Origin: Euhalothece natronophila Z-M001
GTDB lineage: Bacteria; Cyanobacteriota; Cyanobacteriia; Cyanobacteriales; Rubidibacteraceae
NCBI RefSeq assembly: GCF_007904085.1
Contig: NZ_CP042326.1
Coordinates: forward strand, 868,001-932,000
Direction of reading: 5' to 3'
Length of the DNA stretch: 64,000 bases
This document shows positions 1-64,000 of the stretch, piece by piece. The notes under the pieces are model-generated. The model had not been told where the DNA came from. It saw only the letters and a list, made by a program, of their open reading frames with translations, and searched no databases. Position numbers and translations under genes: made by a program. Every line of letters begins with the position of its first letter. Position 1 is the first letter of the stretch.

Positions 1-328
1 GTCGTACTTCTCCACGTCCTAATTGTTCTAAAAAACGTCGAAACTCTGACTGTAGAATTACCAGTATTGCCACAGCCCCACCTGTTAATAGTTTTTCTAT
101 CACCATTGGTAATACCGTTAGTCCCAGCCACTGGCTGAAATAACTCAGGGCTAGTAAAACACCAGAAAAAATCACAAATCCCTGAATAATCCAACGGGGG
201 CGACTTTTTGATTCCCCTAAAGCGCGGATCGCAACATAAAAGAAAAGAACAGCTAGGGAGATATCAAAAAAGACTAGGGACCAATTAGGCAACCAATGAA
301 GAAGATGAGATAAGCCTTGGGGGGGCAT
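1..328 (-). CDS. cdaA: diadenylate cyclase CdaA, N-terminal part (runs off left edge)
   Basis: The reverse strand reads open from ATG at 328 to the window edge, giving 109 residues. It starts MPPQGLSHLLHWLPNW and continues with three hydrophobic segments (about residues 18-35, 46-64 and 72-90). It then reaches a motif of the form LQSEFRRFLEQLGRG, which is the membrane-to-DAC linker seen in CdaA (TIGR00159) proteins. CdaA makes cyclic di-AMP, a messenger tied to potassium and osmotic balance. The catalytic DGA and RHR motifs would lie outside the window. The gene sits just downstream of lysA on the same strand, and lysA-cdaA is an order I recall from other cyanobacteria. Family assignment rests on the membrane domain and linker only. 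Confidence 0.8.
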   Translation of the reverse strand, partial: MPPQGLSHLLHWLPNWSLVFFDISLAVLFFYVAIRALGESKSRPRWIIQGFVIFSGVLLALSYFSQWLGLTVLPMVIEKLLTGGAVAILVILQSEFRRFLEQLGRGEVR

Positions 329-466
329 TATGGGTTAAACAGGCGAGATTGGACAATGTTATGAATACGTTATTTGATCTAGAAACTGTTGTGGGTTATT
401 GATCACTTTATAGATACTTGATTAGTGAGAGCATCACTATTCTGTTTAAAGTTAACCAATAACGGA

Positions 467-1849
467 TTATTTATTTGCCTTCAGCCTTGTGGGTAAGCGA
501 TCCTGAGCGATTAAATCTTGATAGGTTTCACGATCAATAATGACATCAGCGTTTCCCTCATGCACTAAAATCATAGCCGGACGTAACAGACGATTATAAT
601 TAGAAGCCATGCTATAACCATAAGCACCGGTACTCATAACCACTAGGATATCGCCAGCAGTGGTAGGAGGCAACAACGCTTCTTTTATTAAAACATCTCC
701 CGACTCACAATGTTTACCCGCCACAGTAACGGTTTTGTTTGCACTGGCTGACATTTGATTGGCTAGCAGCGATCGATACACAGACTCATAAGTAATGGGA
801 CGGGCATTATCAGACATTCCTCCATCGACCGCAATATAGGTGCGTGTTTCAGGAACCGTTTTTTCTGAGCCAACAGTGTAAGCAGTAATCCCAGTGGTGC
901 CCACTAAGGATCGCCCCGGTTCACAAATGAGCTTGGGTAAGTCAATATTAGCGTTTTCACAGGCTTCTTCTACAGCTTTAGCCACTGCTTGAGTCCATTC
1001 CTCAATACTAGGTGGATCATCTGCTTCGGTGTAGCGAATGCCTAATCCACCGCCCACATTTAATTCTCGAACGGGTAAGCCTAAATTCATGGCTTGTTTT
1101 AACCAATCTACTAAAACTGAAGCTAAATCTTGATGGGGTTGGCGTTCAAATATTTGGGAACCAATATGGGCATGAAGCCCAACAAAATCTAAATTAGGGG
1201 TTTGTTGGAGAAAATTAAAAACTTCTTCTACTTGGTTGGGATCAAAACCAAATTTACTATCAAGGTGTCCCGTGCGAATATACTCATGAGTATGGCACTC
1301 AATGCCAGGGGTGACCCTTAACATTACTTTGGTAGATGTCCCTTGGGCAATTGCGGCTAAAGTTTTTAGTTCTAGCCAGTTGTCTGCAACAATGGTGCAA
1401 CCACAGTCAATCCCTTCTCGGAGTTCCTGAGGGGACTTATTATTGCCATGAAAGTAAATTTTCTCAGGGGAAATCCCTGCTTGTAGAGCAGTGTAAAGTT
1501 CTCCCCCGGAGGCAACATCAATTCCTAACCCTTCGCTTCCCACTAAAGCGCAAATTCCTAGACAGTTGAGGGCTTTTGAGGCATAAATGACTAACGAGTC
1601 TCCAGAATAATGATTGGCAAATCCTTCTCGATACTGACGACAAGCGACACGAATACTGTGTTCATCCATAATGTAGAGAGGGGAACCAAACTTTTTTACC
1701 AGTTCAGTCACATCACAGCCACCAATTTCTAAATGATCTTGACTGTTTACTTTTGCCGTTAGGGGGAGTAATGATTGATTGGGAGAGTTAGCAATCTCCT
1801 TGAGAAAGTGGCTTCCTGCTGGCTGTTGGGTTGTTTCTGTTAAGACCAT
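467..1849 (-). CDS. lysA: diaminopimelate decarboxylase
   Basis: LysA decarboxylates meso-diaminopimelate to L-lysine, the last step of lysine synthesis, with PLP. At 460 residues it is full length with an N-terminal extension of about 40 residues. Visible landmarks are YASKALN with the PLP lysine (about K92), HAHIGSQ, the glycine-rich phosphate loop GGGLGIRY, CEPGRSLVG and the inter-subunit HCESGDVL. The ATG at 1849 opens the protein. Transcription continues toward cdaA (139 bp gap). Upstream, between lysA and cpcG, is a long inverted repeat (1918-1981). Confidence is high for this fold type III enzyme. Confidence 0.95.
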   Translation of the reverse strand: MVLTETTQQPAGSHFLKEIANSPNQSLLPLTAKVNSQDHLEIGGCDVTELVKKFGSPLYIMDEHSIRVACRQYREGFANHYSGDSLVIYASKALNCLGICALVGSEGLGIDVASGGELYTALQAGISPEKIYFHGNNKSPQELREGIDCGCTIVADNWLELKTLAAIAQGTSTKVMLRVTPGIECHTHEYIRTGHLDSKFGFDPNQVEEVFNFLQQTPNLDFVGLHAHIGSQIFERQPHQDLASVLVDWLKQAMNLGLPVRELNVGGGLGIRYTEADDPPSIEEWTQAVAKAVEEACENANIDLPKLICEPGRSLVGTTGITAYTVGSEKTVPETRTYIAVDGGMSDNARPITYESVYRSLLANQMSASANKTVTVAGKHCESGDVLIKEALLPPTTAGDILVVMSTGAYGYSMASNYNRLLRPAMILVHEGNADVIIDRETYQDLIAQDRLPTRLKANK

Positions 1850-1917
1850 ACTTGCGTATTCTTGAAATTAAGACAATGATAATTCCATTATCGCTATAGA
1901 CGGGTAACAAAGCAAAA

Positions 1918-1981
1918 AGGATCACTAATTAACAAGATAACTTACGAATCAATGCAAATCACCCTGCTAATCAGTGATCCT
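1918..1981. repeat. long inverted repeat between cpcG and lysA
   Basis: AGGATCACTAATTA (1918-1931) is answered by TAATCAGTGATCCT (1968-1981) with one mismatch, separated by 36 bases. It lies downstream of cpcG and upstream of lysA, both on the minus strand. It could form a long hairpin acting as terminator or RNA stabiliser, or be an operator. There is no uridine run, so a simple intrinsic terminator is not clear. Confidence 0.5.
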
Positions 1982-1991
1982 CTCTCTCGTT

Positions 1992-2011
1992 GAGAGTTTT
2001 AAGTAACTCTC
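1992..2011 (-). terminator. hairpin just after cpcG
   Basis: On the minus strand, 7 bases after the cpcG stop codon, GAGAGTT and AACTCTC can pair around a 6-base loop. No T-run follows, so it may be a processing or stability hairpin rather than a classic rho-independent terminator. Confidence 0.35.
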
Positions 2012-2017
2012 GACAAT

Positions 2018-2785
2018 TTAGCTAAAGCGACGATAAGGAACTTTGTTGTTGTAGTCAATATTCATCGCAGAAACTTTCGATGGTACCCGGTTACCTTGAG
2101 CGCTACTCAAACCACGAGCAACATCGAGATATAAGCGAGGATCGCCGGCTTGAGGTTTTTTCTCTTGGGGAGTGAAACGGCGTACTTCGTTTTGCCAAAC
2201 AATTTGAGGGAAGCCTAATTGCTGACGGTAGTAAGGGCCATAACGAGGGGTTTTGAGATTAAAGGGCGTTTCGCCCCCATCTTTTTGGGGAAGAACTCGT
2301 CGCTGCTGATAGGGAACGGTATCTTCGCCAAAGTTATTGAGATACTCTTCAGTATTGAGTAAGTCTTCAACGAAGCCATTAACCCCTTTAGTGGCAACGA
2401 CAATTGACCAAGCAATTTTTTCTTGCTCATTATAAACATCTCGCCCTAGGGCACGTTGAACACAAAGTTCTACAAAGCGATAATTGCTATTGGGTTCATA
2501 GTTCATGCGCCAGAAAGAATCGGAGGTCATTAAGCCTCGAATAAAGTCTTTGACACTGATTTGACCATAGCGCAATTGCGATTCGAGCAGGCTTTGACGG
2601 TTACAGGTTAGCAGTTGGTGTTCGCTAAAAATTTGCCGATAGGCTGCCCAAATAATGGCTTGCACCTCATCCTCAGATTGCATCATTGCTGAGGTGGTTT
2701 TCAATTGCTCTTCCCCAGGGACTTCATATCCTTCTACGCGCTGATTTTGGCTAGAAGGGATATAGTTCAACAAAGGTAAGGACAT
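2018..2785 (-). CDS. cpcG: phycobilisome rod-core linker polypeptide CpcG
   Basis: CpcG joins phycocyanin rods to the allophycocyanin core of the phycobilisome, on the cytoplasmic face of the thylakoid. The 255-residue protein begins [20 protein letters not shown], the typical CpcG opening. It carries one phycobilisome linker domain (about residues 30-170, with [17 protein letters not shown] and [18 protein letters not shown]). The C-terminus (KVPYRRFS) is hydrophilic and lacks the transmembrane tail of CpcL/CpcG2, so I infer the core-attached CpcG1 type. A strong Shine-Dalgarno AAGGAGG lies just upstream of the ATG at 2785. The gene stands alone, flanked by lysA and a GntR regulator. Confidence 0.95.
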
Positions 2786-2885
2786 AGTTGAACCTCCTTA
2801 TAATAAATTTTTCAAAAGTTTACCCTTGATGATACGTTACTTTGGGGGCAAAATCTCAGAAATCTTATAACTTCTTACCAATTTT

Positions 2886-3890
2886 TTATGAGTAACCCAG
2901 TCCTAGTTCTTGTCGTAGTAGCCGAATTGAGTCGGCGCTGATATAGTTATCGCTACAGATCACTTCAGGATAACGAATTAAGTCTTCTGACATTTGATTG
3001 ACAACTTGCTTAACTTGTGCATAACTTGATTGGTCACAGATAATTGTTTGTGCCGAGCGCACAATTGCTTTAAGTTTTGGAGAGTCATTTGCTTGCGCTG
3101 CCATGACTAAAATTTCTTCCCCTCGTAAACTGTGAATAATCCGTTCCGCTGCTTCTAGAAAGCGAGAACTGAGGGTAACAATTCCAAGACAGCTATTATT
3201 TTTAAGGTTAGTAATGATTTTAATTTCTTTAGCGTAAGTATTAATATCAACGGGAATCACTCGGGCTGACTTAGGAGCCGCGATCGCGTCGGCATCTTTA
3301 ATATAATAACGACTGGTGACAACAGTTGCGGACTCGGTTTCTTCTAAAACTCCTGACAGTTGTTCTAGGGGCACTAGCTGTGTAGGAATCCCTAACATGG
3401 GTTCAATATCTTGCAAAATCATTTTTCCTGCGCCAATATCGCTCTGAGGAACTGTTACTAATACTTGGGCGCTGCATTGTAACCGCCAGTTAATTTCCGA
3501 GAGAAAAATTTCTCGCACCTGTTGTAGGGAACAGCCTAAACCGAGTAATTCGTTAATTCCGTCTTGTACAATTTGATAAGCAGTTTCGGGAATTTCCTCT
3601 GCTCCTGCAACGGTTTGCGCTGTGGTATATTTTTTGCCTCCTTCGTGACCTTGGGCTTTAACATAAATTCCTGAGCCTGCTAAAGACTCAACTAGCCCTG
3701 TCTCTTCTAGTTGCCGATAAACTTTGCTAATGGTGTTACGATGTAACCCTGTCATCATCGCAAGTTGACGGGTGCTGGGAAGGCGATGCCCAGGGGGATA
3801 CTGTCGAGACGCGATCGCGAATTGAATTTGATCAAATAGCTGTTTGGAGGCTGGAATTTCGCTTTCCAGTTTGATGTGAAATTTCACCAT
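2886..3890 (-). CDS. GntR-family transcriptional regulator
   Basis: The N-terminal winged helix-turn-helix (about residues 8-78) shows the GntR pattern: SKQLFDQIQFAIASRQYPPG, LPSTRQLA, GLHRNTISKVYRQLEETG. The remaining 250 residues are not an aminotransferase (MocR) or FadR/UTRA domain. They look like a two-lobed periplasmic-binding-like effector domain (VLVTVPQSDIGAGKM, VIPVDINTYAKEI). Such GntR proteins occur widely in cyanobacteria, but their ligand is not known to me. It lies 100 bp upstream of cpcG on the same strand, so regulation of cpcG is possible but only an inference. The ATG at 3890 is the natural start. Confidence 0.75.
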   Translation of the reverse strand: MVKFHIKLESEIPASKQLFDQIQFAIASRQYPPGHRLPSTRQLAMMTGLHRNTISKVYRQLEETGLVESLAGSGIYVKAQGHEGGKKYTTAQTVAGAEEIPETAYQIVQDGINELLGLGCSLQQVREIFLSEINWRLQCSAQVLVTVPQSDIGAGKMILQDIEPMLGIPTQLVPLEQLSGVLEETESATVVTSRYYIKDADAIAAPKSARVIPVDINTYAKEIKIITNLKNNSCLGIVTLSSRFLEAAERIIHSLRGEEILVMAAQANDSPKLKAIVRSAQTIICDQSSYAQVKQVVNQMSEDLIRYPEVICSDNYISADSIRLLRQELGLGYS

Positions 3891-4059
3891 TGTTCCAAAT
3901 GCCTCCTTAATACCATCATGTCATTGTGTTCTTTACAGTTTAAGGGATCGATGCCAATTTTTTTTTCAGGATTGGGGTTGCATAATTTAAATGATAATGC
4001 TTTAATGGAAAAGCTGAGAGGAAATAACTTCTCTCCTAGCTTACTATCCCAATTTTCTT

Positions 4060-4144
4060 GGGGGTGTGGCGGAATGGTAGACGCTGCGGACTTAAAATCC
4101 GTTGACCGTTATAGGTCGTGAGAGTTCAAGTCTCTCCACCCCCA
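4060..4144 (+). tRNA. tRNA-Leu (anticodon UAA), intronless
   Basis: A full cloverleaf can be drawn. The acceptor is GGGGGTG (4060-4066) with CACCCCC (4137-4143) and discriminator A at 4144. The anticodon stem GCGGA/TCCGT encloses loop CTTAAAA, giving anticodon TAA. A long class II variable arm (TGACC/GGTCG) and T arm GAGAG-TTCAAGT-CTCTC follow. CCA is not encoded. Many cyanobacteria carry a group I intron in exactly this gene; here the anticodon loop is uninterrupted. The last 19 bases overlap the 3' end of tenA on the other strand. Confidence 0.97.
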
Positions 4145-4761
4145 CTAAGCCAGCTTGTGGCAAAGAAATCATGCTCACAGAGTAGGGCATAGCGGTAATG
4201 ATCATTTGCTTCTTCTTCGGTGGTAACGTAACGCTCCACTAGAGATTCTAAATTATTGACTAATTCCTTAAACTCAGAACTACTATAGGTTTCAATCCAA
4301 TCACTATATTGGTGATTCCCAATGCCATTTTTGGCTAATTCAGTGCCAAGAAAATAGTACAAACGCATACAGGGAGTCATGGCAGCAGCGGTTACGCCCA
4401 CATCTTTTCCCCAGACGGTTGCGAGGAGAAAATCTGTATAGCGGCGAGTTGCTAAGGATGGGGTCACTTGTTGTAAATTAACCCCCCATTGTTGAGCATA
4501 AGTTTGATGTAAATTCAGTTCTTCTAACACGCCACCAGCGAGTTGATGAAAGTCATTAAACCCTTCCCAGTCTGGGGCTTTAGCCGCGGCAATGCTATAA
4601 GCACGGGCAAAAGATTGAAGAAAAAAGACATCTTGCCCAACGTAAAAGGCAAAACAACCCTGATCAAGGCTTCCATCTGCAATTCCTTGTACAAAAGGAT
4701 GGTTAAGGCTAGCTTGGGCAAGATCTTGATTTCGTTCCCATAAAGTGTGGCTAATTGTCAT
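4126..4761 (-). CDS. tenA: TenA family aminopyrimidine aminohydrolase (thiaminase II)
   Basis: TenA hydrolyses the amino group of degraded thiamine pyrimidines, salvaging HMP for thiamine synthesis. The 211-residue protein has the family landmarks: an aspartate in FYVGQD, the catalytic cysteine in MTPCMRLYYFLG, and the C-terminal glutamate in CEHDFFATSW. I chose ATG at 4761 (MTISHTLWERN) rather than a TTG two codons earlier that overlaps the upstream stop. The upstream DMT transporter stop (4764-4766) is two bases before this ATG, so the two are translationally coupled. The last six codons and the stop are read from sequence complementary to the tRNA-Leu 3' end, an unusual convergent overlap. 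Confidence 0.9.
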   Translation of the reverse strand: MTISHTLWERNQDLAQASLNHPFVQGIADGSLDQGCFAFYVGQDVFFLQSFARAYSIAAAKAPDWEGFNDFHQLAGGVLEELNLHQTYAQQWGVNLQQVTPSLATRRYTDFLLATVWGKDVGVTAAAMTPCMRLYYFLGTELAKNGIGNHQYSDWIETYSSSEFKELVNNLESLVERYVTTEEEANDHYRYALLCEHDFFATSWLSGGGET

Positions 4762-4763
4762 AT

Positions 4764-5654
4764 TCAATAAATAAACAAAAGTGCAATTCCTGCAATAGAA
4801 ATGATAACGCCACCAACGGCGCGAAGAGTAATTGGTTCTTTCAAAAATGCCACAATCGGCAGAACAAATAGGGGACTGGTAGAACTTAAAGTTTGAGCAA
4901 TTCCTGTAGCTGTAAATTTGAGGGAAATTTGTTGTAACCAGATGGCTAAATAGGTGCTAGCAAAGGCAGTCAGAAAAATAATTGTCCATAAACGCCATGA
5001 CCATTTTAAGGAAGGAATTTGTAGTTCTTGGCGTAAGGGATAGAGTAAGGGGATTAAAAAAAGCGTTCCTGCTGTAAGGCGAATTGTGGTACTCCAAAGC
5101 GGACTAACATCAAAGTCAGTGAAAGCCACCCGTGATAAAACTGCCCCCACTGCTTGCGCGATCGCGCCTCCTAAACCTAACAAACTTCCCACAATCAATT
5201 CATTTCGGGTAATATCTTGATTACTGGCTCGCTCACTAATGACGGTAGCAACTCCCACAAGAGTTAACCCAATCCCAAGCCAAGAATAAACGGAGAGGGC
5301 TTCTTGAAGGAAAATTAGGGCAATAATGGCAGCAAGAGGAGGAGCAAGGGTTTCAAAGAGTAAAGCCCGTCTCGCGCCTAAATACTTGAGGCTAGAGAAG
5401 AAAACTGTATCTCCAAACCCCACCCCAATTACCCCACTAATGGTCAAAATGATAATGGAATAGCGAGGGAGATAGGGAACTCCGTTACTGGTAATTAACA
5501 GGGTAATACCAAGGAGAAAAAGCGCGATCGCGCCTTTGAGAAAATTCAAGAATAAGGGTGATAGTTGTTCCCCTAGGCGACTGTAAACAACTGATGAACT
5601 TGCCCATAAAAAGGCAGCAAATAACGCTGCTAATTCCCCCTGAAACGCTAGCAT
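4764..5654 (-). CDS. EamA/DMT-family transporter
   Basis: The 296-residue protein has ten hydrophobic helices in two EamA repeats (about residues 5-140 and 155-295), the drug/metabolite transporter architecture. Conserved signs are AALFAAFLWASSSV at the start of repeat 1, AIIALIFLQEALSVYSWLGIGLTLVGV closing it, and LPIVAFLKEPITLRAVGGVIISIAGI closing repeat 2. The substrate is unknown. Being sandwiched between an unknown gene (stop codon directly abutting this ATG) and tenA (two bases after this stop) suggests a role in moving thiamine-related pyrimidines or their breakdown products; this is inference from context only. Confidence 0.85.
   Translation of the reverse strand: MLAFQGELAALFAAFLWASSSVVYSRLGEQLSPLFLNFLKGAIALFLLGITLLITSNGVPYLPRYSIIILTISGVIGVGFGDTVFFSSLKYLGARRALLFETLAPPLAAIIALIFLQEALSVYSWLGIGLTLVGVATVISERASNQDITRNELIVGSLLGLGGAIAQAVGAVLSRVAFTDFDVSPLWSTTIRLTAGTLFLIPLLYPLRQELQIPSLKWSWRLWTIIFLTAFASTYLAIWLQQISLKFTATGIAQTLSSTSPLFVLPIVAFLKEPITLRAVGGVIISIAGIALLFIY
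5156..5167. repeat. extended HIP1 palindrome GCGCGATCGCGC (one of many)
   Basis: HIP1 (GCGATCGC) is a hallmark of many cyanobacterial genomes. In this window it is often extended to the 12-mer GCGCGATCGCGC. Further copies that I read directly are at 5522-5533, 11792-11803, 13225-13236, 24390-24401, 34829-34840 and 30902-30913. Most lie inside genes, where GCGATCGC reads as Ala-Ile-Ala in one frame. Confidence 0.85.
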
Positions 5655-6122
5655 TTAGACTGTGGTATGAGTATGAGGATGCTGTTTAACATTATCTTCT
5701 GTGCGAACCATGCGTTCAGCATTTAAAACTCGCTTTCGTTTGATGGAATGATTTAAGTCAGTTTTCACGGTTCCCAAGGGAAAAGACGATTGCAAGTGAT
5801 CATGATACTTATAAGTACGAACTGCCGCAATAATCCGTTCGGTTAAGTCACTACCAAAATCTGCACCCTGAGGAAAATCATCTGGCTTAATTAAGTTTTC
5901 CCCATCAAACACTTCTTTCACCATTTTAGCCGCAATCATTTTGTAAGAGGTAGCCGATCCTTGTAACACCGATTCCAAACTTGATGAGGGCAATGGTTCA
6001 ATGACTTCTACTTCCTTAGTTTCTCCCTCTTCTCGAATATAGCAAGTAGCAACGCCAAATACACAATAGTCATCGGCGGAAATTTCTGGTGCGTTACTAA
6101 AGAGAGTTGTTTCTGTGGTCAT
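5655..6122 (-). CDS. conserved cyanobacterial protein of unknown function
   Basis: I do not recognise this 155-residue soluble protein. It has an acidic N-terminal half (CVFGVATCYIREEGETKEVE) and a central segment with ATSYKMIAAKMVKEVFDGENL. The C-terminus is basic and then histidine-rich (KQHPHTHTTV), which might bind metal. No signal peptide or membrane segment is visible. Its TAA is immediately followed by the ATG of the DMT transporter, so it heads a three-gene operon with the transporter and tenA. A good ATG at 6122 defines the start. Confidence 0.7.
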   Translation of the reverse strand: MTTETTLFSNAPEISADDYCVFGVATCYIREEGETKEVEVIEPLPSSSLESVLQGSATSYKMIAAKMVKEVFDGENLIKPDDFPQGADFGSDLTERIIAAVRTYKYHDHLQSSFPLGTVKTDLNHSIKRKRVLNAERMVRTEDNVKQHPHTHTTV

Positions 6123-6226
6123 GATTTAATTTTGCTGTAAGTTTCTACTTTTAGAATGATCCTGACAAACTTTCTGTTTGATATCCTGCTTAAGCAAATA
6201 TTCGTTGCATTTCTAGGAGTAAGTTA

Positions 6227-7093
6227 ATGAAAATTGGTTTAATGGGAACAGGCTTAATGGGGCAAGCCATGGCAAAAACGCTCGCAGCCACTGACCTTTC
6301 CATTATGGCGTATAATCGCACTGCTGAGAAATTAACTCCCCTAAAAGAGGTGGGAATTGAAACTACAACTTCTCCCCAAAACCTTGTTTCGGCCTGTGAT
6401 GGCATTATGGTAATGTTAAGTGATGCCACTGCCATTACTGAGACTTTACTCTCTTCAGAAACCGCAAAAGCTTTATCAGGGCGCACGGTTATTCAGATGG
6501 GAACGATCGCGCCACGAGAAACCCGAGAATTTACTGATAAGATAAAAGCACAAGGAGGAGATTATTTAGAAGCCCCGGTTTTAGGTAGCATCCCTCAAGC
6601 CCAGTCTGGCACATTACAGATCATGGTGGGAGGCAGCCAGGCACAATTTAACCAATGGAGTCCCATTCTATCCCATTTAGGACAACCATTTTTAGTGGGA
6701 GATGTGGGCAAAGCCGCCGCCTTAAAACTAGGCTTAAATCAGTTAATTGTCTCTTTAACAGGAGCATTCTCTCTCAGTTTATCTTTTATTAAAAAAGAGG
6801 GGGTTGATGTAGAAACTTTTATGTCGGTATTACGAGAAAGTGCTTTGTATGCGCCGACATTTGATAAAAAATTAAATCGGATGAATGATCACAATTATAG
6901 TAATCCCAATTTTCCAACTAAACATTTACTCAAGGATACTCGCTTATTCTTAGAGGAAGCTAAAACTGAAGGCTTAACTGTTTCTTCTTTGCAAGGCATG
7001 GAAACTATTTTAGAAGCAGCTTTAGAATTAGGCTTAGGCGATCAAGATTACTCGGCACTATTTGAAGTGGTGAAAGGAAAGGAAAATTCATAG
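6227..7093 (+). CDS. NAD(P)-dependent beta-hydroxyacid dehydrogenase
   Basis: This 288-residue protein belongs to the 3-hydroxyisobutyrate dehydrogenase / GLYR1 / tartronate semialdehyde reductase group. The Rossmann signature GLMGTGLMGQAMA is at residues 4-16. The substrate loop has APVLGSIPQAQSGTL and the catalytic lysine is K167 in ALKLGLNQL. Which acid or semialdehyde it reduces cannot be read from sequence; small aldehydes such as glyoxylate or succinic semialdehyde are typical. A Shine-Dalgarno AGGAGT precedes ATG 6227. The PEP-synthase-like gene follows 32 bp downstream on the same strand, so they may be cotranscribed. Confidence 0.88.
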   Translation: MKIGLMGTGLMGQAMAKTLAATDLSIMAYNRTAEKLTPLKEVGIETTTSPQNLVSACDGIMVMLSDATAITETLLSSETAKALSGRTVIQMGTIAPRETREFTDKIKAQGGDYLEAPVLGSIPQAQSGTLQIMVGGSQAQFNQWSPILSHLGQPFLVGDVGKAAALKLGLNQLIVSLTGAFSLSLSFIKKEGVDVETFMSVLRESALYAPTFDKKLNRMNDHNYSNPNFPTKHLLKDTRLFLEEAKTEGLTVSSLQGMETILEAALELGLGDQDYSALFEVVKGKENS

Positions 7094-7125
7094 TAAACCT
7101 TTAGCTCCCTCATTTGTAAAACTTT

Positions 7126-9363
7126 ATGGTCGTTAAAATTAATGGTATTTATGATTTAGCAACAATTGATATTTCTCAACAGCCAGAAGTGGGGGGAAAA
7201 GCGATCGCGCTGAGTCAAATTTTACAAAAAGGGTTTCCGGTTCTTCCTGGAATTATTGTTAGCCGTCAAATTTTAATTTCCCTTTTAGGAGGCAAGGATC
7301 AGTTTTCGGCTTTATCTCCCTTTCATCTTGACTTTAGTAACTATGAAATTTTACAAAACACGGCTGAAGACTTAATTCAAAAAGTAGCCAGTGCCACATT
7401 AGAGGAGGAATGGCTAAACCAACTCTGGGAAGAAATTTCAACTTGGAAAACCTCTCATCTAATTCTCCGTCCATCCCCAATTTTCTTGCAGGATCAAGGG
7501 ATGATATCAGGCTTATGGGAGTCCCAGTTTTGTGCTTGTCAAAAAGAAGATCTCATTACAGGCTTAAAACAGGTGTGGCAATCATTATTTCGCGCCCAAA
7601 GTTTATTTTATTGCCAACAGCAGGAGATATCATGGGAAGAATTAGGATTAGCGATTATTATTCAACCTGCTTATAGCGCGATCGCGTCTGGGACTTTTCA
7701 AACTAAGTCAAAAACATTGGAAATTCAAGCAGTAGAGGGATTAGGACATAGTTTAGTGCGAGGAGAAGTTTTACCCGAACGCTACATAATTAATCCTAAA
7801 ACCCGTTCAGTTAAAAGTCATCAACCTGGAAATCAAACTCGCATTTATCATCTTGAGTCTCAGTTACAAGTGAGTTCTCTCAAGGAAACAAAAAACGCTA
7901 TATTAGCTCCAGAGCAATTATTACAATTAATTAGTCTTGGGGTGACCTTAAAAAATACGACTCAGCAAAACTTTTTTGGTGAGTGGATACTAATTAAAGA
8001 TCCCTCTCATCAAAGACAAGACGATAATTTTAAGTTATACTTAACTCAACTTAAGCTACAAACATCTCTTGCTAAGACAATGACTGCCTCTCAATCATCT
8101 CCTTCCCCAGTAATATTAAAAGGAATTGGGGCAGCGAAAGGGCAAGCAACAGGCAAAATTTATCTATTAAGAAAAAATGCTCAAGCCACCTTTCCTAAAG
8201 GAAGTATTTTAGTCGCGCATAAAATAACAACCGAAAGTGTTAGTCTCATTAAATACGCTAGCGGATTAATTACAGAAGTGGGAGGAATGACCTCTCATGG
8301 GGCAATTTTAGCTAGAGAATTGAATATTCCTGCTGTAGTAGGGGCAAAAGGGGCTATTCAAACTTTACAGGAGAAAGAAAAGGTAATGATAGATGGGGAT
8401 AAAGGAGAAGTATTACATCCCTCTCAAAAGGAAACGCAAACAACAGAACCCTCATTATTCGTAGGCAAAAAAAATTCGGTACTAGCAACCCCCTTAATGA
8501 TCAATATTTCCCAGAATCATCGTGCCACCGAAATTGCTAACTTACCTGTAGATGGGGTGGGGTTATTACGTTCGGAGTTGATGTTATTACCCCTGTTGCA
8601 AAAAAGATCCCTTTCTAGTTGGCTGTCTCCCTCTCATCGCAATAATTTTATTCAAAAATTAGCTCAATTGATTGGTAATTTTGCTGATCCCTTTTTCCCA
8701 CGTCCTATATTTTATCGTTCTACTGATTGGTTGACGGTACAACAAGAAGATGACTCGGTTTTTGGGGAACGGGGCACTTATAGTTATGTTAAAAATCCTG
8801 ATTTTTTTTCTGCCCAGATGTTTGCCCTCCGACATCTTCAACGTCAGGGCTACTCAAATATTAAATTAATCCTACCATTTGTACGAAATGTTGAGGAAGT
8901 AGAATTTTGCAAAACGTTACTAAAAGAGATGAATTTTGAGTGTGAACTCTGGATGATGGCAGAAGTTCCCTCAGTGGTTTATTTATTAGAAGATTATATT
9001 AAAGCAGGGATTCAGGGAATTGCGATTGGAACCAATGATCTCACGCAATTATTATTTGGGGTAGATCGCGAACAAGGAGAATTTCGACAACAATTTAATG
9101 AATGTCATCCTGCGATGCTGAAGTTATTAAAAAGCCTCATTCAGACAGCCAGAAAGGAGGGGATTCCTTGTTCAATTTGTGGACAAGGGGTTTCTTTATA
9201 TCCCGAATTAATTGATTATCTCGTAAGTTGGGGGATTAGTAGCATTTCTGTAGAAGAATCTGCTGTCGAAAGGGTTTATGATTTAATTGCGCGATCGGAA
9301 AAACGGATTTTATTAGACGCGGCGCGGAAGCAAATGCATAATGATGATCCTCACTCCCTATGA
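7126..9363 (+). CDS. PEP synthase-like phosphotransferase (divergent PpsA)
   Basis: The 745-residue protein has the three-part layout of PEP synthase/PPDK. An ATP-binding N-terminal domain (about 15-330) opens with VGGKAIALSQIL. A phosphohistidine domain (about 345-435) holds the mobile histidine in GGMTSHGAILARELNIPAVV. A C-terminal PEP-binding TIM barrel (about 450-735) has GVGLLRSELM, AIGTNDLTQLLFGVDRE and SICGQGVS. It is shorter than the roughly 800 residues usual for PpsA. The N-terminal domain is divergent (LILRPSP where VRSSA is usual), so ATP specificity or activity may differ. Its stop overlaps the start of the TrkA-N channel-like gene (ATGA), indicating coupled translation. Confidence 0.8.
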   Translation: MVVKINGIYDLATIDISQQPEVGGKAIALSQILQKGFPVLPGIIVSRQILISLLGGKDQFSALSPFHLDFSNYEILQNTAEDLIQKVASATLEEEWLNQLWEEISTWKTSHLILRPSPIFLQDQGMISGLWESQFCACQKEDLITGLKQVWQSLFRAQSLFYCQQQEISWEELGLAIIIQPAYSAIASGTFQTKSKTLEIQAVEGLGHSLVRGEVLPERYIINPKTRSVKSHQPGNQTRIYHLESQLQVSSLKETKNAILAPEQLLQLISLGVTLKNTTQQNFFGEWILIKDPSHQRQDDNFKLYLTQLKLQTSLAKTMTASQSSPSPVILKGIGAAKGQATGKIYLLRKNAQATFPKGSILVAHKITTESVSLIKYASGLITEVGGMTSHGAILARELNIPAVVGAKGAIQTLQEKEKVMIDGDKGEVLHPSQKETQTTEPSLFVGKKNSVLATPLMINISQNHRATEIANLPVDGVGLLRSELMLLPLLQKRSLSSWLSPSHRNNFIQKLAQLIGNFADPFFPRPIFYRSTDWLTVQQEDDSVFGERGTYSYVKNPDFFSAQMFALRHLQRQGYSNIKLILPFVRNVEEVEFCKTLLKEMNFECELWMMAEVPSVVYLLEDYIKAGIQGIAIGTNDLTQLLFGVDREQGEFRQQFNECHPAMLKLLKSLIQTARKEGIPCSICGQGVSLYPELIDYLVSWGISSISVEESAVERVYDLIARSEKRILLDAARKQMHNDDPHSL

Positions 9364-10424
9364 AAGTAAAACTAAAGAAGCGTTTAAATTTAATTCTAAT
9401 TCTCCTTCTTATTTTCGGGATATTTATGGGATTAATTTTTCTGTTGTTGTGGAGTGAAGGGGCGTTAAATTCAACAGCAGAGGCTTGGGAAGCTATTGAA
9501 AATGCCATCATTGCCTTAATGGGAGAATATCCTGACAAACCGAATACTGTTGCCGGACGAATTATTCAATTATTTCTCTTAGTTTTTGGAACCTTTGCTT
9601 TCGGCGCGATCGTGGGTAAAGTTTCCTCTTTTTTTGTCACCCGTGCCCTATTACAGGAAGAAAAAATGACCAACTTTCAAGACCACATTATCATTTGTAA
9701 CTGGAACGAAAAAGCCCCAGCAATCATTGAACAACTTCTAGAAGCAGACAAAAGACACCCGCGAGATATTGTTATTATTTCTGCTTCTGTTATTGAACAA
9801 GTCAATGAATTAAAGGATCAAGAGAATATTCATTTTATTCAAGCTGATCCCACTCATCATGCGACATTAGAAAAATTCCAAGCCTCCCAAGCCAAAGCCA
9901 TTATACTCTTAGCCGATGAAGAAAGCGAGGGACCCGACGAAAAAAATGCCCTGATTGCCCTTGCGATTAAGCATTTAGAGGAAATTCCTGGTCAACAAAA
10001 AGATATCCATGTTATCGGCGAATTAGTCAAATTAGATCGCCATCGCCACCTTAAAGAAGCGGGTGTGGATGAAGTAGTTTCAGCGCGAGAATATAGTTCT
10101 GGCATTATTGCCCAAAGTGCTGTTTTTCGGAATATGTCATTAATTTACCAGCAATTATTAACCTATTCTGATCATTCTAACGAGTTTTATTTTATTGAAC
10201 CTGGAAAATACCCTAACCACCTTTATGGGAAAACTTTTCCAGAAATAAGTAAATGGATTAGTGAAGAAAGTGCTTCTCATCTTGAAAATCCGATCCTTCT
10301 CATTGGAATTAAACGAGGGGATGGTGAAATTCTTCTTAATCCGAGGTGGAGTTACTTTGATAAACTAAAACAAAATGATTCTCTAATTGTCATGGCATTT
10401 CACAATATCCAAAAGTTGGAATAA
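9360..10424 (+). CDS. TrkA-N domain ion channel-like membrane protein
   Basis: Two transmembrane helices (about residues 9-30 and 66-90) flank a pore-like loop (ENAIIALMGEYPDKPNT). A cytosolic Rossmann/RCK-type domain follows (about 100-230, HIIICNWNEKAPAIIEQLL), then a second RCK-like half to residue 354. The layout matches bacterial two-TM channels with an NAD-sensing TrkA-N domain and relatives of CASTOR/POLLUX. The canonical potassium filter (TVGYG) is absent; GEYPD occupies that place, so ion selectivity is open. Its ATG overlaps the stop of the PEP-synthase-like gene. The protein is encoded 3' in the 6.2-10.4 kb cluster. Confidence 0.75.
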   Translation: MKVKLKKRLNLILILLLIFGIFMGLIFLLLWSEGALNSTAEAWEAIENAIIALMGEYPDKPNTVAGRIIQLFLLVFGTFAFGAIVGKVSSFFVTRALLQEEKMTNFQDHIIICNWNEKAPAIIEQLLEADKRHPRDIVIISASVIEQVNELKDQENIHFIQADPTHHATLEKFQASQAKAIILLADEESEGPDEKNALIALAIKHLEEIPGQQKDIHVIGELVKLDRHRHLKEAGVDEVVSAREYSSGIIAQSAVFRNMSLIYQQLLTYSDHSNEFYFIEPGKYPNHLYGKTFPEISKWISEESASHLENPILLIGIKRGDGEILLNPRWSYFDKLKQNDSLIVMAFHNIQKLE

Positions 10425-10608
10425 GCGGTAGTCCTGAACGCTCATCAAGTTCAAGGAACAGACTATCGAATCATGGGGATCATTTCAGTGCTTTCTCTAA
10501 TCCCGTTAGGCTTAAGAAAGCGTTTTTGATCATTTCCCTCTTGTGATGGATAAACTAGATTCGATAATATAAGGAAGATGCTTAACTAGATTACTCCCTC
10601 ATTGCGCT

Positions 10609-10956
10609 ATGGCTCGATATACCTGTACCTTTTCGGTTGCGATTGATTTAGAACGATTACAGTCTTCTTTGAAGGAGATTTTAGAATCCTGTCATTTGGA
10701 AATTATTTACGATACGGGAGAATATATTATGGCGCGGGAAGTTCCAAACCGCGCGCCTTTTCCGAAGTTAGTTACAGCGGAAGTCTTAATTGACCGCACT
10801 ACTGCCACACCAGAAGAAGTACGTATGAATTTAGTGATGAAAAATGAAGAACTCCCTTTGCAAAAGGATAATCACTGTCACCAGATGTTTGATTTAATTC
10901 AACAGGCTTTAGTGGAATACTCACAATGGGAACTTTTAGAAAAAGTAGCTGGCTAG
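10609..10956 (+). CDS. conserved hypothetical protein
   Basis: A 115-residue soluble protein, MARYTCTFSVAIDLERLQ to LLEKVAG, that I recognise only as a small alpha/beta protein of cyanobacterial type with no diagnostic motif. It has a start codon after a weak upstream purine stretch and a 184-bp leader without other genes. Its last four bases overlap the 3' end of the WD40 gene on the opposite strand (convergent). No function is suggested. Confidence 0.65.
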   Translation: MARYTCTFSVAIDLERLQSSLKEILESCHLEIIYDTGEYIMAREVPNRAPFPKLVTAEVLIDRTTATPEEVRMNLVMKNEELPLQKDNHCHQMFDLIQQALVEYSQWELLEKVAG

Positions 10957-12452
10957 ACACATAACTCTGTTGTCCACTCATTTGGTTCTGTTGGTCCACG
11001 ACGACATTGTTGTTTGCGACCGACCCAAGTGAGCTCCCAAGAGCTATCACTTTGTTTTTCAAATTCTAAACGGTATCGTACCGCTCCTATTGCGTCATCT
11101 TTTAAGTTGGTTTGAGTAACAGTGACAAGTTTTTGATTGGTTGCAGTTTCTTCGCTGATAATATTTTCCTCGGTTGCGCCAAATTTCTCTGTTAGACCAT
11201 AAGTCTCTTCCGCAAAAGTTTTTGGGTTTTCAGTGGTGCGAGAGGCAGGTAATTCTTGGGCTTCATAATTAGCACGATGATCATTTTCTGCATGATCAGA
11301 GGTGGAAGCACCAGCTCGCCAAATACGAATAATGGGAGAGGGATAAGTGGATGGTAGTCCAGACCAGGCTAAGGTTTGCTCATCATCACTAAACGCGATC
11401 GCGCTTGCGCCTCCTTGTTGGCGAATTAAAATACTATTTTGAATTGGATTCCCTTCTAAATCCACTAATAAGGCATTCCGAAATCCTCCTCCTAGCATAG
11501 AACCATCAGGGCTAACCGCAACCGAAGAGCGACCAAAATACTCGTAACTATTCAGGGATTGCTCATTTTCCCAATCCCAGACAGTGAGTTGTTGAACAGA
11601 CTCGGGATAATTACTTTGGGTAATTAATTTTTCCCCATCAGGGGTAAAGGCAACAGTTTTAAGGGGGTCTGTTGTGGATAATGTCCCTGTCTGAGTCTGA
11701 TTACTGGCATCCCAGAGGCGAACATTGGTGTTATCTCTGGTGTCGCCAAAATTAGCACCAATAGTTGCAAGGGTTTGACCATCAGGACTAAGCGCGATCG
11801 CGCTAACAGGTTGCTCTTCAATGGTTTGTTCCTTGGTGCCATTACTGAGATTCCAAAGTTGCACTTCACGACCACAAGCTGCCCAAAGAGAACCGCCATT
11901 AGGGGTAAACTCGAGATCTCGACAACCGTTTTCGGCTAATTTCTGTTGGGGATTCCCGGTTTGAACATCCCAAAGAATGAGAGAATCTTGGGGAAATAAT
12001 CCTTGACTCCAACTTGCAGTAGCAAGGGTTTGACTATCAGGGCTAAACGCGATCGCGCTAACAGGAACCTTTAAGCCTCCTTCTACTGTTTCATGTCCAG
12101 CCAACTCATTTAAAAGTTCCCCAGACTCCACATTCCAAATTTTAATGGCATCGGTACTGACACTAGCTAAATATTGCCCATCAGGACTAAACGCTAATTC
12201 AGTTACTTCCTCCTCGTGATGGTTTTCAATTTCATGAATCATTTCCGCATTATTCCAATTAGCGGCTTGAGCCAGTAAAACTTCCTCATTGTTACTGTTA
12301 GACTCTTGAGGTAATAAAGTTTCCTCATTCAACTCCTCGCCTAGTGAATTAGCCTCATCTGTTAAAGAATTAACACAACTTAACTGTGCAAATAAAAGAA
12401 CAGTACAGCCAACTTGTAAAGTAACTTTTGAAATTATTTGATGATATAGCAT
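10953..12452 (-). CDS. exported WD40-repeat protein with C-terminal cyanobacterial cysteine motif
   Basis: Residues 1-26 form a hydrophobic leader ending AQLSC, possibly a weak lipobox. After an acidic linker come about six or seven WD40-type blades (from about residue 68 to 380), marked by repeated AFSPDGQ, LASVSTDAIKIWN and LILWDVQTG units. The C-terminal segment (SWELTWVGRKQQCRRG to ELCV) resembles a tail found in many cyanobacterial lipoproteins, with paired cysteines. It is probably a cell-surface or periplasmic scaffold; no enzymatic role is visible. HIP1 palindromes fall at the equivalent codons (SAIA) of three blades. A beta-barrel-like protein gene lies upstream on the same strand. 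Confidence 0.78.
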   Translation of the reverse strand: MLYHQIISKVTLQVGCTVLLFAQLSCVNSLTDEANSLGEELNEETLLPQESNSNNEEVLLAQAANWNNAEMIHEIENHHEEEVTELAFSPDGQYLASVSTDAIKIWNVESGELLNELAGHETVEGGLKVPVSAIAFSPDSQTLATASWSQGLFPQDSLILWDVQTGNPQQKLAENGCRDLEFTPNGGSLWAACGREVQLWNLSNGTKEQTIEEQPVSAIALSPDGQTLATIGANFGDTRDNTNVRLWDASNQTQTGTLSTTDPLKTVAFTPDGEKLITQSNYPESVQQLTVWDWENEQSLNSYEYFGRSSVAVSPDGSMLGGGFRNALLVDLEGNPIQNSILIRQQGGASAIAFSDDEQTLAWSGLPSTYPSPIIRIWRAGASTSDHAENDHRANYEAQELPASRTTENPKTFAEETYGLTEKFGATEENIISEETATNQKLVTVTQTNLKDDAIGAVRYRLEFEKQSDSSWELTWVGRKQQCRRGPTEPNEWTTELCV

Positions 12453-12477
12453 AAGTCTGTAAATTAATTAAACTCAA

Positions 12478-12999
12478 TTAAAATTGTAATCCCATTCCTC
12501 CTTGTAAGGAAAAAGCAGTTCCCCCGCCTTCACGAAAGGCATCAAATGTCACAATCGCATTACCAAATAAGACAGTATTTTCGTCAGGAACCATAAAGTC
12601 AATACCGGGCTGAATGGCAAAACTGGTTTGATCTCCCACGGGAGAGGGAGAATCTCCTGTAGCAAAGGAAGCGCCTGCTCCTAGATAAACATCCGTTTGC
12701 CAATTAATGGGAATATCATAAGAAACTGTTGGAACAATAGCAGTGCCTGCACCAATTAAACTCTGAGTACGCAGGGAAATGGGAGCTTCTAACAGCTTAT
12801 AACGAACGCCTATCACTCCCCCAAATTGTTCTCCTTGACCCCGACTATCTTCTTGGCTACCGTAGGTAACACCAACTCCCATATAACTTCCATAAGCTGC
12901 TTGTGCAGAGGCAGTTTCAGTTACCAATAATAAAGTAGCGGTAATGGTGGTTAGGCCTAAAAAAAGTTTTATCATCTCTTTCATCTGATCTCTCTCCAT
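12478..12999 (-). CDS. outer-membrane beta-barrel-like protein with signal peptide
   Basis: The protein has a signal peptide (MIKLFLGLTTITATLLLVTE, cleavage near TASAQA) followed by alternating amphipathic beta-strands with many glycines and aromatics. It ends in GGMGLQF, whose C-terminal phenylalanine is typical of outer-membrane barrels. At 173 residues it would form a small 8-stranded porin-like barrel. Two starts are possible: ATG at 12999 or ATG at 12984 (MKEMIKLF), the latter giving a more usual signal peptide and a GGAG-type ribosome site. It is 25 bp upstream of the WD40 gene on the same strand, so a two-gene envelope operon is likely. Confidence 0.75.
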   Translation of the reverse strand: MERDQMKEMIKLFLGLTTITATLLLVTETASAQAAYGSYMGVGVTYGSQEDSRGQGEQFGGVIGVRYKLLEAPISLRTQSLIGAGTAIVPTVSYDIPINWQTDVYLGAGASFATGDSPSPVGDQTSFAIQPGIDFMVPDENTVLFGNAIVTFDAFREGGGTAFSLQGGMGLQF

Positions 13000-13464
13000 A
13001 GCGAAGTTATCCTTAAATTTTAACCCTTATTGGAAAAAGTTAGGCAAAGTGTCATTAACTTCCTAATTATTAATCTATTGTTTTTGATAGTTTCTAAAAC
13101 AAAAATTGAATGTAGGGAGCTTGATTTTCCTTTAGTTAATTTACTCTTGAGATAAATCAAGTCTAAAGTGTTTAAATTGAATTTTCCGTAATAATTACTA
13201 CTATTTTGGTAAAAAGATTTAAGTGCGCGATCGCGCTTTCTTGCTTTTATTTAAATACAGATCTTTTGTCAGACTTTGAAAGAATGATTATAATCAGTCT
13301 TCCTTCATTGACTTGAGTCCTTAAAACAGTAATTTTTAAGTTTTCTTAACAAAACTTAATCATGCAAGAAAAAGGACAATATGATAGACTCTCTAAAGTG
13401 AGTTTCCAAGAGGTTATTTCTCTACTCATTCAGAAATTCTAAAGAAAGAATAAAGAGAATCAAA
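13000..13464. other. 465-bp divergent intergenic region
   Basis: AT-rich region between the leftward barrel gene and the rightward globin operon; no ORF of substance. It contains an extended HIP1 palindrome GCGCGATCGCGC at 13225-13236. A possible minus-10 element TATGAT lies at about 13381, some 80 bp before the globin gene. Promoters for both directions must lie here, but I see no clear minus-35 partner or known operator. Confidence 0.4.
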
Positions 13465-14016
13465 ATGGCACAAGACAGACAAAGTTGGGCAATAAAAGAT
13501 GAAGCGATTTATGAAGACCTAGTACAGTTAATGAACTTAACTAGTGAAGATATTAATCTATTAAAAGAGCTTTACCCTGAAGCTGAAAAACGAGTTCGCG
13601 AAATGACAGACGACTTTTATAGTAGGTTATTTGCCCATGAAATGACCAAAGAATACTTCGAGGGTAAAGACATGGAGTATCTACACAAAATGATTGGAAA
13701 TTGGTTCTTAGATCTATTTAGGGGAAATTACGATCAAGACTATGTTAAGCAGCGGTTGAGAATTGGTCATATTCACGTAAAAATTGGCTTACCAGTCCGT
13801 TACCCTTTAGCAATGATTGATATTATTAACGCTCATGGTGAAAAAATTGCTGAAACTGGAAGTAATCCTGAAAAAGCGAAAGAAGCGGTGCAAAAAGTGA
13901 CTGCTTTAGATATTGCCATATTTAATCAAGCCTACGAAGATAACCAACTTAATCACCTTGTAGAATTAGTGGGCAATGAACGTTTAGCCAGAAGACTTTT
14001 ACAAGGATTAGGCTAA
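13465..14016 (+). CDS. stand-alone protoglobin (globin-coupled-sensor type heme domain)
   Basis: The 183-residue protein is a single globin domain of the protoglobin/globin-coupled-sensor class, the heme O2-sensing fold of HemAT. The proximal histidine is H104 in RIGHIHVKIGLP, matching the F-helix signature H-V-[KR]-I-G-L. The N-terminal part (VREMTDDFYSRLFAH) matches the Z-A-B helix region. There is no attached transducer domain, so output must go through a partner. It is the first of four same-strand genes (spacings 48, 47 and 18 bp) followed by roadblock, PATAN and small GTPase proteins. I infer an O2/NO/redox input for that module. Confidence 0.88.
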   Translation: MAQDRQSWAIKDEAIYEDLVQLMNLTSEDINLLKELYPEAEKRVREMTDDFYSRLFAHEMTKEYFEGKDMEYLHKMIGNWFLDLFRGNYDQDYVKQRLRIGHIHVKIGLPVRYPLAMIDIINAHGEKIAETGSNPEKAKEAVQKVTALDIAIFNQAYEDNQLNHLVELVGNERLARRLLQGLG

Positions 14017-14064
14017 CACCAGGAAATAGAAAGTATTTAACAAAGAGCAGAAAAGGAGAAAATA

Positions 14065-14436
14065 ATGGGAATTAACGTTGAAAAATTAAATCAAATTCTT
14101 CAAGAATTTGTCAGTACAACCAGTGATATTCAAGGAGCGGCTTTGGTTACTCCTGATGGACTCCCCCTTGCTACAACTCTTCCTGGACAAATGGATGAAG
14201 ATCGGGTGTCCGCTATGTCAGCTTCGATGTTGTCATTAGGAGAACGAATTGGTAAAGAACTATCCCGCGGCAATGTGGAAAGGATTTTTGTTGAAGGGGG
14301 AGACGGTTATGGCATTTTAACCAGTTGTACCGAAGAGTCCCTATTTTTAGTATTAGCAAGTCATGAGGCAAAACAGGGAGTGTTAATGCTAGAGATCAAA
14401 CGCATTTTACAAGAACTGCGCTCGGTTTTTAGTTAA
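14065..14436 (+). CDS. roadblock/LC7 domain protein (MglB-like)
   Basis: The 123-residue protein is one roadblock/LC7 domain. It opens with a helix (LNQILQEFVSTTSDIQGAAL), then the strand-turn VTPDGLPLATTLP, and ends with a long helix (MLEIKRILQELRSVFS). Roadblock proteins dimerise and act as GTPase-activating or scaffold partners of Mgl/Gtr-type small GTPases, as MglB does for MglA in Myxococcus. A GTPase of this type is encoded two genes downstream in the same operon, which strongly supports that pairing. A ribosome site AAAGGAGA precedes ATG 14065. Confidence 0.9.
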   Translation: MGINVEKLNQILQEFVSTTSDIQGAALVTPDGLPLATTLPGQMDEDRVSAMSASMLSLGERIGKELSRGNVERIFVEGGDGYGILTSCTEESLFLVLASHEAKQGVLMLEIKRILQELRSVFS

Positions 14437-14483
14437 ACTCTAAAGACTTTACACTCTAAAATTAAGGAATAATAGGTAGAATA

Positions 14484-15338
14484 ATGGCACTTAGCGGTTT
14501 TCTCAACGATTTTTCTCTCGGAGAGACATTTCAAGTTCTCGAACAAGGAGAAAAAACAGGCTTACTTTCCATTCGAGAGTTAAAACCAACCAATCTTTCT
14601 AAACAGGAAACTGCCCCTGACCAAAAATACTATATTTGGTTTAAACAAGGACGTATCATTGCTGCTGCTGATCGTAAAGATCATCAAGGTTTACAGACAC
14701 TTATGACAAAACGGGGTTGGGTAAGAGAAGAAACCTTGAAAGAAATCTATCAAAATAGCAAAGGGGATAAGCCTCTAGGTTTAAGCCTAAAATCTCAAGG
14801 GCTTTTAGATCACAATCAGCTTAAACTCTTATTTGTGACCCAAGTGATGCAACAGGTTTGCAGTCTTTTTAAGCTGGATCGGGGGTTCTTCTTATTTGAA
14901 CAGGGGGTTGCCCCCTCCTTTGCAGAAATGACCGGTTTGAGTAAACCAGCAACAGAATTAACTCTAATGGGGTTACGGATGCTCAAAAATTGGACTCCCC
15001 TCGCTGATAAACTTCCTGAAGCCAATTCCGGTTTAATTTCTTTAATCAATACCGAACCATCTTATACTCTGAGTGCAGAAGAATGGGAGGTTTGGAAATA
15101 TTCAAATGGAAAAACGGCTCTCTCCACCATGGCAAATAAGTTACAAATTCCTCTCGAAAAAGTGCAGCAAATTGCTTTTCGTCTCATTGTCATTGGCATT
15201 GTAGAGGAACTTCCCATGGCGGAAATGTTGCCACCTGAGACAGACACCACATCTGAAGAGGAAATTCAAGAACCTGCAACAGTGAGTCACTCTTTCTTAA
15301 ATCAGTTGACGAGCTTTTTACAGAGTAAAGCACAGTAA
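14484..15338 (+). CDS. PATAN (DUF4388) domain protein
   Basis: Residues 1-110 form a DUF4388/PATAN domain: LSGFLNDFSLGETFQVLEQG, then GLLSIRE, YYIWFKQGRIIAAADR and a helical tail. The following part (to residue 284) is helical, with a winged-helix-like segment around residues 190-245 (KTALSTMANKLQIPLEKVQQI) and an acidic end. PATAN domains occur in cyanobacterial response regulators that control type IV pilus motors during phototaxis, and in Mgl-type clusters. Here no receiver domain is attached, so input probably comes from the globin or GTPase encoded on either side. It lies 18 bp upstream of the GTPase gene. Confidence 0.85.
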   Translation: MALSGFLNDFSLGETFQVLEQGEKTGLLSIRELKPTNLSKQETAPDQKYYIWFKQGRIIAAADRKDHQGLQTLMTKRGWVREETLKEIYQNSKGDKPLGLSLKSQGLLDHNQLKLLFVTQVMQQVCSLFKLDRGFFLFEQGVAPSFAEMTGLSKPATELTLMGLRMLKNWTPLADKLPEANSGLISLINTEPSYTLSAEEWEVWKYSNGKTALSTMANKLQIPLEKVQQIAFRLIVIGIVEELPMAEMLPPETDTTSEEEIQEPATVSHSFLNQLTSFLQSKAQ

Positions 15339-15356
15339 TTAATATTAGGTTAAGCT

Positions 15357-15899
15357 ATGGAATTAATGCGCTTAGTCATTACCGGTCCTGTGAGCGCAGG
15401 GAAATCAACCTTTATTCACTCTGTCAGTGAAATTGATGTGGTGGATACAGATGCAATCGCTACTGATGAAACGAAAGAGATAAAAGCAAAAACCACTGTC
15501 GCTATGGATTTTGGGAAGCTCCGATTTAGCCCAGAATTTGCCATGCACCTTTATGGAACCCCTGGTCAAGAACGGTTCGACTTTATGTGGGATTTGTTAA
15601 TTCGTAAAGCTCATGCCTACATTTTATTGGTGGCAGCGAATCAGCCGCAAGAATTTCGTTCGGCTCGGCGGATTATGACATTTATGAACCAACGAGTTCA
15701 AATTCCGATGATGATTGGGATTACTCATACGGATTGTGATAAAGCTTGGGGAACAGACAACATCGCGATCGCGCTCGGCTTTTCTGCCAGTAATTCTCCT
15801 CCCTTACAAGTGGTTAATCCCCTCGATACTAGCTCCGTTGCCCAAACCCTGCTGACTCTTGTGCAAAAATTTGATACTGCAGCTACAACCAACTCCTAA
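15357..15899 (+). CDS. Mgl/Arf-like small GTPase (COG2229 type)
   Basis: The 180-residue protein has the G-box series of a small GTPase. The P-loop is GPVSAGKST (residues 10-18), switch I has a threonine (AKTTVAMDFG), switch II is LYGTPGQERF, and the G4-like motif is THTD instead of NKxD. It carries no membrane anchor. The PGQE switch keeps the Ras-type glutamine. GTPases of this class pair with roadblock proteins, one of which is encoded two genes upstream. As the last gene of the globin operon it is the likely output switch, perhaps for polarity or pilus control (inference). An extended HIP1 palindrome lies inside the gene at about 15765. Confidence 0.88.
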   Translation: MELMRLVITGPVSAGKSTFIHSVSEIDVVDTDAIATDETKEIKAKTTVAMDFGKLRFSPEFAMHLYGTPGQERFDFMWDLLIRKAHAYILLVAANQPQEFRSARRIMTFMNQRVQIPMMIGITHTDCDKAWGTDNIAIALGFSASNSPPLQVVNPLDTSSVAQTLLTLVQKFDTAATTNS

Positions 15900-15974
15900 A
15901 TTAAACTGATTTACGAATGAGAGTTAAATTTGCCATCTTATTATTTTAATCCCGACAAAAATAGTCTGGATTAA

Positions 15975-16003
15975 TTGACGCTGCGATCGCGCTGTGTTAG
16001 TAT
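15975..16003 (+). promoter_or_regulatory. sigma70-type promoter of thrC
   Basis: TTGACG (15975-15980) and TAGTAT (15998-16003) are separated by exactly 17 bp, with a HIP1 octamer in the spacer. The thrC start is 34 bp beyond the minus-10 element, giving a short leader with an AAGGAGAT ribosome site. Spacing and near-consensus hexamers make this a good housekeeping promoter prediction. Confidence 0.6.
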
Positions 16004-16036
16004 CAAGCGAATTGAGATATCAAAGGAGATCAACTC

Positions 16037-17332
16037 ATGGTTGTTGCAACTAAAACTGCTAATGCGAAGCCGACTTATACGAAATTAGTGTCAAAAGAAG
16101 GAGGCACTGAATACGATTTATTACCCCTTCATGTGTGTGAAGAAACCTTTGCCCCCTTGGAGGTCGCTTATGACTATGATGCAATTCGGGAACAAGTCAG
16201 TCGTGAAAGCATTGCTGCTGGACCGAAGTCGATCTGGCGGTACAAACCGTTTTTACCCGTGACTGGAGATGTCATTGATGTCGGCACAGGAATGACTCCT
16301 CTGATTAAATCCAATCGTCTGGCCCGTCGTTTAGGCTTAAAAGAGCTTTATATCAAAAACGATGCGGTGAATATGCCCACCCTCAGCTTTAAAGATCGTG
16401 TTGTGTCCGTCGCCCTAACTAAAGCTAGAGAGTTTGGATTTTCTACCGTTTCTTGCGCCAGTACGGGGAACCTTGCAAACTCCACCGCAGCGATCGCCGC
16501 TCACGCCGGTTTAGAATGTTGTGTCTTTATTCCGGCCGATCTCGAAATTGGAAAAGTTCTGGGAACCTTAATTTATAGCCCCACTGTCATGGCTGTCAAA
16601 GGCAACTATGACCAAGTGAACCGCCTCTGTAGTGAAGTCGCCAACAATCATGGCTGGGGCTTTGTGAATATTAACCTCCGTCCCTACTATTCAGAAGGCT
16701 CAAAAACGCTTGGCTATGAAGTCGCTGAACAATTAGGCTGGAAACTTCCCGATCACGTGGTTGCCCCCCTCGCTTCTGGTTCTCTTTATACCAAAATTCA
16801 TAAAGGATTCCAAGAATTTGTTAAAACAGGCTTAGTAGAAGATAAAGACGTTCGTTTCAGTGGCGCACAAGCCGAAGGGTGTTCTCCCATTTCCCAAGCC
16901 TTCAAAGAAGGGCGCGACTTCATTAAACCGGTTAAACCGAATACCATTGCAAAATCAATTGCTATTGGCAACCCAGCCGACGGCGTTTATGCCCTTGACA
17001 TTGCTCGTAAAACTCAAGGCAATATTGAAGATGTTACTGATGCAGAAGTTATCGAAGGGATTCAACTTCTTGCCGAAACCGAAGGTATCTTTACCGAAAC
17101 CGCAGGAGGAACCACAATTGCTGTGTTGAAAAAGCTGGTAGAAGCGGGCAAAATTGACCCTGACGAAAGCACCGTCGCTTACATTACCGGTAATGGCTTA
17201 AAAACTCAAGAAGCGATACAAGATTATATTGGTGAACCCCTCGCCATTGACCCCAACTTAGACAGTTTCGAGCGAGCCTGGCAACGGTCTCGTACCCTTG
17301 ATCGCCTAGAATGGCAACAAGTGTTAGTATAA
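16037..17332 (+). CDS. thrC: threonine synthase
   Basis: ThrC converts O-phosphohomoserine to threonine with PLP. The 431-residue protein is of the class with an N-terminal extension before the catalytic domain (GMTPLIKSNRLARRLGLKELYIKND). The PLP lysine is in NMPTLSFKDRVVSVAL, the phosphate loop in CASTGNLANSTAAIAAHAG, and the C-terminal segment in TETAGGTTIAVLKKL. It is preceded by its own promoter and a strong ribosome site. It is followed 105 bp later by a MoaD/ThiS-like sulfur-carrier gene, with a hairpin (17361-17402) between them. Confidence 0.95.
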   Translation: MVVATKTANAKPTYTKLVSKEGGTEYDLLPLHVCEETFAPLEVAYDYDAIREQVSRESIAAGPKSIWRYKPFLPVTGDVIDVGTGMTPLIKSNRLARRLGLKELYIKNDAVNMPTLSFKDRVVSVALTKAREFGFSTVSCASTGNLANSTAAIAAHAGLECCVFIPADLEIGKVLGTLIYSPTVMAVKGNYDQVNRLCSEVANNHGWGFVNINLRPYYSEGSKTLGYEVAEQLGWKLPDHVVAPLASGSLYTKIHKGFQEFVKTGLVEDKDVRFSGAQAEGCSPISQAFKEGRDFIKPVKPNTIAKSIAIGNPADGVYALDIARKTQGNIEDVTDAEVIEGIQLLAETEGIFTETAGGTTIAVLKKLVEAGKIDPDESTVAYITGNGLKTQEAIQDYIGEPLAIDPNLDSFERAWQRSRTLDRLEWQQVLV

Positions 17333-17360
17333 TGTCTTGTCTAGGGTAGTTTATTATGAT

Positions 17361-17402
17361 GAGTTAACCCTCTTCTGAAGTAGAAGATGCCTTGGTTAAC
17401 CC
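17361..17402 (+). promoter_or_regulatory. imperfect hairpin between thrC and the carrier gene
   Basis: GAGTTAACC (17361-17369) can pair with GGTTAACCC (17394-17402) with one mismatch, and TCTTCT/AGAAGA forms an inner stem. It could be a weak terminator, attenuator or mRNA processing site separating thrC from the downstream carrier gene. There is no U-tract. Confidence 0.35.
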
Positions 17403-17437
17403 AAAATAAATGACAAGTATTGAATAACGAGAGAAAC

Positions 17438-17725
17438 ATGAGCGTAAAGGTTTTAGTTCCCACCGTCTTACAAAAATATACCGATAATCAAGCTGTTTTA
17501 GAATGCAATGGCAGTAATGTTAAGGAATTAGTAGAAACCCTTGAGCAAGAATATCCGGGCTTTAAGGGACGTTTAAGAGACGAAGAAGGAAAACTCCGTC
17601 GTTTCTTAAATTTCTACGTCAATAGTGAGGACATTCGCTTTCTAGAGCACGAAAAAACCACTCTACAAGATGGGGATGAGGTGAGCATTGTTCCCGCTGT
17701 TGCTGGTGGTTCAACTCGGAATTAA
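17438..17725 (+). CDS. MoaD/ThiS-family sulfur carrier protein with a C-terminal tail after GG
   Basis: I start this at ATG 17438 ([15 protein letters not shown], 95 residues) because it follows a GAGAG ribosome site and gives a normal beta-grasp start. The ubiquitin-like fold is clear ([51 protein letters not shown]). Sulfur carriers are activated on a terminal GG. Here GG is followed by four more residues (STRN), so a protease (Mec+/JAMM type) would be needed before thiocarboxylation, as for CysO- and HcyS-type carriers. Its place after thrC suggests a link to sulfur amino-acid synthesis rather than molybdopterin, as inference. Confidence 0.85.
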
Positions 17726-17741
17726 TCAAGAGATGATCAAG

Positions 17742-17765
17742 AGGCGTTCTTTGGTTGGAACGTCT
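17742..17765 (+). terminator. hairpin after the carrier gene
   Basis: AGGCGTTC (17742-17749) pairs with GAACGTCT (17758-17765) with one G-T pair around an 8-base loop, 16 bases after the stop of the carrier gene. No clear T-run follows, so confidence is modest. Confidence 0.35.
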
Positions 17766-17808
17766 ATAACTCTCTATAGCAGTTTTCACGCTTCTTGAGG
17801 GACATTCT

Positions 17809-17840
17809 TATTTTTTTGTCCTTTGTTGTTTGTAGCCCAA
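17809..17840 (+). repeat. short degenerate copy of the TTTGTCC heptad repeat
   Basis: TTTTGTCC, TTTGTTG, TTTGTAG and CCCAATA follow in phase, matching the first and middle units of the long heptad tracts at 18440 and 50124. It lies between the carrier gene and the DUF2996 gene. Confidence 0.6.
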
Positions 17841-17881
17841 TAACACATTAAAAATCACAAATCACAAATAACGAGAAAGTT

Positions 17882-18433
17882 ATGTCAGAAGAAGAAACAT
17901 CCAAGCAAGCCTCAGGTAACTCAGAAAATAATTCCGAGAATTCTGAGTCTAAAAAAGCCTCGGCTGCTAAAAAGGAAAAAGAAACATCCAAGCAAACCAC
18001 GGCTAAGTCAAGCGATAGCCAGAAAGGTTCGAGTGCCAAAAAGGAAAACAAAAAAGAAGAAGAACCGCCAATTGAAGATAAACCATTTCCTGAATTTATC
18101 GAACAGCATTATCAACCAGCCTTAAAAGAAGCTCTCACTCAGGAGGGGATTCAAGATTTAGAACTTGAATTTAAAAAAGATAAGTTGCCCCTGGCTGGTA
18201 TTGATGAGTGTTCGCAAGTTGTTGGCAAGTGGGATGGCGGAAAGCGTCGCTTTAATGTTTACTTCTTAGAGGACGATATTAAGGGGGAAAAAGCCTTTTG
18301 TTATAGTGCTAGCGACGCTCCCCCCAGTACCATTGAGTCTTTTATGATTGATGAGCGCAAAGTCAATTTAGAGCTATTGGTGATGTACACTGTACAGCGT
18401 CTCAATGGCCAAAAATGGCTATCCCGTAACTAA
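17882..18433 (+). CDS. DUF2996 domain protein
   Basis: The first 60 residues are a low-complexity Ser/Lys/Glu/Asn linker with repeated ETSKQ, AAKKEKE and SAKKE units. Residues 65-183 are the conserved domain: PFPEFIEQHYQPALKEALTQ, KLPLAGIDECSQVVGKWDGG, RRFNVYFLEDDIKGEKAFCYS and NLELLVMYTVQRLNGQKWL. I assign it to DUF2996, found in cyanobacteria and plastids, whose role is not established to my knowledge. The disordered N-terminus varies in length in such proteins. Its 3' end faces futA convergently across a heptad-repeat tract. Confidence 0.75.
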   Translation: MSEEETSKQASGNSENNSENSESKKASAAKKEKETSKQTTAKSSDSQKGSSAKKENKKEEEPPIEDKPFPEFIEQHYQPALKEALTQEGIQDLELEFKKDKLPLAGIDECSQVVGKWDGGKRRFNVYFLEDDIKGEKAFCYSASDAPPSTIESFMIDERKVNLELLVMYTVQRLNGQKWLSRN

Positions 18434-18439
18434 ATTACA

Positions 18440-18606
18440 TTTGTCCTTTGTCCTTTGTTGTTTGTTCTTCGTTGTTTGTCCTTTGTCCTTCGTCCTTTGT
18501 AAACCAATGACTAATGACTAATCACCAATGACCAATGACTAATGACTAATGACTAATGACCAATGACTAATGACTAATGACCAATGAGTAATGACTAATG
18601 ACTAAT
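18440..18606. repeat. heptad-repeat tract (TTTGTCC units then ACTAATG/ACCAATG units)
   Basis: The tract is built of strict 7-base units. About nine are of TTTGTCC/TTTGTTG/TTCGTCC type, then TTTGTAA, then about fifteen of ACCAATG/ACTAATG type. It fills the gap between the convergent DUF2996 and futA genes and runs up to the futA stop codon. The same two unit families in the same order make up the tract at 50124-50326. This is a short tandemly repeated repetitive sequence of the sort known in cyanobacteria. Function, if any, is unknown. Confidence 0.9.
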
Positions 18607-18607
18607 C

Positions 18608-19651
18608 TTACCGCCATCCTGCGCGATCCATGATTTTCACGGCTAAAGGGTTATTGTTTCCTAATTGGGAAACATTCACTTGATCCTCCTTAAATTCGCC
18701 AAATCGCGCAATAACAGGGTCTAAAGGAACATTGGGAACAACGGGATATTCACTATTTCCTTGGGCAAAAATTGCTTGGGCTGGAGGACTGGCAAGGTAT
18801 TCTAAAAAGCGAATTGCCCCTTCTCGGTTGGGTGCAGTTTTCACCACCCCGCCACCACTGACATTAACGTGCGCTCCTCGTCCGTTTTGGTTGGGAAAAA
18901 ATACCCCAATGCGATCAAAAATATTCGGGTTACTGGCAACATGACCAGGCGCAAATCGGGCTAAATAATAAGTATTCGCAAGAGTGACATCCGCTAATCC
19001 TGCGGCAACGGCTTTAATTTGATCCATGTCTCCACCTTGGGGCGGTCTGACCATATTTTTAACAATTCCTCGACACCACTGCTCGGTTGCCTCTTCTCCG
19101 ATATTGGCAATGAGAGAAGCCACTAAAGATTGATTATAGACATTGTTAGAAGAACGCACAACAGCGCGATCGCGCCACTTTTCTGTTGCTAAATCCTCAT
19201 AAGTAGATAACTCAGACGGATCAACTTGCGTCTTATTATACATAATCACCCTAGCGCGTTTGGTTAAGCTAAACCATAGCCCCTCAGGATGACGAAGATT
19301 TTTAGGAATACTTTCCTCTAAAACCTCAGAAGAGACTGGCGAGAAAATTCCAGCTTCCTCTGCTCGCCACAACCGCGCGGCATCAACAGTGAGTAAAATA
19401 TCAGCAGGACTATTGCGCCCTTCATTTTGAATCCGAGTAATCAGTTCATCTGCATTCCCCTTTAAGCGATTAACTTTAATTCCCGTTTGTTTCGTAAAAT
19501 CCTCATAGAGCATCTCATCCGTGTCATAGTGGCGAGAAGAATAAATATTAATCTCTCCTCCAAGACTTAGTTTTTGGCTGCTTAACCCCGTAACAGCGAG
19601 AGTTGCGGTTAGTGATCCTGCACTGAGAAAAGAGCGTCTGCTAAGTTTCAT
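18608..19651 (-). CDS. futA: ferric iron ABC transporter substrate-binding protein (FutA type)
   Basis: FutA proteins bind Fe(III) in the periplasm for the Fut ABC transporter. The 347-residue precursor has a twin-arginine leader (KLSRRSFLSAG then a hydrophobic stretch). The mature protein begins INIYSSRHYDTDEMLYEDF and is a class II binding protein. It has the tyrosine ligands expected near ADVTLANTYYLARF and a conserved closing segment (FLEYLASPPAQAIFAQGNSEYPVVP). A second binding protein gene lies divergently 188 bp away and a permease gene follows that, so this is one iron-uptake region. The ATPase subunit is not in the window. An iron-repressed promoter is expected, but I cannot confirm a Fur box. 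Confidence 0.88.
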   Translation of the reverse strand: MKLSRRSFLSAGSLTATLAVTGLSSQKLSLGGEINIYSSRHYDTDEMLYEDFTKQTGIKVNRLKGNADELITRIQNEGRNSPADILLTVDAARLWRAEEAGIFSPVSSEVLEESIPKNLRHPEGLWFSLTKRARVIMYNKTQVDPSELSTYEDLATEKWRDRAVVRSSNNVYNQSLVASLIANIGEEATEQWCRGIVKNMVRPPQGGDMDQIKAVAAGLADVTLANTYYLARFAPGHVASNPNIFDRIGVFFPNQNGRGAHVNVSGGGVVKTAPNREGAIRFLEYLASPPAQAIFAQGNSEYPVVPNVPLDPVIARFGEFKEDQVNVSQLGNNNPLAVKIMDRAGWR

Positions 19652-19839
19652 TCTTTACTTGTACTTGTGTATAAACTTCCTTGTACTAGTTTAAGTCCTA
19701 AATTTACTTTTAAGCTATTGCAAAAATTTCTTGTTATTCCCCTAAGTTAGTGATAATATCTATCAATAGTGTTGCAATTAGTTCTCAACTAAGCAACAAA
19801 ATAACTGCAAATACTAGAAAGAAAGTACAATCTATTATC

Positions 19840-20850
19840 ATGCAACGTCAGTATGTTATCGCTGGAATATCAGGGGTTGCCCTAGTTGGGGTGATGCTTG
19901 GTGGATGTAACCCTCTCCAACCTGAAGAAGACACCCTCACCATTTATTCGGGACGGGGTGAAGACCTAATTGGGCCCTTAATTCAACAAGCCGAAGAAGA
20001 CTTAGGCTTTAATATTGAGGTTCGTTACGGTGACACCGCCGAACTTGCCACAACCATCATGGAAGAAGGAGAAAATAGCCCTGCTGATCTATTTTTCGGT
20101 CAAGATGCTGGAGCTTTAGGCGCATTGAAACAAGAGGGACGAACCGTCACCATTCCCAGTGAAATCCTCAACAAGGTAGATAGCCGTTTTCGTGATGAAG
20201 ATGGTCAGTGGATGGGAATTACTGGACGGTCAAGGGTAGTCGCCTATAACGAAAATCAAGTTGATGAAGACGAATTACCTGATTCTGTCTGGGACTTAAC
20301 AAGCGAAGAATATCGAGGGCGTGTCGGTTGGGCTCCAACCAATGGTTCTTTTCAAGCCTTTGTCACCGCTATGAGACTGGTAGAAGGAGATGAGCGCACG
20401 AAACAATGGTTAGAAGACATGAACGCCAATGATCCTCAAGTATATTCCAATAATACCACCACGGTAGAAGCGATTGGTCGCGGTGAAGTTGATATGGGAC
20501 TGGTGAATAACTATTATCTCTTTCGCTTTTTAGCCGATGATCCTGATTTCCCAGTTCAACATCACTACACCCGTGGCGATGCTGCCAGTATGGTTAATAT
20601 CGCTGGCGTTTCTGTGCTTGATACCGCCGATGATACATCCCAAGCCTTTGAATTTATTAATTACTTAGTGAGCGAAGAATCGCAAACCTTTTTTGCCGCA
20701 GAAACCAAAGAATATCCGCTTATTCCGGGCATGGAACCTCCTGCAGATCAATTAGAACTTGATGAAATTGATCCGCCAGAGATTGATTTGGGCAACTTGG
20801 AAGACCTAGAAGGAACACTCTCCCTCTTACAAGAAGCTGGAGTGTTATGA
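19840..20850 (+). CDS. iron ABC transporter substrate-binding lipoprotein
   Basis: I start at ATG 19840 (MQRQYVIAGISGVALVGVM) because it gives a clean lipoprotein signal with lipobox LGGC and places the anchor cysteine at residue 25; the frame is open upstream but without a better start. The mature part (TLTIYSGRGEDLIGPLIQQA, NNYYLFRFLADDPDFPV, TDDTSQAFEFINYLVS-like end) is an FbpA/FutA-type ferric binding protein. It is acidic. It is 105 bp upstream of the two-domain permease gene and divergent from futA. A GATAATATCTATC sequence near 19752 is only a weak Fur-box candidate. Confidence 0.85.
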   Translation: MQRQYVIAGISGVALVGVMLGGCNPLQPEEDTLTIYSGRGEDLIGPLIQQAEEDLGFNIEVRYGDTAELATTIMEEGENSPADLFFGQDAGALGALKQEGRTVTIPSEILNKVDSRFRDEDGQWMGITGRSRVVAYNENQVDEDELPDSVWDLTSEEYRGRVGWAPTNGSFQAFVTAMRLVEGDERTKQWLEDMNANDPQVYSNNTTTVEAIGRGEVDMGLVNNYYLFRFLADDPDFPVQHHYTRGDAASMVNIAGVSVLDTADDTSQAFEFINYLVSEESQTFFAAETKEYPLIPGMEPPADQLELDEIDPPEIDLGNLEDLEGTLSLLQEAGVL

Positions 20851-20955
20851 TCTAGGTCGCAGTTTGGGAAAATTTAGCCTAGACATTAATTAGGGGTTTG
20901 TCTGGGCTATGTTTCCGAAATAAACAGGAAATGCTTTAATTATAGTATCACTTTC

Positions 20956-22614
20956 ATGAATAAGTCATTCACTAAGGGATCGCGAGGGAAATTATTTAAT
21001 TTTTTCAATGTTAATCGCAAGGGACAACCCCCCTTGTTTTTATTGCTAATAGCGAGCATTACTGCCCTTGGCATGATATTACCGCCAGTGTATTTGGTGC
21101 TACGGGCTACTCAGTCAGGGGTAGATGAGTTTTTATCAATTCTGACGCGATCGCGCACCCTTGAAACGATTTTTAATACCCTCTCCATGGTAGCAGGGAT
21201 TACCCTTTTAGCTGTCCTGGTTGCAGTTCCCTTAGCTTTTTTGACAACAAGAACTGATTTACCTGGCAAACGATTTTGGCTGGTAGCGACTACATTACCC
21301 TTAGCCATTCCCACTTATGTTGGGAGTTTTGCCCTTCTTGCCTTTGCTGGACCCCGAGGCAGTGTTTTACAAATCATTTTAGAACCCTTGGGAGTTGATC
21401 GCTTACCATCCGTTTATGGCTGGTTTGGGGTTGTTATCGTGATTGGGCTTTTAACTTATCCCTATATTATGCTAACTGTACGCGCCGCCCTTTTAGGGAT
21501 GAATCCTTCTTTAGAAGAAGCAGCGAGAAGCCTTGGTTATAGTCAACGACAAACCTTTTTTCGGATTACCTTTCCCCAACTCAAACCCGCAATTGCCAGT
21601 GGCAGTTTACTAGTCGCTCTCTATTCGATTCAAGATTTTGGCACACCAGCCATGTTGCGATTTGACTCCTTTACCCGCGTCATTTTTACCCAATACAGAG
21701 CCGCCTTTGATCGAACCCTAGCAGCCGCTTTGGCTTTAGTTTTAATGTTGCTGGTAATGGGGATTTTGCTTTTAGAATTTAAGCTCAGACGTGCAGGGGC
21801 TACTTACTATACGACCAGTTCTGGCGCAATGAAGCCCCCAACAATCATTCCTCTAGGGCGTTGGAAATGGGTAGCACTTCTATTTGTCAGTTTAATTGTG
21901 TTTCTGACATTGGTAATTCCTGTAGGAGTAATTTTATTTTGGCTTTTCCGTAGTACCCTATTTGGGGGTGTCGGTTATACTAGCTTCCAAGCGGTGCCGC
22001 TTTGGGAAATTGTTTGGAATTCAATTTATGCAGCCGGGTTAGGGGCTTTAGTTGCCACGATTTTTGCCATTCCCATCGCGATTTTATCAGTGCGTTTCCG
22101 TAATCGTTTTACGACCATTTTAGAACGTTGCTCTTATATTGGTTTTGGCACTCCTGGCATTGTCATCGCCCTTGCTTTAGTCTTTTTTGGCTCTAGTTAT
22201 GCCCAGTTTATTTATCAAGAAATGCCCATGTTGGTGTTTGCTTATTTAGTTCTCTTTTTACCGCAAGCCGTGGGAACCATACGAGGATCATTATTGCAGG
22301 TTAACCCTTCCTTAGAAGAATCGGCGCACAGTTTAGGGCGTAATTCTTGGCAAACCTTTCGTGAAATTACGCTTCCTTTAGTACGACCTGGGATTATTAG
22401 TGGCGCAATGCTAATTTTTCTCACTGCTATGAAAGAGTTACCAGCAACTCTCATTTTAGCCCCCATTGGATTTAAAACCTTAGCCACTCAAATTTGGCAA
22501 GCTACTGCTGAGGATGCGGCGTTTGCAACGGCGGCAGAGGCTTCTCTCTTGATTTTAATGATTTCTAGTGTTTCCACTTGGATTATTTTATCTCAGGAGA
22601 AAAAAGCAAGTTAA
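20956..22614 (+). CDS. futB: iron ABC transporter permease (FutB/FbpB type)
   Basis: The 552-residue inner-membrane protein is an internal duplication of two permease units with about twelve helices. Each unit has an EAA loop that contacts the ATPase: EEAARSLGYSQRQTFFRITF in the first half and EESAHSLGRNSWQTFREITL in the second. This fused architecture is typical of Fe(III) ABC permeases. It follows the iron-binding lipoprotein gene. The symbol is by family resemblance; no ATP-binding subunit is adjacent, since recR comes next. Confidence 0.88.
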   Translation: MNKSFTKGSRGKLFNFFNVNRKGQPPLFLLLIASITALGMILPPVYLVLRATQSGVDEFLSILTRSRTLETIFNTLSMVAGITLLAVLVAVPLAFLTTRTDLPGKRFWLVATTLPLAIPTYVGSFALLAFAGPRGSVLQIILEPLGVDRLPSVYGWFGVVIVIGLLTYPYIMLTVRAALLGMNPSLEEAARSLGYSQRQTFFRITFPQLKPAIASGSLLVALYSIQDFGTPAMLRFDSFTRVIFTQYRAAFDRTLAAALALVLMLLVMGILLLEFKLRRAGATYYTTSSGAMKPPTIIPLGRWKWVALLFVSLIVFLTLVIPVGVILFWLFRSTLFGGVGYTSFQAVPLWEIVWNSIYAAGLGALVATIFAIPIAILSVRFRNRFTTILERCSYIGFGTPGIVIALALVFFGSSYAQFIYQEMPMLVFAYLVLFLPQAVGTIRGSLLQVNPSLEESAHSLGRNSWQTFREITLPLVRPGIISGAMLIFLTAMKELPATLILAPIGFKTLATQIWQATAEDAAFATAAEASLLILMISSVSTWIILSQEKKAS

Positions 22615-22661
22615 CAGTATCAATTTAAGAGATTGTTAATATTAAGACCAGAGAATGAATT

Positions 22662-22666
22662 GGAGG
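22662..22666 (+). promoter_or_regulatory. Shine-Dalgarno site that decides an ACG start for recR
   Basis: GGAGG lies 7 bases before an ACG codon at 22674. No ATG, GTG or TTG exists between the in-frame TGA at about 22656 and the conserved RecR N-terminus. This site and spacing point to ACG as the initiation codon. Confidence 0.65.
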
Positions 22667-22673
22667 AAAAGCC

Positions 22674-23273
22674 ACGACAAATTACACACCCCCCCTAGCC
22701 CGATTAATTGAACGTCTGCAAGGTTTGCCTGGTGTTGGCCCCAAAACTGCCCAGCGCCTAGCCTTTCATGTTTTAAAACAACCAGAACAGGAAATTGAAG
22801 CTCTTGCAAATGCCCTGATTGACGCTAAAAAACAAATTGGGCTTTGTCAAGTTTGCTTTCACCTCACGGCTGATCCGATCTGTGAAATTTGTCGCAACCC
22901 TAACCGCGATGAGAGTACCATTTGTGTGGTTCCAGACTCCCGTGATGTTATTGCTTTAGAAAAAACTCGCGAATATTCAGGGAAGTATCATGTGTTAGGA
23001 GGCGTAATTTCACCGATGGATGGTATTGGGCCCGAACAACTGCATATCCAGCCCTTGGTGGAACGAGTTAGCCAAAATGAGGTCAAGGAGGTTATTCTTG
23101 CTATTAGTCCCAGTGTTGAGGGAGATACAACTACGTTATATTTAGGTCAATTGCTTAAGCCTTTTACTCGCGTCACTCGCATTGCTTTTGGTTTGCCCAT
23201 GGGGGGAGATTTAGAATATGCTGATGAGATTACGCTAGCACGGGCGTTAGAAGGACGACGGGATTTAGATTGA
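22674..23273 (+). CDS. recR: recombination mediator protein RecR (apparent ACG start)
   Basis: RecR works with RecFO to load RecA at gaps. Read from ACG at 22674 the product is 199 residues, the usual RecR length. It opens (M)[19 protein letters not shown], followed by the helix-hairpin-helix [13 protein letters not shown]. The C4 zinc finger ([16 protein letters not shown]) and Toprim domain ([35 protein letters not shown]) follow. The next possible start, TTG at 22725, would remove the strongly conserved N-terminal helix. An in-frame TGA closes the frame five codons above the ACG. The stop overlaps the ATG of the next gene by one base. Confidence 0.85.
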
Positions 23274-24088
23274 TGTCACTAGCAAGGGAAAATTTTGCTC
23301 AAGAGGTAAGTTTAGCTGATGAAGAAATTGATTTAGCGAAAGCCGCTCTTTATCTAGCACAAGAAGAAACACCGACGCTTGATCTTGAAACCTATTTAAG
23401 ACAATTAGATGAATGGGCGCAACAAGTCCAGGCTTTACTTCCAGAAGAACGTTATCCGTTACGGGTGATTCAATGTATTAACCAAGTTTTGTATGATGAT
23501 TTGGGTTTTGTGGGGAATGAGGAGAATTATTATGATCCCCGTAATAGCTTTCTCAATGAGGTAATGGAACGCCGCACCGGGATTCCTATTACTTTAGCAT
23601 TAGTGTATTTAGAGGTTGCCCGTCGCATTGACTTTCCGATGGTGGGAATTGGGATGCCTGGACATTTTTTAATTCGTCCTGAGTTTAAGAATGCTGGCAT
23701 TTTTGTGGATGCTTTTCACAAAGGGGAGGTATTATTTCCTGAAGATTGTGAACAGCGCTTACAAGAGATTTTTGGTCAACCCGTAACTTTAGATGATCAA
23801 TTTTTAGAAGCGGTTACGAAAAAAGAATTTTTAGCTCGAATGTTGACTAATTTAAAGCTCATTTATATTAATCAACAGGATTTACACCGCGCGTTAGGAG
23901 TCATTGAGCGGTTATTATTAATATTTCCGGATGCGATTAGAGAACAGCGCGATCGCGGCTTACTTCATTATCAATTAGGAGACAACCAAACTGCGATCGC
24001 TGATCTGAAAACCTATGTTGCTCATTTTCCTGATGCTTCTGATTCCTCGATGATTCAGATGTTGATCAGTGAAATTAGTCAACAATAA
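23273..24088 (+). CDS. SirB1-family transglutaminase-like / TPR protein
   Basis: The 271-residue protein (ATG 23273, sharing one base with the recR stop) has an N-terminal helical part. A SirB1/transglutaminase-like core follows (about 75-185: INQVLYDDLGFVGNEENYYD, NEVMERRTGIPITLALVYLEVARR, GMPGHFLIRP). The C-terminal end has TPR-like repeats (about 195-265). The papain-like cysteine of true transglutaminases is not evident. Family members are widespread and of unknown biochemical role. Coupling to recR suggests one transcript. Confidence 0.82.
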   Translation: MSLARENFAQEVSLADEEIDLAKAALYLAQEETPTLDLETYLRQLDEWAQQVQALLPEERYPLRVIQCINQVLYDDLGFVGNEENYYDPRNSFLNEVMERRTGIPITLALVYLEVARRIDFPMVGIGMPGHFLIRPEFKNAGIFVDAFHKGEVLFPEDCEQRLQEIFGQPVTLDDQFLEAVTKKEFLARMLTNLKLIYINQQDLHRALGVIERLLLIFPDAIREQRDRGLLHYQLGDNQTAIADLKTYVAHFPDASDSSMIQMLISEISQQ

Positions 24089-24090
24089 AT

Positions 24091-25527
24091 TTAGCATTCT
24101 TCTAAGCGAGATAATAAAACTAAAATGTTATCCATCATTTCCCGTTTTTCGGAAGCAGAAACTTGATAATGATTCACCATAAGACTAAAGACTAATGGCT
24201 GGTAATTAGGAAGTTCTACATAACCTGATAAAGCAGAAATACCAGTCATTGTTCCTGTTTTAGCTTGTAAGTTACCTTCGAGAGGGGTATCCTGAAATCG
24301 GTTTTCTAAGGTTCCGCTTACACCAGCTACTGGTAAAGAGGAACGGAAAATGTCCTCAGCTTCAGTTAAGGAGATATTTTTTAAGAGTTGCGCGATCGCG
24401 CTAGGAGTCACTAAATTACGACGAGACAACCCTGATCCATCAGCAAAATGATAATGATCCGAGTTAATTCCTAATCCTGTTAATGACTCTTCCATGACTT
24501 CCATATCTTCTTCGGGAGATTCTGCAATAAAAATTCTCAACAAAGATTCTGCATATAAATTATTACTCTCCAGATTTACTTTTTCTAATAATTCTGAAAG
24601 TGGTGGGGAATTAAACCTCATCATTTCTTCTCCCCTTTCGCTACTACCTTCGGAGAATTCAATATTTCTAACTTGAATGCCTTTTTCTCCAAGAGTGGCT
24701 AGTAAAGTATCTCGAAAGTAATGATCAGGATTGGGAATTGCTAATCCCCAAACTGCTTCTTCTCGATCTTCAGGGAGTTCTCCGCTTAAGTAAATTTCAG
24801 CAGTCCCCAGTTGTCCTCTTAAATTCAGGTTAGAGTCACTCTCAGCAGGGGTGGTAATAACATTAGATTCGACATCCCATTGAGAAGCCGCGATCGCGTT
24901 TTCCCAATCTTTATTAACTGCTTCCCCCACTGTTGTTGGCGTTAAGGTGAGATTGACAGAATTTTCATCTAAAATCAAACTATTAGCAGGGCTTCCATAA
25001 AAGGCGTAAACATCTTCCCATTCCCAAGTTGAATTTAAGTAAGGTTGAGAAAAATATCCAGTTTCTAAAATAACCGTATCTATTTCTTCTACTCCACTTT
25101 CTTTTAAGGTGGTTGCCAATTTTTCTAAATCACTGGTGGTTAAACTCGGATCTCCTTGACCCGTAATATTTAAACCCTCCAAACGAGGAGGATTTCCCTG
25201 CTGATAGATAGGAGTTGTAATTTCAAAATCAGAGTCTAATTGAGTTAATGCGACCGCACTTGTAAATAACTTGACATTAGAGGCGGGAATAAAAAATTCA
25301 TCAGAGTTTCTTTCGTAAACTACCTCATCTGACGTTTGAGATTGAATCATGATTCCCCAACGAACTCCTGATTTAGACTCAGCAATAATTTCTTCTATTT
25401 CCTCTGATAAATCACTGTGACAAAAAGAATCATTCCTCGCGATCGCGTCTTTAGTGTCAGTTATTACTAATAAAATTAATAAAAAAGTTAATTTACCTAA
25501 CAATTGAGATGATTTTAATAAAAACAA
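24091..25527 (-). CDS. dacB: D-alanyl-D-alanine carboxypeptidase/endopeptidase (PBP4, peptidase S13)
   Basis: DacB trims or cleaves peptidoglycan cross-links in the periplasm. The protein has the three penicillin-binding motifs: SxxK as S83-NVK, SxN-like in DGSGLSRRN, and KTG in LQAKTGTM. A signal peptide covers about residues 1-31. The reading frame opens with TTG at 25527, preceded at 8 bases by GAGG; no ATG is available before the signal peptide, so a TTG start is likely. It faces the recR/SirB1 pair convergently with only two bases between stops. Confidence 0.9.
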   Translation of the reverse strand: MFLLKSSQLLGKLTFLLILLVITDTKDAIARNDSFCHSDLSEEIEEIIAESKSGVRWGIMIQSQTSDEVVYERNSDEFFIPASNVKLFTSAVALTQLDSDFEITTPIYQQGNPPRLEGLNITGQGDPSLTTSDLEKLATTLKESGVEEIDTVILETGYFSQPYLNSTWEWEDVYAFYGSPANSLILDENSVNLTLTPTTVGEAVNKDWENAIAASQWDVESNVITTPAESDSNLNLRGQLGTAEIYLSGELPEDREEAVWGLAIPNPDHYFRDTLLATLGEKGIQVRNIEFSEGSSERGEEMMRFNSPPLSELLEKVNLESNNLYAESLLRIFIAESPEEDMEVMEESLTGLGINSDHYHFADGSGLSRRNLVTPSAIAQLLKNISLTEAEDIFRSSLPVAGVSGTLENRFQDTPLEGNLQAKTGTMTGISALSGYVELPNYQPLVFSLMVNHYQVSASEKREMMDNILVLLSRLEEC

Positions 25528-25704
25528 TTTTTGTACCTCATATTATTTTGAAAAATTAGTAACGATAACCCAAGCCTTTTTTACCAATAACTATTGGGAA
25601 AATAAAGTTTAACCTCGTAGCATTTTGCTCAATTATAGCAGGAGTTAACAATATTAGGAAAGTTTAACTGGTATCTAGCTTTTTTATATTTTTTTTACCA
25701 GAAG

Positions 25705-28422
25705 TTAATATAAATGATTCATTTGGGCTGAAGATTGCTCTTGTTCTTGAACATAGCGAGGAATTTTAACTTCAAAATAAGACCCCTCATTCACTTGACT
25801 ATCCAATAATATTTCTCCCCCCATCAAAGTAACCAGAGAATCAGTAATGGCTAACCCTAATCCTGTTCCTGCGTATTTTCGAGTGAGGCTTTGATCAACC
25901 TGTCGAAAAGCCTCAAAAATTTCTATTTGTTTTTCTGAACTTATCCCAATTCCCGTATCTTGAACCGTTATTCTTACCCAATCTTTTTCAGGATCACTAA
26001 TTGTCACTATAACTGAACCCTCATCAGTAAATTTGATAGCATTGGAGAGTAAATTAACAATTACTTGACGCAAACGATTGCTATCATTAGTAATATAAGG
26101 GTTAGCCACTTTTGAATTAAAACTTAAAGTAATTTTTTTTTCATCAGCCAGAGATCGCATTTCTTCAACCGTATTAGAAACGATTGTTGTTAAATTACAT
26201 CTTTCTAAACGTAACTCCATTCGTCCTGCTTCCATTTTGGAAAGATCAAGAATATCATTAATTAATGTTAAAAGCGTTTTGCCATTACTTAAAATGCGAT
26301 CTACCATCTGTAGCTGTTGCGATTTTAAGTTATCTTTTCCCTGTCTTAATAGAAGTTGTGAAAACCCAATAATCGCATTCATCGGGGTTCGCAATTCATG
26401 GGACATCGTGGCAATAAATTGAGACTTGAGACGAGTGGCTTCTAAGAGTTTTATATTTTGTAGTTTAATATGGCGCTGTTGTTTTTCTAGTTCCTGATTT
26501 TGCTGAGCGAGTATTTTATTTTGTTGTTCGAGACGTTCTTCTCCTTCTTCTAAACTTTTAATTAATCTCGCATTATCGATCGCGATCGCGGCTTGTTCTC
26601 CCACGGCTTTTAATAAAGTTTGATCTTGAGGCTTAAACTCACCATCAGAGTCCTCTCCCCATTTTCCCACAGCTAAAATTCCCAATCGCCCTGACTTAGC
26701 TGATTCAATTGCGACGCCATAAATCACATCAGGAAGACTCTCTAACTCTTGCGTATTCTTATAAATTTGAGGCTCTCCCGTTCTAAAAACTGATTTTAAA
26801 ACGCCCGAGTTTAAAGAAAATACTTGTGTCAAATCAATATTTTCAGTTTTTTCCCCCGCTACCACTTTCAGCATAATTTCTTGACGAGAATTATACAAAG
26901 CAATAAAACAAACATCTGCATCCATTGTTTTATAAGTAGCTTGAGCCATTACTTTTAATAATTCGGGTAAACTACTCAAGCGCTGATTCAATAAATTAGT
27001 CAATTGTTGCAACGTTCGCAGTTGTTGTTCTTGTTCCTGCAAAATCCGAAAAGTGTTGCGTAAATGATCCGTTGCTTCTTGGGCTTCTTTATAAAGACGG
27101 GCATTTTCAATGGCTAAAGCAGCGCGTTGGGCTAAATCTTCTGCTAAAGTGAGATCAGCTTGGGTATAACGTCGGCCAGATTCACTGGTAGCAAATAGAA
27201 TCGTGCCAAAAATTTCCTCACCCATAGCAAGGGGAACACAAATATAGGAACGACAATTTAAACTCTCTAAAAGTTCCAAATGTTTTTGATCCACTGCCAT
27301 TACTTCATTTTTCGTGGCATTGACCTGAAAACAGGCTTCAGAGGTATGACTCCTTAAAACTGCTGGACTACCATAATGCCGCGCTCGTTCTTGATTAAGA
27401 TATTGTTGTAGTTCCCAGACTAAACTTGCTTTTTCGCGATTGACATGGGCAACAGCAATACGTTTTAAGCGAGGAGGACTCCCATAAACCCCTTCTGGTT
27501 CTACCACATCGATAGCACACCAATCAGCTAGACGAGGAACAGCTAACCGAGCTAAATTTTCTAAAGTGGTGCGATAATCTAGAGAAGAAGAAAGTAGTTG
27601 ACTGGCTTCGGCAAGAAAACGACTGCGAACTTCATTGCGTTTCCTTTCGGTAATATCAATTAAAACCCCGGAAATGCGAGTTGGTTGTCCAGCATGATTT
27701 TTTTGAGATTTTCCTCTCGCAATACAGTAACGATATTCTCCGGAACTATGACGGACGCGAAACTCCACCTCTAGTTGATAGCTTTTACCAAGGATGCAGT
27801 TTTGGATGCTATTTTTCACTTCCCCTCGATCATCAGGATGAATTTGCTCATAAAAGCAATCTTTATCAATTTCTCGTTCCCCTGCAGAGAGTCCAATCAT
27901 TTTGAGGAAGCGATCATTACAATAGACTACCTGTGATTCAATATTCCAATCCCAAATCCCCTCATTTGATCCTTCTAAAACTAAGCGATACCGTTCCTCA
28001 CTTTCTCGCAAACGGGCATTAGCTGCTTCTGCTTCTTTTTCAGCCTGATAAACTCGAATCGCCCGATGAAGACTTTGAGAGAGATTTTCTGGAGATAAGG
28101 TATCTTTCGATAAATAATCGATCGCGCCAGCTTTCATCAAGTCCACTGCTACTTGATGATCTTCTTGCCCAGTTAAAACCACTAAAGGCAATTTACTCAG
28201 TTTACCTCGAATTTGCTGAATTAAACTCAAACCATCACCATCAGGAAGGCGATAGTCTAAAAAAACACATTCAATATCTTCGTGAGTTTCAAGTTCCTCT
28301 ATGGCCCTAGCACAAGTGTCAGCAGTGATAATGGTCAGGCTTTGTTCCGTCCCTTTTTGTAAAGCACGACAGACTGCCATCTGATCCACTGTATCATCTT
28401 CCACTAATAACACTTTAACCAT
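25705..28422 (-). CDS. hybrid sensor histidine kinase (REC-PAS-GAF-GAF-HisKA-HATPase)
   Basis: The 905-residue protein starts with a receiver domain (about 3-120, phospho-acceptor in CVFLDYRLPDGDG). A coiled linker leads to a PAS/PAC domain (about 133-255), two GAF domains (about 270-445 and 475-640) and a coiled coil. HisKA follows (ATMSHELRTPMNAIIGFSQL) and then a complete ATPase domain (NLLSNAIKFTDEG, VQDTGIGIS, GTGLGLAI). Stimulus is unknown; the GAFs lack an obvious bilin-binding motif. It is the last gene of a three-gene run with a CheY-like regulator (7 bp upstream) and a CHASE3 kinase. Confidence 0.9.
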   Translation of the reverse strand: MVKVLLVEDDTVDQMAVCRALQKGTEQSLTIITADTCARAIEELETHEDIECVFLDYRLPDGDGLSLIQQIRGKLSKLPLVVLTGQEDHQVAVDLMKAGAIDYLSKDTLSPENLSQSLHRAIRVYQAEKEAEAANARLRESEERYRLVLEGSNEGIWDWNIESQVVYCNDRFLKMIGLSAGEREIDKDCFYEQIHPDDRGEVKNSIQNCILGKSYQLEVEFRVRHSSGEYRYCIARGKSQKNHAGQPTRISGVLIDITERKRNEVRSRFLAEASQLLSSSLDYRTTLENLARLAVPRLADWCAIDVVEPEGVYGSPPRLKRIAVAHVNREKASLVWELQQYLNQERARHYGSPAVLRSHTSEACFQVNATKNEVMAVDQKHLELLESLNCRSYICVPLAMGEEIFGTILFATSESGRRYTQADLTLAEDLAQRAALAIENARLYKEAQEATDHLRNTFRILQEQEQQLRTLQQLTNLLNQRLSSLPELLKVMAQATYKTMDADVCFIALYNSRQEIMLKVVAGEKTENIDLTQVFSLNSGVLKSVFRTGEPQIYKNTQELESLPDVIYGVAIESAKSGRLGILAVGKWGEDSDGEFKPQDQTLLKAVGEQAAIAIDNARLIKSLEEGEERLEQQNKILAQQNQELEKQQRHIKLQNIKLLEATRLKSQFIATMSHELRTPMNAIIGFSQLLLRQGKDNLKSQQLQMVDRILSNGKTLLTLINDILDLSKMEAGRMELRLERCNLTTIVSNTVEEMRSLADEKKITLSFNSKVANPYITNDSNRLRQVIVNLLSNAIKFTDEGSVIVTISDPEKDWVRITVQDTGIGISSEKQIEIFEAFRQVDQSLTRKYAGTGLGLAITDSLVTLMGGEILLDSQVNEGSYFEVKIPRYVQEQEQSSAQMNHLY

Positions 28423-28429
28423 GGCATTG

Positions 28430-28879
28430 CTAAGAATAAGGATAATTTCTAGGGAGTTGGTTCAATTGCCAGTATTGATCAATTACTGCAATCATATCCA
28501 CAAATTTATCAAAGGTTACAGGCTTGATAATATATCCGGCAACATTAAGTTTATATGCTTCTACTCTATCTCTATCTTCGTCAGATGTCGTCAGAACAAT
28601 GACAGAGGTTGCTTGCAGAGAAGGATCAGCCCTGAGTTGGTGTAAGAATTCGATCCCTCCCATTTTAGGCATATTTAAGTCTAGTAAGACTAAACGATTA
28701 TCCGGTGGCATTTTTTCATTGCTTTTTCCTTTTAAGAGGCTCAGGGCTTCTATGCCATTGTAAGCGATAAATAGCCGATGTTTTTCCAAGAGATTATTTT
28801 TCTTAAATGCTCTCTGCACTGTCATTACATCAACTTGATCGTCTTCTACTAAGAGAATATTTAATTGTTTTTTGGGCAT
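28430..28879 (-). CDS. single-domain response regulator (Rcp1-like)
   Basis: A 149-residue CheY-like receiver: acidic pocket LVEDDQVD, phospho-acceptor aspartate in LVLLDLNMPKMGG, conserved Thr/Ser in VIVLTTSDED, and lysine in YIIKPVTF. The extended beta4-beta5 and C-terminal region resemble Rcp1-type regulators that partner with cyanobacterial kinases. It lies between the CHASE3 kinase (two bases from that gene's restored stop) and the hybrid kinase (7 bp), implying a phosphorelay. Confidence 0.9.
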   Translation of the reverse strand: MPKKQLNILLVEDDQVDVMTVQRAFKKNNLLEKHRLFIAYNGIEALSLLKGKSNEKMPPDNRLVLLDLNMPKMGGIEFLHQLRADPSLQATSVIVLTTSDEDRDRVEAYKLNVAGYIIKPVTFDKFVDMIAVIDQYWQLNQLPRNYPYS

Positions 28880-28978
28880 TGTTATTTTCGGTCACTGGTT
28901 ATAACTTTGGGCCAAGTGAAACGAAAAGTTGTCCCTTTTTCCATTACTGAATTCATGGTGATTGTTCCTCCTTTATTT

Positions 28979-30307
28979 TCAATTATTTTTTTTTATAATT
29001 GCCAAGCCAACGCCCGTATTTTCAGTTTTATCCCGAGCCTCTAAAGTTTGGAACATAACAAAAATTTTGTCATGAAATTTCGGATCAATCCCCGGACCGT
29101 CATCTTCAACTTCAAATTGATAAACGGTTTCTAATTCGGTTGACCTAATATTAATTGTACCATGAGAGGAATTATGGTGCTTGATGGCATTACTAATTAA
29201 GTTACTAAAAACTTGTTGTAAAAGGAAACGTTCAGTTTTAAAAGTAGGCATTGGGGGAATAATTTTAATGGTAAATTCAGGAGGAGGAGCAAGAGAGTCG
29301 ATAATTTCTTGCAGTAAAAATTCTACATTGACGGTTTCGATTTGTGAGGAAGTTCTTCCTACCCGAGAGTATTCTAAGATGCCATTAATAAGGCTTTCCA
29401 TGCGATGGACTCGCCCTCTTAATAAATCCATTTGATACTGAGTATCAGGGTCTAATTTATCTCGTAAATCTTCTTCTAGCCAAGTAGAAAGATTAGAAAT
29501 AGCGCGGAGGGGGGCTTTCAGATCATGGGAAACAATATAAGCAAATTGATCTAATTCTTGATTCCGTTTTTTAAGGGTTTCAGTGGTACGGGCTAGATAG
29601 GCATTACTTTCTTCAATGCGGTTAGTATATTCAGCCAGTTGGCGCTCTAAACTGGCAAAAAGATAAATGCCACCGCCAGTTGCGCCTAACCCAATCAGTA
29701 AGGCAAGCCATTGCACTTGATTAGTTCGTCTTGCCCAGTTTTCTACTTGCTGTTCCCGTTGTTCTTGTTCGGCTTCTTGTTGTTGAATAAACTGCGTGAT
29801 CGCGCTTTCTAGTTCTTCAAGTTGAACTTGATTTTCCAATAATTGTTCACTTAGCGGAGATAAATCATCCTCTAAAACATTGATATCTTGACCAATTGCA
29901 ATCGTTGTTTCTAAGTATTGTACTTGTGTTTCAGCAGTATTACTAATGGTAGCTAATTGTCTTTCTTCAGTTTCTCGTAACAATTCTCGTAGCGTTTCAT
30001 GTTCTTGTTCAATTACTTGTTTAGCTTGTTGGTAATTCCCCTTAAAAGCCTCATCTTCAGTGACACTATAGCCTCTAGCGGCTGCTTCTGCCTTTTGTAA
30101 CGCTAATAATAAGCGATTAGCAGTGTTCAAAACTTGTTGGCTGTTTTGTTCTTGTCGTCTTGCCTCAAGGGTTTGAGCACGAAACCCTGCAATCATAATT
30201 ACTGCTGTTAATAGACAAATTAATGGCAGGGTAATTAAAACTCCCCCTCGCCATCGTAAATTAAAGATAAATAACTTTTTCCATTGATGAGAAGATTCTA
30301 AGACCAT
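28979..30307 (-). CDS. CHASE3 sensor histidine kinase, C-terminus frameshifted
   Basis: The protein has a transmembrane helix (about 20-42), a CHASE3 extracellular domain (about 45-180), and a second helix (about 198-218). HisKA follows (AYIVSHDLKAPLRAISNLS) with an ATPase domain holding NLISNAIKHHNSS, VEDDGPGID and TGVGLAI. The frame ends prematurely after IIKKNN at a run of nine A (minus strand, 28986-28994). Removing one A restores the expected ending (KKIIENKGGTITMNSV, then GTTFRFTWP) with a stop at 28882-28884, two bases before the next gene. So this is an assembly error, a real lesion, or slippage-decoded. Probable full extent is 28882-30307. Confidence 0.85.
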   Translation of the reverse strand: MVLESSHQWKKLFIFNLRWRGGVLITLPLICLLTAVIMIAGFRAQTLEARRQEQNSQQVLNTANRLLLALQKAEAAARGYSVTEDEAFKGNYQQAKQVIEQEHETLRELLRETEERQLATISNTAETQVQYLETTIAIGQDINVLEDDLSPLSEQLLENQVQLEELESAITQFIQQQEAEQEQREQQVENWARRTNQVQWLALLIGLGATGGGIYLFASLERQLAEYTNRIEESNAYLARTTETLKKRNQELDQFAYIVSHDLKAPLRAISNLSTWLEEDLRDKLDPDTQYQMDLLRGRVHRMESLINGILEYSRVGRTSSQIETVNVEFLLQEIIDSLAPPPEFTIKIIPPMPTFKTERFLLQQVFSNLISNAIKHHNSSHGTINIRSTELETVYQFEVEDDGPGIDPKFHDKIFVMFQTLEARDKTENTGVGLAIIKKNN

Positions 30308-30337
30308 TTCTAGAAACGATTAGTTGCGTATAAACTA

Positions 30338-30402
30338 CCCTAACCCGCTTCGCGCTCGGTGGTAGCCTCCCGTGCTTTCGGGTGATTGATTAACGAGCAA
30401 TA
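30338..30402. repeat. fragment resembling the element end at 42680-42725
   Basis: The stretch with CCTCCCGTGCTTTCGGGTGA and GATTGATTAACGA lines up with CCTCCTCACGCTTTGCTCCG and GATTGATGGCGA at 42689-42722. It includes a small CCCG/CGGG hairpin. Both look like leftover ends of an IS200/IS605-type element, but identity is not certain. Confidence 0.35.
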
Positions 30403-30442
30403 TAGCAGTGGCTTGATCGCCTTACGCGCTTGGGCAATAGAC

Positions 30443-30448
30443 TATAAT
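30443..30448 (+). promoter_or_regulatory. possible minus-10 element for the hli gene
   Basis: A perfect TATAAT lies 77 bp before the hli start codon. TTACGC 15 bp upstream is a poor minus-35. I found no clear HLR1 (high-light) element around it. Confidence 0.3.
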
Positions 30449-30524
30449 AAAAGATAGAAGGGGTTTGAGAAATGGTCTTATAGTGATACATTAAATCATA
30501 AAAGTTTACGGAACAGAACCAATA

Positions 30525-30689
30525 ATGACTCAACCGAGTGTTACTCCCAATACCAAAGAACCAACATTTGGCTTTAATCGCTATGCTGAACGTCTGAATG
30601 GTCGTGCGGCGATGGTTGGCTTTGTGTCCCTACTGCTATTAGAAGTGTTAACAGGAAAAGGCGTATTATCTTGGCTAGGATTAATCTAG
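30525..30689 (+). CDS. hli: high light-inducible protein (one-helix CAB-like)
   Basis: A 54-residue protein with the Hlip signature: [20 protein letters not shown], in which E, N and R ligate chlorophyll between paired helices, then one hydrophobic helix and the ending LSWLGLI. Hlips bind chlorophyll and carotenoid, protect photosystem II assembly and quench excess energy in the thylakoid. The start ATG at 30525 and stop at 30687 are clear. It is followed by a small membrane protein gene 61 bp later. A second hli gene is at 59688. Confidence 0.92.
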
Positions 30690-30750
30690 AAATTCGCTAC
30701 TCTAGAGTTAGAACGAACTTTTCATTCAGATTTGACGATTAAGGAAATCA

Positions 30751-31056
30751 ATGAATATTGTGTTACCACGGTTAATTACTCGTGCTTATCGCCAAGAACC
30801 AATCTCTGCTTTTGTTTTTACAGTAGGTTGCGTTAATGCCCTAATTGGTGGTTTTGGAGAACGCTGGAGTTTACTGAGTTTAGGATTATTAGTGGGAACA
30901 AGCGCGATCGCGCTACGGTGGTGGCAAAATTATCAACGGCGTAGTGTATCAGAAGCAAAACGAAGCACTCGTTACCTCACTGGATCAGATAGCCCACCCC
31001 CTTTACCGCCTTTACAAAAAATACAACCCCCCAGTCACCGTCGCCAGCATTATTGA
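30751..31056 (+). CDS. small predicted membrane protein
   Basis: A 101-residue protein with two hydrophobic helices (about 18-35 and 40-57) then a basic, proline-rich cytoplasmic tail (SDSPPPLPPLQKIQPPS). I do not recognise the family. AAGGAAA precedes ATG 30751. It sits between hli and cobH on the same strand. The HIP1 palindrome at 30902-30913 is inside the second helix (SAIAL). Confidence 0.6.
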   Translation: MNIVLPRLITRAYRQEPISAFVFTVGCVNALIGGFGERWSLLSLGLLVGTSAIALRWWQNYQRRSVSEAKRSTRYLTGSDSPPPLPPLQKIQPPSHRRQHY

Positions 31057-31104
31057 AATCAAGATTAAAATGGGAAAGGTTTGCCCAGCTAAAAAAAAGA
31101 TGAT

Positions 31105-31752
31105 ATGGAAGGGACTAAAGTTGAAGCCAAGAGTTTACAGGCCATTGATTTAGAGGTAGAAAAGCATCATTTTTCCCCGTCTGAATATGAGATTATTCGG
31201 CGGGTTATTTACGAAACAGGTGACTTTAACTATCTATCTCAAATTTATTTTTCAGATCGTGTCCTTAGCGCTGGGGCTGCGGCTTTAGCCGCTCGAACCC
31301 CCATCATTGTGGATAGTCCGATGGTGGAAGCTGGGATTGCTGATGAGATCGAAAATAGTTTCACCAATCCCATTTACTGTTGTTTTGAGGATCATCCCCG
31401 TTACCATTTTTTGAAATTAGCTAAATGTCATCCAGAAGGCATTTTTATTATTGGTCGAGAGGCAACAACATTTTCTCAACTTTTTCATTTAATTGAGCAA
31501 CAAGAAATCCAGCCAGCATTGTTAATTATTACTTTTCCTAAGTTGGTTGCTATTGAGGGGATGAAGAAAAAATTGCACTCCTTAACCATTCCCAATATTC
31601 ACATGAAAAAACGCAAAGGGAATGTTGGGGTTGCTGTTGGAATTGTTCGAGGGTTAATTGACTTAGCTTGGGAAGTTTACTCACAATCTGAGGTTGCTGA
31701 CTCTATTCAACACTCCTCATTAGATTCTAAGGATTATAGTGATTCCAAATAA
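31105..31752 (+). CDS. cobH: precorrin-8X methylmutase family protein
   Basis: CobH/CbiC moves a methyl group from C-11 to C-12 of precorrin-8, giving hydrogenobyrinate or cobyrinate in B12 synthesis. The 215-residue protein matches in length and pattern (SPSEYEIIRRVIYETGDFNY, AGAAALAARTPIIVDSPMVEAGI, GNVGVAVGIVRGLIDLAWEV). The position of the catalytic histidine (His43 in Paracoccus-type CobH, context V-H-A) appears as tyrosine (Y36), which deserves a check. The last residues and the TAA stop come from the left end of an inserted 107-bp MITE, so the native C-terminus has been replaced. Confidence 0.82.
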   Translation: MEGTKVEAKSLQAIDLEVEKHHFSPSEYEIIRRVIYETGDFNYLSQIYFSDRVLSAGAAALAARTPIIVDSPMVEAGIADEIENSFTNPIYCCFEDHPRYHFLKLAKCHPEGIFIIGREATTFSQLFHLIEQQEIQPALLIITFPKLVAIEGMKKKLHSLTIPNIHMKKRKGNVGVAVGIVRGLIDLAWEVYSQSEVADSIQHSSLDSKDYSDSK

Positions 31753-31841
31753 AAAACAGCAACCTAAAAGTAGTGGGAGCATCTTGCTCCCTAGTAGCAG
31801 CCAAGATGGCTGCACTACGGAACTGAATTGGAACGACTATA
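31735..31841. mobile_element. 107-bp MITE, copy 1
   Basis: It begins TATAGTGATTCCAA and ends TTGGAACGACTATA. The whole element differs from copy 2 (53668-53774) at only two bases, both in the left terminal repeat. Inside are two perfect hairpins, GGGAGC/GCTCCC and GCAGCC/GGCTGC. TA at both ends is what Tc1/mariner-like (IS630) insertion at TA would leave. It overlaps the last six codons of cobH and provides its stop codon. Confidence 0.85.
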
Positions 31842-31886
31842 AGGGAAACTAACAGAAAACAAAATCTTAGACAAAACTTGAAATAA

Positions 31887-32657
31887 ATGACTCTAGTAAC
31901 AACAGCCACAGCTAACCTCGTTGAAGTTTTCTCAGCAATTCAAGGAGAAGGCTTAAATGTAGGAACACGACAAATTTTTATTCGCTTTGGCGGGTGTGAC
32001 TTACGTTGTTGGTTTTGTGACAGTGCCAATACTTGGAAAGCAGATAGCCAATGTCGCATTGAAGAAACTCCAGGACAGCGAGATTTTAAGATTTACCCTA
32101 ATCCCATTGAGGAAGAGCAACTATTAAGCTGGATTAAACAGCAACACCAGCCTCGATTGCACGATAGTATTAGCTTAACTGGTGGTGAACCCCTACTTCA
32201 TGCCAAGTTTTTACAGCAATTTTTACCGAAACTAAAAGCAATAACTCAGTTACCCATTTATCTGGAAACCGGCGGACATCGCCCCCAACAATTGTCTTTA
32301 ATTTTAGATCAGCTTGACTGCATTGGCATGGATATGAAACTGCCGAGTGTTAGTGGGGAGGAACGATGGCTCGCCCATAAGGAATTTTTACAGATTTGCA
32401 TACCACAAAAAGAAGTATTTGTCAAGCTAATTGTTTCCAATGAAACCACAGAAGCGGATCTTCAACAAGCGCGATCAATAATTGCAGAAGTCAGTTCTGA
32501 GATTCCTGTCATCTTACAGCCCGTAACGCCCTTAGAGGGGAATTCCCCCACTCCTCCTACCGCAGAACAAGTGCTATTCTGGCAATCTTTTTTTAAGGAA
32601 GCTCTTTCTGAAGTACGAGTGATTCCACAAACTCACAAAATGATCGGACAGCTTTAA
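31887..32657 (+). CDS. queE: 7-carboxy-7-deazaguanine synthase QueE
   Basis: QueE is the radical SAM enzyme that forms CDG from 6-carboxytetrahydropterin in queuosine (and preQ0) synthesis. The 256-residue protein has the cluster motif C37-x3-C41-x2-C44 in GGCDLRCWFCDSAN, the substrate segment SAIQGEGLNVGTRQIF and SAM motif SLTGGEPLLH. It is followed by IYLETGGHRPQQL and GMDMKLPS. It starts at ATG 31887, 45 bp after the MITE. Its last four bases overlap the DUF3318 gene on the other strand. Confidence 0.93.
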   Translation: MTLVTTATANLVEVFSAIQGEGLNVGTRQIFIRFGGCDLRCWFCDSANTWKADSQCRIEETPGQRDFKIYPNPIEEEQLLSWIKQQHQPRLHDSISLTGGEPLLHAKFLQQFLPKLKAITQLPIYLETGGHRPQQLSLILDQLDCIGMDMKLPSVSGEERWLAHKEFLQICIPQKEVFVKLIVSNETTEADLQQARSIIAEVSSEIPVILQPVTPLEGNSPTPPTAEQVLFWQSFFKEALSEVRVIPQTHKMIGQL

Positions 32658-33385
32658 CGTTGTAAATTTTTCCGTCTTGCTTGAGGGCGAGAGCGTTTAG
32701 GGGCTTCCTGACGTATTGGTTCTTCTTCCGTTTCAGGAACATCCGCTCCGCCTTTTTTGTCATTCTGCATTCTTGCTTTTGCTTTCGAGGCACTTTTACG
32801 GAGGGCTTGTAACCGAGTTTCGTAGGTTTTACGAGCGCGTCGGTTAGGAGTTTGTTCAATGAGGGTTTTTAAGGCACTACCGAGGCTTTTATAGGCATTG
32901 GGGACACTATATCCAAATCGAGTAGCAAGCGCGATCGCTTTTTCATCAGCATCAATTAAGGCTTGAGTGGTCTTCGTGCCATTATTCTTTTGCCAGAGCC
33001 GATAGCCAGACACCCCACATAAGCCCAGAGCTAAAATTAGTAACAAACCATCTTGCACCCACAATTCACCAACAGCACCGCCTAAACCAATAGCAAGAGC
33101 TGCCATTTCCCAACCTTCTTTGGGAATAGTATCATTTTGAATACGAGCTACTTCGTGCCAGAACATTAAGTTCCGTTGATCTAGTGAAAGGTTTTCCCAC
33201 TTTCCAAGATCAATTTGAATTTCCACCTCATCCCGACCGATTTCTTCACTGCGAATAATGGGAGGATTCACTTCTGTTGTCGCCTCAACAATCACCCAGC
33301 TTTGTAACTCTGGGGGAAGTAAGGTTTTTAAACGCCGTAACTCATTCATTTCGGCTCTTGCAGAAGCAGTGGCAAAAGATGTCAT
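32654..33385 (-). CDS. DUF3318 membrane protein
   Basis: The 243-residue cyanobacterial protein has a soluble N-terminal part (LRRLKTLLPPELQSWVIVEA, NLMFWHEVARIQND) and two adjacent hydrophobic helices (about 93-135). A basic C-terminal region follows (RRARKTYETRLQALRKSAS), ending in an arginine-rich tail (KRSRPQARRKNLQR). I recall the N-terminal region as DUF3318, a family of unknown function restricted to cyanobacteria. The WHE motif is reminiscent of a metal site, but there is no full HExxH. It converges with queE. Confidence 0.75.
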   Translation of the reverse strand: MTSFATASARAEMNELRRLKTLLPPELQSWVIVEATTEVNPPIIRSEEIGRDEVEIQIDLGKWENLSLDQRNLMFWHEVARIQNDTIPKEGWEMAALAIGLGGAVGELWVQDGLLLILALGLCGVSGYRLWQKNNGTKTTQALIDADEKAIALATRFGYSVPNAYKSLGSALKTLIEQTPNRRARKTYETRLQALRKSASKAKARMQNDKKGGADVPETEEEPIRQEAPKRSRPQARRKNLQR

Positions 33386-33577
33386 GTAAACCTCCGTTTA
33401 ATGTTATCCGAGGTAGTTTTCTCGGAGCAAGTTTAAGACCCTGTTCAGTGAGAGTCAAAAAAAATGATAAACCCAACAATGGGGAAGATCATCCTACTAC
33501 TCCTAATATACAATAGAGCGCGGGGTTTACGCACTCTATTGACTGTAATCAGGGTAATTTTTATCAGAATTAGCTAG

Positions 33578-34681
33578 TTAATTCATTCGCTCTTCCACGG
33601 TTTGTAAAAAGCCGGCTGGAGCTAGGACAGTATCAATAATATGAACGGTGCCATTACTAGCTTCCACATCAGCTTGGACAACATCAGCATTATTAATCTT
33701 GACTCCCTCTTCAGAAACGTTAATGGCAATGCCACCACCGAGAGATTCTATGGAGCCTGTTTCTAAGTCTGTTGACATGATATTTCCTTCTACAACATGG
33801 TAAGTTAGGATTCTTTCTAACAGGTCTTGATTTTCAGGTTCTAAAAGAAACTCTAAAACTCCTTCTGGAAGTGCATCGAAGGCTTCATCGGTAGGCGCAA
33901 AGACAGTAAATGGCCCTTCTCCTTGTAACGTTTCTACTAAGCCTGCTGTTTCTACAGCTGCGACTAGGGTACTAAAGTCTTCTTCATTTTGAGCTAAAGT
34001 AACAAGGTCTTTGGCCTCAGCCTCTTCAACATCCATTTCTGGTTCTTCAGCCTCAGCTTCTTCAGCATCCATTTCTGGTTCTTCAGCCTCAGCCATACGA
34101 GCTTCTACTGTCTCTAGGAAGCCTTCAGGAATGAGAACGCTATCAATGGCATGAATAGTTCCATTACTAGCTTCTACATCCGCTGCAATGACCGTTGCTT
34201 CATTCGCCATGACTCCTTCTTCTGAAACTTCGATGGCAATTTCTCCACCAAGAGAATCAACCATTCCTGTTTCTAAGTCCGTTGACAGGACATTCCCTTC
34301 CACCACATGGTAGGTTAGAAGCTCCTCTAACAAGTCCTGATTCTCAGGTTCTAAGAGAAATGCCACAATTTCTTCAGGAAGAGCCTCAAAAGCGTCATTT
34401 GTAGGCGCAAAGACAGTCAATGGCTCTTCTCCTTGTAAGGTTTCTACTAAACCTGCTGCTTCTACGGCAGAGACAAGGGTACTAAAGGTTTCATCTGCAC
34501 TAGCAACCCCAACAATATCTTCAGTTTCAGTCGCTTCAGTATCTTCTGTAGCTTGGGTAATCTGTAATGGCTGTTGAGAAGTTTTAGCTTGAGTTGTCTC
34601 TCCAAGGGCAGACGAAAGGATTAATGCAGTGGTTGTAACCAGACTAATGCTTAAAAGTTTTAAGGATGTTTTCATGCTCAT
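33578..34681 (-). CDS. secreted protein with two fasciclin (FAS1) domains
   Basis: A signal peptide (about residues 1-32) precedes two FAS1 domains (about 62-192 and 230-366) that are near copies of each other. Each has FSTLVSAVEAAGLVETLQGE, PLTVFAPTNDAFEALP and YHVVEGNVLSTDLETG. They are joined by an acidic linker built of AEAEEPEMD-type repeats. FAS1 proteins act in adhesion at the cell surface or matrix. The near identity suggests recent domain duplication, and the acidity fits a salty environment. It is a single gene with its own upstream region. Confidence 0.9.
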   Translation of the reverse strand: MSMKTSLKLLSISLVTTTALILSSALGETTQAKTSQQPLQITQATEDTEATETEDIVGVASADETFSTLVSAVEAAGLVETLQGEEPLTVFAPTNDAFEALPEEIVAFLLEPENQDLLEELLTYHVVEGNVLSTDLETGMVDSLGGEIAIEVSEEGVMANEATVIAADVEASNGTIHAIDSVLIPEGFLETVEARMAEAEEPEMDAEEAEAEEPEMDVEEAEAKDLVTLAQNEEDFSTLVAAVETAGLVETLQGEGPFTVFAPTDEAFDALPEGVLEFLLEPENQDLLERILTYHVVEGNIMSTDLETGSIESLGGGIAINVSEEGVKINNADVVQADVEASNGTVHIIDTVLAPAGFLQTVEERMN

Positions 34682-34764
34682 TGGTAAGACACAATTAAGT
34701 GGTTGTAACTATTATGACGTAATATATTAAATATTGTTCCTTAAAAGTCTCTATATCCAAAGGA

Positions 34765-35907
34765 TTATTTGTGGTTTCTATTTTGAGTCAGAACTTCTGA
34801 GTGACTATATTTTTCCTCTGCTTTTAAAGCGCGATCGCGCCATGCGGTCAAAGTTAAAATTATTAAAGTAACACCTGTTATAGGAATCACAAACCACAAC
34901 ATAACGGTATTAAAAACAGGCAGTGTTGCGTGTTCTGTTGATTTTAAAAATAAGAAAAGCGTGTAAATGATGTAATAAAACCAAAAGAAAATCCCTTCTC
35001 CGCGAGTGATCAAGTTACCACTAAAGAAAATCGGAAGACAGGCAATGGCAACGGCAATCATAATGGGAATATCCAAATTAATGGCAGCCGTAGAAACTTC
35101 TACCCCAGTGGGGGCAATAATTCCGGCTGTTCCTAAGACAATTAAAATATTAAAGATATTACTACCAACTACATTTCCCACTGCAATATCTCTTTCTCCT
35201 CGCATACTTGCAGCGATTGAGGTGGCTAATTCAGGTAAAGATGTTCCTAGTGCAACAACTGTCAAACCAATTACTAATTCGCTAATTCCTAGAGCCGTTG
35301 CAAAAGTAGTTGCCCCTGACACTAACCAATTTGATCCGAAAACAACCATAATCAAGCCAATTAATAGCAAACCAGCACTGATTAACCATTCTTTCCAAGA
35401 GTTCTCTTTTGGAATCACATCAAACTCTTCTACAATTTCTTCAGGTGAGGCATTATTGCGCCGACTTTGAATAATCAGATAACTGGTATAAACAATTCCT
35501 CCTAATAGGAATAATGCCCCATCAACTTTCCCTAAATTACCATCTAAACTGCAAAATAAGAGTAATATAGAAATCCCGATCATAATCGGAACATCCATTC
35601 TGACTAATTTTTCTGAAACTTTTAACGGGGTAATTGTTGCAGCAATACCTAAAATTAATAAGATATTGGTGATATTACTCCCAACCACATTTCCTACAGA
35701 AATGGCAGCTTGTTCGGTGAAGTTCGCTTTAATACTCACTGCTAATTCTGGGGAGCTTGTGCCAAAAGCAACCACAGTTAACCCCACCACTAAGGGTGAA
35801 ATTCCTGCTAAAGTGGCTAATTTTCCAGCTCCTGCAACTAAATAATCGGCTCCTTTAACTAATAACGCTAAGCCAAATATAAACTTTAAAAAAACTGCAA
35901 TTGTCAT
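34765..35907 (-). CDS. calcium/cation (Na+ or H+) antiporter, CaCA family (YrbG-like)
   Basis: The 380-residue membrane protein has about ten helices in two inverted repeats. The two alpha-repeat signatures are GLTVVAFGTSSPELAVSIKA (about residues 43-62) and GLTVVALGTSLPELATSIAA, each followed by GNVVGSNI. These line the ion-binding centre of sodium/calcium exchangers. A hydrophilic loop lies between the repeats (about 150-170). It would export calcium in exchange for sodium or protons, useful in a saline habitat. Start ATG 35907. Confidence 0.92.
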   Translation of the reverse strand: MTIAVFLKFIFGLALLVKGADYLVAGAGKLATLAGISPLVVGLTVVAFGTSSPELAVSIKANFTEQAAISVGNVVGSNITNILLILGIAATITPLKVSEKLVRMDVPIMIGISILLLFCSLDGNLGKVDGALFLLGGIVYTSYLIIQSRRNNASPEEIVEEFDVIPKENSWKEWLISAGLLLIGLIMVVFGSNWLVSGATTFATALGISELVIGLTVVALGTSLPELATSIAASMRGERDIAVGNVVGSNIFNILIVLGTAGIIAPTGVEVSTAAINLDIPIMIAVAIACLPIFFSGNLITRGEGIFFWFYYIIYTLFLFLKSTEHATLPVFNTVMLWFVIPITGVTLIILTLTAWRDRALKAEEKYSHSEVLTQNRNHK

Positions 35908-35991
35908 TTAATTAAAAAAATTATTATCAAACATATCTTATCCTTTCCTATTATCCCTGATTTATTAATAATTATCAATTATTTACTAAAT

Positions 35992-37560
35992 TTAATGAAG
36001 GGAGCGAATTGCTTCTAATAATCCTTTTGCTTTATTAAGTGTTTCTTCATATTCTTTTTGAGGAATGGAATCCGCAACAACACCAGCCCCTGCTTGTACT
36101 GAGACAGTATGCTGATTTTCCCCTTGTGGACGGACGATCATGGTGCGAATCGCGATCGCGCTGTTAAGTTGTCCTTCAAAGTCATAATAGCCATAAACCC
36201 CAGAATAGGGACCACGGCGATGGGGTTCTAATTCAGCAATAATCTCCATCGCACGAATTTTCGGCGCACCACTCACAGTTCCAGCAGGGAAAGTCGCTTT
36301 TAACACTTCCCAAGCGGTTTTATCTGCGGAAATGTCGCCAATAACATTACTGACAATGTGCATCACGTGAGAATATCGCTCAATAGTCATTAATTCATCA
36401 ACCGTTACCGTTCCTTTCCGACAAACTCGCCCTAAGTCATTGCGCCCTAAATCCACTAACATAATATGTTCAGCGCGTTCCTTTTCATCTTGGAGTAATT
36501 CTTCAGCAAGGGCGGTATCTTCAGCGATGGTTGTTCCCCGTTTGCGTGTTCCAGCAATGGGGCGTAACGTGCCACGCATTCCCTTGTTATCAGGGCTTAA
36601 TTCTACTTTTACCATGACTTCAGGGGAAGAGCCAATTAGTTGCCAATCCCCAAACTGGTAATACGCCATATAGGGAGAGGGATTCACCATTCTTAGCGCC
36701 CGATACAGATTAAATGGATGTCCCGTATAACTGGTATTGAGACGTTGAGAGAGAACCACTTGAAAGATATCTCCAGCATGAATGTAGTCTTTGGCTTTTT
36801 CCACACTTTGACAAAAATCAGCTTCTGTCGTGGTGCTTTGATAGGAATAGGTTTCCGAAGGCGGAGAAGTAGAGAGAGAGACTTCTTTTGCCATTTGAGG
36901 GAGAGGAGATTGTAATTTTTGTAGTAAGGTTTCTACGCGATCGCGCGCTTGATTATAAGCCTTTTTTAAGTCTGTTTCCTCTCTTAAATCTGCATAAGCA
37001 ATCCCCCAAATTTTCCGTTTCACTTGGTCAAACACTAATAACTGATCCACCTGCATCCACACCCCATCCGGTAAATCCTCATCTTGGCGAGAATGAATGG
37101 GAACACGCGGTTCCATCCACTGAATCAACTCATACCCCCACATTCCAAATAAGCCGCCAATCCCAGGAGGAAGATCAGCAATGGTAACGGGATGAATGGA
37201 GGCTAAACAGTTTTTTAAGGCAACAAAAGGATCACCGTGATAAGTGTTAGTATTACCCGCGCGATCGACCTGTGTGGTTATATTCCCCCGATTTTCTAAT
37301 ACCCACATCGGATCACAGCCCAAAAAGCTATAACGCCCCAGCTTTTCGCCCCCTTCTACTGACTCTAATAAGAAACTATAAGGTTGCCCGGCACATACCT
37401 TAAACCACGCTGAAACAGGCGTTTCTAGATCTGCTGTCCATTCTTGATAAACGGGAATAAAGTTACCTTGGGTGGCAAGTTGGGAAAACTGAGAAAAATT
37501 GGGGTAAACTTCTAGCCGTTGATTGGGGGTAGAGCTTTTAAAATCATTGGGCAAAGGCAT
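35992..37560 (-). CDS. trpE: anthranilate synthase component I
   Basis: TrpE makes anthranilate from chorismate with ammonia from TrpG, the first step of tryptophan synthesis. The 522-residue protein carries the tryptophan feedback site (SFLLESVEGGEKLGRYSF). The chorismate-binding core has QRLNTSYTGHPFNLYRALR, GSSPEVMV, RPIAGTRKRG, LVDLGRNDLGRV, FPAGTVSGAPKIRAMEII and the C-terminal VQAGAGVVADS. No glutamine amidotransferase is fused. larB lies immediately upstream (45 bp) on the same strand. Confidence 0.93.
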   Translation of the reverse strand: MPLPNDFKSSTPNQRLEVYPNFSQFSQLATQGNFIPVYQEWTADLETPVSAWFKVCAGQPYSFLLESVEGGEKLGRYSFLGCDPMWVLENRGNITTQVDRAGNTNTYHGDPFVALKNCLASIHPVTIADLPPGIGGLFGMWGYELIQWMEPRVPIHSRQDEDLPDGVWMQVDQLLVFDQVKRKIWGIAYADLREETDLKKAYNQARDRVETLLQKLQSPLPQMAKEVSLSTSPPSETYSYQSTTTEADFCQSVEKAKDYIHAGDIFQVVLSQRLNTSYTGHPFNLYRALRMVNPSPYMAYYQFGDWQLIGSSPEVMVKVELSPDNKGMRGTLRPIAGTRKRGTTIAEDTALAEELLQDEKERAEHIMLVDLGRNDLGRVCRKGTVTVDELMTIERYSHVMHIVSNVIGDISADKTAWEVLKATFPAGTVSGAPKIRAMEIIAELEPHRRGPYSGVYGYYDFEGQLNSAIAIRTMIVRPQGENQHTVSVQAGAGVVADSIPQKEYEETLNKAKGLLEAIRSLH

Positions 37561-37605
37561 AATAATATAAACTATTCTTGAGATTTATTTTTTTCTTGTT
37601 CCTAA

Positions 37606-38415
37606 TTAATAACCATTTTCCTCGGATTCAGAATGAATTTTCCCTGCAGTTCGCAAAATTTGTCCCGCAAGAATAGCAGCCCCAAATCCGTTGTCTATAT
37701 TAACAACCCCAATTCCGGGGGCACAAGAATTAAGCATTGTTAATAAAGGCGCAACACCTTCAAAACTTGCCCCATAACCAATACTGGTGGGAACAGCAAT
37801 AACAGGAGAATCCACCATACCAGCAACCACACTTGGGAGTGCCCCTTCCATACCAGCCACAACAATCAGAACCTGAAGTTGGCTTAAAAGTTCTCGATGG
37901 CTAAATAAACGGTGAATTCCTGCCACTCCCACATCCCAAAGACGTTCGACACTAAATCCACAGAGTTCGGCAGTGAGAGCAGCTTCTTCAGCAACAGGAA
38001 TGTCAGCTGTCCCTGCACTAATAATCCCTATTTTACCTTTTTTTTGAGGAAGAGAACCCGTTTTTAAGAGACAAATTTTGGGAACAGAATAATATTCTAA
38101 CTCTGGAATCTGCTTTTTGAGTTGATCAAATACAGCAGGATCAATGCGAGTTGCTATAATTGGGCGAATCTGGTTATCCCGTTGAAAAGATTCCTGCATT
38201 TTTAACATAATTTGCACAATCTGTTTCGGGGTTTTTCCTGGGCCCCAAATTACTTCGGGAAACCCTGTTCTTAGGGTGCGGTGGTGGTCAATTTTGGCAA
38301 AATCATCAACTGATTCAAAGGCAAGATTTTGTACTTTTTGTTGCGCCGCTTCTACTGATAGGTTGCCCTCAGCAACTGCGTCAAGGATATTTTTTAATCC
38401 CTCTTCATCTCTCAT
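37606..38415 (-). CDS. larB: pyridinium-3,5-biscarboxylate mononucleotide synthase LarB
   Basis: LarB carboxylates and hydrolyses nicotinate adenine dinucleotide, the first step toward the nickel-pincer nucleotide cofactor of lactate racemase-type enzymes. The 269-residue protein has a helical N-terminal region (GNLSVEAAQQKVQNLAF, HHRTLRTGFPEVIWGPGKT). The PurE-like C-terminal domain has IGIISAGTADIPVAEEAALT, VGVAGIHRL, VVAGMEGALPSVVAGMVDSP and SIGYGASFEGVAPLL. LarC and LarE are not in the window. The upstream gene is an oligopeptide/nickel-type binding protein whose stop is two bases before this ATG, so both are cotranscribed. Confidence 0.93.
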   Translation of the reverse strand: MRDEEGLKNILDAVAEGNLSVEAAQQKVQNLAFESVDDFAKIDHHRTLRTGFPEVIWGPGKTPKQIVQIMLKMQESFQRDNQIRPIIATRIDPAVFDQLKKQIPELEYYSVPKICLLKTGSLPQKKGKIGIISAGTADIPVAEEAALTAELCGFSVERLWDVGVAGIHRLFSHRELLSQLQVLIVVAGMEGALPSVVAGMVDSPVIAVPTSIGYGASFEGVAPLLTMLNSCAPGIGVVNIDNGFGAAILAGQILRTAGKIHSESEENGY

Positions 38416-38417
38416 TA

Positions 38418-40181
38418 TTATTCTGCCGATAATTGTAGTTCTTCAATATTCCAAAATGCGCCCCCTAACGCGGAATATTCTACGCCTTCAATATGATCGC
38501 GCACCGCCGCTAAAGATAGGGGATTCACTAAATAAATGTAGGGTAATTTATCTTGAACAATTTCTTGGGCTTCTCCATAAAGTTCTTTTCGTCTTTCTTC
38601 ATCTAATTCTCTTCCTGCTTCGATATAAAGTCGCTCAATTTCTTCTTCCCAATCTCGAATTTCACGTCCTTCTAAAGAGTCTTCCTCACTGCGAGGGGCT
38701 TGATTAAAGGTATGTAAATTACCATCGACACGCCATAAACTAATCCCAAAATGGGGCTCATTTCCACCTGTAAACCCTAAAAGATGACATTCCCAGTCGA
38801 GAGAATTAGAAAGTCGATCTACTAAAACATTAAACTGCATCGGGTTTAAATCAACGGTAATTCCTAATTTATCTAAGTCTTGGCTAATTTGCGCTGCCAT
38901 GGCTTCTCGGGTTTGATTACCAGCATTAGTAATGAGGGTGAAACGAACGCGGTTTCCCTCTTCATCCACTAAATTTCCGTTATCGTTATATTCAAATCCC
39001 TCACTGAATAAGAGTTCTTCTGCTTTGTCTAAATCATACTCATAGCTACTGACATTTTCATTATAAAAAGGGGATTGCACTGAAATCGGGGAGTTTTGCG
39101 GTTTTCCTAAGCCACGATGAATATTATTAATCATTTGTTGGCGATTAATACCGTGCGCGATCGCTTTTCTGAAGTTCAGGTTATTAAACCAACGGGATTT
39201 GTAGGGTTCAACTAACGGTTCACCATTACGACTTCCGGTGTTTAAGTTAAAACCAATGAAGGTCGTTCCATATTGAGGACCGCCATTATGAATAGTAAAG
39301 TTTCTTTCTTCTTCTTCTCGTTTGAGTAAAGAAAAATATTCAGGGCTAACACTAATTGAATCCAGATTACGGGATCGAAATTGCATTAACGCTGTGTCTT
39401 GGTTTTCCACAATTTGCCAAATGACGCGATCAATATAGGGGAGTTGGTTTCCGTCTTCGTCGGTTTTCCAGTAGTAAGGATTTTTCTGAAAGGTGACTCG
39501 TTCACTGGTAGCATAATTGGCTAGTTTATAACGTCCATTAACAATAATTTCTTCAGGAGGGGCATCCACTCCCCATTTACTTAGAAAAGCAGGTGTTCCC
39601 TCGGAGTCAGTTTCTTCCACGGAGGCTTCTAAAGCGTGTTTGGGCATAATGGGAGCGTTTCCTGCTGCTTGTAGGAGAGGCGCAAAGGGTTCAGGAACGG
39701 TAAATTTCACCTGTAAGTCATCTATTTTTTCAATAGTAGGAAATTCTCCTGTTTCTCCAATTCTCAAGCTATCGCGGATATTATTAGGAATGTCAGGATT
39801 GAGAATTAAATCATTATAGGTAAAGACCACATCATCAGCAGTTAACGGTTCACCATCAGACCATTTCAATCCTTCACGAAGAGTAAACGTAATTTCTTGC
39901 TGGTTATCAGAAATTTCCCAAGATTCAGCTAATTCTGGTTCAATTTCCCCTGTAATTGGATTTTCATCCACTAATCCTTCATAGGTTAAACCAAAAACAT
40001 TGGGAGATTCTTGGGAGAGAATAGCATTAAAGGTTTTGGGGTCACTTAATACTGATTGCACGACTTGTGGGGTTTCTAGGGCTGTTCCTTCGAGCATCGT
40101 CGGGTCACAAGCCGTTAATAGGGTGGCGAGAAAACTTAGTAGTAAGGCGATTAAGGATTTTTGATGAGATTGAGATAGCAT
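38418..40181 (-). CDS. ABC transporter substrate-binding lipoprotein (peptide/nickel family)
   Basis: The 587-residue precursor has a lipoprotein signal (LLLSFLATLLTAC, lipobox LTAC, anchor at residue 25). It is a family 5 extracellular binding protein: GLVDENPITGEIEPELAESW, FTLREGLKWSDGEPLTADDV and FRKAIAHGINRQQMINNI. This family binds oligopeptides, glycosides or chelated nickel. Close coupling to larB makes nickel chelates one possibility, but this is inference. No permease or ATPase is adjacent. It is unusually acidic. Confidence 0.88.
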   Translation of the reverse strand: MLSQSHQKSLIALLLSFLATLLTACDPTMLEGTALETPQVVQSVLSDPKTFNAILSQESPNVFGLTYEGLVDENPITGEIEPELAESWEISDNQQEITFTLREGLKWSDGEPLTADDVVFTYNDLILNPDIPNNIRDSLRIGETGEFPTIEKIDDLQVKFTVPEPFAPLLQAAGNAPIMPKHALEASVEETDSEGTPAFLSKWGVDAPPEEIIVNGRYKLANYATSERVTFQKNPYYWKTDEDGNQLPYIDRVIWQIVENQDTALMQFRSRNLDSISVSPEYFSLLKREEEERNFTIHNGGPQYGTTFIGFNLNTGSRNGEPLVEPYKSRWFNNLNFRKAIAHGINRQQMINNIHRGLGKPQNSPISVQSPFYNENVSSYEYDLDKAEELLFSEGFEYNDNGNLVDEEGNRVRFTLITNAGNQTREAMAAQISQDLDKLGITVDLNPMQFNVLVDRLSNSLDWECHLLGFTGGNEPHFGISLWRVDGNLHTFNQAPRSEEDSLEGREIRDWEEEIERLYIEAGRELDEERRKELYGEAQEIVQDKLPYIYLVNPLSLAAVRDHIEGVEYSALGGAFWNIEELQLSAE

Positions 40182-40188
40182 GGTTCAC

Positions 40189-41103
40189 TTAAGTGGTTCG
40201 AGAAATTAAAGCGCGATCAATAATTTTTCCGTCTTTATTAATTCCGCGAATAGCAATTTCATCGGCATAAACGTCATAACTGGCAAAGCTAAGTTGACTT
40301 GTGGCATATTCTGTCCAATCTGAAGGATGTACAGGACGTAATTTTGCCCCTGCCCCACAAGTTAAATAAGTAGTTCCATTAATAGGCTTAGTGCGTTCAT
40401 AATGGTGTTCATGTCCATTAATATAAAGCTGTACACTATAGCGTTTAAATAAAGGAGTCAGTTTAGAAATTAAGGATTGATTCAAGCCATAAACTCCCGA
40501 TGAATATAGGTTATGATGCCCAAAGACAATTTTCCAAGGAGCATTAGAATTTCTTAATTCTCGGTCTAGCCATTCTAACTGTTGTTTCCAGTCCACATGA
40601 CGAGTCGTATCAAGGGCAAAAAATTGCACAATCGAACGGGTAAACGTATAGTACCTTCCCCCCATATTAAAGTGAGGATATTCCACTTGCGGTGTACCTT
40701 TTTTGGTACGAACATCATGATTGCCTAAACAGGCATAAAAATTAACCCCATGTTGGAGAAGGGGTTTATAGGGACGTTCAAAAACTGGCTCAATTTTGTT
40801 AATATCACCTTTGTTATAGATGTTATCTCCTGCTAAAAGGGCAAGTGGATAAGGGGAGTGGCGATAAAATTCCGTCATTGCTTTGGCGACGGCATATTGC
40901 CCTTGGTTTCCGGTTCCTGTATCAGCAAGGGAGACAAAACGCAGACGGGGTTCTGTTTTCGGAAGGTCGATGTCTGGAGTGGGTAGGGGGTTAGAATTTC
41001 TTTCGGCATTAGCTAGACTAAAGTCTGATAATTGAGTGGCGATAATTCCCCCAACGCCAGTTATTCCAAGTAATTTTAATAGTTCCCGTCGGTTCATTGT
41101 CAT
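40189..41103 (-). CDS. exported metallophosphoesterase (purple acid phosphatase-like)
   Basis: A twin-arginine-type leader (MNRRELLKLLGITGVGGIIA, about residues 3-33) precedes a calcineurin-like phosphoesterase domain. The metal-binding motifs are in order: SLADTGTGNQG, LAGDNIYNKGD, CLGNHDVR, FGHHNLYSSG and NGHEHHYERTK. The dinuclear metal site is complete, so it should hydrolyse phosphoesters in the periplasm. The two start codons MTM differ by two codons. It is 7 bp upstream of the binding protein gene, so the three genes phosphoesterase, binding protein and larB may form one operon. Confidence 0.9.
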   Translation of the reverse strand: MTMNRRELLKLLGITGVGGIIATQLSDFSLANAERNSNPLPTPDIDLPKTEPRLRFVSLADTGTGNQGQYAVAKAMTEFYRHSPYPLALLAGDNIYNKGDINKIEPVFERPYKPLLQHGVNFYACLGNHDVRTKKGTPQVEYPHFNMGGRYYTFTRSIVQFFALDTTRHVDWKQQLEWLDRELRNSNAPWKIVFGHHNLYSSGVYGLNQSLISKLTPLFKRYSVQLYINGHEHHYERTKPINGTTYLTCGAGAKLRPVHPSDWTEYATSQLSFASYDVYADEIAIRGINKDGKIIDRALISRTT

Positions 41104-41189
41104 AGTTTAAGATAATGTGAAACCTCTCTCCCTATCTTAATGCCATCTCTCCTTTGTCTAGCCAAGCACTCATTAAGAGGAACAATATC

Positions 41190-41290
41190 TTGTGAATTAC
41201 CCACACTCAATCGCTACGCGATGTGAGTGGACGGGGCGTATAAACGTCTGGGGAGACCCCAGACGACAGCCCCTTGGCTTCTCAGCAGCA
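41190..41290 (-). ncRNA. putative omega-RNA scaffold / right end of the tnpB element
   Basis: On the minus strand, AAGGGGCTGT is followed by a perfect 9-bp hairpin CGTCTGGGG/CCCCAGACG (41245-41265), then TTTATACGCCCCGTC. GGGGC and GCCCC can close an outer stem. Next comes a second hairpin CACTCA/TGAGTG (41204-41229) and GTGGGTAATTCAC. TnpB nucleases use RNA made from just such a 3' overlap. The same 46-base layout recurs at 46702-46747. The exact end and the guide are not determined. Confidence 0.6.
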
Positions 41291-42486
41291 CCAGCTTTCG
41301 CTTCGGTTCGTGACTGAGCTTTACTACTGACGTTCATCCCTACCGCCAAATTCTTTATGTTGATCGCTGCGTTTTGATCTCGATCTATAGAAAGACCACA
41401 ATGAGGACAATTATGGATTCTTTCTGATAGCTTCTTCGGAACTTTCCTGCCACAACCTGAGCAATTCTGTGATGTGTTTTTGGGGTTAACTTCTACTATT
41501 AACTGTCCAGCATTCTCGGCTTTGACAGCTAACCTGCTTAGAAATGTTCCCCAACCAGCATCATAGATGGATTTGGCTAGTTTGGTTCTGGCAAGTCCCT
41601 TAATGTTGAGTTTCTCATGAGCAATTACATCTCCCTTACTGAGAATTGATTTAATGGTGTTAAAGTGAAAATCTTTTCTCTGTCTAGCAACCTTCTGATG
41701 GTGTTTTCCTAGTTGCTTGACTGCTTTTTGATAGCGTTTACTTCCTTTCTGACGACGAGAAACCTTCTGCTGTAGCTTTTTGAGTCTATCTTGTCCTTTT
41801 CGATAAAACTGAGGAATTTCTACTTTCTCGCCTTCAGAAGTCACCAAGAAATCTTTTAATCCCAGATCAATTCCCAACGTATTTTCTGAAGTAGGGATAA
41901 TATCTATGGTGGTTTCTGGAACTGAAGGATCTTCGAGAGAAAGTGTCAAGTAATAGCCATCAGCTTTCCTAGTTATTTGAGCCGTTTTAATCTTAAAGCC
42001 ATCAGGAATTGGGCGGTGTTTAGTGAACTGAATAGCCCCAAACTTAGGTAAAGTAATGTGATTATCTTCGACACAATCAAGTTTTACCTGTGGAAAGAGT
42101 ATAGTCCGATAACGCCCTTTTCCCTTAAATCTTGGTTTGCCTGATTTCTTCCCATTTTTATCCCCTTTAAGCCAACGTTGGAAAGCTAAGTCAACTCTTT
42201 TAACACAGTCTTGAAGGACTTGTGACTGAACCTCTTTATACCAAGGTCTATCCTTTTTCAGTTGAGTTAGCCTTTGTTTTTGCGAAAAATAAGTGGGACG
42301 GTCAGATAATTCTGGGAGATGACAGATTAAAGGACAAGAATTGATCGCAGTACGATGGGTTTCCCACCAATTAAATCTTTGACCTAAAAGGTAGTTGTAT
42401 TGACACCTTAATAGTTCTAGCCATTTCTCAATCTTGGCTATTTGTTCTTTATTAGGTTTTAGGCGATATTGACAGGAAACTCGCAT
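41197..42486 (-). CDS. tnpB: solitary TnpB (RNA-guided RuvC nuclease of IS200/IS605 group)
   Basis: I start at ATG 42486 (MRVSCQYRLKPNKEQI); a TTG four codons earlier is also in frame. The 429-residue protein has the helix-turn-helix N-terminal part and the RuvC residues Asp in LGIDLGLKDF, Glu in VIAHEKLN and Asp in SIDRDQNAA. The CxxC zinc pair is in NCSGCG and NCPHCG. All catalytic residues are present, so it should be an active RNA-guided nuclease. No tnpA is encoded nearby. The last codons form the right-end hairpins (41204-41275). Confidence 0.93.
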   Translation of the reverse strand: MRVSCQYRLKPNKEQIAKIEKWLELLRCQYNYLLGQRFNWWETHRTAINSCPLICHLPELSDRPTYFSQKQRLTQLKKDRPWYKEVQSQVLQDCVKRVDLAFQRWLKGDKNGKKSGKPRFKGKGRYRTILFPQVKLDCVEDNHITLPKFGAIQFTKHRPIPDGFKIKTAQITRKADGYYLTLSLEDPSVPETTIDIIPTSENTLGIDLGLKDFLVTSEGEKVEIPQFYRKGQDRLKKLQQKVSRRQKGSKRYQKAVKQLGKHHQKVARQRKDFHFNTIKSILSKGDVIAHEKLNIKGLARTKLAKSIYDAGWGTFLSRLAVKAENAGQLIVEVNPKNTSQNCSGCGRKVPKKLSERIHNCPHCGLSIDRDQNAAINIKNLAVGMNVSSKAQSRTEAKAGAAEKPRGCRLGSPQTFIRPVHSHRVAIECG

Positions 42487-42804
42487 TACTTTAATCAATT
42501 AACCCGTGTTACCTTTAATATAACATATAACTTTCACATTGACATTAATTAATGAAATAAATAACCATAAGATGTACTGAGGAAGAACATCAGCAACTTC
42601 TTTCTTTCTGTAAACACAAGGGTAGAAGCCACGTAGGAAGTAATAAGAGAACAGATAAGGAAGTTATCAATCTCAGGGGTGTTGAACCTCCTCACGCTTT
42701 GCTCCGGTCGATTGATGGCGATTCATAAGCGCGACTAAGCCTAACGGCTGTAGTCGTAGGATTCTCGCTTATTTTGCTAAAATTAAAAGTAATTAGGTTA
42801 ATAA
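42487..42804. other. intergenic region between tnpB and rre1-like gene, with element-end-like sequences
   Basis: Nothing coding is visible. The part near tnpB (42500-42560) is AT-rich and may hold its promoter and left end. At 42680-42725 is the CCTCCTCACGCTTTG fragment shared with 30338-30402. At 42732-42756 a strong hairpin CGACTA/TAGTCG with inner GCC/GGC is followed by a T-rich stretch. These look like a second, plus-oriented IS200/IS605-type remnant. Confidence 0.45.
42732..42756 (+). repeat. hairpin of element-end type
   Basis: CGACTA (42732-42737) pairs with TAGTCG (42751-42756), with inner GCC/GGC. Part of the likely remnant described for this gap, 49 bp before the regulator gene. 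Confidence 0.45.
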
Positions 42805-43527
42805 ATGAAGATACTAAAAGCAAAGATGACAGAGCAAGAACCACCAAAATTACTGTTAGTTGATGATGAACCGGGCTTGCGAGAAGCTGTAGAAGCCTAT
42901 TTAGAAGACGAAGGATTTATTGTGGAAGTGGCAAGTAATGCCCAACAAGGATGGGAGTTAATGCAGCAGGAAACTCCAATGCTAGTAATTACAGATATTA
43001 TGATGCCAGAGGTGAACGGCTATCAATTTTTAGAACAGTTACGAAGTGATCCTCGCTTTAAGAGCTTACCAGTTATTTTCTTAACAGCAAAAGGAATGAC
43101 TGCTGATCGCATTAAGGGGTATGAAACAGGATGTGATGCTTATCTTTCTAAGCCGTTTGATCCTGATGAATTGGTTGCAATTGTTAAAAATTTACTTTCA
43201 AGACGAGAAACTTCTCATGAAGGCGATAGTGAAGATCATTCGGAGTTGAGTGCGATTTCCCAACAAATTGCAGAAATTAAAACCTTACTTGGACAACAAG
43301 GACAAAGTAAAACTACTCCCAGTCCCATAAAAATTGATTTAACCCCCCGTGAACAAAGCATTCTTAATCTTGTTGCCGAAGGTTTAATGAATAAGGAAAT
43401 TGCTCGTCGCTTGGATACGAGTGTCAGAAATGTTGAAAAATATGTGAGTCGTCTTTTTAGCAAAACAGGAACAAACAGTCGCACAGAATTAGTCCGATTT
43501 GCCCTTCAACATGGTTTAACAGAATGA
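42805..43527 (+). CDS. rre1: NarL-type response regulator, Rre1/Ycf29-like
   Basis: The 240-residue protein has a receiver domain (LLVDDEPGLREAVEAYLEDE, phospho-acceptor in VITDIMMPEVNGYQF, lysine in YLSKPFDPDELV). A spacer leads to a LuxR-type helix-turn-helix (LTPREQSILNLVAEGLMNKE, RNVEKYVSRLFSKTGTNSRT). This closely matches my memory of the Rre1/Ycf29 regulator conserved in cyanobacteria and red algal plastids, implicated in stress and redox-linked expression. The start may instead be ATG 42829 (MTEQEPPK). Its stop overlaps the tilS start (ATGA). Confidence 0.78.
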   Translation: MKILKAKMTEQEPPKLLLVDDEPGLREAVEAYLEDEGFIVEVASNAQQGWELMQQETPMLVITDIMMPEVNGYQFLEQLRSDPRFKSLPVIFLTAKGMTADRIKGYETGCDAYLSKPFDPDELVAIVKNLLSRRETSHEGDSEDHSELSAISQQIAEIKTLLGQQGQSKTTPSPIKIDLTPREQSILNLVAEGLMNKEIARRLDTSVRNVEKYVSRLFSKTGTNSRTELVRFALQHGLTE

Positions 43528-44501
43528 GTTGGAGTGATTTTCACGCCAGAATTCACAAAACTCTCCGCCAACGAAGACTACTTCCGGAAAGGTCAAGAAT
43601 TATTTTGGCAGTATCTGGGGGACAAGATTCTTTGTCTGTGTTAAAGTTATTCTCGGATTTACAACCTAAATGGCAATGGGAGTTAGCCGTTGCTCATTGC
43701 GATCATCGCTGGACTGAAGATGAGGGAATGGCTACCCATGTGCAAAAAGTTGTAGAAACCTTTGGTCTCCCATTTTTTTTACTGCGGGCTAAAGAGCCGA
43801 TTGTCGAAACTGAAGCCGCAGCCAGAAAGTGGCGATATGAAGTTCTTACTCAATGTTGCCTAGAACAAGGGTATGACTATTTAGTAACGGGGCATACTGG
43901 CAGCGATCGCGCTGAAACACTGTTATATAATCTCATTCGAGGCAGTGGCAGTGATGGGTTACAAGCCCTGACTTGGCAAAGATCTCTTACGCCTCATTTA
44001 ACCTTAGTTCGTCCCCTGCTAAACTTTTTTCGCTCAGAAACCCAAGCAATTTGCGATCAATTTAAGCTCCCAATTTGGGAAGATCCAGCTAACAATAATC
44101 TGGCTTACGCTAGAAATCGCCTGAGAAAGCAAATTTTGCCTGAACTTAAAGCCCATTTTAATCCACAGGTAGAACTTGCCCTTGCCCAAACTAGTGAAGT
44201 TTTGCGCTCTGAAACTGAGTATTTACAACAACTGGCTAGTGATCTTTTTCAAAAAGCCTCCTCTGAGCAAGCAAGTCACTCTCTCTTGCGTCAGCCCCTA
44301 AAAAATTCGCCTCTCGCTCTGCAAAGAAGAGTTATGCGCTTATTTTGGCATCACAATTTTACGATTGCTCCTACTTTTAACCAAATAGAAGAACTAACTG
44401 CTCTCATTCACGCTCCCAATGGCAGCCGTACCTCTTCTTTTCCTAACAATTGTTATGCCCAAGTAAAAGCAAATATTATCTACTTACAATCATCAAGATA
44501 A
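43524..44501 (+). CDS. tilS: tRNA(Ile)-lysidine synthase
   Basis: TilS converts C34 of the CAU anticodon of tRNA-Ile2 to lysidine so that it reads AUA. The N-type ATP pyrophosphatase motif SGGQDS is at residues 31-36, followed by AVAHCDHRWTEDE, YLVTGHTGSDRAETLLYNL and NLAYARNRLRKQILP. The C-terminal part (about 215-325) is the shorter cyanobacterial form. It is coupled to the regulator gene upstream. Its 3' end overlaps hmpF by nine bases on the opposite strand. Confidence 0.93.
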   Translation: MSWSDFHARIHKTLRQRRLLPERSRIILAVSGGQDSLSVLKLFSDLQPKWQWELAVAHCDHRWTEDEGMATHVQKVVETFGLPFFLLRAKEPIVETEAAARKWRYEVLTQCCLEQGYDYLVTGHTGSDRAETLLYNLIRGSGSDGLQALTWQRSLTPHLTLVRPLLNFFRSETQAICDQFKLPIWEDPANNNLAYARNRLRKQILPELKAHFNPQVELALAQTSEVLRSETEYLQQLASDLFQKASSEQASHSLLRQPLKNSPLALQRRVMRLFWHHNFTIAPTFNQIEELTALIHAPNGSRTSSFPNNCYAQVKANIIYLQSSR

Positions 44502-46196
44502 ATTAGCTAATAGTTCTTTGACCTTTAATAAAGGATCTTTGCTGCCGTTATCACTGGCATAATTATTGGTTGCGCTTACTTGATCAAGATATTTTTTGAT
44601 TTCTTGGAGTTCTTCTTCACGTTTTTGAAGAATCTCCCCATTAACAGTAACTCGAGTTAATAACTCATTAGCTTCTTTTTGAATGGCTTGCCAGTTATTT
44701 TCTAGTTCCTTAAGTTTTTCACAACTTGCCTCATAGTCTTCTCTTTGCTGTTTAACTTGTTCTTCAATTTCTTCGAGTTGAGACTGTAATTGTTCAATTT
44801 CATCATTGACTTGATGAAACTCATCTTCACTGTAATCACGTTGGCTATCAATTTTATTAAAAATCGGACTCAAATCAACTTTTGAGGCTGTCTCTTCTAT
44901 CTCTGAATTTCCTTGACGACGTTTTAAAATTTCCTTGTATTGCTCTAAAATATCTTCCCTTGCCATTAAGTTCCGACGCTGACCCACAATAGTTTTCTCA
45001 AGAAAACGAAAGCGATCTTGTTCTTCGGCTAATTCATTTTTTATATTTTCTTCTTCTGCACTACCTGCTTTACTTAATTGGTCTTCTAATTCCCGAACAC
45101 TTTGCAGTTGATAATCTAATTCTTCTTCTTGATCTTTAACAAAAGATACCGCATCTTCAAAGGATTTTTTCATCGTCTCTAGTTCTTGCTCTAGTTCTTC
45201 GATGGGCATCTGTTCTAAAGATTGCGTATCTACTTCCTGCTGGATTTTTAATTGTGGTGAATTAATCACCAACCGAGATAACACATCTCTGGCTTCACAT
45301 TGCTTTTGTAATTGAGTTCCAATATAAGTAACAATTTGTTGTTTAGTATCAATTTGGCTTTGAACCGTAGCTAAGTTACGTTGATTTTCGAGTAGTTTTC
45401 TTTCCTTTTCTTGTAATTCTTGACGGAAATTTTTTAAGTTGTCACTAGCTTGTTGCGCTTCCTTTTCTTTAGTTTCAGCCTCTTGTCGTTGCTGATCAAG
45501 GTTTTGCCATTGTCCCTGAATCGCTTTTAAGGATTGATTGACGGATTCTTGAGCACCCTGAATGGCTTCTGCAGGAGGTTGCACTCCCTCAAGTTGTTCT
45601 ACTAAATCCTGTAAGGATTGCGCTTGTTCTGGCGTTAACCCCTGCTTACCCTTTAACTCCTCTTCCAGGTTTTCTAACCGTTGCTGTTCGCCTCGTAACT
45701 GTTCCCAAGCCCCCTCTAATTCAGCGCGATCGCGCTCCCATTGTTCTCGTAATTTTTCAATTTCTTCCCGTTCTTGTTCTAATTGACTTAATTGTTCCTC
45801 TTTTTCTGCTAATTGCTCCTCACTTTGTTCTAACTCTTCTTGACGACGATTGAGTTCATTGGCCTGGTAACTAAGAGATTGTTTCCATTGCTCAATTTCT
45901 TCTTGTTGACTCTTGTTTTTTTCTACTTGACGAGAAAAAGATTGCAACCACTTAGCAACTTTTTCCCCCGCTAATTCTACTTTCCCCTGAACTTGACGAT
46001 TAGCTCCTACATTAATGGCAACCAAAGCCCCCTCACCTAAATCCTCGGTCACATCATCTGTCGTTACTGTGTCATCTCCAGGAATGGTAGTCCAACGATT
46101 ATCATTTTGCTGACAAGCCAATAATTGAAGAACGGTGGTTTTCGTTCCCCCCATAAACGGTTTCGACTGCTTTTTTACTTCTGCGATATAAAGCAC
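44493..46196 (-). CDS. hmpF: pilus motility taxis protein HmpF
   Basis: The N-terminal 85 residues (MLYIAEVKKQ, TTVLQLLACQQNDNRW, LGEGALVAINVGANRQVQGK) match the head of HmpF, and the rest (about 90-540) is a very long coiled coil rich in Glu, Gln and Lys. HmpF is needed for type IV pilus motility and phototaxis in filamentous cyanobacteria and has unicellular relatives. The frame opens with GTG at 46196, preceded by GAGG at good spacing, and gives the family's usual N-terminus. The same chromosome carries the globin/PATAN/GTPase operon, also of motility type. Confidence 0.85.
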   Translation of the reverse strand: MLYIAEVKKQSKPFMGGTKTTVLQLLACQQNDNRWTTIPGDDTVTTDDVTEDLGEGALVAINVGANRQVQGKVELAGEKVAKWLQSFSRQVEKNKSQQEEIEQWKQSLSYQANELNRRQEELEQSEEQLAEKEEQLSQLEQEREEIEKLREQWERDRAELEGAWEQLRGEQQRLENLEEELKGKQGLTPEQAQSLQDLVEQLEGVQPPAEAIQGAQESVNQSLKAIQGQWQNLDQQRQEAETKEKEAQQASDNLKNFRQELQEKERKLLENQRNLATVQSQIDTKQQIVTYIGTQLQKQCEARDVLSRLVINSPQLKIQQEVDTQSLEQMPIEELEQELETMKKSFEDAVSFVKDQEEELDYQLQSVRELEDQLSKAGSAEEENIKNELAEEQDRFRFLEKTIVGQRRNLMAREDILEQYKEILKRRQGNSEIEETASKVDLSPIFNKIDSQRDYSEDEFHQVNDEIEQLQSQLEEIEEQVKQQREDYEASCEKLKELENNWQAIQKEANELLTRVTVNGEILQKREEELQEIKKYLDQVSATNNYASDNGSKDPLLKVKELLANLS

Positions 46197-46417
46197 AGGT
46201 CTTATCCTCTTGTTCTGTATGTTAGTTGGGTTCAGGTTCTGCTAAATTTTACACACTGACGCATGGCTATTTGACAAAAAAGATCTTGTAATAAATTTAA
46301 GAAACAATTAAGCATTAATCTAAGAAATTAAGGAGAACTTTTGGGAAACTGATAAACTCATGGTAATTGATAAACCTAAAATGCTGAATTATTAGCTGTG
46401 ATCTCCATTAAAATTTT

Positions 46418-46448
46418 ATCTCTAATTTTTAACCCTCACAAGCAATTT
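46418..46448 (+). repeat. 31-bp direct repeat, copy 1
   Basis: Identical 31-mer containing CTCTAATTTTTAACCCTCAC at both sites, 205 bp apart. The intervening segment has no ORF. Confidence 0.75.
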
Positions 46449-46622
46449 ATCTCCTAATGCATACTGGCAAAAGCAGTTAGATAGTTATAAAAAGAATTTT
46501 CGATTCTCTCCTATCCAAGTATCTATAAAGCTCGAGAGTCAGGTTGCCTATTGCCTTGGTGTAACACTTCTCGATTCCTATGATGAGAGAAGCAGCTGAT
46601 TGGGCAAGAAGTTGCCGTTATA

Positions 46623-46653
46623 ATCTCTAATTTTTAACCCTCACAAGCAATTT
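46623..46653 (+). repeat. 31-bp direct repeat, copy 2
   Basis: Second copy of the repeat at 46418-46448, ending 27 bases before the tnpB-end remnant. Possibly a recombination or duplication junction created when an element inserted or was lost. Confidence 0.75.
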
Positions 46654-46679
46654 TAAGTGTCTGCGGTGGGAGCGACCAT

Positions 46680-46765
46680 GACTAAACAGCCCTGTAACGG
46701 CAAGGGGCTGTGGGCGGAATTCAGTTCCGCCCTTTATAAGCCCCGTCGATCTGTGGGGGATTTAA
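46680..46765 (+). ncRNA. orphan omega-RNA-like fold (tnpB right-end remnant)
   Basis: AAGGGGCTGT (46702-46711), a hairpin GGGCGGAA/TTCCGCCC (46712-46732) and TTTATAAGCCCCGTC (46733-46747) copy the layout of the tnpB end at 41230-41275 (minus) with identical segment lengths 10, 21 and 15. The flanks match at 24 of 25 positions, while the stem sequence is wholly different but still perfectly paired. A further hairpin CAGCCC/GGGCTG (46687-46710) precedes it. No tnpB coding sequence is left here apart from a possible short 3' piece. Confidence 0.55.
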
Positions 46766-46920
46766 CTATTAGATTTAAATCTAGATAAAAGCCTACAAGG
46801 GAATCTTCTCGCCTTTAGGCAGAAGAGGCTCAAAATCTTCGATTACCAAGAAAGCATACTTAAGCAAATCTTTTCCTAGGAAGCCGACTATGATTGCTTT
46901 AAGCTAAGAAATGCTACGTT

Positions 46921-46945
46921 CCCTAATCTGAGCCGCAGATTAGGG
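46921..46945 (-). terminator. strong hairpin downstream of rpsF
   Basis: CCCTAATCTG and CAGATTAGGG form a perfect 10-bp stem with loop AGCCG, 29 bp after the rpsF stop. No long T-run follows on the minus strand, so it may act as a bidirectional stability hairpin. Confidence 0.5.
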
Positions 46946-46973
46946 AGTGTAACGCTTTTGTTCAATAGTTAGC

Positions 46974-47405
46974 CTACTCTTCTTCTGGAACAGCAGAAAC
47001 AGAGGATTCGTCGGTGGGTTCTTCTGGCGTTGCTGCTTCCTCAGTTGCCACAGGTTCAGTTTTGCGTTCAGGAGTGGCTACTGTGGTGGGAGTAGTTTCA
47101 ACTGCAGCTTGTGGGGGTTGATCTACAGTTAAGGTCAGAAAACGGATCACATTATCACTGAGGCGCATTTGTCGTTGCAGTGGCTTAATTGCGCTTCCAT
47201 CCACACGATAATTTAGCTGCACATAAATTCCATCTTGATGCTTCCCAATCATGTAGGCAAGTCTTTTTTTGCCATGATTACGGGTTCTAATTTCTTCGAC
47301 ACCCTGTTGCTGTAAAAACTCTTCGTATTTTTTCACTTCCTGCGTCACCTGATCCTCACTCAGATCAGGGCGGATAATGAACATGGTTTCGTAATTATTC
47401 AACAT
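46974..47405 (-). CDS. rpsF: 30S ribosomal protein S6
   Basis: S6 binds the central domain of 16S rRNA with S18. Residues 1-95 are the conserved fold (NYETMFIIRPDLSEDQVTQE, TRNHGKKRLAYMIGKHQDGI, DNVIRFLTLTVD). About 45 further residues form a low-complexity acidic Pro/Thr/Glu tail (EEAATPEEPTDESSVSAVPE), longer than in most bacteria but common in cyanobacteria. It stands alone rather than with rpsR. ATG 47405 has an AAGGAGT-type ribosome site. Confidence 0.95.
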   Translation of the reverse strand: MLNNYETMFIIRPDLSEDQVTQEVKKYEEFLQQQGVEEIRTRNHGKKRLAYMIGKHQDGIYVQLNYRVDGSAIKPLQRQMRLSDNVIRFLTLTVDQPPQAAVETTPTTVATPERKTEPVATEEAATPEEPTDESSVSAVPEEE

Positions 47406-47472
47406 TAATCAAACTCCTTATGGACTAAAATGGCTTGCACTCAACAAGCAAGGATCACTTATTCTATCATGT

Positions 47473-49182
47473 TTAACTTTTAACGGATAAGGTTCGCAAG
47501 CGATTAAGAGCTGCTGCTAGTTCAAAGCGACGGAAATAAGCTAAATCATGTTGTGGGGAAGGGGTAATTACATCTAATCCTTTCTCGTCGATATCCGCAA
47601 AGACTAGATCAAGAATTTCAGGAAGGGTGCGTTTCCCATCAAGATACTGTTTTTTGGCGTAAACAATGGCTGCCGCGATCGCGCGAAGTTGTCCTTTATC
47701 TACCAACTGTTCCACTGCTGCTAGATCAATATCTTCATTACCAAACGATACCTCATCATCATCTCGCACTTTCACATTGACATCTTTTTTCCCACGACTG
47801 GGATCAATACTAGAAGCAAGGGGAATGCGAGGAGTAATCTTACCAAAACTTTCTCCCCCTTCAATCGTTCTTTCCGTGCGATTTGCCTCAGCAATTTCTT
47901 TCGCTTTGGCGGTGACTTCATAAGGGCGAAAATTCTCCATAGCAATCACCGTATTTGCCATATCAAAATAATCCCCACTACCGCCCATTACAAGGATCGT
48001 CGAAACTTCGTAATCTTGATACAGTTGTTGAATTTTATCAATAAAGGGAGTAATGGGTTCTTTATCTTTACTGATTAATTGTTGCATACGGCGATCGCGA
48101 ATCATAAAGTTTGTCGCTGCCGTATCTTCATCCACCATTAACACTTTTGCCTTAGCTTCTAATGCTTCAATAATATTCGCAGCTTGTGAGGTACTGCCAC
48201 TAGCATTTGGGCTAGAAAAGTCACTGGTAGAACGTCCTTGCGGTAACTGATTAATAAACGGAGAAATATCCACTCCCACAACATTGCGCCCATCTTCAGC
48301 GCGAATTTTCACTGCATCAGGATTCGTCACCACTAACTCTCGTCCATCATCAGGAACATGATTATAGATGCCTAATTCTAGGGCTTGTAGTAGCGTTGAT
48401 TTACCGTGATAGCCACCGCCAACGATTAACGTAATGCCTTTAGGAATCCCCATTCCCTCTACTTTCCCACAATTAGGGCAATCAAAACTCACTTGTAATT
48501 CCGCAGGAGACTGAAACGGCACGACATTTTTATCCGCTAACGGGCGATCATCCACCCCACTGCGACGGGGTAAAATAGCCCCATTGGGAACAAACGCAAC
48601 TAACTTTTGTTGAGATAACTGTTCTCGTAACCAGTCCGCATCTTCTACTGTTTCCACATGGCGACGAATAGCTTTAGGAGATAGAGACTGATAAATTAGC
48701 GCTTGATCTATAATTTCAGGAATATCATCACATAGCATCTCCGCAGCTTGACGACCTAAAATCCGCCGTCCTTTTGCTGGTAAGCCTGCAATGAATCGCA
48801 CTTCTACCATTTCCTCATCCACTAAAACGGAAGTGCGTTCTAAAACTTCTTGTCCTACGCCTGTAGTCGCAATTAAGCCACTTTTTCCCGTTCCCCGAGA
48901 CTGACTAATTTTAGAAGCGACTTTAATAAACTGTCGGGTTAAATAATCTCGTAGGGCAATTTCTCGGCTTAACGACTGAAAGAGAAACTCTGGAAACCCT
49001 GCAATAGACTGAGGAATTTGCACCCTTAATCGGGAAGGAGAAGCAAAGGGGTCTCCTTGTACATAATCAATAATTAACTGAAAGTCAATAAAATCATAAA
49101 CGCCCTTAATATCTTTATAGGCTTTATAACTGGCATTATCGAGACGTTCTAAAGTGGAACGTAATTGATCTTGATTTCGCAT
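47473..49182 (-). CDS. ABC-class ATPase domain protein (COG3044)
   Basis: The 569-residue protein belongs to the predicted ABC-class ATPases that are not transporters. It has an N-terminal extension (about 1-240) and Walker A as GGGYHGKSTLLQALE. After GRNVVGVDISPFI and a serine-rich TSDFSSPNASGSTSQAAN signature comes Walker B (VLMVDEDTAATNFM), then a long C-terminal part with AIAAAIVYAKKQYLDG. No membrane segments. Role unknown; RNA- or ribosome-linked roles have been proposed for related ABC proteins, but I cannot support one here. rpsF lies 67 bp downstream on the same strand. Confidence 0.85.
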   Translation of the reverse strand: MRNQDQLRSTLERLDNASYKAYKDIKGVYDFIDFQLIIDYVQGDPFASPSRLRVQIPQSIAGFPEFLFQSLSREIALRDYLTRQFIKVASKISQSRGTGKSGLIATTGVGQEVLERTSVLVDEEMVEVRFIAGLPAKGRRILGRQAAEMLCDDIPEIIDQALIYQSLSPKAIRRHVETVEDADWLREQLSQQKLVAFVPNGAILPRRSGVDDRPLADKNVVPFQSPAELQVSFDCPNCGKVEGMGIPKGITLIVGGGYHGKSTLLQALELGIYNHVPDDGRELVVTNPDAVKIRAEDGRNVVGVDISPFINQLPQGRSTSDFSSPNASGSTSQAANIIEALEAKAKVLMVDEDTAATNFMIRDRRMQQLISKDKEPITPFIDKIQQLYQDYEVSTILVMGGSGDYFDMANTVIAMENFRPYEVTAKAKEIAEANRTERTIEGGESFGKITPRIPLASSIDPSRGKKDVNVKVRDDDEVSFGNEDIDLAAVEQLVDKGQLRAIAAAIVYAKKQYLDGKRTLPEILDLVFADIDEKGLDVITPSPQHDLAYFRRFELAAALNRLRTLSVKS

Positions 49183-49241
49183 CAGTGATTATCTGTTATT
49201 TGCTAAACTTTCATTGTTCATTCTCTTGGATAGGTTAACTC

Positions 49242-50114
49242 ATGGCACAAGCAAAAATTGGTGTAATTGGTGGAAGCGGGCTATATCAAATGGAAGCCCT
49301 ACAAGACGTAGAAGAAGTAACCCTAGAAACGCCGTTTGGGTCTCCTTCTGACTCCTTTATTATTGGCACATTAGAAGGAACCAGAGTGGCTTTTCTCGCC
49401 CGTCATGGTCGCAATCATCACCTGATGCCCACCGAGTTACCCTTTCGGGCAAACATTCATGCCATGAAGCAACTAGGGGTAGAATATATTATTTCTGCCT
49501 CTGCGGTGGGGTCTTTGCAAGAACAGGTGAAACCCTTGGATATGGTAATTCCTGATCAATTTATTGACCGCACTCGAAATCGGGTGAATACCTTTTTTGG
49601 CGATGGCATTGTTGCCCATATTGGCTTTGCTGACCCAGTGTGTGAGAAATTAGGGGATATTTTATACAACGCCATTTCAGAACTGAACTTAGAAGAAGTG
49701 ACTCCTCACCGTGGTGGCACGTATGTTTGTATGGAGGGACCCGCTTTTTCTACCAAAGCAGAGTCTTATTTATATCGCAGTTGGGGGTCAACCGTTGTGG
49801 GAATGACCAATTTACCAGAAGCCAAATTAGCGCGAGAAGCTGAAATTGCTTATGGAACGCTTGCCCTTGTCACTGACTACGACTGCTGGCATGAAGATCA
49901 CGACAGCGTCAGTGTGGAAATGGTCATTGAATACCTGAAGAAAAACGCCGTCAATGCCCAGAAAGTGATTCAAGAAGCCGTCCGACAAATTAACGCCAAT
50001 CCCCCCACTTCAGAAGCTCATTCGGCTCTAAAATACGCCATTTTAACGCCTTTAGATAAAGTTCCTGACACGACAAAGGAAAAATTAAAAGTATTTTTAG
50101 AAAAATATTTATAG
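49242..50114 (+). CDS. mtnP: S-methyl-5'-thioadenosine phosphorylase
   Basis: MtnP phosphorolyses methylthioadenosine, a by-product of polyamine synthesis, to adenine and methylthioribose-1-phosphate. The 290-residue protein has the phosphate-binding [26 protein letters not shown], the [16 protein letters not shown] purine-site segment and [14 protein letters not shown] plus VTDYDCW. All match the trimeric MTAP class. It is divergent from the ABC-class ATPase gene, and its 3' end faces cbiO across a heptad-repeat tract. Confidence 0.95.
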
Positions 50115-50123
50115 CAGTTTATG

Positions 50124-50326
50124 CTTGTCCTTTGTTGTTTGTCCTTTGTCCTTTGTCCTTTGTCCTTCGTCCTTTGTTGTTTGTAAACCAATGACTAATG
50201 ACTGATGACTGATGACCAATGACCAATGACTAATGACTAATGACTGATGACCAATGACCAATGACCAATGACTAATGACTGATGACCAATGACTAATGAC
50301 CAATGACCAATGACTAATAACGAATA
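50124..50326. repeat. heptad-repeat tract, second long copy
   Basis: Units of TTTGTCC/TTTGTTG/TTCGTCC are followed in phase by TTTGTAA and then ACCAATG/ACTAATG/ACTGATG units, the same plan as at 18440-18606. On the minus strand the repeat encodes a meaningless periodic peptide (SHWSLVI-type), because a 7-base unit repeats every 7 codons in any frame. It fills the gap between the convergent mtnP and cbiO genes. Confidence 0.92.
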
Positions 50327-50330
50327 ACAT

Positions 50331-51095
50331 TTAATGAGGATGAAAGAGAGAATGGGGTTTTTCTAAGCGATGTTCTGCCATTAATGCTTGATTCCCCATT
50401 ACCTCGCGACAACACCCATCGGCGATAATTTGACCTTGGTTAAGGAGAATAGCGCGATCGCAGACTTCTAAAATTAACTCTAAATCGTGAGAAGAAATAA
50501 TACTGGTTTGTTGGGATTGCTTTAGAAAATCAATAAGACGACGACGAGCATATAAATCAAGATTGGCACTGGGTTCGTCATATAAAATAATCTGGGGTTG
50601 CATAGCCAAAATTGTAGCAATGGCAACCATACACTTTTGTCCCCCTGAAAGATGATGAGGAACGCAATTAGCGAGATGAGAAGTTTCAGTAATCTCTAGA
50701 GCTTTTTGTACTTGGTGTTTTACTTGCAAAGGGGACAATTGGAGATTTTCGGGGCCAAAAGCAACATCTTCCCAAACTGTAGGACAAAATAGTTGATCTT
50801 CAGGATTTTGAAAGACTAAACCAATATTGGGGTTAAAAGTTCCAGCCTTTACCGCTTCCCCAAACACAAAGATATTGCCAGCATTAGCTTTGAGGATGCC
50901 ACAAATAGAAAGAAATAAAGTTGTTTTGCCAGCACCATTGGGACCAATTAAACCCACTCTTTCTCCTGGTTGAATGGTGAGGTTAATACAATCGAGAATT
51001 GAGGGTTGTTGGGGATAAGCAAATTGTAATTCCTCAAGGGCGAGGGCACATTCTGTTTTAACCTGGGGAAATTCTGTCAACTCTTTCATAAGCAT
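50331..51095 (-). CDS. cbiO: ECF transporter ATP-binding protein (CbiO type)
   Basis: The 254-residue ATPase has Walker A GPNGAGKTT, a Q-loop (VFQNPEDQLFCPTVWEDVAF, the typical ECF/CbiO sequence), signature LSGGQK, Walker B IILYDEPSANLD and the H-loop SSHD. It powers uptake of a metal ion or vitamin together with a T protein, encoded immediately upstream with overlap (TAATG). No S component (CbiM, BioY etc.) is next to it, so the substrate is unresolved; cobalt/nickel is the default by similarity. Confidence 0.9.
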   Translation of the reverse strand: MLMKELTEFPQVKTECALALEELQFAYPQQPSILDCINLTIQPGERVGLIGPNGAGKTTLFLSICGILKANAGNIFVFGEAVKAGTFNPNIGLVFQNPEDQLFCPTVWEDVAFGPENLQLSPLQVKHQVQKALEITETSHLANCVPHHLSGGQKCMVAIATILAMQPQIILYDEPSANLDLYARRRLIDFLKQSQQTSIISSHDLELILEVCDRAILLNQGQIIADGCCREVMGNQALMAEHRLEKPHSLFHPH

Positions 51096-51874
51096 TAACT
51101 AATAACTTCTGCAATAACTAAACTAAGCGCGATCGCGCAAGTAAACCAGAACCAAAATTGCATCGCTGGGGTGGCAGCTTGTAAGGCCCCTCTTAACCCT
51201 GTTTGTTCTTGAGATAATCCATAACCATATCCCCGTAAGATCATTGCCTGATAAACTCGTTGCGATTGTTCATAACTCCGCACTAGTAAACTCCCAATTA
51301 AAGAGGCAAAAAGTCTGGCATTACGACGGTTGAACTGATGAGCATTAAACCCCCGTAATTTCATAGCCCGTTGCATGGTAGTTAAAGTTTCGCCAAATGA
51401 TTCAAGATAACGATACGCTAATAGCGTCATATCAACAATTATCGGAGGTAAACCCAGCGATCGCATAGCTCTAATACTACTTAAAAAAGGCGCAGTACCA
51501 AATAATACTAAACTAATCGTTAAAATACAGGCAAAACGAGTCACAATCAGCAACACTGACAATAATCCTTCTTGTCGAACTGCAATTCCTGCCAATTCCC
51601 AAATCACTGTTTCTCCAGAAACTAGGGGTAAAACCAATATCACCGTCGCAATAAAAAGTCCTGGATAGCGAAAACGGGATAAAACAAATCGTAAGGGAAG
51701 ACGAGATAACCCTAATACCACTCCCGTAATTATCACCATCATTGGCAATAGTTGCAGACTTTCTATAAATGCAAAGGCAAAAATTAACGACCCAAGGGCA
51801 ACCAACTTTAAGGGTTGATGCCATTGGTGCATCGGGGAGTCAAGATGGGCGTACTGATCAAGGGCAAGTTTCAT
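51095..51874 (-). CDS. cbiQ: ECF transporter T component (CbiQ type)
   Basis: The 259-residue membrane protein has about five to six helices and the two conserved cytoplasmic coupling motifs of T proteins: AMKLRGF (from RAMKLRGFNAHQF) and AMILRGYGYG. These motifs contact the two ATPase subunits. It is directly coupled to cbiO. The substrate-specific subunit must be elsewhere on the chromosome. Start ATG 51874. Confidence 0.88.
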   Translation of the reverse strand: MKLALDQYAHLDSPMHQWHQPLKLVALGSLIFAFAFIESLQLLPMMVIITGVVLGLSRLPLRFVLSRFRYPGLFIATVILVLPLVSGETVIWELAGIAVRQEGLLSVLLIVTRFACILTISLVLFGTAPFLSSIRAMRSLGLPPIIVDMTLLAYRYLESFGETLTTMQRAMKLRGFNAHQFNRRNARLFASLIGSLLVRSYEQSQRVYQAMILRGYGYGLSQEQTGLRGALQAATPAMQFWFWFTCAIALSLVIAEVIS

Positions 51875-52024
51875 AAATCTAGCTTAACCAAAGTATGAAC
51901 CATAGGGAAGAACAACAAACCATTAAATTTTTCTATAGCTTTTCGTTTCTAAGAGCTTTTCAAAACGTAACATCTCTTAATATAATAAAAAACGTTGTCA
52001 TAAGTATTTATTCTTATCTATCCT

Positions 52025-53653
52025 ATGATGGAGTTTCAAATTCCTTGGTTGAGTGTAATTATTCTCTTTCCTCTCCTTAGTGCAAGCGTGATTCCTTTTT
52101 TTCCTAATAAAAATGGAAAAAGCCTTCGCTGGTACGCCTTTAGCGTTAGTTTAATTAATCTTTTAATTACAATTTACGCCTTTAGACAAAACTTTAATCT
52201 TAACAACAGCCAATTCCAACTACAAGAAAGTTATCCTTGGTTACCTGAACTCGGCTTAAACTGGTCTTTAGCTGTGGATGGCTTATCCATGCCCTTAATT
52301 GTCCTTTCTGGCTTAATTACTACTCTTGCCATTGTTGCCGCGTGGAACGTTACTCAGAAGCCACGATTATTCTATACTCTTATTCTTATTCTCTATAGCG
52401 CACAAATCGGCGTATTTGCTGCACAAGACTTATTATTATTCTTCTTAATGTGGGAACTAGAGTTAGTTCCTGTTTATCTTTTAATTTCTATTTGGGGTGG
52501 CAAAAAACGTGGTTATGCCGCCACTAAGTTTATTCTCTATACTGCTGCTGGTTCTATTTTTATCCTCCTTGCTGGCTTAGGATTAGCCTTTTATGGCAAT
52601 AATAGTACTTTTGACATGACAGAAATCGGCATGAAAAATTTGCCCTTTACTGTGGAAATCCTTGCTTATGTGGGCTTTTTAACTGCCTTTGGTGTCAAAC
52701 TTCCCATCTTTCCCCTACATACTTGGCTTCCCGATGCCCACAGTGAAGCCTCAGCACCAATTTCGATGATTTTAGCAGGAGTTTTACTAAAGATGGGGGG
52801 TTATGGGTTAATTCGGATGAATGTAGAAATTTTGCCCAATGCCCATGTTTATTTTGCCCCCGTTTTAGCAGTTTTAGGAGTTGTCAATATCGTTTATGGG
52901 GCATTTACTGCCTTTAGTCAGACTAACCTCAAACGTCGTCTTGCCTACTCTTCTATTTCTCACATGGGCTTTGTTTTACTCGGCATTGCTTCCTATACCG
53001 AACTGGGCTTAAATGGAGCAGTTTTACAAATGTTATCCCATGGTTTAATTGCTGCTGCCCTGTTCTTCCTTGCTGGGGCAACTTACGAACGGACTCACAC
53101 CCTTGTCATGGAGAAAATGGGCGGAATGGCAAAAGAAATGCCGAAAATTTTTGCCCTCTTTACGATTGCGGCAATGGCTTCTTTAGCATTACCTGGAATG
53201 AGTGGCTTTGTCAGTGAGTTAACTGTTTTCTTAGGAATTGCTACTAGTGATGCTTATAGTGGTGTTTTCAAAACGGGTATGGTGTTTTTAGCCGCAGTGG
53301 GATTAATTCTGACTCCCATTTATCTGCTTTCTATGTTACGTCAAGTCTTTTATGGGAATGATAACTCTGGCATTATTATTGAGAAATACTTAGGAGATGC
53401 CAACCCTCGTGAAGTCTTTATTACTGCTTGTTTACTACTACCGATTATTGGCATTGGTTTTTATCCTAAGTTAGCTACACAAACCTATGATGTAAAAACG
53501 GTAGAAGTGGCGTTAAAAGCCAGAGACGCAGTTACTCCTGTAATTGCTGAGCGTGGCAACACCTTCCGCGCTAGTCTCAATCCATTTTATTCTCCTGGTT
53601 TTGTTGCACCAACACTTCCTCAAGGAAACTCACAAGCTATGCTAGATCGTTAA
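52025..53653 (+). CDS. ndhD: NAD(P)H-quinone oxidoreductase chain 4 (NdhD)
   Basis: NdhD is a proton-pumping antiporter-like subunit of the thylakoid NDH-1 complex. The 542-residue protein has about 14 helices. Key residues are in [15 protein letters not shown] (helix 5 glutamate), [42 protein letters not shown] and [20 protein letters not shown]. It is of the respiratory/cyclic NdhD1/D2 type; NdhF is not adjacent, so this is not the CO2-uptake D3/D4 arrangement, as far as the window shows. A 107-bp MITE follows its stop by 14 bp. Confidence 0.93.
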
Positions 53654-53667
53654 TCGGAACTAGCAAA

Positions 53668-53774
53668 TATAGTCGTTCCAAATAAAAAACAGCAACCTAA
53701 AAGTAGTGGGAGCATCTTGCTCCCTAGTAGCAGCCAAGATGGCTGCACTACGGAACTGAATTGGAACGACTATA
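53668..53774. mobile_element. 107-bp MITE, copy 2 (perfect terminal repeats)
   Basis: TATAGTCGTTCCAA and TTGGAACGACTATA are perfect 14-bp terminal inverted repeats. The interior is identical to copy 1 (31735-31841), including hairpins GGGAGC/GCTCCC and GCAGCC/GGCTGC. No ORF. It sits 14 bp after ndhD. Confidence 0.9.
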
Positions 53775-53898
53775 ATTCATGATCCCTCCTTCCTGACACT
53801 TTGCTCAATTTAGTGAAATGAAAAGGGTTGGGGGGATTTCGTGACTTTCCTACGATTTCAGAAAACGGTAGTGTTGAGGCAAAGGTATCTCCACAAGT

Positions 53899-54005
53899 TC
53901 GGTAATTGTGCCAATTTATAATGAGGTAGAAAGTTGAGAAATTTTAATCAGCGCGATCGCGCAAACTCCTATGATCGAGAAATGGCTCAATTTCTGTCCT
54001 TAAGA
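53899..54005 (+). pseudogene. possible relic of a family 2 glycosyltransferase
   Basis: The frame at 53899-53934 reads SVIVPIYNEVES, the hallmark start of GT2 glycosyltransferases, then TGA. It continues in the same frame EILISAIAQTPMIEKWLNF before further stops. No complete domain is present in the 288 bp before the aminotransferase, so if real it is a heavily decayed fragment. The HIP1 at 53952-53963 lies within it. Short match, so low confidence. Confidence 0.35.
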
Positions 54006-54062
54006 GTTGCTGGTTCGCACTTATCGGGTTCGAGAACTGTTTTCTGGGAAGCGCGATCGCAC

Positions 54063-55241
54063 TTAATAGCGGATTCCCGCTTGTTGAAACCGATCTAAAA
54101 CCTCTTGCAAACGATCGCGATCGGCAATTAAACTAATTCTCACATAGCCTTCCCCTGCTTCCCCAAAAGCATTCCCTGGGGTAACAACAACCCCTGTTTT
54201 TTGTAAGGTATCTAAGGCAAAATCCGTTGATCCTGTTCCTTTTGGACAAGGAACCCATAAATACATAGTTGCTTTTGGCTTCGGAATATTCCAGCCTAAT
54301 TTCTCTAACCCTTCCACTAAAAAGTCCCGCCGTTGTTGATAGCGTTGTTGCGCTTGTTCTACATAGCTATCAGGTAACTCTAAAGCTGTTTCTGCGGCTG
54401 CTTGTACTGCGGCAAAAATGCCATAATCTAGATTTGTTTTTAGGGTACGTAGTCCTTGGATAATTTTACTATTACCCACAACAAACCCCACACGCCAGCC
54501 TGCCATACTGTACGTTTTAGACAGGGTATGAAACTCGACACTTAATTCTTTTGCCCCTGGAATCTCTAACAAACTTGTGGGTTGATAGCCATCAAATGCC
54601 AACTCGGCATAACACAAGTCATGCACCAGCAAAATGGAATAATGACGGGCAAAGGCAACAATTTCTTCAAAAAACTCTCTGGAGGCAACCGCAGTGGTGG
54701 GATTACTGGGATAATTAAAATAGAGGATTTTTGCCTGCTGGGCGACTGATTCTGGAATTTGGGATAAATCAATTAACCAGTCTTTTTCTGCTGTTAAAAC
54801 CATCTTGTGCAAATTTGCCCCAGCAATGAGTGGCCCCCGAAAATGAGCAGGATAAGCTGGCGATGGCACTAAAACTGTATCCCCCGGATTAATATAGGCT
54901 AATGCTAAGTGAGTTAATCCTTCTTTGGAGCCAATTAGGGGGAGGGCTTCACTATCTGGCGAGAGATTTACCCCATAGCGACGATGATACCAGCGCGCGA
55001 TCGCGCTTCGGAAACTCCCTGTCCCTTCAAAGGGCGGATAACCATGATTTTCTCCTACCTTCAAGGCTTCTGTAGCTGCGTCAATTACAGGTTGTGGGGC
55101 ATACCCATCGGGGTTTCCCATTCCCAAATCAATTAAATCTAACCCTTGTTCTCTGGCTTTTGCTTTCAATTCATCGAGACGGGCAAAAACGTAAGGAGGA
55201 AGGGTATTCACTCGATCAGCAGGGGTAAAATCAAATCCCAT
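54063..55241 (-). CDS. class I/II PLP-dependent aminotransferase (alanine/aspartate-type)
   Basis: The 392-residue protein is a fold type I aminotransferase: DLGMGNPDGYAPQPVIDA at the N-terminus, YFNYPSNPTTAVAS, LLVHDLCYAELAFDG, the PLP lysine in TLSKTYSMAGWRVGF, and the C-terminal arginine region EGYVRISLI. It resembles AlaC/YugH and LL-diaminopimelate aminotransferase-like enzymes; the exact donor and acceptor cannot be fixed. It lies 24 bp downstream of the GldA-like gene on the same strand. Extended HIP1 at 54993-55004. Confidence 0.85.
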   Translation of the reverse strand: MGFDFTPADRVNTLPPYVFARLDELKAKAREQGLDLIDLGMGNPDGYAPQPVIDAATEALKVGENHGYPPFEGTGSFRSAIARWYHRRYGVNLSPDSEALPLIGSKEGLTHLALAYINPGDTVLVPSPAYPAHFRGPLIAGANLHKMVLTAEKDWLIDLSQIPESVAQQAKILYFNYPSNPTTAVASREFFEEIVAFARHYSILLVHDLCYAELAFDGYQPTSLLEIPGAKELSVEFHTLSKTYSMAGWRVGFVVGNSKIIQGLRTLKTNLDYGIFAAVQAAAETALELPDSYVEQAQQRYQQRRDFLVEGLEKLGWNIPKPKATMYLWVPCPKGTGSTDFALDTLQKTGVVVTPGNAFGEAGEGYVRISLIADRDRLQEVLDRFQQAGIRY

Positions 55242-55265
55242 TCGCTATTACTTTAGTTCACATCA

Positions 55266-56414
55266 TCATTCATGGTCTTGGCTTAAGGCAACGGGTTTCC
55301 CATTGCTAACTACCGTCGTAGAAACCATGGCTGCTACCAGTTCTGTTGATTCTACCGTAAAGGGTAAACGATGAATATCAGACTCAGGGGCACAGGCAAT
55401 TGTTGCTACTTTTTGCAGTTCCGCCAAGGTCACGTTTTCTAATCCTAAATCCTCAAGGCTCTTTGGTAAACCAATTTCGGCATAAAATTCTAGTAACTGT
55501 TGTCGCGCCGAGGCAGCCAGTTTATTATTCTGAACCATCTCTTCTAGGCGCAGTTGCACTAAAATGCCATAAGCTACTTTTTCTCCGTGTAAGAGATCAT
55601 GGGTTGCTGGCAGATGAGTTAATCCATTATGAATGGCATGAGCGGCAACAGTGCGACAATTTGCGCCTCCCAAACCGCCAATCACCCCAGGCAGTAACAC
55701 CACTGCGTCCACAATTTCTTGCCATACTTCTCCTTGGGGATGATCAAGAGCAGTTTTTGACTTTTGCAGGAGAATATCTCTTAAAATACGTGCCTGTTGC
55801 ACAGCACTAATGGTTAAAGAAGCGGTAGAATCGCCACTACTAACCGAGGCTTCATACCATTTAGCTAAGGCATCCCCAATTCCAGCAATTAGGGTGCGTT
55901 TTGGGGCACTGGCAATTAAATCATAATCCAGAATCAGTAAATTTGGAGGATAGGGAAGGGGAACGTCATATTGAAACGCCCCCTCTTCCGTATAAATGTT
56001 TGATAAGGCCGTCCAAGCCGCACAAGTTGCCGCTGAGGTAGGAATTGTCACGATTGGTAAATTAGCGTTATAAGCCACTAATTTTGCCATATCGAGGGCT
56101 TTGCCACCGCCAATGCCAATAATTAAGTCTGCTCGGTGATCACTGGCAACCATTTGTAATTCCTGCTGAGATCTCTCACAAGAGTCAGGGGAATAAGACG
56201 CGGAGGTGGCTTTCAGGTGATAATGTTCAAAAATGGGCTCTAACCAAGGCTGAATTAGTTTTAAAGTGTGCTCTCCTCCAATCACTAATGGGGTTTTTCC
56301 TAACTGCGCGATCGCGCTTCCGGCTTGTTTTATCGCTCCTTGACCGCGCATTACCTGTGCTGGCGATACTTGTAGGGTAACCACCGATGAAGTTAATTGA
56401 GTTTGCTGCTTCAT
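55266..56414 (-). CDS. iron-containing alcohol dehydrogenase family protein (glycerol dehydrogenase-like)
   Basis: The 382-residue protein is of the GldA-type metal-dependent dehydrogenase class. Landmarks are GGEHTLKLIQPW, the NAD-binding IIGIGGGKALDMAKLVA, TIPTSAATCAAWTAL, the metal aspartate in GIGDALAKWYEA, and histidines in VAAHAIHNGLTHL and LLHGEKVAYGI. Substrate is likely a small polyol or aldehyde, but is not determinable. Followed by the aminotransferase gene and preceded by a small unknown (17 bp). Confidence 0.85.
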   Translation of the reverse strand: MKQQTQLTSSVVTLQVSPAQVMRGQGAIKQAGSAIAQLGKTPLVIGGEHTLKLIQPWLEPIFEHYHLKATSASYSPDSCERSQQELQMVASDHRADLIIGIGGGKALDMAKLVAYNANLPIVTIPTSAATCAAWTALSNIYTEEGAFQYDVPLPYPPNLLILDYDLIASAPKRTLIAGIGDALAKWYEASVSSGDSTASLTISAVQQARILRDILLQKSKTALDHPQGEVWQEIVDAVVLLPGVIGGLGGANCRTVAAHAIHNGLTHLPATHDLLHGEKVAYGILVQLRLEEMVQNNKLAASARQQLLEFYAEIGLPKSLEDLGLENVTLAELQKVATIACAPESDIHRLPFTVESTELVAAMVSTTVVSNGKPVALSQDHE

Positions 56415-56431
56415 AGAACTTTGCTGACTAA

Positions 56432-56797
56432 TTACGACTGAAATTGTTCTTGTAAGGTAGGCGGCGGTTGACTCGGTTCAAACAGATAGCTAGTGTGAGT
56501 TCCATTGGGATATAAAAATGTGCAAACAACCGAGATATCAGGATTGTATTTCACAATCATGTCCTGTAAACCCGCCTCTTTCCAATCACTAATCATCAAG
56601 GGTAGCAAATTAATTGGTTTATACATTAACTGCCACTCCTCTAAATCAGTTCCCTCGTTCTCCAACTGTCGTAAAATCACTAAAGTGCCTTTTTCTTGAA
56701 ACTCACAATAATATTTATAAGCGACAGCGCCGATGTAGTCTGCATTTGCTTCAATTACGGCTAATTGTTGTTGTTTTGATTCGAGAGGCTCAGTCAT
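56432..56797 (-). CDS. conserved hypothetical protein
   Basis: I do not recognise this 121-residue soluble protein (EANADYIGAVAYKYYCEFQE, WQLMYKPINLLPLMISDWKE, VVCTFLYPNGTHTSYLFEPS). It shows a plausible alpha/beta pattern with no signal peptide. It lies in a run of same-strand genes between ycf51 and the GldA-like gene, with 17-bp spacings, suggesting cotranscription. Confidence 0.65.
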   Translation of the reverse strand: MTEPLESKQQQLAVIEANADYIGAVAYKYYCEFQEKGTLVILRQLENEGTDLEEWQLMYKPINLLPLMISDWKEAGLQDMIVKYNPDISVVCTFLYPNGTHTSYLFEPSQPPPTLQEQFQS

Positions 56798-56814
56798 GGC
56801 TTTTCCATCCCTAA

Positions 56815-57324
56815 CTAGCTATTCGTTCGATCGGGAAGTTCTGAGAAGTTTGAAGAGAAAATTTCAGGAGAGGGATTTTCTTGCTCAGAACCAGAGCGTT
56901 GGACTTTTCCTAAGTATAACGGTTTAGAAACTCCTTCCTCCGGATGAATCACTGTTCGGGCTCGAATGGTCATTGTCTGATTCGCTCCCCCCAAACGCCC
57001 ATAGGAAGATAAATCAGCACTGGCTTTGCGTAAACTTGCTTCTACTTCTGATTCGGTCACAGTGGGAGGCAATTTAATTACTACCTGTGAGCCGCCATTA
57101 TCATAAACGACATTAAAGGGAACTGCCCCCGGAACATCAGTATAGCTAAATAACCCTAAAGATAAGCCAAATATTCCCACGGTGAGAACTGCCATAAAAC
57201 CTGTAATTCCCACTAAGCGGAAGCGAAAGCCCCACTTAAAAATAAAGGCAATTAAGGTAAAAACAAAAGCAACCCCTGTAGTAATGGCTGCCCCTTGAAG
57301 ATACAGGATAAAATCACTTTCCAT
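56815..57324 (-). CDS. ycf51: Ycf51 family protein
   Basis: The 169-residue protein has two N-terminal transmembrane helices (about 8-28 and 36-58) and a periplasmic or lumenal domain (PFNVVYDNGGSQVVIKLPPT, SLRKASADLSSYGRLGGANQ). This is the Ycf51/DUF2518 family of cyanobacteria and red algal plastids, of unknown function. ftsW lies 36 bp upstream on the same strand, and the 121-residue unknown follows at 17 bp. Confidence 0.85.
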   Translation of the reverse strand: MESDFILYLQGAAITTGVAFVFTLIAFIFKWGFRFRLVGITGFMAVLTVGIFGLSLGLFSYTDVPGAVPFNVVYDNGGSQVVIKLPPTVTESEVEASLRKASADLSSYGRLGGANQTMTIRARTVIHPEEGVSKPLYLGKVQRSGSEQENPSPEIFSSNFSELPDRTNS

Positions 57325-57360
57325 TGTTCAGTCACTTGTCCTTTCTAAACTATTCGCTAA

Positions 57361-58542
57361 TTATCTCTGAGAAGGCTGAGGAAACTCAAGTAAGGTTCCT
57401 TCATTACTTTCTCTTGCCACTCTAATGAGTAAAGCGGCTAAAAATAAACTGGCTAACACAGAATTTCCCCCATAACTAAACAAGGGAAAAGTTAGCCCCG
57501 TAGTGGGAAATGCCCCTGTTGCTACTGCAATATTAATTAAAGATTGTCCTACCATAAAAATGATTGCTCCCCCTGCAATTAATCGGTTTATCGTTGTCTG
57601 GCTCTGAATAGCAATTAAAACCCCCACTGTTGCCCAACTCATAATCAGTAATAACAAAGCAATACAACCAACGAATCCAAATTCTTCGGCAAAAACAGCA
57701 AAAATAAAATCAGTATATTGAATGGGTAAGTAAAATAGCTTTTGGTTTGAGAAGCCTAAACCACTTCCCCAGGTTCCCCCGGAACCAATTGCGATTAAAC
57801 TTTGAGCTAACTGATAGCCATCCCCACTGATATTTTCCCAAGGATCACGAAATGACATCACTCGTTGTAATTGATGCTGATTGAATTGGATACTAATCAC
57901 TCCCAAACTAATTCCGATTAGAGCAACTATCCCTAAATCACGCCAGCGAATCATTCCCATGAGGGCAATTAACCATAATGTAATTCCACATAAGGCGGCA
58001 TTACTTAAATTGGGCTGCATTAATATGCCTCCTAAAATCAGGGCAAAGATAACGAGCCAAAAGATACGCTTTTCGATTGTACTCTTATGCCATTGTGAAA
58101 AGATAATTGCCCCTTGTAATACTAAAAAGGGTTTAATTAATTCTGAAGGTTGAATCAGAAAAGTGCCAACTCCGAGCCAGCGTTGGGCTCCATTAATGGT
58201 GACCCCCCAAATGTTAGTGGCAATAATGGCGGCGAAAAGAATTAGGACAACAATGGGGGTAATTTTTAATAACTTCTTGAGAGAGGTTTCACTAACAACA
58301 TTAAATAGGATCAGTCCCGGATAAGCCCAAATTAATTGTCGCTTAATGTAGTATAAACCATTTCCTAAGTTGTCGCCTCCCTCTGGGTAAGAAGCAGAAA
58401 ATAAGACAACCAGACCGATGAAAAGCCATAATAAAGTTAGCCAATGAATGATACGGGCTAAGGGGGCCCAGTCACTTTTTGTTGGGTTGAAAATGGGAAT
58501 CAGATACTTTAACACAGGCTTACCACTAATTTTCTCAATCAC
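57361..58542 (-). CDS. ftsW: cell division peptidoglycan polymerase FtsW
   Basis: FtsW is the SEDS glycosyltransferase that polymerises septal peptidoglycan. The 393-residue protein has about ten helices with family signatures: GVTINGAQRWLGVGTFLIQP, ELIKPFLVL, QPNLSNAAL, GSGGTWGSGLGFSNQKLFYL, TDFIFAVFAEEFGFVG and TGLTFPLFSYGGNSVLASLF. It could in principle be RodA, but the cytoplasmic N-terminal extension and sequence favour FtsW. The start is GTG at 58542. It heads the ftsW-ycf51-unknown-GldA-aminotransferase run. Confidence 0.85.
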   Translation of the reverse strand: MIEKISGKPVLKYLIPIFNPTKSDWAPLARIIHWLTLLWLFIGLVVLFSASYPEGGDNLGNGLYYIKRQLIWAYPGLILFNVVSETSLKKLLKITPIVVLILFAAIIATNIWGVTINGAQRWLGVGTFLIQPSELIKPFLVLQGAIIFSQWHKSTIEKRIFWLVIFALILGGILMQPNLSNAALCGITLWLIALMGMIRWRDLGIVALIGISLGVISIQFNQHQLQRVMSFRDPWENISGDGYQLAQSLIAIGSGGTWGSGLGFSNQKLFYLPIQYTDFIFAVFAEEFGFVGCIALLLLIMSWATVGVLIAIQSQTTINRLIAGGAIIFMVGQSLINIAVATGAFPTTGLTFPLFSYGGNSVLASLFLAALLIRVARESNEGTLLEFPQPSQR

Positions 58543-58775
58543 TGCTTTAATTGCTTAATTTTATCAATTTTTAAATTTTATTCTTCAGCAAGTCAGGTTA
58601 GAGAGATAGCTAGTGGTGAGATTACCCGAAAAACCAATGATTAGAGTAAAGGAAAGAACAAATTACTTCTAGATGAATGGTAATTCCTTTCCTTTACTTG
58701 AAATGAGCTAACCTGCTTTTTTGGCGTGGTTGGTCTGCGATCGCGCGAAGAAAAGGAATCCTCCTTGGCAATTGT

Positions 58776-59183
58776 CTAGGAAACCAATTCTTCTTCTGCT
58801 TCCTCTGCTTTGTCCATATCATCCTCAAGATGAACTAGGCGAATATGTTTATATCCGAGCTTAATTTCAAATTCTTCCCCCGGTTCTAACCCCATGGCTT
58901 GAGTATAAGTAGAACCGATAACAATTTGACCATTTTTATGAACACTAACCCGATAAGTGGGTTCACGTCCACGACCATCTTTTCCACCATCAGGATCTAA
59001 AGGCACTCCTTTTGCCTCTAAAACCGCATCATAAAACTCTGTTAAATTAACACGAACTTGACCATCTTTGGTGGTGTTGTAATAACCACACTCTTTAGCG
59101 GTTTCCCGACGGGGTAAGTGGGATAGTTCTTTTACTTTTTGCAGAAGGGCGCGACCTTTTAATGGTGCTGTTTGTTCATCCAT
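58776..59183 (-). CDS. cyAbrB-type transcriptional regulator
   Basis: cyAbrB proteins are abundant DNA-binding regulators of carbon/nitrogen balance in cyanobacteria. The 135-residue protein has the conserved N-terminal part (LKGRALLQKVKELSHLPRRE, CGYYNTTKDGQVRVNLTEFY) and a C-terminal AbrB-like swapped-hairpin domain (YRVSVHKNGQIVIGSTYTQA, MGLEPGEEFEIKLGYKHIRL). Nearly all cyanobacteria carry two paralogs. I cannot decide between cyAbrB1 and cyAbrB2. Monocistronic, with a long 504-bp region beyond. Confidence 0.9.
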   Translation of the reverse strand: MDEQTAPLKGRALLQKVKELSHLPRRETAKECGYYNTTKDGQVRVNLTEFYDAVLEAKGVPLDPDGGKDGRGREPTYRVSVHKNGQIVIGSTYTQAMGLEPGEEFEIKLGYKHIRLVHLEDDMDKAEEAEEELVS

Positions 59184-59687
59184 CTTTACTCGTTAATTAT
59201 CCTTAATGATTGTTACTTCAGTTTGGAGGTTTTTCTAAAAAATATTCCTCCTATTAAAAATATATCGTTATTTTCCCATAATTTAGCAAGTATTTTTATG
59301 AATTTTTGAATTTGCTATCATTGAACCTTAAGGTTATGGGTGATCAATTATTACCGACAATGGTAGCAGAAGATGGATTTATTAGGGGTGAAATTTTGAT
59401 GAAATTACTCTTTTTGTAAAAATTATCACCAGAGAGTCATGAAAATTCCCTAAAAAGAAATGGGTTGCCCCTGAGGGCTCGCAAGTGAAGAGACGAATAA
59501 TAGGCAAGAGAAAATTGCTTCTTTTCAATAATTAGTTGGCAGAGAATAAATTATCGTTTAAGAGCATCAAAATCAAAGCAAGGGCAAGCTATATGATGAG
59601 TAGCGGCTATTGTATCATCTTTCCCCCTGTCAAGAAAAAGTAATTACCTTACACTAAGGATAAAGGAAGTTACTACTGTAATTAAAG
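59184..59687. other. 504-bp divergent intergenic region
   Basis: AT-rich, without a supported ORF on either strand. It must contain the promoters of cyAbrB (left) and of the hli gene (right). I saw no clear HLR1 or other known operator. A 27-codon reading frame near 59337 lacks any recognisable feature and was not annotated. Confidence 0.4.
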
Positions 59688-59885
59688 ATGAATCAAGAAA
59701 CACCTAACGAACAATCAACCTCTAAAAGTGAATCCCTAATTCCAGAAATTGAAGAACCTGCTTTCGGTTGGACTCCTTATGCGGAAAGGATGAACGGGCG
59801 ATTTGCTATGCTAGGGCTTGTTATTTTACTCCTCATTGAACTCATTAGCAATCAAGATCTTTTTACTTGGTTGGGTTTAAGATAA
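59688..59885 (+). CDS. hli: high light-inducible protein (one-helix CAB-like)
   Basis: A 65-residue Hlip with a longer acidic N-terminus. The core FGWTPYAERMNGRFAMLGLV matches the chlorophyll-binding ExxNGRxAM helix, and the end is FTWLGLR. Thylakoid photoprotection role as for the copy at 30525; about half the residues of the cores are shared. ATG 59688. The next gene (multi-PAS kinase) starts 34 bp later on the same strand, so the two may be cotranscribed. Confidence 0.92.
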   Translation: MNQETPNEQSTSKSESLIPEIEEPAFGWTPYAERMNGRFAMLGLVILLLIELISNQDLFTWLGLR

Positions 59886-59919
59886 TTGAATTTACTCCTG
59901 CACTTACTCTTCATTCACC

Positions 59920-62900
59920 ATGATTTGTCAGCCACTGCTTAATCGCATTACCACTCTTAGTGAAAAACTAGAAAACTGCGATCGCCTTGATGAGGTTTGT
60001 AATCAAATTGCTACTGGTGAGGAAAAAAGCCTTCGTCAACTGCAAGATTTTTTACAAGAAGAACGACAACAACGGAAACGACTGTCATCGGAATTAAAAA
60101 TTCTGACGCGACAACTTAATTTTGCCCTAGAGTGGGACTCCCAAGGGAATTTTCCAAGTAATTCGATCGCGCAGGAAAGAATTGCTCAACCCCAAAAGCT
60201 AGCATTAACCCGTCAAACAGAAACTGAGAATTCCCACAAAGTTCAACAAGCACTTACTATTCGTGAAAAAACTTGGCGAGCATTATTTGATCAAAGTTTT
60301 CAGTTAATGGCGTTGCTCAATGCTCAAGGGCAAGTTCAAGATCTCAATCAAAAAGCCTTAGATTTGGCGCAAGGGGAACCAGAACCAATAATTGGGGCAA
60401 ATTTTTGGGAACTTCCTTGTTGGCGTGAGGCTGATCGAAAGCAAGTGCAGCAATCTATTCACTTGGCAAAAGTTGGAAGTATTATTCGCTATGAAGTAGA
60501 GTTACAACTTGTACAAGGTGATCCCATTCCCATTGATTTATCCATTAAAGCAGTTCGGGATGAATCAGATCAGGTGGTAATGCTCATTGCAGAAGGGCGG
60601 GATTTGCGCGATCGCGTTAATAAAGAAGCAGAGCTGCGACGAGAAAAGGAAATTTCTGATTCAATTATTAAAAGTCTGCCTGGGGTATTCTATATCCTTC
60701 ATCAAAATGGTTACTGTACCCGTTGCAATCAACAACTAGAACAAATTACTGGCTACGCTCGGGAAGAAATTGAAGCAATGGACTTTTTAGACTTATTTAT
60801 TCCCTCTGAGCAAGTCCATATTGAAGAAAAAATTCAAGAAGCATTTACCCAGGGCAAAGCTACCACTGAAGCTACCTTTTTAAGTAAAGACAATCAAAAG
60901 ACCACTTATTACCTTACTCAAGTACCCCTCTCTCTGGAAAACGATGATAACTATCTAATTGGGGTAGGAATTGATATTACCGAAACTAAGCAAGTAAAAA
61001 ATGAACGACAGAAATTAGCAAGCCTAGTTGAAAATAGCCAAGACCTCATTAGTTTAACTAGCCTTGATGGACGAGTTCAACTTTTAAACCCTGCTGGAGA
61101 GGAAATTTTAGGCTTAAAAATCTCAAATAGTAACTCGCCTCTATTACTTAAGCATTGTTTCTCAGCTTCTAGTGAACAGTTTTTTGATCAACAGGTTTTT
61201 TCCAGTGTTGTTAAAACCGGACAATGGTATGGGGAACTTGAAATCAAAAATCATCAAACTGGGGCGATGCTTCCTGTCTTAGCCAATATCTTTATCATTC
61301 GTGACTCTTATACTGGGATACCTATTAACTTTGGGGTTATTACCCAGAATATTAGTAGCCGTAAACAAACCGAAATCGCTCTCAAAAATAGTGAAGAACG
61401 CTTCCGTAGCATCTTTGAACAAGCTGCTGTGGGCATGGCTTTGTTAGATATGTCGGGTTATTTTGAGCGCATTAATCATCGTGGCTGTGAAATTTTAGGC
61501 TATCCCCAAGGGGAATTATTAAGTTGCAACTACCAAGATTTAATTGACTTAGAACAACTCGCTGAAAATAGCCATTTATTTCAACAATTAGTTGAGGGAG
61601 AAATTAAGACCTTTTCTCAGGAACAACGGTGTCACCGTAAGGATGGAAGTTGGGTATGGGTAAACTTGACTATGTCAGTAATGTTTTATTCTGATGAAAG
61701 CTCTGAATCTTTACTGGCAATTATTGAGGATATCAGCGATCGAAAAATTGCTGAAGCGGCGCTACAAAAAAGTGAAGAAGAATACCGATCACTGGTAAAT
61801 GGGATTCGAGAAGTAATTTTCCAAGTCGATAAAGAGGGATTATGGTCTTTTCTGAATCCTGCCTGGACAGAAATTACAGGATTTTCAGTGGCAGAAACCA
61901 TTGGCAAACCGTTTCTCAACTATACTTATTTTAAAGACTATAGCTCAAACCAAACTCAATTTAATCGTCTAATTTATAACCAACAAGATCATTGTCGGTA
62001 TGAAGTCCGTTTTCAAACCAAAAATGGTAACTTTTGTTGGATAGAAGTAATCGCGCGGGCGACCATTAATAGCCGCGGTGAGGTAACAGGTATTACAGGA
62101 ACCCTTAATGATATCACGGAGCGTCGCCAGGCTGAAGATCAATTACGAGCTGTCATTAATACTGTGCCGGGTTTAGTGTCTTGGGTGAGTGCAGATGGCT
62201 ATTATCTAGGGGTAAATCAACAATTAGCTTCTACCTTTACTCACAATTTACACCCCAGTGATTTTGTTGGTAAAGAGATTGGATTTCTTAATCATAGTTC
62301 GTCCTTCGTGGAATTTATTGATGAATTTCTTGCTAGTGCGGAACAAGAAACAAGCCACGTTATTGAGAGTACGATAAAAAATGGGGAAACACGCAGTTTT
62401 CTTATGGCAACGCAAAAGTACTGTCAGGGGAGTGCTGCCGTTTTAATTGGCATTGATATTACTGAACGCAAACAAGCGGAGTTAGCCCTAAAAGAGAGTG
62501 AAAATCAGTTCCGTCAACTGGCTGAAAATATCGAACAAGTGTTCTGGATGGTAGATTTAAGGGAAAAATGTTTTATGTATGTTTCCCCAGCTTATGAATC
62601 CACTTGGGGACGTAGTATAGAAAGTGTTTACCAAACCCCTAGTGCCTGGTTAGAAGCGATTCATCCTGACGATTATGAAACTGTTCTTCTCGCCTCACGC
62701 AAACAAATTCGTGGTGAGTATGATGAAGAATATCGGATTATTCGCCCGAATGGTGAGGTGCGCTGGATTCACGATCGCGCTTTCCCGGTAAGAGATGACC
62801 AAGGAGAAGTTTATCGGATTGCTGGTATTGCTGAAGATATTACCGAACGCAAACGCTCTAAAGAAGCTCTAAAACGACGAGAACGCTACCTCAAGGCATT

Positions 62901-64000
62901 AGTAGGAGTGCAACGGCGTTTACTTGCTTCTAAAGTGGATGAAACACTTTATCGGGAGGTTTTAGCGATTTTAGGAGAAGCCTGTGAAGCCAGTCGAATT
63001 TATGTCTATGAAAACGCGATCGATGATCACGGTCAGGTTTACGCCCAAAAATGTGCCCAATGGCAATCCCCTCACACTTATTCAGTGAGCGATGGGGCAG
63101 CCTCTACTTTTTATTATGAAATTCTTGGAGAGGGAGCTTACTATCAACTTGAACAGGGAGAGTTTTTACAAAAAACCCTTGCCGAATTACCTGAAGACAT
63201 CCAACCTTGTTTCCAAGAGCGTGAAATTCTCTCCTTTTTAATGATTCCCTTAATTATTCATGGCGAGTTTTTTGGGGTAATTAGTTTTGATAGTTGTCAA
63301 GAAGAAACCCATTGGGGGCGTTTAGAAGTACGATTATTAAGTTCTGCTGCTGCCGCGATCGCGCTTGCCAAGGAAAGACAACTCACCCAAGAAACCCTAC
63401 AACAACAACTGACTGCCATTGAAGCTGCCACCGATGGCATTATGATTATAGATACCGCAGGGGAACTCCACTATGTGAACCCGGCTTACTGCCAAATGCT
63501 CGGTTATGAGTCGCCAAGTGCCCTTTTAGCAACACCCTGGTATCGTCATCACCCCGCACAAGAAATCCCTCGCATTCGAGAAGAAATCTTCCAAAAACTG
63601 CAAACCGAAGGCTACTGGAGTGGCGATATTTTGGGTCAACGCAACGATGCTAGTACCTTTATTCAAGAACTCTCAATGAATCTTACTGACAATGGAGAAA
63701 TTGTTGGGGTATGTCGGGATATCAGTGAACGTAAAGAAGCAGAAGAACAACTTAAAGCCTCTCTAGAAGAAAAAGAATTACTACTAAAAGAAGTCCATCA
63801 CCGCGTTAAAAATAATTTACAAGTCATTTCTAGTATTTTCTCCCTGCAATCCCAAGCCCTGGAAGATGAAAAAGCCCTTGCTATTCTCGAAGAGAGTCAA
63901 AATCGCATTAGTTCTATGTCTCTCATTCACGAGAAACTTTATCAAACCACAAATCTCACTAATATTGATTTTGCTGAATATATCCGTGATTTAGCCCATC
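59920..64000 (+). CDS. large multi-PAS/GAF sensor histidine kinase (HisKA_2 type), 3' end missing
   Basis: From ATG 59920 the frame is open to the window edge (1360 codons). A coiled N-terminus (about 1-110) leads to about seven PAS units in series (for example RALFDQSFQLMALLNAQGQ, SIFEQAAVGMALLDMSGYFE, EYRSLVNGIREVIFQVDKEG). A GAF domain follows (about 1000-1160) and another PAS (AIEAATDGIMIIDTAGELHY). The phospho-acceptor region then starts at about 1290: LLKEVHHRVKNNLQVISSIF, the HisKA_2 family signature with histidine in HHRVKNN. The ATPase domain lies beyond the window. Downstream of an hli gene, so a light or redox stress role is conceivable (inference). Confidence 0.9.
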   Translation, partial: MICQPLLNRITTLSEKLENCDRLDEVCNQIATGEEKSLRQLQDFLQEERQQRKRLSSELKILTRQLNFALEWDSQGNFPSNSIAQERIAQPQKLALTRQTETENSHKVQQALTIREKTWRALFDQSFQLMALLNAQGQVQDLNQKALDLAQGEPEPIIGANFWELPCWREADRKQVQQSIHLAKVGSIIRYEVELQLVQGDPIPIDLSIKAVRDESDQVVMLIAEGRDLRDRVNKEAELRREKEISDSIIKSLPGVFYILHQNGYCTRCNQQLEQITGYAREEIEAMDFLDLFIPSEQVHIEEKIQEAFTQGKATTEATFLSKDNQKTTYYLTQVPLSLENDDNYLIGVGIDITETKQVKNERQKLASLVENSQDLISLTSLDGRVQLLNPAGEEILGLKISNSNSPLLLKHCFSASSEQFFDQQVFSSVVKTGQWYGELEIKNHQTGAMLPVLANIFIIRDSYTGIPINFGVITQNISSRKQTEIALKNSEERFRSIFEQAAVGMALLDMSGYFERINHRGCEILGYPQGELLSCNYQDLIDLEQLAENSHLFQQLVEGEIKTFSQEQRCHRKDGSWVWVNLTMSVMFYSDESSESLLAIIEDISDRKIAEAALQKSEEEYRSLVNGIREVIFQVDKEGLWSFLNPAWTEITGFSVAETIGKPFLNYTYFKDYSSNQTQFNRLIYNQQDHCRYEVRFQTKNGNFCWIEVIARATINSRGEVTGITGTLNDITERRQAEDQLRAVINTVPGLVSWVSADGYYLGVNQQLASTFTHNLHPSDFVGKEIGFLNHSSSFVEFIDEFLASAEQETSHVIESTIKNGETRSFLMATQKYCQGSAAVLIGIDITERKQAELALKESENQFRQLAENIEQVFWMVDLREKCFMYVSPAYESTWGRSIESVYQTPSAWLEAIHPDDYETVLLASRKQIRGEYDEEYRIIRPNGEVRWIHDRAFPVRDDQGEVYRIAGIAEDITERKRSKEALKRRERYLKALVGVQRRLLASKVDETLYREVLAILGEACEASRIYVYENAIDDHGQVYAQKCAQWQSPHTYSVSDGAASTFYYEILGEGAYYQLEQGEFLQKTLAELPEDIQPCFQEREILSFLMIPLIIHGEFFGVISFDSCQEETHWGRLEVRLLSSAAAAIALAKERQLTQETLQQQLTAIEAATDGIMIIDTAGELHYVNPAYCQMLGYESPSALLATPWYRHHPAQEIPRIREEIFQKLQTEGYWSGDILGQRNDASTFIQELSMNLTDNGEIVGVCRDISERKEAEEQLKASLEEKELLLKEVHHRVKNNLQVISSIFSLQSQALEDEKALAILEESQNRISSMSLIHEKLYQTTNLTNIDFAEYIRDLAH

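Follow-up and report, generated by a model that had tools for sequence, protein, structure and literature searches.

Globin-coupled sensors carry their output domain in the same chain as the globin. HGbRL of Methylacidiphilum is a globin fused to a Roadblock/LC7 domain, for which its authors proposed ligand-driven signaling to the roadblock part (PMC4476040), and the pairing of globin and roadblock is thus already known elsewhere as this fusion. For switches of the MglA/MglB type, the inputs named in the portions of the literature available to us are two-component or chemosensory proteins.

Here, we analyzed a stretch of 64,000 nucleotides from Euhalothece natronophila Z-M001 (contig NZ_CP042326.1, positions 868,001 to 932,000; hereafter, the window) that carries four consecutive plus-strand genes: a protoglobin gene (13465..14016; 183 aa; Pfam Protoglobin, PF11563, 2.3e-32), a roadblock/LC7 gene (14065..14436; 123 aa; Robl_LC7, 4.9e-17), a PATAN (DUF4388) gene without a receiver domain (14484..15338; 284 aa), and a small Ras-like GTPase gene (15357..15899; 180 aa), with the PATAN gene separating roadblock from GTPase. 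Their products are the proposed heme gas-sensor input, MglB-like GTPase regulator, effector, and MglA-like switch, respectively. The ORF list and Pfam agree with the original prediction in the placement of the four genes, their common strand, and their spacings of 48, 47, and 18 bp. DUF4388, which we take to be the PATAN domain, is the sole Pfam match of the third protein (PF14332, 4.6e-25, residues 4-170), with no receiver domain or other further match at E <= 0.01, and the fourth protein, anticipated as a small GTPase, matches ATP_bind_1 (8.5e-12), Ras (8.8e-7), and Roc. An NCBIfam scan gave matches only below the NCBIfam cut-offs. A promoter-like site (TTGTCA-17-TATAAT; 13266..13294, +), which is an 11/12 consensus match only, lies some 170 bp ahead of the globin gene, in a region that holds 14 such sites versus 7.1 in shuffles (sd 2.7).

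The globin was predicted to be a stand-alone protoglobin with its proximal His in the motif H-V-K-I-G-L, and both the Pfam match and the conservation of this residue bear this out. The His is residue 104 (codon 13774..13776, +) and is invariant in 119 of 119 aligned non-redundant relatives, as is Y52. By position, we take His104 to be HisF8, the proximal heme ligand, as in the globin-coupled sensor family, and Y52 to be the distal Tyr. Sequence relatives in the PDB are 2w31, 8h17, and 5ohe, and the same three sensor-globin structures are the best fold matches of an AF2 model (pLDDT 85.8), so that the sequence family and the predicted sensor-globin fold together place the window globin among protoglobins, or sensor single-domain globins. 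The 183-aa ORF has no fused C-terminal output domain, only a 23-residue tail, and no globin-roadblock fusion of the HGbRL type is present, as the two ORFs are separate. The tail (residues 161-183; 13945..14013, +) begins where the Pfam match stops at residue 160 and is a candidate docking element; it is conserved like residues 20-160 (mean modal frequency 0.80 versus 0.76 in the 119 relatives), with G170, L174, R177, and G181 kept in all of them, and it may contact the roadblock protein. Since globin copies that stand alone share the conserved tail as well, the tail is not specific to the unit.

The window globin is 71% identical to that of its one close relative (L101), while both are only 22-27% identical to 28 other globins, and we therefore considered that this genus had replaced its globin with an unrelated one. 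However, the C-terminal motif is common to the window globin and its relatives, the core of the genus itself sits on a long branch (0.56), and a plasmid search returned no globin sensors other than distant ones, in 7 records. The shared motif and the long core branch favor rapid divergence of the unit as a whole somewhat over replacement.

We applied the criteria of PMC4316618 to the roadblock protein, which appears MglB-like in having a Robl_LC7 domain, the Asp-Gly pair known from the partners of MglA groups 2-5 (here Asp31-Gly32, with a frequency of 1.00 across 161 relatives), and a gene near that of a small GTPase; solved-structure relatives of its family include CvnB5. The GTPase likewise shows the features of MglA groups 2-5, namely, a GxxxxGKS/T P-loop (GPVSAGKST), a Thr where the arginine finger of G2 would be, within a Thr-Thr pair, and GTPGQ in G3; across 157 relatives, the columns of Thr-Thr and GTPGQ all have a frequency of 1.00. 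Its G4 is of the form [TS]HxD (THTD in the window, with His at 0.97 and Asp at 1.00 in the same relatives) and does not match the [NT]KxD consensus of MglA group 5, which, in the part of the source available, is the group with cyanobacterial members (Wuichet 2014; PMC4316618). Because of this deviation, we term the GTPase MglA-like and do not assign it to group 5 on its motifs. Solved-structure searches with the window GTPase alone and with the PATAN protein gave no match.

The original prediction had named co-occurrence and order of the four families in other cyanobacteria as its check, and the unit recurs in a sample of 242 genomes within the class Cyanobacteriia. A profile search found the globin encoded in 60 of them (a weak first-search match in G008 was absent with the profile), all 60 with a roadblock gene and 59 with both roadblock and GTPase. 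Of the 68 globin loci, 60 have a roadblock gene close by, 57 a GTPase gene, and 55 a PATAN gene, and 54 hold all four families together. Rather than being scattered in relatives, the genes cluster on one strand, which is that of the globin for 62 of 62 roadblock, 57 of 57 GTPase, and 58 of 59 PATAN copies. The association was found in 29 of 121 genera, and within the family to which the window belongs, two of nine genomes carry the roadblock gene, exactly the two with a full globin gene; among the remaining seven, a single genome shows a weak globin-like fragment that contains a stop. Eight of the 68 globin genes (L040, L041, L049, L058, L060, L066, L092, and L095) have no roadblock gene within about 8 kb, and their genomes carry one elsewhere. 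These counts rest on 93 roadblock genomes kept from 100 matched, with G195, G202, G216, G222, G225, G229, and G235 dropped as matches to other, longer ORFs (E 1e-14 to 1.6e-4), and on 90 GTPase genomes kept from 92, with G011 and G031 dropped (E about 9e-6); the "globin" of L220, among 100 recounted clusters, is a short fragment with a stop codon. Since the genomes are related, Fisher values for co-occurrence overstate independence. Together, gene content and order show that the four families form a recurrent, co-inherited, and co-located unit across cyanobacteria.

Roadblock and GTPase occur together in 87 genomes, and 28 of these have no globin. Besides the globin, the companions of the roadblock-GTPase-PATAN core are bacteriohemerythrin and an unnamed family of about 155 aa (C4), and the 28 roadblock loci of the globin-less genomes comprise 17 with the latter, 7 with hemerythrin, and 4 with neither. 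One hemerythrin member matches PF01814 (2.1e-14), and the others were found by a profile built from 13 members. The AF2 model of the unnamed family (pLDDT 91.1) has a predicted fold that matches that of V4R/Bet3 ligand sensors (MopR/PoxR, Z 15.4-16.4; MJ1460, 14.2; Bet3/TRAPPC3, about 13), while neither of two scanned members matched a V4R sequence model at E <= 1, and we therefore named the family V4R-like. Its gene is present in 60 of the 242 genomes, 57 of them roadblock-positive, and a genome search found it absent from the window genome. Not counting two short G191 pieces, 50 of its 71 places are within 5 kb of a roadblock gene and 21 are away from one, perhaps in some cases as a result of broken assemblies. 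The four loci that lack both globin and any other recognized sensor (L185, L192, L194, and L199) have two genes in common upstream of roadblock, which on visual inspection resemble a membrane permease and a lipoprotein rather than sensors.

When presence was mapped by parsimony onto one tree of 96 roadblock and GTPase cores, it changed 16 times for globin, 13 for V4R-like, and 10 for hemerythrin; on 92 cores, the counts were 14, 15, and 10. By comparison of gene neighborhoods, the core has at least three alternative companions, of which the globin is one. Doubled units (C4-ROB-GLOB-ROB-GTP-PATAN and C4-ROB-C4-ROB-GTP-PATAN) hint at sensor-roadblock pairs, and in ROB-GTP-PATAN-C4-GLOB clusters, the sensor adjoins PATAN instead of roadblock. 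Because other sensor-type proteins replace or join it beside a constant core, the globin behaves like the input part that it had been predicted to be, and since three sensor types swap, the roadblock protein is the likely common receiver.

A globin or sensor-like protein beside small-GTPase parts, as many cyanobacteria have it, points to a relay that senses gas and could govern movement or attachment. The best reading, in which we have moderate confidence, is a modular sensor-to-small-GTPase relay resembling MglA/MglB, with the globin as heme gas sensor and the PATAN protein as likely effector. The globin would bind O2 (or NO/CO) through heme held by His104, and ligand binding would alter the globin together with its conserved C-terminal tail; the tail would act on the roadblock dimer. 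The MglB-like roadblock protein would then set the nucleotide state of the GTPase, which in its GTP-bound form would act via the PATAN protein. PATAN-receiver proteins bind PilB1, and on this analogy the motor of the type IV pilus would probably be the output, so that cells would move on surfaces or attach as oxygen or redox conditions change. We infer the gas sensing, the GTPase regulation, and the pilus output alike. More tentatively, and with somewhat less confidence than in the relay itself, the unit may be a general "plug-in" G-protein pathway, in which a constant roadblock-GTPase-PATAN core has repeatedly been plugged with a globin, a di-iron hemerythrin, or a V4R/Bet3-fold sensor for direct gas- or metabolite-to-GTPase signaling; pilus-driven oxygen taxis would be one output, and the V4R-roadblock-GTPase version would mirror the parts of eukaryotic TRAPP exchange factors.

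A gas- or ligand-gated GTPase switch could also act on transcription, envelope polysaccharide, aggregation, or development instead of pilus motility. According to the source excerpts at hand, PatA, the namesake of the PATAN domain, has a role in forming heterocysts, and in Streptomyces, a conservon that includes MglA- and MglB-type proteins takes part in the formation of aerial mycelium, but the cyanobacterial PATAN proteins studied bind the pilus motor PilB1, and we consider such an output unlikely, though the most plausible of the rival explanations. The pilus motor ATPase family PF00437 is matched in 240 of the 242 genomes, with 3 matches in the window genome, and being near-universal, its presence decides nothing on output. 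A 567-aa ORF at 44493-46196 (-) occupies the position where hmpF had been placed. That the globin is instead a co-transcribed protective or metabolic enzyme of NO or O2 chemistry, giving no signaling input, seems improbable. Its gene is separate and unfused to any output, and Methanosarcina protoglobin is described, in the portion of its literature consulted, as having nitrite-reductase and peroxynitrite-isomerizing activity. On the other hand, a V4R-fold protein (a ligand-sensor fold) or hemerythrin takes the globin position in other genomes, the globin tail is conserved outside the heme domain, and besides the module genes, only V4R-like, a large signaling-type family, and hemerythrin occur in at least 12 of the 68 loci, where the signaling type was judged by the look of the sequence and the partial neighbor annotation leaves room for a reductase at a minority of loci. 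A chance or merely old neighborhood, with the globin functionally unlinked to the GTPase, is rejected as highly improbable by the co-occurrence and co-location counts, since although eight globins stand alone, the association shows repeated gain and loss over many genera, every globin genome has a roadblock protein, and roadblock and full globin coincide in the window's family.

Among the matches listed, we found no description of a cyanobacterial globin/roadblock/GTPase/PATAN module in the open-licence literature. If the proposed relay is correct, direct action of a small soluble heme sensor on a pair of roadblock protein and GTPase would represent a new signaling logic, and it could explain cyanobacterial responses to oxygen, of which photosynthesis makes gradients in mats. 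Like the window globin, the globin-coupled sensors GsGCS, AfGcHK, and HemAT, which are among its best structural matches, have the sensor-globin fold and proximal His, but they are fused to their output, whereas the window globin is free-standing. Tlr1989 of Thermosynechococcus (PDB 8h17) has the same sequence, over 194 residues, as the globin of L034, a GLOB-ROB-GTP-PATAN-HEM cluster, and is thus a crystallized member of the globin-roadblock-GTPase-PATAN unit, although the window globin shares only 25% identity with it; no paper on Tlr1989 was found among the open-licence matches listed. This crystallized member comes from a genus in which gene knockouts have been used to study phototaxis by type IV pili, as reported in the part of the source available (PMC9090330).

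TRAPP- and Ragulator-type assemblies and their Asgard relatives, as far as the accessible source text goes, bring together the same kinds of parts, namely, a Bet3/V4R fold, a roadblock or longin fold, and a small GTPase (PMC10933270), while in cyanobacteria, the V4R-like protein has a gene of its own, carried by relatives and absent from the window genome. In the conservon sources at hand, the Streptomyces conservons (CvnA-B-C-D) are also four-gene units with a sensor, roadblock, and small GTPase, but their sensor is a histidine kinase and PATAN is not named among their parts. The MglA/MglB polarity switch of Myxococcus and relatives also pairs a small GTPase with a roadblock protein, and its groups 2-5 have in common with the window unit GTPGQ in G3, Thr in G2, and the roadblock Asp-Gly pair; it differs in G4, which is [NT]KxD in MglA versus [TS]HxD in the window family, and in having no adjacent gas or ligand sensors described and no mention of a globin (PMC4316618). 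According to the portion of its description available, HGbRL is a single fused protein unique to Methylacidiphilum, its globin belongs to the flavohemoglobin/Vitreoscilla hemoglobin group and not to the protoglobins, and neither PATAN nor a swap of sensors is described there; a single roadblock protein is also encoded in that genome, next to an MglA-like GTPase, and HGbRL, like the cyanobacterial unit, pairs a heme globin with a roadblock domain (PMC4476040).

The four open reading frames of the unit stood as the original prediction had them: strands and spacings of the globin (13465-14016), roadblock/LC7 (14065-14436), PATAN (14484-15338) and Ras-like GTPase (15357-15899) genes were borne out by the ORF positions, and Pfam found the expected domains, with no receiver domain beside the PATAN domain. 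The protoglobin had one match in the window's own genome (3.52 Mb, 5 contigs searched). Just upstream of the unit, and divergent from it, lie genes for a WD40-repeat protein (10953-12452, minus strand) and for a small protein whose outer-membrane beta-barrel match falls below threshold (12478-12999, minus strand). Outside the window, at 777500-777598 of contig C1 of this genome (G000), a 33-residue stretch in a 39-aa frame is 61% identical to the window GTPase and is possibly a remnant of a second copy.

When one sample of 242 Cyanobacteriia genomes was searched with each query, globin was found in 61 genomes by a single-sequence query and in 60 by a 30-row profile, the latter spread over 29 of 121 genera, while the roadblock search listed 100 genomes (93 kept) and the GTPase search 92 (90 kept). 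All 60 globin genomes carried the roadblock gene (Fisher P = 3.7e-33, which kinship among genomes makes too small), and 59 carried both roadblock and GTPase, the exception, G193, being without GTPase. Around 70 globin places we fetched stretches, 68 of which held a recognizable globin. Within ~8 kb of it lay a roadblock gene in 60 loci and a GTPase in 57; PATAN was near in 55, once far off and on the opposite strand, and all four genes were together in 54. The globin's strand was shared by 62/62 roadblock, 57/57 GTPase and 58/59 PATAN copies. From another source, in which the genomes are named, we took the best 80 of 128 loci; their records include Fischerella, Calothrix, Moorena, Pseudanabaena, Dolichospermum, Nodosilinea and Thermosynechococcus. 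Many of these loci are cut by contig ends, and the set overlaps the first in species and is not independent of it. Counted within 6 kb, a roadblock gene was present at 75 of the 80 loci, a GTPase at 65, PATAN at 47 and the complete set of four at 46. We regard a functional link among the four genes as very likely. Nine globin units (L075, L079, L080, L082, L088, L093 and three more) have, upstream and divergent, a gene for a protein of ~730 aa that looks NACHT-like by eye.

Our main new result is that the globin sits in an input-like position refilled by different ligand-binding folds. Two further families recur in the clusters: a bacteriohaemerythrin (PF01814, 2.1e-14 for one member), present in 15/68 globin loci, and a V4R-like family of ~155 aa (C4), present in 20/68. 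Two C4 members scanned gave no Pfam sensor match, and the predicted fold is V4R/Bet3 (AF2 model, pLDDT 91), matching the phenol-sensor domains of MopR and PoxR (Z 15.4-16.4, with 139-144 residues superposed at 2.8-3.5 A), MJ1460 of the V4R family (Z 14.2), Bet3/TRAPPC3 (Z around 13) and H-NOX and guanylate-cyclase haem domains (Z 8.5-8.9); the member at L080:7576-8034 (minus strand) exemplifies this family tied to roadblock-GTPase clusters, with a fold close to phenol sensors and TRAPPC3. C4 occurred in 60/242 genomes, 57 of them roadblock-positive (Fisher P = 9.7e-27, again too small given kinship), and 50 of its 71 places were within 5 kb of a roadblock gene, 21 not; the window genome lacks it. 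From each of 28 genomes with roadblock and GTPase and without globin, we fetched one roadblock locus: 17 had C4, seven haemerythrin and four neither, these four coming from one family.

At least one of globin, C4 and haemerythrin was present in 91/100 roadblock clusters. The commonest orders were globin-roadblock-GTPase-PATAN (15), the same with haemerythrin (14) and globin-C4-roadblock-GTPase-PATAN (10), counts that are not population frequencies since the clusters were drawn partly by globin. Some clusters have two roadblock genes and at least two sensors, such as C4-roadblock-globin-roadblock-GTPase-PATAN (L079, L082), and named genomes yielded a doubled PATAN-GTPase-roadblock-globin-GTPase-roadblock-C4 cluster. 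Parsimony changes for globin, C4 and haemerythrin numbered 16, 13 and 10 on a quick tree built from 96 cores, each joining roadblock and GTPase, and 14, 15 and 10 on an earlier tree of 92 (support below 80% on 33/88 inner branches); contig-end cuts can feign losses in such counts. In a cluster without a recognized sensor, the 157-aa protein after PATAN (L213:10159-10632, plus strand) may be a further small sensor.

The window's globin shares 71% identity with that of locus L101 and 22-27% with the 28 remaining aligned rows, while its roadblock and GTPase keep 54-69% and 47-65% identity with the rest. PATAN ahead of GTPase, as in the window, is unusual; L101, its nearest relative, shows the common order. 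In the window's family, the roadblock gene occurs in 2/9 genomes, the same two that have full globin, so the unit was gained or lost as a block. One of the other seven, a same-genus genome without the roadblock gene, has a globin-like match that is weak and interrupted by a TAA (G243:C1:3067128-3067496).

Across 119 globins, His104 and Tyr52 are invariant. So are G170, L174, R177 and G181 in the 23-residue tail past the Pfam match, even in the divergent window lineage; conservation of this tail equals that of the domain, and stand-alone copies also have it. The roadblock Asp31-Gly32 pair has a frequency of 1.00 (161 sequences), and 157 GTPases keep the P-loop, Thr46-Thr47, GTPGQ and, as G4, [TS]HxD. 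The globin of locus L034 is identical to the Thermosynechococcus globin 8h17. We think it probable that the globin senses gas and, with somewhat less assurance, that it acts directly on the roadblock protein. A pilus output is a tentative reading by analogy, the one ground for this motility step being that PATAN-receiver proteins bind PilB1 in Synechocystis (PMC9090330, PMC12288463).

By term search, GTPase, roadblock and globin are all missing from a review on the pili of cyanobacteria (PMC12288463); a review on light-controlled motility (PMC5812497) mentions neither these three nor Mgl, and one on aerotaxis (PMC13401364) does not mention roadblock, GTPase or cyanobacteria. None of the papers listed in searches of the open-licence literature described the cyanobacterial unit. 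Solved relatives of the roadblock family include other Robl proteins and CvnB5; for a GTPase of the main clade, MglA is among them, with 3t12 ranked first (E 9.5e-6). We file the unit as a variant of MglA/MglB-like switches, taken as new. According to Wuichet and Sogaard-Andersen (PMC4316618), MglA groups 2-5 have GTPGQ and Thr, as does the unit's GTPase, whereas the group 5 consensus is [NT]KxD and the unit's G4 is [TS]HxD. In HGbRL, a globin-roadblock fusion described in PMC4476040, the same pairing arose with another globin class.
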